A program made the position numbers and the translations under genes. The notes under the pieces are model-generated. The model did no database searches, was not told the DNA's origin, and saw only the letters and a list, made by a program, of their open reading frames with translations. From Planctomicrobium sp. (lineage in GTDB: Bacteria; Planctomycetota; Planctomycetia; Planctomycetales; Planctomycetaceae): a stretch of 12,640 nucleotides of DNA. The stretch is from assembly GCA_029259835.1 (NCBI GenBank), contig JAJDEL010000673.1, positions 1 through 12,640 on the forward strand. Direction: 5' to 3'. Positions 1-12,640 of the stretch are shown in pieces (the first letter of the stretch is position 1; each line of letters starts with the position of its first letter).

Positions 1-997
1 ATTCGGACGCCGTATTGAAGATCGGCAGGAGCGAAGATTTCGCGCCGATTGCGAGAGACGCCTTCAGTTGTTCGACACTTCGAAAGTGCAAAGCAATTGT
101 GACCAGCAACGCACAAATCAGAGACAAAATCGTCGACCACTTGCCGAGTACCTTGGGTAACGCAGTTTTGCCAAATTGTTCTTCAGCGAGATACGAAGTG
201 TTCCAGGTTGGGATTACGAATTGAGTGAACACAAAGTTCAAGACGATCACGCAAATAATCGGTGCAAACGCACGCCAAGTGGAAGGCAGCGGTCGGTCGC
301 GATTTGACTCTGCGGATTCTGCAACGGCTTCGCTCGCGGTCATTTTCGGTCCGAAACCTTCACCGTTGCGGGTCGCTTTCGCGGCTTGAGAATTTAACCA
401 GAGCATCCCCAAGCAAAACATGATGAAGCTTCCAATCAAACCTAATCCAGGTGCGGCAAATGAACTCGTCCGGAAAAATTCCATTGGGATCTGATTTTGA
501 ATCTGCACAGTACCGGGCATTGCTGTCATCGTAAAAGTGAATGACCCCAGGGCAATTGAAGCAGGAATAAGTCGGCGGGGGATGTCTGCTTTTTGGAACA
601 ATGATCGCGCCAGTGGGAACACGGCGAAGACAACCACGAACAATGAAACGCCACCGTAAGTCAAGATGGCACAGCTCAAGACAATCGCCATGACGGTTCG
701 TTTTACTCCAATGACTCGAATGACAAAATCCGCGATTGTTGCCGCCGAGCCGGAATCTTCCATTAGCTTTCCAAAGATCGCTCCTAGTAAAAACAAAGGA
801 AAGAAGGCACTGATGAACTGACCAACGCTACCCATGAAAATTTGCGTATACGTCGCCAATAGCGGCAAATTTCCATCAAAGAGCACTGCCAGCAACGCAC
901 ACATCGGAGCCAACACTAACACGCTGACATCGCGATAAGCCAAATACATCAGCAGCAGTAAGGAAAGAATGATACCAACAATACTGACCATGCCATA
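1..997 (-). CDS. GntP-family permease (gluconate/sugar-acid:H+ symporter type), partial
   Basis: Translating the minus strand gives about 332 residues with no stop, running off the left edge, so the C-terminal quarter or so is missing (family members are usually about 430-460 aa). It is a polytopic inner-membrane protein. Near the N-terminus it reads LLLLMYLAYRDVSVLVLAP, followed by a helix rich in F, P and L, the segment GAIFGKLMEDSGSA and then TYGGVSLFVVVFAVFPLA, all typical of GntP permeases, which import gluconate-like acids with protons. A hydrophilic loop rich in E, A and S (about 300-360 on the plus strand) separates two membrane blocks. The only in-frame ATG near the start is at 997. 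However, the better GntP-like N-terminus (MVSIVGIILS) is in another frame from the ATG at 992, so a frameshift is possible (see findings). The gene diverges from the operon beginning at 1231. The family call is firm; the substrate is unknown. Confidence 0.8.
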
Positions 998-1230
998 AAC
1001 TTTCGATTTGAGCGACTTTCTGTTTTCTCTTCAAACGAGGATGATATGTAGCAGACTGGCAGCAGCGGCTAAAGTCGCAGAGCGATGTCGGCAACCACTT
1101 CTACATTCGTTTCTATCCAAAACAGCTCAATCTGAAATGTCATTACCGATAACCTGTTCATCACTCGGGGCATTCGACAGAATGAATTGAGATTTCACGA
1201 AACTCAAGTCAAACGAAACTGGTAACACGA
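998..1230. promoter_or_regulatory. Divergent intergenic region between permease and CBM9-like operon
   Basis: This 233-bp spacer separates two divergently read genes and must hold both promoters. No convincing -35/-10 pair stands out. A purine stretch (CGAAAG on the minus strand, about 1001-1006) sits 8 nt before the ATG at 992 but only 3 nt before the ATG at 997, so it favours translation from 992. A dyad at 1187-1207 lies just before the rightward gene. The short open frames here have no coding look. Confidence 0.5.
1187..1207. repeat. Inverted repeat (operator-like dyad) upstream of the rightward operon
   Basis: The left arm TTGAGATTTC and right arm GAAACTCAA are complementary except for one extra A in the left arm, around an AC centre. 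The dyad ends 23 nt before the ATG at 1231, where a repressor site or a 5'-UTR hairpin would act. Function is inferred from position only. Confidence 0.4.
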
Positions 1231-1998
1231 ATGACAAAATGTTTTAGCAGTTTTCTCCCGTTGAATCGGACGACATTGAGCCTTGCGACTTCGATGGTGT
1301 TCGTTTTTCTTTCTACAATTTCAAATGCTGATGACCCCATGACAACTTCCCTGCCAAAGATGACAGTCAAGAAATGCGAGGATTTCACCGTCACCGGCAA
1401 AGGAGACGCTCAGGCGTGGATAAAGACAGACTGGACCAAGCTGAATCGGCGTCCAAACGGCAAACACGATTACACTGCTCAGTTCAAGGTGCTGTATTCG
1501 AAAACCGGTGTTTACGTTCTGTTCGATGGTACTGATAAAACGTTGACCGCCACGATGGAAGAGGACTTCCTTGATTTGTGGAATGAAGATGTCTTCGAGT
1601 GTTTCTTCTGGACCGATGAAAAACACTCAGTCTATTTTGAGTATGAGATCTCCCCTTTAGGTTATGAATTACCAATTCTCGTTCCGAACCTGGATGGTCG
1701 CTTCACCGGTTGGCGGCCGTGGCACTACGATGGAGAACGAAAAATTCAGAAGAAGGTCTCCGCTACCGGAGGAACAACCACATCCATGGCAAACGTCACC
1801 GGTTGGCGGGCGGAGGTCTTCATTCCGTTTGAGTTACTTAAACCGCTCAACAACGTGCCGCCAAAATCTGGCACACAGTGGCGGGCGAACTTCTACCGCG
1901 TCGACTACGATGATGGTCAATCCACCGCCTGGGATTGGGCACGCGTTGGTCCGAGCTTTCACGAATTCAAGAAGTTTGGCACTTTGGAATTCGAATGA
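1231..1998 (+). CDS. Secreted carbohydrate-binding family 9-like (CBM9-like/DOMON-type) protein
   Basis: This 255-aa protein is exported and probably periplasmic or surface-associated. Residues 1-33 form a Sec signal (a hydrophobic stretch from about 14 to 31, with likely cleavage after SNA before DD). The rest is one beta-sandwich of the CBM9-like type (PF06452). The order of features fits: an early DAQAW, then TGVYVLFDGTD, DLWNEDVFECFFWTD (the W-N-D-x-V-E pattern typical of the family), GWRAEVFIPFELL and a closing FKKFGTLEFE strand. Family members bind sugars or serve as accessory domains of secreted enzymes; no catalytic domain is present here. It is the first gene of a probable operon, with the next start 49 nt downstream. 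I see no clear Shine-Dalgarno before the ATG. The fold call is good; the ligand is unknown. Confidence 0.8.
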   Translation: MTKCFSSFLPLNRTTLSLATSMVFVFLSTISNADDPMTTSLPKMTVKKCEDFTVTGKGDAQAWIKTDWTKLNRRPNGKHDYTAQFKVLYSKTGVYVLFDGTDKTLTATMEEDFLDLWNEDVFECFFWTDEKHSVYFEYEISPLGYELPILVPNLDGRFTGWRPWHYDGERKIQKKVSATGGTTTSMANVTGWRAEVFIPFELLKPLNNVPPKSGTQWRANFYRVDYDDGQSTAWDWARVGPSFHEFKKFGTLEFE

Positions 1999-2047
1999 GC
2001 CGTGCAAGCCTTGACGACGAATCACTCAATAGAATCTGGAAGTTCTG

Positions 2048-3208
2048 ATGCCTTACTTTTCGTTATTCAAAAAGTTGACCGCCGTTTATGTTCTGTCCGT
2101 TTTCACGATTTCACTGAGTTTCGGGCAGGATGATGCTACGATACCAGAAAAATCGAAAGAGGACATTCAGAACCTCAAGCTAGCGGATTGGCAACCGCGT
2201 TCGATGCTCAAAACGAAAGTGACGCGTGTGAACACACCTGCGTTTCCAGTCATTGACGTTCACAATCATCTGGGTGGAGGCGCAAAAACATTGACAGCGG
2301 AACGCGTGAAACGGTATCTGCACGAGATGGACGAAGCCGGAGTTCAGACTGTTGTCAATCTTGACGGAGGGTCAGGCAGCCGATTGAAAGAAACGCTGGC
2401 GGCGCTCGACAACGCTCATCCAGGCAGGTTCATCACCTTTGCTCTGATCGACCTTCGCGGTTTTGACAAAGAAGGGTGGACGAAACGAGAAACTGACAGG
2501 TTGCGAAACAGTTTTCAGGCAGGTGCGAAAGGGTTGAAGTTTCACAAATCGCTTGGGCTTTCGTACCGTGACGAAGATGGCAAGCTACTAGGAATTGATG
2601 ACGGACGGCTCGATCCGATTTGGGCATTGTGTGGTGAGATGGGCAAGCCTGTCATGATTCACACTTCCGACCCGGCCGCGTTTTTCACTCCTCTGGATCG
2701 CTACAACGAACGCTGGCACGAACTGAATGACCATCCTGGCTGGTTGTTTCATGGAGAAAAATTCCCGACGCGGGACGAACTTTTAGAGCAGCGCAACCGG
2801 GCGATTGCGAAACATCCAAAGACGACGTTCATCGGAGCACACTTCGGAAACAACCCAGAAGACCTGGAAACCGTTGGCAAGTGGCTCGACAAATACCCGA
2901 ACTTTTATGTCGACATTGATGCCCGTATTTCTGAACTCGGGCGGCAACCTTACAGTTGCCGTCGGTTCTTCATTAATTACCAAAACCGAATCATGTTCGG
3001 CACCGACACGACGCCAAAAGCCGATGCGTTTCGACTGTATTACCGATTCTTGGAAACCGACGATGAGTATTTTGACACAGCGGAATCGCACCACCGTCAA
3101 GGCTTTTGGATGATCTACGGAATTTTCCTTCCCGAAGTTGTCTTGAAGAAAATTTACCACACCAATGCCGCTCAACTTTTGGGGCTGAGTGAAAAAGAGT
3201 TGAAGTAA
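2048..3208 (+). CDS. Secreted amidohydrolase (amidohydrolase_2 / PF04909 type)
   Basis: This 386-aa protein has an N-terminal signal (hydrophobic residues about 10-25, likely cleavage near SFG-QDD) and then a TIM-barrel metal hydrolase. Visible metal-site residues are H72 and H74 in DVHNHLGGG, H205 in PVMIHTSDP, H265 in TFIGAHFGNNP and D320 in IMFGTDTTP, in the order expected of PF04909 enzymes, which include the ACMSD-type decarboxylases and hydrolases of lactones or cyclic acids. A lysine pair (K164, K167, GLKFHKS) lies on the strand before the second histidine. Length is normal and the metal set looks intact, so it should be active in the periplasm. GGAAG ends 5 nt before the ATG, a fair ribosome site. 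It lies between the CBM9-like gene and a transporter (30 nt downstream). Decarboxylase or hydrolase, and the substrate, cannot be told. Confidence 0.85.
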   Translation: MPYFSLFKKLTAVYVLSVFTISLSFGQDDATIPEKSKEDIQNLKLADWQPRSMLKTKVTRVNTPAFPVIDVHNHLGGGAKTLTAERVKRYLHEMDEAGVQTVVNLDGGSGSRLKETLAALDNAHPGRFITFALIDLRGFDKEGWTKRETDRLRNSFQAGAKGLKFHKSLGLSYRDEDGKLLGIDDGRLDPIWALCGEMGKPVMIHTSDPAAFFTPLDRYNERWHELNDHPGWLFHGEKFPTRDELLEQRNRAIAKHPKTTFIGAHFGNNPEDLETVGKWLDKYPNFYVDIDARISELGRQPYSCRRFFINYQNRIMFGTDTTPKADAFRLYYRFLETDDEYFDTAESHHRQGFWMIYGIFLPEVVLKKIYHTNAAQLLGLSEKELK

Positions 3209-3238
3209 TCTCAAGACAGAGAGTTTCGAGCAGAAAGC

Positions 3239-4870
3239 ATGACTGGAATTGTTCAAGCATTAGGTGGACTGGGGCTGTTCCTGTTCGGAATGGTTATTAT
3301 GACCTCCGCGCTAAGATCTTTGGCTGACGAAAAGCTTCGCAGACTCTTGGCTCGTACTGTCGACAACCCGCTCAAGGGGGCTGCAACAGGCGCGCTTTCC
3401 ACTGCGGTGCTGCAATCCTCAAGTGCGACGACCGTGGCGGCAGTCGGTTTCGTGGGAGCAGGGCTGCTTACGTTTCCTGAATCCCTGGGCATTATTTTCG
3501 GTGCCAATATCGGGACAACGTTTACAGGATGGGTTGTCGCTCTACTTGGACTCAAGCTCAATCTGGGTGAGGCACTGCTTCCAACAATTCTGGTTGGGGT
3601 TCTCTTCCAGTTAACTGGACGAGACCGCCTTAAGAAAATCGGAATGGCGATCGGTGGATTTGGGCTAATCTTCGTTGGCATCGGTGTTTTGCAGGAAGGA
3701 ATGTCTGAGTTTCAAGACTGGGTCACCCCAGCTCAGTTCCCTCCAGATACACTGACCGGCAGGTTGCTGCTCGTGTTGATTGGGATTGTGATCACCATCG
3801 TGACTCAATCATCAAGTGCAGGTGTCGCCGCCGCTTTGGTGGCGGTTCACACGAATACAATCTCCCTGAATCAAGCTGCGGCGATGGTCATCGGAATGGA
3901 TGTGGGGACAACGGCGACGGCTGCTTTCGCGACGATTGGGGGAAATGTTCAGGCCAGACGCACAGGTTTTGCTCATGTGATTTACAATTCACTCACAGGC
4001 TTGTGTGCTTTTGCCCTGCTCTCGCCATATATGAATTCCGTTGAGCGCATTCTGCCTGGAATAAAACTGAACGATCCTGAAATGGTGCTCGTTGGTTTTC
4101 ACACATTCTTTAATGTGATTGGAGTTATCGCGATCTTACCTTTCACGCACCAGTTTGCGGAGACGATCATTCGCCTCTTTCCGGAACGCGGGAACCCACT
4201 CACAAAACAATTAAGCCGTTCATTGCTGGATCATCCGACAATCGCCATTGCCGCTGCGAAGAACTCCATGAGGGAAATGGCAGTGATATTGCTTGATGAG
4301 TTACATCGCCAACTTGGTGCTCGCAAGACGCAACCAAGCGTCGACCAACGTAGCGATGTGACTGAGGCCATTGAGCAGTTGAACAGTTACCTGGATGAAA
4401 TCGCCGCAAGGTTTCCGTCGGCCCAGCAGGTCTCTGATTACCTGGAATGTGTTCATCTTCTGGACCACCTGCGGAGGATTCACCTTCGGTTACGAAACGA
4501 GAAGCGACTTCGAAAATGTCGAGCAGACACCGAGATTTCTGCGATGTCAGATCAGTTGATGGCATCCATTGAACTCGTCTCGGGGACAATAGGTTCAATC
4601 TCTTCAGAAATTGTGGAACGAGTCCAGTTGTTGAACCGAGATTCAAAAATTGCCATGAAGGAGTACCGGAAGCAGGTTGTACAGCGAGCGTCGAACGGAA
4701 CATTGTCAACCAAAGAAGCGATTCGCCTGATGGACGCGGCCCGCTCGTTGCGCCGTCTTAGTTACCATCTGTGGAGAATGACGTCTCACCTTTCCGAGCT
4801 GGAAGCTGAAGAGAAATCGAAAGAACAAGAACAAACACAGGCTTCTAACACTTCTGAATTTTCAGATTGA
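3239..4870 (+). CDS. Na/Pi cotransporter family protein with C-terminal PhoU-like domain
   Basis: This is a 543-aa inner-membrane protein. Residues 1-300 hold two repeats of the Na/Pi-cotransporter fold (PF02690), each with the diagnostic QSSS motif (59-62 in LQSSSATTVAA and 190-193 in TQSSSAGVAAA). GANIGTT (88-94) and GMDVGTT (219-225) are matching repeat motifs. Residues from about 335 to 525 are a charged, helical, membrane-free tail typical of the PhoU-like domain found in bacterial NptA/YjbB relatives. Such proteins move phosphate with sodium, often for efflux or homeostasis. Length and both motifs are intact. The gene follows the amidohydrolase by 30 nt, and its TGA overlaps a possible TTG start of the next gene (TTGA), so it belongs to the operon. 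Why a phosphate carrier is placed here is not obvious. Confidence 0.9.
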   Translation: MTGIVQALGGLGLFLFGMVIMTSALRSLADEKLRRLLARTVDNPLKGAATGALSTAVLQSSSATTVAAVGFVGAGLLTFPESLGIIFGANIGTTFTGWVVALLGLKLNLGEALLPTILVGVLFQLTGRDRLKKIGMAIGGFGLIFVGIGVLQEGMSEFQDWVTPAQFPPDTLTGRLLLVLIGIVITIVTQSSSAGVAAALVAVHTNTISLNQAAAMVIGMDVGTTATAAFATIGGNVQARRTGFAHVIYNSLTGLCAFALLSPYMNSVERILPGIKLNDPEMVLVGFHTFFNVIGVIAILPFTHQFAETIIRLFPERGNPLTKQLSRSLLDHPTIAIAAAKNSMREMAVILLDELHRQLGARKTQPSVDQRSDVTEAIEQLNSYLDEIAARFPSAQQVSDYLECVHLLDHLRRIHLRLRNEKRLRKCRADTEISAMSDQLMASIELVSGTIGSISSEIVERVQLLNRDSKIAMKEYRKQVVQRASNGTLSTKEAIRLMDAARSLRRLSYHLWRMTSHLSELEAEEKSKEQEQTQASNTSEFSD

Positions 4871-4920
4871 GGCAAGTGATTACTTTACTTAACAACCCGC
4901 TGTTTGAAAGAACTCTTCTC

Positions 4921-5637
4921 ATGAATATCTCATTGTCCTTGTTTCTTCTGATGACCTTTGTGGTGCAATCTCCATCTTTGGGAGATGATGCTTCAGGAGT
5001 CGTCATCCTTGAAGATGACTTCAACCGTGAGGAAAAAGATCCGAGTAAAGAGCAAGTGGGGAATGATTGGGGCACGAACAGTCGCTCTCGAGCTAAAGGC
5101 GTCAAGCAAGTCGATCTCGTTGACGGAGCGATGCACATCACCCGAGCAGACGTCGCGGACCACGGAGTTTCAGTCACCCATGAGGTCGCCTTCCAAGACG
5201 CCACGATTCAACTTCGTTTCAAGCTGAGAGCCAAAGACGATCTTGGAATTAACATCGCCGACATGAAAGAAAAATCCGTCCATGCAGGTCACATTTGTAT
5301 GGCAAGAATTCGTACGAATCGTGTTGAGATTGTCGATCTTAAAACGGGCCGTATGAATTTGAAATCTCGCGAGCAACGGCTCGCTGGAAAATTGTCTGCC
5401 AAGGTTAAAAAAGAGATTGATAAGAAGTCTAAGTTTTTCAAAGTTGATCTGGCTGTTGATCAATGGCATCAGCTTGAAGTGAAGATCGTCGGCAAGACGA
5501 TGACGGTGAGTCTCGATGATAAAAAGATCGGCGAGTTTCAATCCGAAGGCATCGCGCATCTCACCAAAAGCCGTCTGCGCCTGGCGGTTGGTAAATCTGC
5601 TTGGGTGGATGATGTGAAAGTTGTGCGGCTCCAGTAG
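4921..5637 (+). CDS. Secreted LamG/DUF1080-like beta-sandwich protein
   Basis: From the ATG at 4921 this is 238 aa. The same frame extends back to a TTG at 4867 that overlaps the stop of the transporter (TTGA). The ATG start gives a hydrophobic signal without basic residues, whereas the TTG start adds two arginines, so the choice is open. After a likely cleavage near SLG-DD the mature protein begins LEDDFNREE, the common first strand of concanavalin-like 3-keto-disaccharide-hydrolase (DUF1080) and LamG folds. DQWHQLEVKIVGKTMTVSLDDKKIG (written as strand-turn-strand, about residues 180-205 from the ATG) and a terminal WVDDVKVV strand fit the same fold. A lysine-rich insert (about 160-175, KVKKEIDKKSK) is unusual. 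It may bind sugar or protein; no catalytic residues are recognised. It is the last gene of the operon, followed by a hairpin. Confidence 0.65.
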   Translation: MNISLSLFLLMTFVVQSPSLGDDASGVVILEDDFNREEKDPSKEQVGNDWGTNSRSRAKGVKQVDLVDGAMHITRADVADHGVSVTHEVAFQDATIQLRFKLRAKDDLGINIADMKEKSVHAGHICMARIRTNRVEIVDLKTGRMNLKSREQRLAGKLSAKVKKEIDKKSKFFKVDLAVDQWHQLEVKIVGKTMTVSLDDKKIGEFQSEGIAHLTKSRLRLAVGKSAWVDDVKVVRLQ

Positions 5638-5680
5638 CCGTCTTCTTCTCATGTGAATTCAATAAGTCCGCAACGCTAAC

Positions 5681-5698
5681 GGCAGGGAGGACCCTGCC
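5681..5698. terminator. Hairpin between convergent genes (GGCAGGG/CCCTGCC)
   Basis: A perfect 7-bp GC-rich stem, GGCAGGG and CCCTGCC, with loop AGGA lies in the 71-nt gap between the rightward operon (stop at 5637) and the leftward gene ending at 5709. It is well placed to end transcription from both sides, though there is no long T run on either strand. It resembles the hairpin at 6266-6281, so it could also be a dispersed palindromic repeat. Confidence 0.5.
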
Positions 5699-5708
5699 CT
5701 TATAGTCT

Positions 5709-6191
5709 TCACTCCACTTCCTGCCAGCCGCGGTCAATACAGAAGTCACAAAGTGCACTCATCAAGAGTGCCTCGGGTTCTTTCATCCTTCCGACGAAAG
5801 GAATGCTGTCCATTGGATAGAATATGCAGAATACGTCATCACCAATCACACTATCCCTAACCAACTTCGTGGGGTACTCACTTGCGCTCAGAACTCGAGA
5901 GAAAACCACACACTTGTCGTTTGCTGCAAAGACCAAGACTCCCTCATATGATTCAAAGAATTCGTCAAGAAGTTCAAGGTCGCCTCCAAAGCAAAGGGGA
6001 TACTCCTTCATCGCGCGTTTCGACTCCTCTGAGTGATCGATCTTTTGACAGCGAAATCCTGCCGAAGAAAGCTCGGTTTCCCAGTTGGCTGCACGCTCTT
6101 GAGAAACTGTGAAGAAACGGCATGATCGAAGACACGGTAAGAACGTGCTGATTCGTCGCATCGCACGATTAAGAAGATCAGAAAGGTTCAT
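5709..6191 (-). CDS. Unrecognised 160-aa protein
   Basis: I do not recognise this protein. The ATG at 6191 is preferred over a GTG at 6209, because AGGTAGAG precedes the ATG by a few bases while nothing precedes the GTG. The N-terminus (MNLSDLLNRAMRRIS) is basic and amphipathic. A central run alternates hydrophobic strands (GVLVFAANDKCVVFSRVL) with charged turns, and the C-terminus is helical (EALLMSALCDFCIDRGW). It has no signal peptide or membrane segment, so it is probably cytoplasmic. Seven or so cysteines are scattered without a metal-site pattern. It stands alone, convergent with the operon on its left and separated from the hydrolase gene by palindromes. Coding reality is inferred from length, composition and good spacing. 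Confidence 0.55.
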   Translation of the reverse strand: MNLSDLLNRAMRRISTFLPCLRSCRFFTVSQERAANWETELSSAGFRCQKIDHSEESKRAMKEYPLCFGGDLELLDEFFESYEGVLVFAANDKCVVFSRVLSASEYPTKLVRDSVIGDDVFCIFYPMDSIPFVGRMKEPEALLMSALCDFCIDRGWQEVE

Positions 6192-6252
6192 GTTCTCTAC
6201 CTGCTCCACATTTTATTCTTCGGCATTTAATATTGGGGCAGTAATCGTAGTA

Positions 6253-6305
6253 GTGACGAGGTATGGCAGGCTCCCGCCTGCATTTCTCGCCGTGTCACTC
6301 ACGGC
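6253..6305. repeat. Composite palindrome (two hairpins, nested dyad), terminator- or REP-like
   Basis: Stem 1 is GCAGGC (6266-6271), loop TCCC, GCCTGC (6276-6281). Stem 2 is GCCGTG (6289-6294), loop TCACT, CACGGC (6300-6305). In addition GTGACGAG at 6253-6260 can pair, with one interruption, with CTC and GTCAC at 6286-6298, closing a larger fold around stem 1. It begins 9 nt beyond the stop of the leftward hydrolase gene and so could end its transcript. The nested form also resembles REP/BIME units. Confidence 0.5.
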
Positions 6306-6314
6306 AGCAAGCTC

Positions 6315-7400
6315 TCAAAATTCAAGATGCACACGTTTGCAGCCAGGGTCTTCCGCTGTTGGTGTGCCAACGACATCGACCGGATGAGTGTATAAATACT
6401 TCCAGACGGGTTCGAACAGGAAGTTACCGTCTGCGTCTTTCGGGGAGGCACCACCAGGCACGACGGATGAGTGGGCGCGGCGGGTGTCGCCTTTCACATC
6501 CGTAGCGGAGATCAGGCGGCGGCTGTTTTGATAAGGAGAGTTCTGGTCATCGACACTGATAATCGAGCCATACTTGTGCATTCCCAACAGTTCCCAGGAG
6601 CGGCAATAGTGATCGCCGCTCCAACCGCCATCGAGGACATGACTGAAACCGAAGAATCGGTTCGCAGGCGTGGCGGATTTTATTCCTTGCCAGTCTTGGT
6701 CTTGATCTCGTGGTCCGCACAACATGACCACGCGATCAACACGCTGGTGCTTCGCGAATCGGGCTGCTGTTGTTGAGCCATGTGAGCTGCCGGAGATAAT
6801 CACTTTGTCCCAGCGAAGCCCCTGACCATCGGCAGCGAGAAACTGCTTCCACTTTCCTTGCGGGTTTTCTTTGGCAAGCCACTTCACGAACTGAAACGCC
6901 CGTTCGCTCATGCCATCGGGGGTTTCCAAATTCAATTCATCACTAAAATCTTCACCGGTCGCGGCTTCCAGACGGATGTTTCCTCGGGCGTGTGCGTCTT
7001 TCGGTTGAGGGCGACAAAGCAGGCCGAACCACCGGTTTGCATAACTGACTTGAATCGTGTGGAGGCCGTAATTGTTGAGACGCTGGAACAATCTGTCGTT
7101 ATGCCCCATGAGCCAGATGACGAGCTTCCCTTGCGGTGCAACACGGGTATCGACGGCCGCGTTCTCCAAGTCGAGCGGCTTCTTGTCTGTGCCAAAGGTG
7201 AAATTGATTTCCGGATATTCCTTCGTCCTAGAATCAAGCTTGCTCGCCCGCGCCTGTAAGAGATAGCGTTGTGGATTTGGGTCATCGAATACGATTTGTC
7301 CCTGCTGAGCGACTGCTGATTGCGTGAAGAATTCACAAACCAGAATACTCAGTATCGCCAGCGAGGCTCCAATACTACTGTTTGATTTACTGATTTTCAT
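6315..7400 (-). CDS. Secreted alpha/beta hydrolase (serine nucleophile GSSHG)
   Basis: This is a 361-aa exported protein. The ATG at 7400 is chosen because AGGA lies 6 nt upstream; the frame could extend to a GTG at 7415. Residues 1-31 are a Sec signal (K and S rich n-region, then GASLAILSILV, likely cleavage AVA-QQ). The mature part reads as an alpha/beta hydrolase: GKLVIWLMGH (91-100) is the strand leading to the oxyanion turn, and VIISGSSHGSTTAA (200-213) is the nucleophile elbow with S206, followed by VDRVVMLCGPRD. H310 (RRAHSSVV) is a possible catalytic histidine near the C-terminus. The arrangement recalls the BPSS1187-like hydrolases of planctomycetes, but this is from memory of the family. 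The substrate is unknown; an ester or amide is likely. No close partner gene; the upstream gene ends 102 nt away beyond a palindrome. Confidence 0.7.
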   Translation of the reverse strand: MKISKSNSSIGASLAILSILVCEFFTQSAVAQQGQIVFDDPNPQRYLLQARASKLDSRTKEYPEINFTFGTDKKPLDLENAAVDTRVAPQGKLVIWLMGHNDRLFQRLNNYGLHTIQVSYANRWFGLLCRPQPKDAHARGNIRLEAATGEDFSDELNLETPDGMSERAFQFVKWLAKENPQGKWKQFLAADGQGLRWDKVIISGSSHGSTTAARFAKHQRVDRVVMLCGPRDQDQDWQGIKSATPANRFFGFSHVLDGGWSGDHYCRSWELLGMHKYGSIISVDDQNSPYQNSRRLISATDVKGDTRRAHSSVVPGGASPKDADGNFLFEPVWKYLYTHPVDVVGTPTAEDPGCKRVHLEF

Positions 7401-7429
7401 TATCGATCCTGTCACTTGGCCTTTTCGTT

Positions 7430-7452
7430 TGTCTCAATTTCGAATTGAGACA
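7430..7452. repeat. Perfect 10-bp inverted repeat upstream of the hydrolase gene
   Basis: The arms TGTCTCAATT and AATTGAGACA are exactly complementary around a TCG centre. It lies 30 nt upstream of the ATG at 7400 and 51 nt beyond the stop of the glycosyltransferase gene, both read leftwards. No T run follows on the minus strand, so an operator over the hydrolase promoter is as likely as a terminator. Confidence 0.5.
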
Positions 7453-7502
7453 TTCACTACGAAACAACGTAAGTGCAAGAGTAAGGAAAAGCAACAAACA
7501 CA

Positions 7503-9071
7503 CTAACCCGACAGTCGCTCTAAATTGCGGACAGTAACGACAGGCTGCCTGGCGAAGTTGTCGAAATCGGTACCTGCTACGGTTGTGAAGCTGTTCAGCT
7601 CAAGGAATTTCTTCAGCGTGTTGAAATCACGCGAGAAACTCATGGTCCAGATCTGCGGAGCACCAGACTCGTCTGGAATTTCCCGTAACCAAGTGGCGAG
7701 TTCTTCATCAGTTGAGAGAAACAGAACCTGGATTTTGGAATCAAGGTATGTCAGGTACCGAAGCGACTGGTAACAGTGAAAATCCTGAGTAATGACGGTG
7801 ATTGGCGACTCTGACTTCACCAGATTTTCTAGATACGTTGCTGCCTGCTGCTTGGGCTCCACAACGCCCGTTTGAAATGTTGCCGCAGACGTTCCACCTG
7901 TCGTCTGTAAATGCTGGAAGTAGTACATCTGGAATTGAACGAGCTGAACAGCCCCAAAAGTCAATAAAATCGGCAAGACATATTTTTGAGCCAACCAAGT
8001 TTGAATCGCGATCCTTCGTGCGACAAAAATGATGAGCGGTGCGATCAGAAACATGCTGTAACGCTCGAAGTTTGGAGAGAGAGCCTTAGGCCCACCGACA
8101 ACAAAAAACGCCGACAGGCTCACCAACAGACTCACCGCCAGTAGGCGTTCTTCTTCATGCGGACTTTTCAAGCCAGCGCGAAATGCAAAACCGCAAGCAA
8201 TCAGAACGAAGTATCGCATCATCATCCAAACAAACTCGTTGCCTTCCGCACCTGAAATAAAGAAGTAAATCGTTTTTCCAGAAAAGAGATCACCAAAGAG
8301 AACAAGCGAGTTCAATAATCGCTCGGCTGAGGTGTATGGGATCAACTGCCCATGTCGCCAATCGTGAATCAACAATGATGCCAATACGCAGCAGGACACC
8401 ATTGCGATCACTCCGCGAGATGTCTGAATCCAATCGGCGAAGGACTTCAACCGATGGGGAAGCTCGTCACGAAGAACTTTCAACGTTGCGAATGCCGCGA
8501 GCGGCGCAAGGAAAATTGTCGTTGGATGAATGACCAGCAACGCAACAAGCAATCCCCAGACAAGCCGAACTCGGTTCTCCGAAGGCCAGCGAACACAAGC
8601 AATCACAGAATAAATGAAAAACGTGGTTGCTAAAGGAAGCTGTGAACAGTCCCAGCCAAAGCGGCTGTAAGCAATCGTCATTGGAAGCACCGCGAGAAGC
8701 AGTGTGGTAATCAACGCGGTCCGCCGGTCATACATACGGCTCGCCAGCCAGTAGTTCACGACAAGTGCTGCAAGTCCGGACAGAAGTGATGTCACACGCA
8801 AGAGTGCGATGGATGGATCGAAAACCAGATGCAAAAGCATCGTCGGGATAATAAAAAATGGATTCACCGGGTTTCCGTTGGGAGTAAAGAACTCCGGTGA
8901 ATAATGAAAGAAATCGAAGGCAAAATTTCCGTACCAGGCTTCGTCTCCATTAAGCCCCGGTGCGTTGTGCAATGAGTGAACGCGAAAGTAAATCGCAACA
9001 ACTCCCACAGCCAATAGCGAGATCACTTCGACTCCATGTGCGATACGGTTTCCATGTGCAGAATCAACCAT
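7503..9071 (-). CDS. GT39/ArnT-like GT-C glycosyltransferase, integral membrane
   Basis: From the ATG at 9071 this is 522 aa; the frame extends to a TTG at 9110 that is preceded by AAAGG, so a 535-aa form is possible. After the first membrane helix (about 15-30) comes APGLNGDEAWYGNFAF, where D43-E44 is the acidic pair in the first periplasmic loop that is the catalytic signature of PMT/ArnT-type (GT39/GT83) enzymes. About ten further hydrophobic segments follow (for example ALITTLLLAVLPMTIAYSRFGWD). The C-terminal 120 residues form a soluble domain (SPITVITQDFHCYQSLRYL). Such enzymes transfer a sugar from a polyprenyl-phosphate donor to a lipid or protein at the outer face of the inner membrane. 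It diverges from the exported proteins to its right. The family is firm; donor and acceptor are unknown. Confidence 0.8.
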   Translation of the reverse strand: MVDSAHGNRIAHGVEVISLLAVGVVAIYFRVHSLHNAPGLNGDEAWYGNFAFDFFHYSPEFFTPNGNPVNPFFIIPTMLLHLVFDPSIALLRVTSLLSGLAALVVNYWLASRMYDRRTALITTLLLAVLPMTIAYSRFGWDCSQLPLATTFFIYSVIACVRWPSENRVRLVWGLLVALLVIHPTTIFLAPLAAFATLKVLRDELPHRLKSFADWIQTSRGVIAMVSCCVLASLLIHDWRHGQLIPYTSAERLLNSLVLFGDLFSGKTIYFFISGAEGNEFVWMMMRYFVLIACGFAFRAGLKSPHEEERLLAVSLLVSLSAFFVVGGPKALSPNFERYSMFLIAPLIIFVARRIAIQTWLAQKYVLPILLTFGAVQLVQFQMYYFQHLQTTGGTSAATFQTGVVEPKQQAATYLENLVKSESPITVITQDFHCYQSLRYLTYLDSKIQVLFLSTDEELATWLREIPDESGAPQIWTMSFSRDFNTLKKFLELNSFTTVAGTDFDNFARQPVVTVRNLERLSG

Positions 9072-9708
9072 GCTGAGAGTGATCGAATCGTGGGAGTTTA
9101 AAGACGCCAAAGGAAACCTTTATCACAGGAGAAGCATAAGCAGATCTTTTGGGGAAACCAAACGAACAACTCTTGGGAGAAGAGAATGTGAACCGATTGA
9201 ACTTACTCCGAAGAGACCCAGTGTTTCAAAAAAACAACATCAAATGACCAACTCACTGATGATGCGATTCGCACATTCGTAATACTCAGTACGAATAAAA
9301 CCTTGGGCTGCCAATTTTGCAAAGATCATTTCGTGACGTGTTGTTTGGGACACCACCTGATCCGAATTGAGAGTCGATTGAATGTGAGTCATGACGTGTG
9401 GTTTTGGATGCTTGTCAATCGTTTCTGTTCGCAATGAACGAATATACCTTAACGGTTTGATTGATCGAATCGATTGTATCAGTGAAGGCACAGTGATTCC
9501 GTTTCATTGTGCAGCGAATTGCAATTCTTTCAACTTGCTCTCGCATTTCAAGGGCTAGGTTTCCGACGAAATTGAAGAGGTTGCCCAAAACTATTGGAAT
9601 GGATTCGTTGAGACAATGGTTTCATAGAGGAATGACCCTTTTCTGCCATTTGTAAATTGAAGTTTGTCTTCAAAGTCGTCCAACCATTATCCAAACAGGA
9701 ACCAGAAC
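9072..9708. promoter_or_regulatory. Long divergent spacer with candidate regulatory words upstream of paralogue 1
   Basis: About 640 bp lie between the glycosyltransferase and the first exported paralogue. Visible items are a hairpin with 7-bp arms ATTCGTA and TACGAAT (9275-9296), then TGTATCAGTG (9475-9484), GTTTCATTG (9501-9509) and GAATTGCAA (9516-9524), all three of which recur upstream of paralogue 3. AGGA at 9697-9700 is a good ribosome site for 9709. An 83-codon minus-strand frame (9240-9491) has no supporting features, so I treat the stretch as non-coding. A long 5' UTR or small RNA is possible but not shown. Confidence 0.45.
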
Positions 9709-10281
9709 ATGACTCGTAAAATCCTCCTTGTTGCCGCTGTGCTGTCGATTGCCAGTCTTTCCGGATCGTCTGTCTTCGCACAGGTTCAAACAAATCCAGC
9801 GGACACTCCATTGATTCAAACATTCCGTATCAATGTTCCCAAGAATATTACGATCACCTGCCCTGACATTCTCGTTGAACATAACCACGACGGAAACGAT
9901 AACGATCAAGTGTTCCCAGTCACCCAAAGTTGGGAAGTCAAAGGCAACGCACAAGCTGGCGTGACTGTCACATTTAGTCTTGATGGACCTTTTACGACCG
10001 GTGCTGGTAATGTTGATCACCAACGCCGCGATGCATCACTGCAAATTACACCAGGTGCTACTTTGGGACCTGCAACATGGACCAGTCCAACGAGTACGCT
10101 CGCGACAGATATTGAAAATGCAATTATGACCGATTCTTACACTGCTTCTTCAGATGGTGTTGGACGAGCAGTTTTCAACCTCGATATGACTTTCGTAAAC
10201 GACCTTTCTGGAGGTGGTTTCGGGACATACGAAGACGGTGTGTACGACACAACTGTGACTGGCGAAGTGACAGAAAACTAG
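9709..10281 (+). CDS. Exported beta-rich protein, paralogue 1 of 3
   Basis: This 190-aa protein is exported. The signal is classic: MTRK, hydrophobic residues to about 20, then VFA-QV (cleavage after 24). The start is set by AGGA 8 nt before the ATG. The mature protein is rich in T, V, D and G and reads as alternating strands: IQTFRINVPKNITITC (37-51), an acidic turn EHNHDGNDNDQVFP (57-70), QSWEVKGN and GVTVTFSLD (73-92), SSDGVGRAVFNLDMTFV (147-163) and the closing strand GVYDTTVTGEVTEN (177-190). The same blocks occur in the two genes downstream, so these are paralogues. There is one lone cysteine (C51) in the mature chain. Single-domain Ig-like architecture of the SCPU/fimbrial kind is my inference. 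The acidic turn may bind calcium. It has its own terminator and the best ribosome site of the three, so it may be the main product. I know of no named family. Confidence 0.75.
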   Translation: MTRKILLVAAVLSIASLSGSSVFAQVQTNPADTPLIQTFRINVPKNITITCPDILVEHNHDGNDNDQVFPVTQSWEVKGNAQAGVTVTFSLDGPFTTGAGNVDHQRRDASLQITPGATLGPATWTSPTSTLATDIENAIMTDSYTASSDGVGRAVFNLDMTFVNDLSGGGFGTYEDGVYDTTVTGEVTEN

Positions 10282-10321
10282 ACAAAAAACGGAACTCTGT
10301 CTCCGGACACGATTGAAAATT

Positions 10322-10361
10322 AAACGCCTCTTAGCGATTCAGTGCTAAGAGGCGTTTTTTT
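10322..10361 (+). terminator. Intrinsic terminator after paralogue 1
   Basis: A perfect 14-bp stem, AAACGCCTCTTAGC (10322-10335) and GCTAAGAGGCGTTT (10344-10357), with an 8-nt loop, runs into seven T residues (10355-10361). It is 40 nt beyond the stop at 10281. This is the clearest rho-independent terminator in the window and makes paralogue 1 a separate transcription unit. Confidence 0.93.
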
Positions 10362-10602
10362 GTGCGCGGAGAAGACTCCTGCAACTGAAGATGAGCGCCT
10401 AGCATTTCACTTGTTCGATAGGGCACTATGGGAATTTAGAAGATTCTGCTTCAAAATGGTCTCCTTCCCACGATATGATGCAATCCTGTATCAGTCGTGT
10501 GGATAGTATTGATCATGCCGAAAATGACTCTTGAGTCGATTTTAACTGATCGAGTCTGCACTGACGCGTCAACATCGACTGCGGATTTTGTACAGCCTCA
10601 TC
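10362..10602 (+). promoter_or_regulatory. Spacer upstream of paralogue 2 with the shared TGTATCAGT word
   Basis: These 241 bp follow the terminator. TGTATCAGT at 10487-10495 matches the words upstream of paralogues 1 and 3, and a short dyad GACTC-TT-GAGTC lies at 10526-10537. Because the terminator cuts read-through, paralogue 2 needs a promoter here. I see no good Shine-Dalgarno before 10603. A 32-codon frame (10515-10613) overlaps the start but has nothing to support it. Confidence 0.4.
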
Positions 10603-11220
10603 ATGCGAACTGACCACTCAATCTTGATCAGACTACACAAGTCTGTGTTGGTCTGCTTGCTCTTATTGCTAGCGAACTCAGAGCGTGTACACGCCCAAAG
10701 TCAGAGCGCGAAAATCGGTCAGCCGATCAAACAGACTTTCCGAATGATTGTGCCAGCAAGTTTCTCAACTGTTGGCCCAGCACCAGTCGTCTTTGCAAAT
10801 CGAGAGAGCGTCAAGCAGCCGCTGCAATTCAAGTCTCAGCAGTGGACAATCCATTCTCAATCTCGTCGAGGTTTGAACGTGACTGTTTCACTGAAACAAC
10901 CCAGTGCAATCCAGAGATTGGATTATCCAGAAGGATCACTGGACGTTCAATTGCCGCAGACCCTCTTCAAAGCGACTTTGCAAACAATTAATAAGTCAAG
11001 TTTTCTTAGAGGGTCTCTTCAGTCTTCGACTCAATCAACTGATCAATTGGATCACGAGAACCTGAAATGGCAAACGGGAACAGACGGGACTGGACGACTT
11101 ACGATTTCGGTCGCTCCATCCATGGTCGTTGTCGATGGCTTGAGTGAACACGATTCACCCATTCACTCGCCAAGAGGCTCACTCGCGATTATCACAAGTG
11201 AAGTGACTGAGTCCCCGTAA
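10603..11220 (+). CDS. Exported beta-rich protein, paralogue 2 of 3
   Basis: From the ATG at 10603 this is 205 aa; the frame reaches a TTG at 10588. The signal has a long basic n-region (MRTDHSILIRLHK), the core SVLVCLLLLLA and likely cleavage at VHA-QS (31-32). The mature N-terminus, PIKQTFRMIVP (41-51), matches PLIQTFRINVP of paralogue 1. The W strand is QQWTIHSQSRRGLNVTVSL (79-97), the G strand is GTDGTGRLTISV (159-170) and the protein ends SLAIITSEVTESP. It lacks the acidic HDGND-QVFP turn of its two neighbours and is much richer in S, Q and basic residues, so its binding surface probably differs. It has no mature-chain cysteine. The role is unknown; a divergent subunit of the same structure as paralogue 1 is the simplest reading. 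Confidence 0.7.
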   Translation: MRTDHSILIRLHKSVLVCLLLLLANSERVHAQSQSAKIGQPIKQTFRMIVPASFSTVGPAPVVFANRESVKQPLQFKSQQWTIHSQSRRGLNVTVSLKQPSAIQRLDYPEGSLDVQLPQTLFKATLQTINKSSFLRGSLQSSTQSTDQLDHENLKWQTGTDGTGRLTISVAPSMVVVDGLSEHDSPIHSPRGSLAIITSEVTESP

Positions 11221-11549
11221 AAACCTTTCGCTACTTGTCAACTGTGGTCTGAGTCTTGCCACGGAGCAATTTAGCTGGACACTTAAAGTGTCCGACAAAG
11301 TATACAAATCGCTGAAGTCGCAATTCACGAATGGACTAAGTGCGTTCACACTTGGCGTGTGGCAGAAATTGCCCTTCCAGGTTTTCTCCCGATGTTCTGG
11401 AAAGATGGGGCGTCTAGGGTGAATAGTTTCATTGCGAAAAATTTTCGAATTGTATCAGTGTTGTGAATTGCAACACCTGCGTTGCCGATAACGAAAAGAG
11501 AATAGCGGTGTTCCCTCAATTGTGAGTAGTTACAACACAGGTCGAAATT
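11221..11549 (+). promoter_or_regulatory. Spacer upstream of paralogue 3, dense in dyads
   Basis: This 329-bp gap has no gene. It holds GGACACTT-A-AAGTGTCC (11277-11293), CACAC-TTGGC-GTGTG (11347-11361) and CGAAAA-A-TTTTCG (11435-11447), followed by TGTATCAGTG (11451-11460), which overlaps the dyad GTGTTG-N7-CAACAC (11458-11476). A related TTGTGA...ACAACAC arrangement sits at 11520-11538 just before the start. GTTTCATTG (11426-11434) and GAATTGCAA (11465-11473) recur upstream of paralogue 1. The first dyad may end the transcript of paralogue 2, although no T run follows; the later ones are placed to act as operators. Confidence 0.45.
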
Positions 11550-12086
11550 GTGCTCACATTACCAGCAACACTTCAACTGAATGGAAAGAACCTATTCCGT
11601 TTAACTACTTACTTATTTTTGATCTGCGTTTTCAAGTTCTCCCTATTCTGTAGTGAACTCCCAGGGGCACCACCATTTGTCATCGCCACTGGCGGAAAAC
11701 AGGAGATCGTTCATGATGGGACAAATGATCCACAAGTCTTTCCCGCTCAAAAATGGAATCTCATAGCACCACAAAGTACTTTTGGCGCGACAGTTCAATG
11801 GGAAGCTTCACCCTTCAGACACGTAGGAGACTCCGAGGCAGAAGCTGATATTCGCATGGATCTTTCGATTCGACATTCAACGCAAAACGCACAGTGGACC
11901 GCGATTTCCCCAACAGATCAAACAAACATTGCAAACGGAAGTCGAAAAGCAGGTGTTGTCGCGATGTCGACGCGACGGGGAGTCGGGCAGGTCGAGTTGG
12001 TCGTCACATTTATTGAAAGCCCAGAAAATATCCTCGTCGTCGGAGACTACGAGGCTGTTGTGATTGCGACAATTACAGAAAACTGA
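11550..12086 (+). CDS. Exported beta-rich protein, paralogue 3 of 3
   Basis: This 178-aa protein starts with GTG, the only usable start in frame before a stop at 11523; AGGT lies 8 nt upstream. The hydrophobic segment LTTYLFLICVFKFSLFCS (18-35) acts as a signal, with cleavage near FCS-EL. The mature chain is shorter at the front and lacks the QTFR-x-x-VP strand of the other two. It keeps the acidic turn (IVHDGTNDPQVFP, 53-65), the W strand (QKWNLIAP with W69), GVGQVELVVTFIE (144-156) and the end GDYEAVVIATITEN, so it is closest to paralogue 1. Spacing between the W and G-x-G blocks (about 75 residues) equals that of paralogue 1. It is followed after 21 nt by the lipoprotein gene and is probably co-transcribed with it. 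Confidence 0.7.
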   Translation: MLTLPATLQLNGKNLFRLTTYLFLICVFKFSLFCSELPGAPPFVIATGGKQEIVHDGTNDPQVFPAQKWNLIAPQSTFGATVQWEASPFRHVGDSEAEADIRMDLSIRHSTQNAQWTAISPTDQTNIANGSRKAGVVAMSTRRGVGQVELVVTFIESPENILVVGDYEAVVIATITEN

Positions 12087-12107
12087 CAACAAGGATGTTG
12101 ATCGCCC

Positions 12108-12640
12108 GTGTCTAAAAAACGACACATCACGAAAGAAATAAGTACGCAGACGACCATGTGGGTCTATGCGTGCATAATACTTGCGCTAACGGGTTGCTCT
12201 CCGGGCAAAACTCTCTTGCTCGCACCTCAAGTACAGCGCCGACCGATTGAGGAACTCTTTCACGAAGCCGTCTCTCAGACACTTCCGGAGCAAAATCTGG
12301 GATTACAGGATGCTCCGTTTGAAAGTCATCGCCCCTCCTTCTTCCACGAAACGATCCAGTTAGAGGAAAAGGGACCACCACTTGTCCCACCGGCTTCCAT
12401 TGAGATCCCTCATAACGCGTCTCCGATCCCTCCCGCTCCAGGATTAGGAAAAGCAAAGTCAAAACTCCAACTTCCAAAGTTGCCTGCTCAACCTCTGACA
12501 CTGAACAGCAGCCTTCGATTAAGAAACGGCGCAGGCAAGGCAACTGGCTCTCCTGCTATTCAACAGGTTGCGGCTGTCGCCGAGAACTCAGGGCTTTTAA
12601 AAATCACAACGAAAGTGAATAGAGAATCCAAAAAACAGAC
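12108..12640 (+). CDS. Proline-rich lipoprotein, partial (runs off right edge)
   Basis: The frame is open for 177 codons to the end of the window. The GTG at 12108 is preferred: AAGGA lies 12 nt upstream, and it supplies the basic n-region SKKRH that a lipoprotein signal needs. The alternative ATG at 12156 would leave a 13-residue signal with no charge. WVYACIILALTGC (18-30) ends in a lipobox, LTGC, so C30 should be lipidated. The mature part starts with a polar stretch (RRPIEELFHEAVSQTLPEQ) and continues as a low-complexity linker rich in P, S, K and L (about 85-145, for example PPLVPPASIEIPHN and SPIPPAPGLGKAK), with a new domain perhaps beginning at LKITTKVNRESKK. The linker suits a tethered surface or cell-wall-spanning protein. 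I cannot name the downstream domain. It sits 21 nt after paralogue 3. Confidence 0.65.
   Translation, partial: MSKKRHITKEISTQTTMWVYACIILALTGCSPGKTLLLAPQVQRRPIEELFHEAVSQTLPEQNLGLQDAPFESHRPSFFHETIQLEEKGPPLVPPASIEIPHNASPIPPAPGLGKAKSKLQLPKLPAQPLTLNSSLRLRNGAGKATGSPAIQQVAAVAENSGLLKITTKVNRESKKQ

Follow-up and report, generated by a model that had tools for sequence, protein, structure and literature searches.

The three small genes p1, p2 and p3 near the end of the analysed window (the whole 12,640-nucleotide stretch from Planctomicrobium sp.) encode Sec-exported subunits that are probably Ig-like and incomplete, and they stand at the start of a conserved operon found in planctomycetes. This operon carries its own secretin together with a chaperone-like protein, referred to here as chap, and thus points to an unfamiliar route for surface protein structures. 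The gene system itself, comprising the subunit family, the operon and the co-occurrence of its genes, is well supported.

A conserved operon of subunits, secretin and chap

The window ends within a fourth gene of the same operon, a lipoprotein secretin, and another contig of the same genome (G000:C553) bears a secretin 3' part along with the fifth gene, chap, encoding about 550 residues (Table 1). The 5' part of the secretin matched the complete secretin of genome G002 (phmmer E 2e-78), and Pfam Secretin (PF00263) was detected both in the G002 homologue (E 1.4e-35) and on contig C553 (E 2.7e-36).

Table 1. Features of the operon. Positions refer to the window unless another contig is named.
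Feature	Position	Strand	Remarks
p1, predicted exported subunit, class SUB1	9709..10281	+	190 aa; ORF
p1 signal peptide	~9709-9780	+	read by eye
Intrinsic-terminator-like hairpin	10322..10357	+	15 pairs then T run; directly 3' of p1
p2, fast-diverging p1 copy	10603..11220	+	205 aa; picked up by profile A1 without membership; tree
p3, predicted exported subunit, class SUB2	11550..12086	+	178 aa; GTG start
Lipoprotein secretin, 5' part	12108..12640	+	lipobox LALTGC by eye; runs off contig end
chap	4824-6503 of G000:C553	-	adjoins secretin 3' part

Whole-genome searches covered samples of the class and phylum of the source organism, two further profile matches lying in G584 and G665. A profile search of class genomes detected subunits in 22 out of 397 genomes. 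Chap was present in 20/397, all of them among the 22 (hypergeometric 1e-31, a value that ignores shared ancestry), while G145 and G260 carry subunit genes without chap. Chap lies downstream of the secretin in every chap genome (20/20), and subunits are linked to the secretin-chap pair in 19/22, on one contig in 18 cases and over two contigs in the source genome. The order subunit, often second subunit, secretin, chap was found in three families of the class. A second subunit was found in 11 of the 19 operons; in the remaining eight the gap before the secretin measures 119-267 bases, and SUB2 is therefore not an obligatory tip. Among 17 operon loci (near-duplicate loci L050 and L052 were dropped beforehand) no other family recurred in more than three, save frames antisense to the secretin in eight, and conserved regulators or extra operon genes were rejected on these grounds. 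A search of the G002 chap against plasmids gave no match.

p1, p2 and p3 belong to one family

The earlier note described three consecutive exported genes on one strand that share five sequence blocks, and took them for one fold, duplicated and specialised. The open reading frames agree with this arrangement and each product has an N-terminal hydrophobic stretch, read by eye as a signal peptide. Most blocks are present: HDGNDNDQVFP in p1 and HDGTNDPQVFP in p3; a W strand, after which p1, p2 and p3 have GVTV, GLNV and GATV, respectively; then GVGR, GTGR and GVGQ; and, at the C-terminus, EVTEN, EVTESP and TITEN. The block given as IQTFR in the first two copies needs correction: QTFRINVP (p1) and QTFRMIVP (p2) are present, but p2 has K in front of QTFR, so the leading I is true of p1 only.

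At its N-terminus p1 has a strand pair, QTFRINVP-KNITIT, and p3 is without the VP-x-NITIT segment typical of SUB1. The subunit chains terminate at a G-x-Y...V-x-x-x-V/I strand; in p1 this last strand is VYDTTVTGEVTEN and the chain stops directly after it. Pilins typically lack the strand that would come next.

In a three-sequence database, phmmer connected p1 with p2 (E 5e-10) and with p3 (E 2e-7), and p2 with p3 at just E 0.03-0.04. A search with the p1 protein returned 13 relatives at E 0.01, self not counted, and across the whole source genome p1 found p2 at E 1.6e-5. Profile A1, which includes p3 and from which p2 was left out, recovered p2 at E 5.8e-10. These matches place p1, p2 and p3 in one family, with p2 and p3 connected via p1. 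The tree joined p1 and p2 (SH-aLRT 84), with a long branch for p2, and gave the SUB2 branch an SH-aLRT of 98; the duplication and specialisation proposed earlier were thus borne out. p3 is a member of an old second subunit class, and p2 is a copy of p1, seen in just the two same-genus genomes that bear the operon. A motif expression, composed after the sequences had been viewed, matched 15/19 SUB1, 0/10 SUB2, 1/2 p2-type and 11/15 orphan sequences; neither the tree nor this count includes L072 and L074, two incomplete SUB2 rows.

The p1 counterpart in G002 is also followed by a hairpin (13 pairs). A terminator 3' of SUB1 was rejected as a general trait: the genus and L050/L051 show it clearly, but at other loci it is weak or missing, and 0-5 of 20 shuffles are matched by the simple hairpin search as well.

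chap resembles DUF916/WxLIP proteins

Compared as profiles, chap and eight actinobacterial DUF916 proteins aligned over 206 columns (Prob 97.2, E 4.6e-11). The C half of chap scored 84.8, a level far from the 12 column shuffles, none of which exceeded 16.9, and the N half reached just Prob 27.7. The WxLIP_PGBD (PF06030) cut-off was passed by one of four distant chaps scanned (2.1e-7), and no DUF916/WxLIP match to near chaps was present among the first 25 of 41 families listed. The two halves could also be aligned with one another (Prob 71, E 3.7e-5). Among 39 chap members scanned at E 1, 26 matched the Ig-like Cep192_D3 (best 2.6e-7) and three matched PapD_N (best E 0.0096). Seven K-12 PapD-type chaperones were weakly similar, with no Prob above 20; the alignment spanning the most columns (174) had Prob 3.6 and scored 26, while shuffles did not go beyond 17. 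Two PDB candidates, RbmA (0.08) and YadV (0.7), were discarded as non-significant. By these comparisons chap is kin of DUF916/WxLIP proteins and consists of two tandem Ig-like units.

PMC10599100 describes WxLIP as a WxL partner and reports AlphaFold2 models with a DUF916 beta-hairpin strand inserted into WxL. Together with the kinship of chap, this lends indirect support to the suggestion of the earlier note that the subunits join by strand exchange. We found a small exported gene directly upstream of all eight actinobacterial DUF916 genes examined, which come from 13 records matched; one of these small genes is annotated as WxL and another matches Pfam WxL at 5.5e-4, below the cut-off. WxL/WxLIP (DUF916-DUF3324) clusters of Gram-positive bacteria similarly place one or more small exported proteins beside a DUF916-related Ig-like protein. 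In contrast to these clusters, the operon described here resides in diderm hosts and has a dedicated secretin, and its subunits are not recognisable as WxL. Whole profiles of the subunits and the actinobacterial WxL-like proteins aligned over 30 columns, which lie in the C-terminal strand (Prob 4.9), or over 33 when signal peptides were retained (Prob 39.8); as the alignment is confined to the C-terminal strand, WxL membership was rejected. Pfam WxL had no match in the source genome, with a positive Lactococcus control.

Following the proposal made for WxL-WxLIP clusters, subunits and chap could instead of a fibre make up a lasting adhesive assembly on the outer surface or cell wall, the secretin just exporting or anchoring it. 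The kinship of chap, the upstream genes and the described WxLIP-WxL partnership favor such a complex, but we consider it rather unlikely given the failure of the subunits to match WxL domains and a chap that is a tandem duplicate and, by eye, has no C-terminal membrane helix. Moreover, two subunit classes plus a secretin of their own exceed what an anchor requires.

The operon secretin forms its own clade

A lipobox expression matched 13 of 17 operon secretins; of the sequences missed, two begin improperly and two carry cysteines in a near-lipobox context. In the tree, the operon secretins form their own clade apart from 20 of the non-operon secretins, taken from five genomes and several of them partial; a single non-operon sequence inside the clade fills 17% of columns and was treated as an artefact. 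The operon secretin profile gave 38-112 bits for these 20 and 163-378 bits for seven distant chap-linked secretins. The best sequence relatives in PDB were PilQ and GspD, with a phage virion export protein matching too. The secretin domain is shared with GspD, PilQ and pIV of type II secretion, type IV pili and filamentous phage, but the operon secretin is partnered by subunits and chap, and motor, pilin and platform genes are not recurrent at its loci.

Known secretin systems usually depend on an inner-membrane motor, which counts against a pathway that lacks one. In four well-assembled genomes the 125 kb to either side of the operon contained no secretion ATPase (PF00437); there the T2SSE nearest to the operon secretin lies about 650 (G306), 340 (G321), 129 (G155) and 1,257 kb (G201) away. 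One could still suppose that the secretin serves as outer gate to a conventional type II or type IV pilus machine whose genes lie at another locus, with the subunits as folded substrates and chap as an accessory. In favor of this, each of eight genomes tested has 9-16 T2SSE and 6-8 secretin matches, and in the distant G733 a chap-secretin pair adjoins T2SS/T4P-like frames (by eye); at the other chap locus of that genome, L109, no secretin was found. The distance of at least about 129 kb to the nearest T2SSE, the separate clade and the secretin-chap pair kept in all chap genomes make this unlikely.

Subunits do not match fimbrial families by sequence

None of p1, p2 and p3 passed a Pfam or NCBIfam cut-off, in line with the earlier note, which knew of no named family with this set of blocks. 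Kinship with DUF4402, or with the SCPU or fimbrial proteins of which the C-terminal strand had reminded the note, found no such backing: none of these was among 25 of the 26 Pfam families listed for 45 members at E 10, a threshold at which HMMER filters discard the bulk of matches above 0.1, and 11 fimbrial subunits of E. coli K-12 aligned at no better than chance level (Prob 0.6). Membership in these families is accordingly not supported by sequence. DUF4402 reached E 0.45 on one distant exported protein, and its search over 199 genomes gave no match, but neither did its control, so this absence carries no weight. Subunit profiles had non-significant matches only in a PDB sequence search, and against the small exported proteins of distant chap-secretin loci whole profiles gave Prob 6.3.

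Like chaperone-usher systems, the operon combines small exported subunits, a chaperone-type Ig-like partner and an outer-membrane gate, with no nearby ATPase. It differs in having a secretin in place of the usher, a chap weakly similar to PapD and subunits unlike fimbrial families by sequence. That the trio are classical SCPU or fimbrial-type subunits diverged beyond recognition, with an usher yet to be found, agrees with their size, export and C-terminal strand at the chain end, but is highly improbable in light of the Pfam result and of the usher domain (PF00577) occurring in 0/18 operon genomes (G354 and G375 not among them; E. coli control positive).

A possible chaperone-secretin pathway

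We tentatively favor, at somewhat under even confidence, a chaperone-secretin pathway: Ig-like subunits that are still unfinished would be kept by chap until the dedicated secretin releases them. Within this model, the subunits' Ig fold, the lending of strands, exit via the secretin, the existence of a fibre and what SUB2 does are inferences. Exported subunits would be capped in the periplasm by chap, a periplasmic protein with two tandem WxLIP/PapD-like Ig pairs, lending a beta strand; this step is modelled on the predicted WxLIP-WxL case and on PapD-type chaperones with pilins. The outer-membrane gate would be a secretin ring, not an usher, with no dedicated ATPase. The N-terminal strand of SUB1 might then link one subunit to the next, building a fibre or coat on the cell surface, and SUB2, short of one N-terminal strand, may start or end the polymer where present. 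The full version, strand-exchange assembly with exit via a dedicated ATPase-free secretin, as an usher alternative linking Gram-positive WxL complexes to Gram-negative pili, is possible but doubtful.

Microscopy has revealed planctomycete surface fibres, among them 12 nm pili-like ones on large crateriform structures (PMC5394234), where the passages describing them name no protein. Chap is found in about 5% of sampled class genomes, so the operon cannot account for a universal structure; it does supply candidate genes for planctomycete surface fibres. If the secretin serves Ig-like subunits without a motor, both secretins and donor-strand chaperones would have wider roles, and DUF916/WxLIP proteins would be tied to a general chaperone role.

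A subunit array followed by a secretin and a chaperone-like protein

Three consecutive genes on one strand encode the exported proteins p1, p2 and p3. Neither p1 nor p3 matched any Pfam or NCBIfam family at E 1, and the sole matches of p2 lay far below the family cut-offs. A search of 5.8 billion proteins returned 13 relatives of p1 besides itself at E 0.01, none of them with a precomputed Pfam domain. The earlier note had proposed that the trio derives from one duplicated fold, and homology of its members was borne out: phmmer matches were significant for p1-p2 and p1-p3 and marginal for p2-p3, and p2 was recovered at 5.8e-10 by a profile made without it.

The genome is a draft (82% complete) in which the window is a contig of its own (C637, 12,640 bases). 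In a relative of the same genus, G002, the same trio is followed by two further genes, one for a secretin-domain lipoprotein (Pfam E 1.4e-35) and one for a chaperone-like protein of about 550 residues, hereafter chap. In our genome, a secretin 3' part and chap lie on a separate contig, C553. Among six genomes of the genus, one of them (G003) 75% complete, p1 matched only in these two.

Subunit, secretin and chap genes recur as one gene system within the class. A profile of 18 subunits matched 22 of 397 class genomes (E 0.001) and a profile of 17 chap proteins matched 20 (E 1e-5), all of which were among the subunit-positive 22 (hypergeometric probability 1e-31, uncorrected for shared ancestry). 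In 30 regions fetched around subunit matches, the three components were found together in 19 of the 22 genomes, on one contig in 18 and split over two contigs in our own. The secretin-chap pair and the subunits of G375 are on different contigs, and G145 and G260 have subunits and no chap by the chap profile search. Secretin is followed by chap in 20/20 chap genomes. Because secretin and chap are each broken into separate frames in G354 (L072), this operon may be decaying. No other family recurred in more than three of 17 loci, save frames antisense to secretin (8 loci).

Positions of features in the window and in fetched loci
Sequence	Positions (strand)	Feature
Window	9709-12086 (+)	p1 (190 aa), p2 (205 aa), p3 (178 aa)
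Window	11264-11301	Small dispersed repeat, ~30 bp between p2 and p3; 6 further copies on 5 contigs, 87-93% identity
Window	from 12108 (+)	Secretin gene, cut by the window's end; E 2e-78 against the G002 copy
L015	5753-6436 (-)	Frame upstream of the G002 trio, matching FHIPEP (FlhA) family positions 180-370 of 657 only
L065	5141-5677	Off-operon subunit
L085 (G733)	1-12000	Chap and secretin, upstream of frames resembling type IV pseudopilin and GspE/GspF-like proteins (by eye)
L086	633-989	Lipoprotein-like frame after secretin (by eye)
L087	8506-9522	Lipoprotein-like frame after secretin (by eye)
L089	1264-2280	Lipoprotein-like frame after secretin (by eye)
L107	6262-6639	Lipoprotein-like frame after secretin (by eye)

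Two classes of subunit

A second subunit gene precedes secretin in 11 of the 19 operons, counting G265, where it is the sole one before the contig end; in the remaining eight, subunit and secretin are 119-267 bases apart. In a tree of 46 subunit rows with SH-aLRT support, p3 fell among second subunits from other genomes (9/10 rows on one branch, support 98; the long-branched L049 row sits apart). The sister of p1 was p2 (support 84, long branch). Given these placements, the trio consists of a first-class subunit (SUB1), a SUB1 copy seen only in this genus and a second-class subunit (SUB2). A regular expression composed after inspecting the sequences matched a pair of N-terminal strands (FTVTVP-x-NISIT type) in 15/19 SUB1 and 0/10 SUB2, and the last element of the subunit rows is a strand with the pattern G-x-Y-x-T-x-V-x-G-T-V/I-T-x-N. 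A terminator-like hairpin follows p1 (15 pairs) and its G002 copy (13 pairs), which would allow p1 production in excess. Subunits lying outside the operon's subunit position (off-operon; L017, L056, L058, L060, L061, L063, L065, L066, L068, L069) formed a separate branch of 10 rows (SH-aLRT 93); since chap is also present in 6/8 of their genomes, they may be alternative subunits.

The operon secretin

By sequence, the best relatives of known structure of the operon secretin were PilQ and GspD. The 17 operon secretins formed one clade (support 100) together with one outside row filled to 17%, and a lipobox was matched by regular expression in 13. With the operon secretin profile, 20 other secretins from five genomes scored 38-112 bits and seven distant chap-linked secretins 163-378. 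No usher was found in 18 operon genomes, with the E. coli control positive. ATPases of the type II secretion family T2SSE were present in 8/8 genomes tested, the nearest lying ~650 kb (G306), ~340 kb (G321), ~129 kb (G155) and ~1,257 kb (G201) from the operon secretin. In G733, the chap-secretin pair adjoins T2SS/T4P-like frames (by eye).

Kinship of chap and its distant loci

At E 1, members of a set of 39 chap proteins matched Ig-like families of PapD/MSP/ASH and Fn3 types: Cep192_D3 (26 members, best 2.6e-7), fn3_5 (21), HYDIN-like (11), MSP (7) and PapD_N (3). A wider chap profile found relatives in 10/392 phylum genomes at E 1e-4, our own counted. Secretin shares the gene cluster with chap in six of eight distant loci (L085-L089, L107); the L108 match stems from a longer frame overlapping chap, and L109, which has masked bases, yielded no secretin. 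Small exported proteins lie beside chap in L086-L089, L107 and L109; profile comparison did not support their homology to the window's subunits (Prob 6.3), although one L109 frame matched the subunit profile at 4.3e-6. The lipoprotein-like frames after secretin, some small and some longer, are perhaps pilotins.

One of four distant chaps scanned passed the cut-off of WxLIP_PGBD (2.1e-7), and its tblastn search returned two Deinococcus plasmid proteins (5e-12 and 3e-8) and an Arthrobacter protein annotated DUF916 (E 0.05). In profile comparison, the C-terminal half of chap aligned with eight actinobacterial DUF916-type proteins at Prob 97.2 (E 4.6e-11, 206 columns), shuffled controls scoring far lower; the N-terminal half reached Prob 27.7. 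As one half of chap aligns to the other (Prob 71, E 3.7e-5), the sequence reads as two tandem units like WxLIP, the DUF916-type partner of WxL domains. The match to seven K-12 PapD-type chaperones was weak. WxLIP has two Ig-like domains, and a DUF916 hairpin strand is predicted by AlphaFold2 to insert into WxL (PMC10599100). In 8/8 actinobacterial loci opened (of 13 records), the DUF916-type gene is immediately preceded by a gene for a small exported protein; one of these is annotated WxL and another matched Pfam WxL at 5.5e-4, below cut-off. In tests of the reading proposed below, whole subunit profiles matched neither WxL-like proteins (Prob 4.9, over 30 columns corresponding to the C-terminal strand) nor K-12 pilins (Prob 0.6). 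The main rival to the proposed fibre or coat is a WxL-like complex that forms no fibre.

Three Deinococcus plasmid loci (L103-L105) encode a chap-like protein of ~260-330 aa, closely followed by a large protein of 839-1090 aa, with small exported proteins nearby. Two large proteins scanned (L103, L104) matched CarboxypepD_reg, SdrD_B and Ig-like families. This is possibly another assembly system.

Proposed working

Literature searches with subscription papers and preprints outside their scope found no paper on DUF916 together with secretin, or on spore coat, secretin, chaperone and planctomycetes. Papers listed for secretin and WxL were unrelated by title, and the term 'chaperone-secretin' occurred in a single paper, whose title and opening abstract lines concern another subject. 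Chaperone-usher, secretin and planctomycetes returned a survey of secretion systems; the passages naming secretin in the review PMC7616799 concern the type IV pilus.

For the planctomycete operon, we infer strand donation, passage through the secretin and a polymer. In the periplasm, chap would cap Ig-like subunits whose fold is incomplete, and their gate in the outer membrane would be the dedicated secretin. The product would be a fibre or coat at the cell surface, built of repeating SUB1 units, with SUB2 as terminal unit in those operons that have it.
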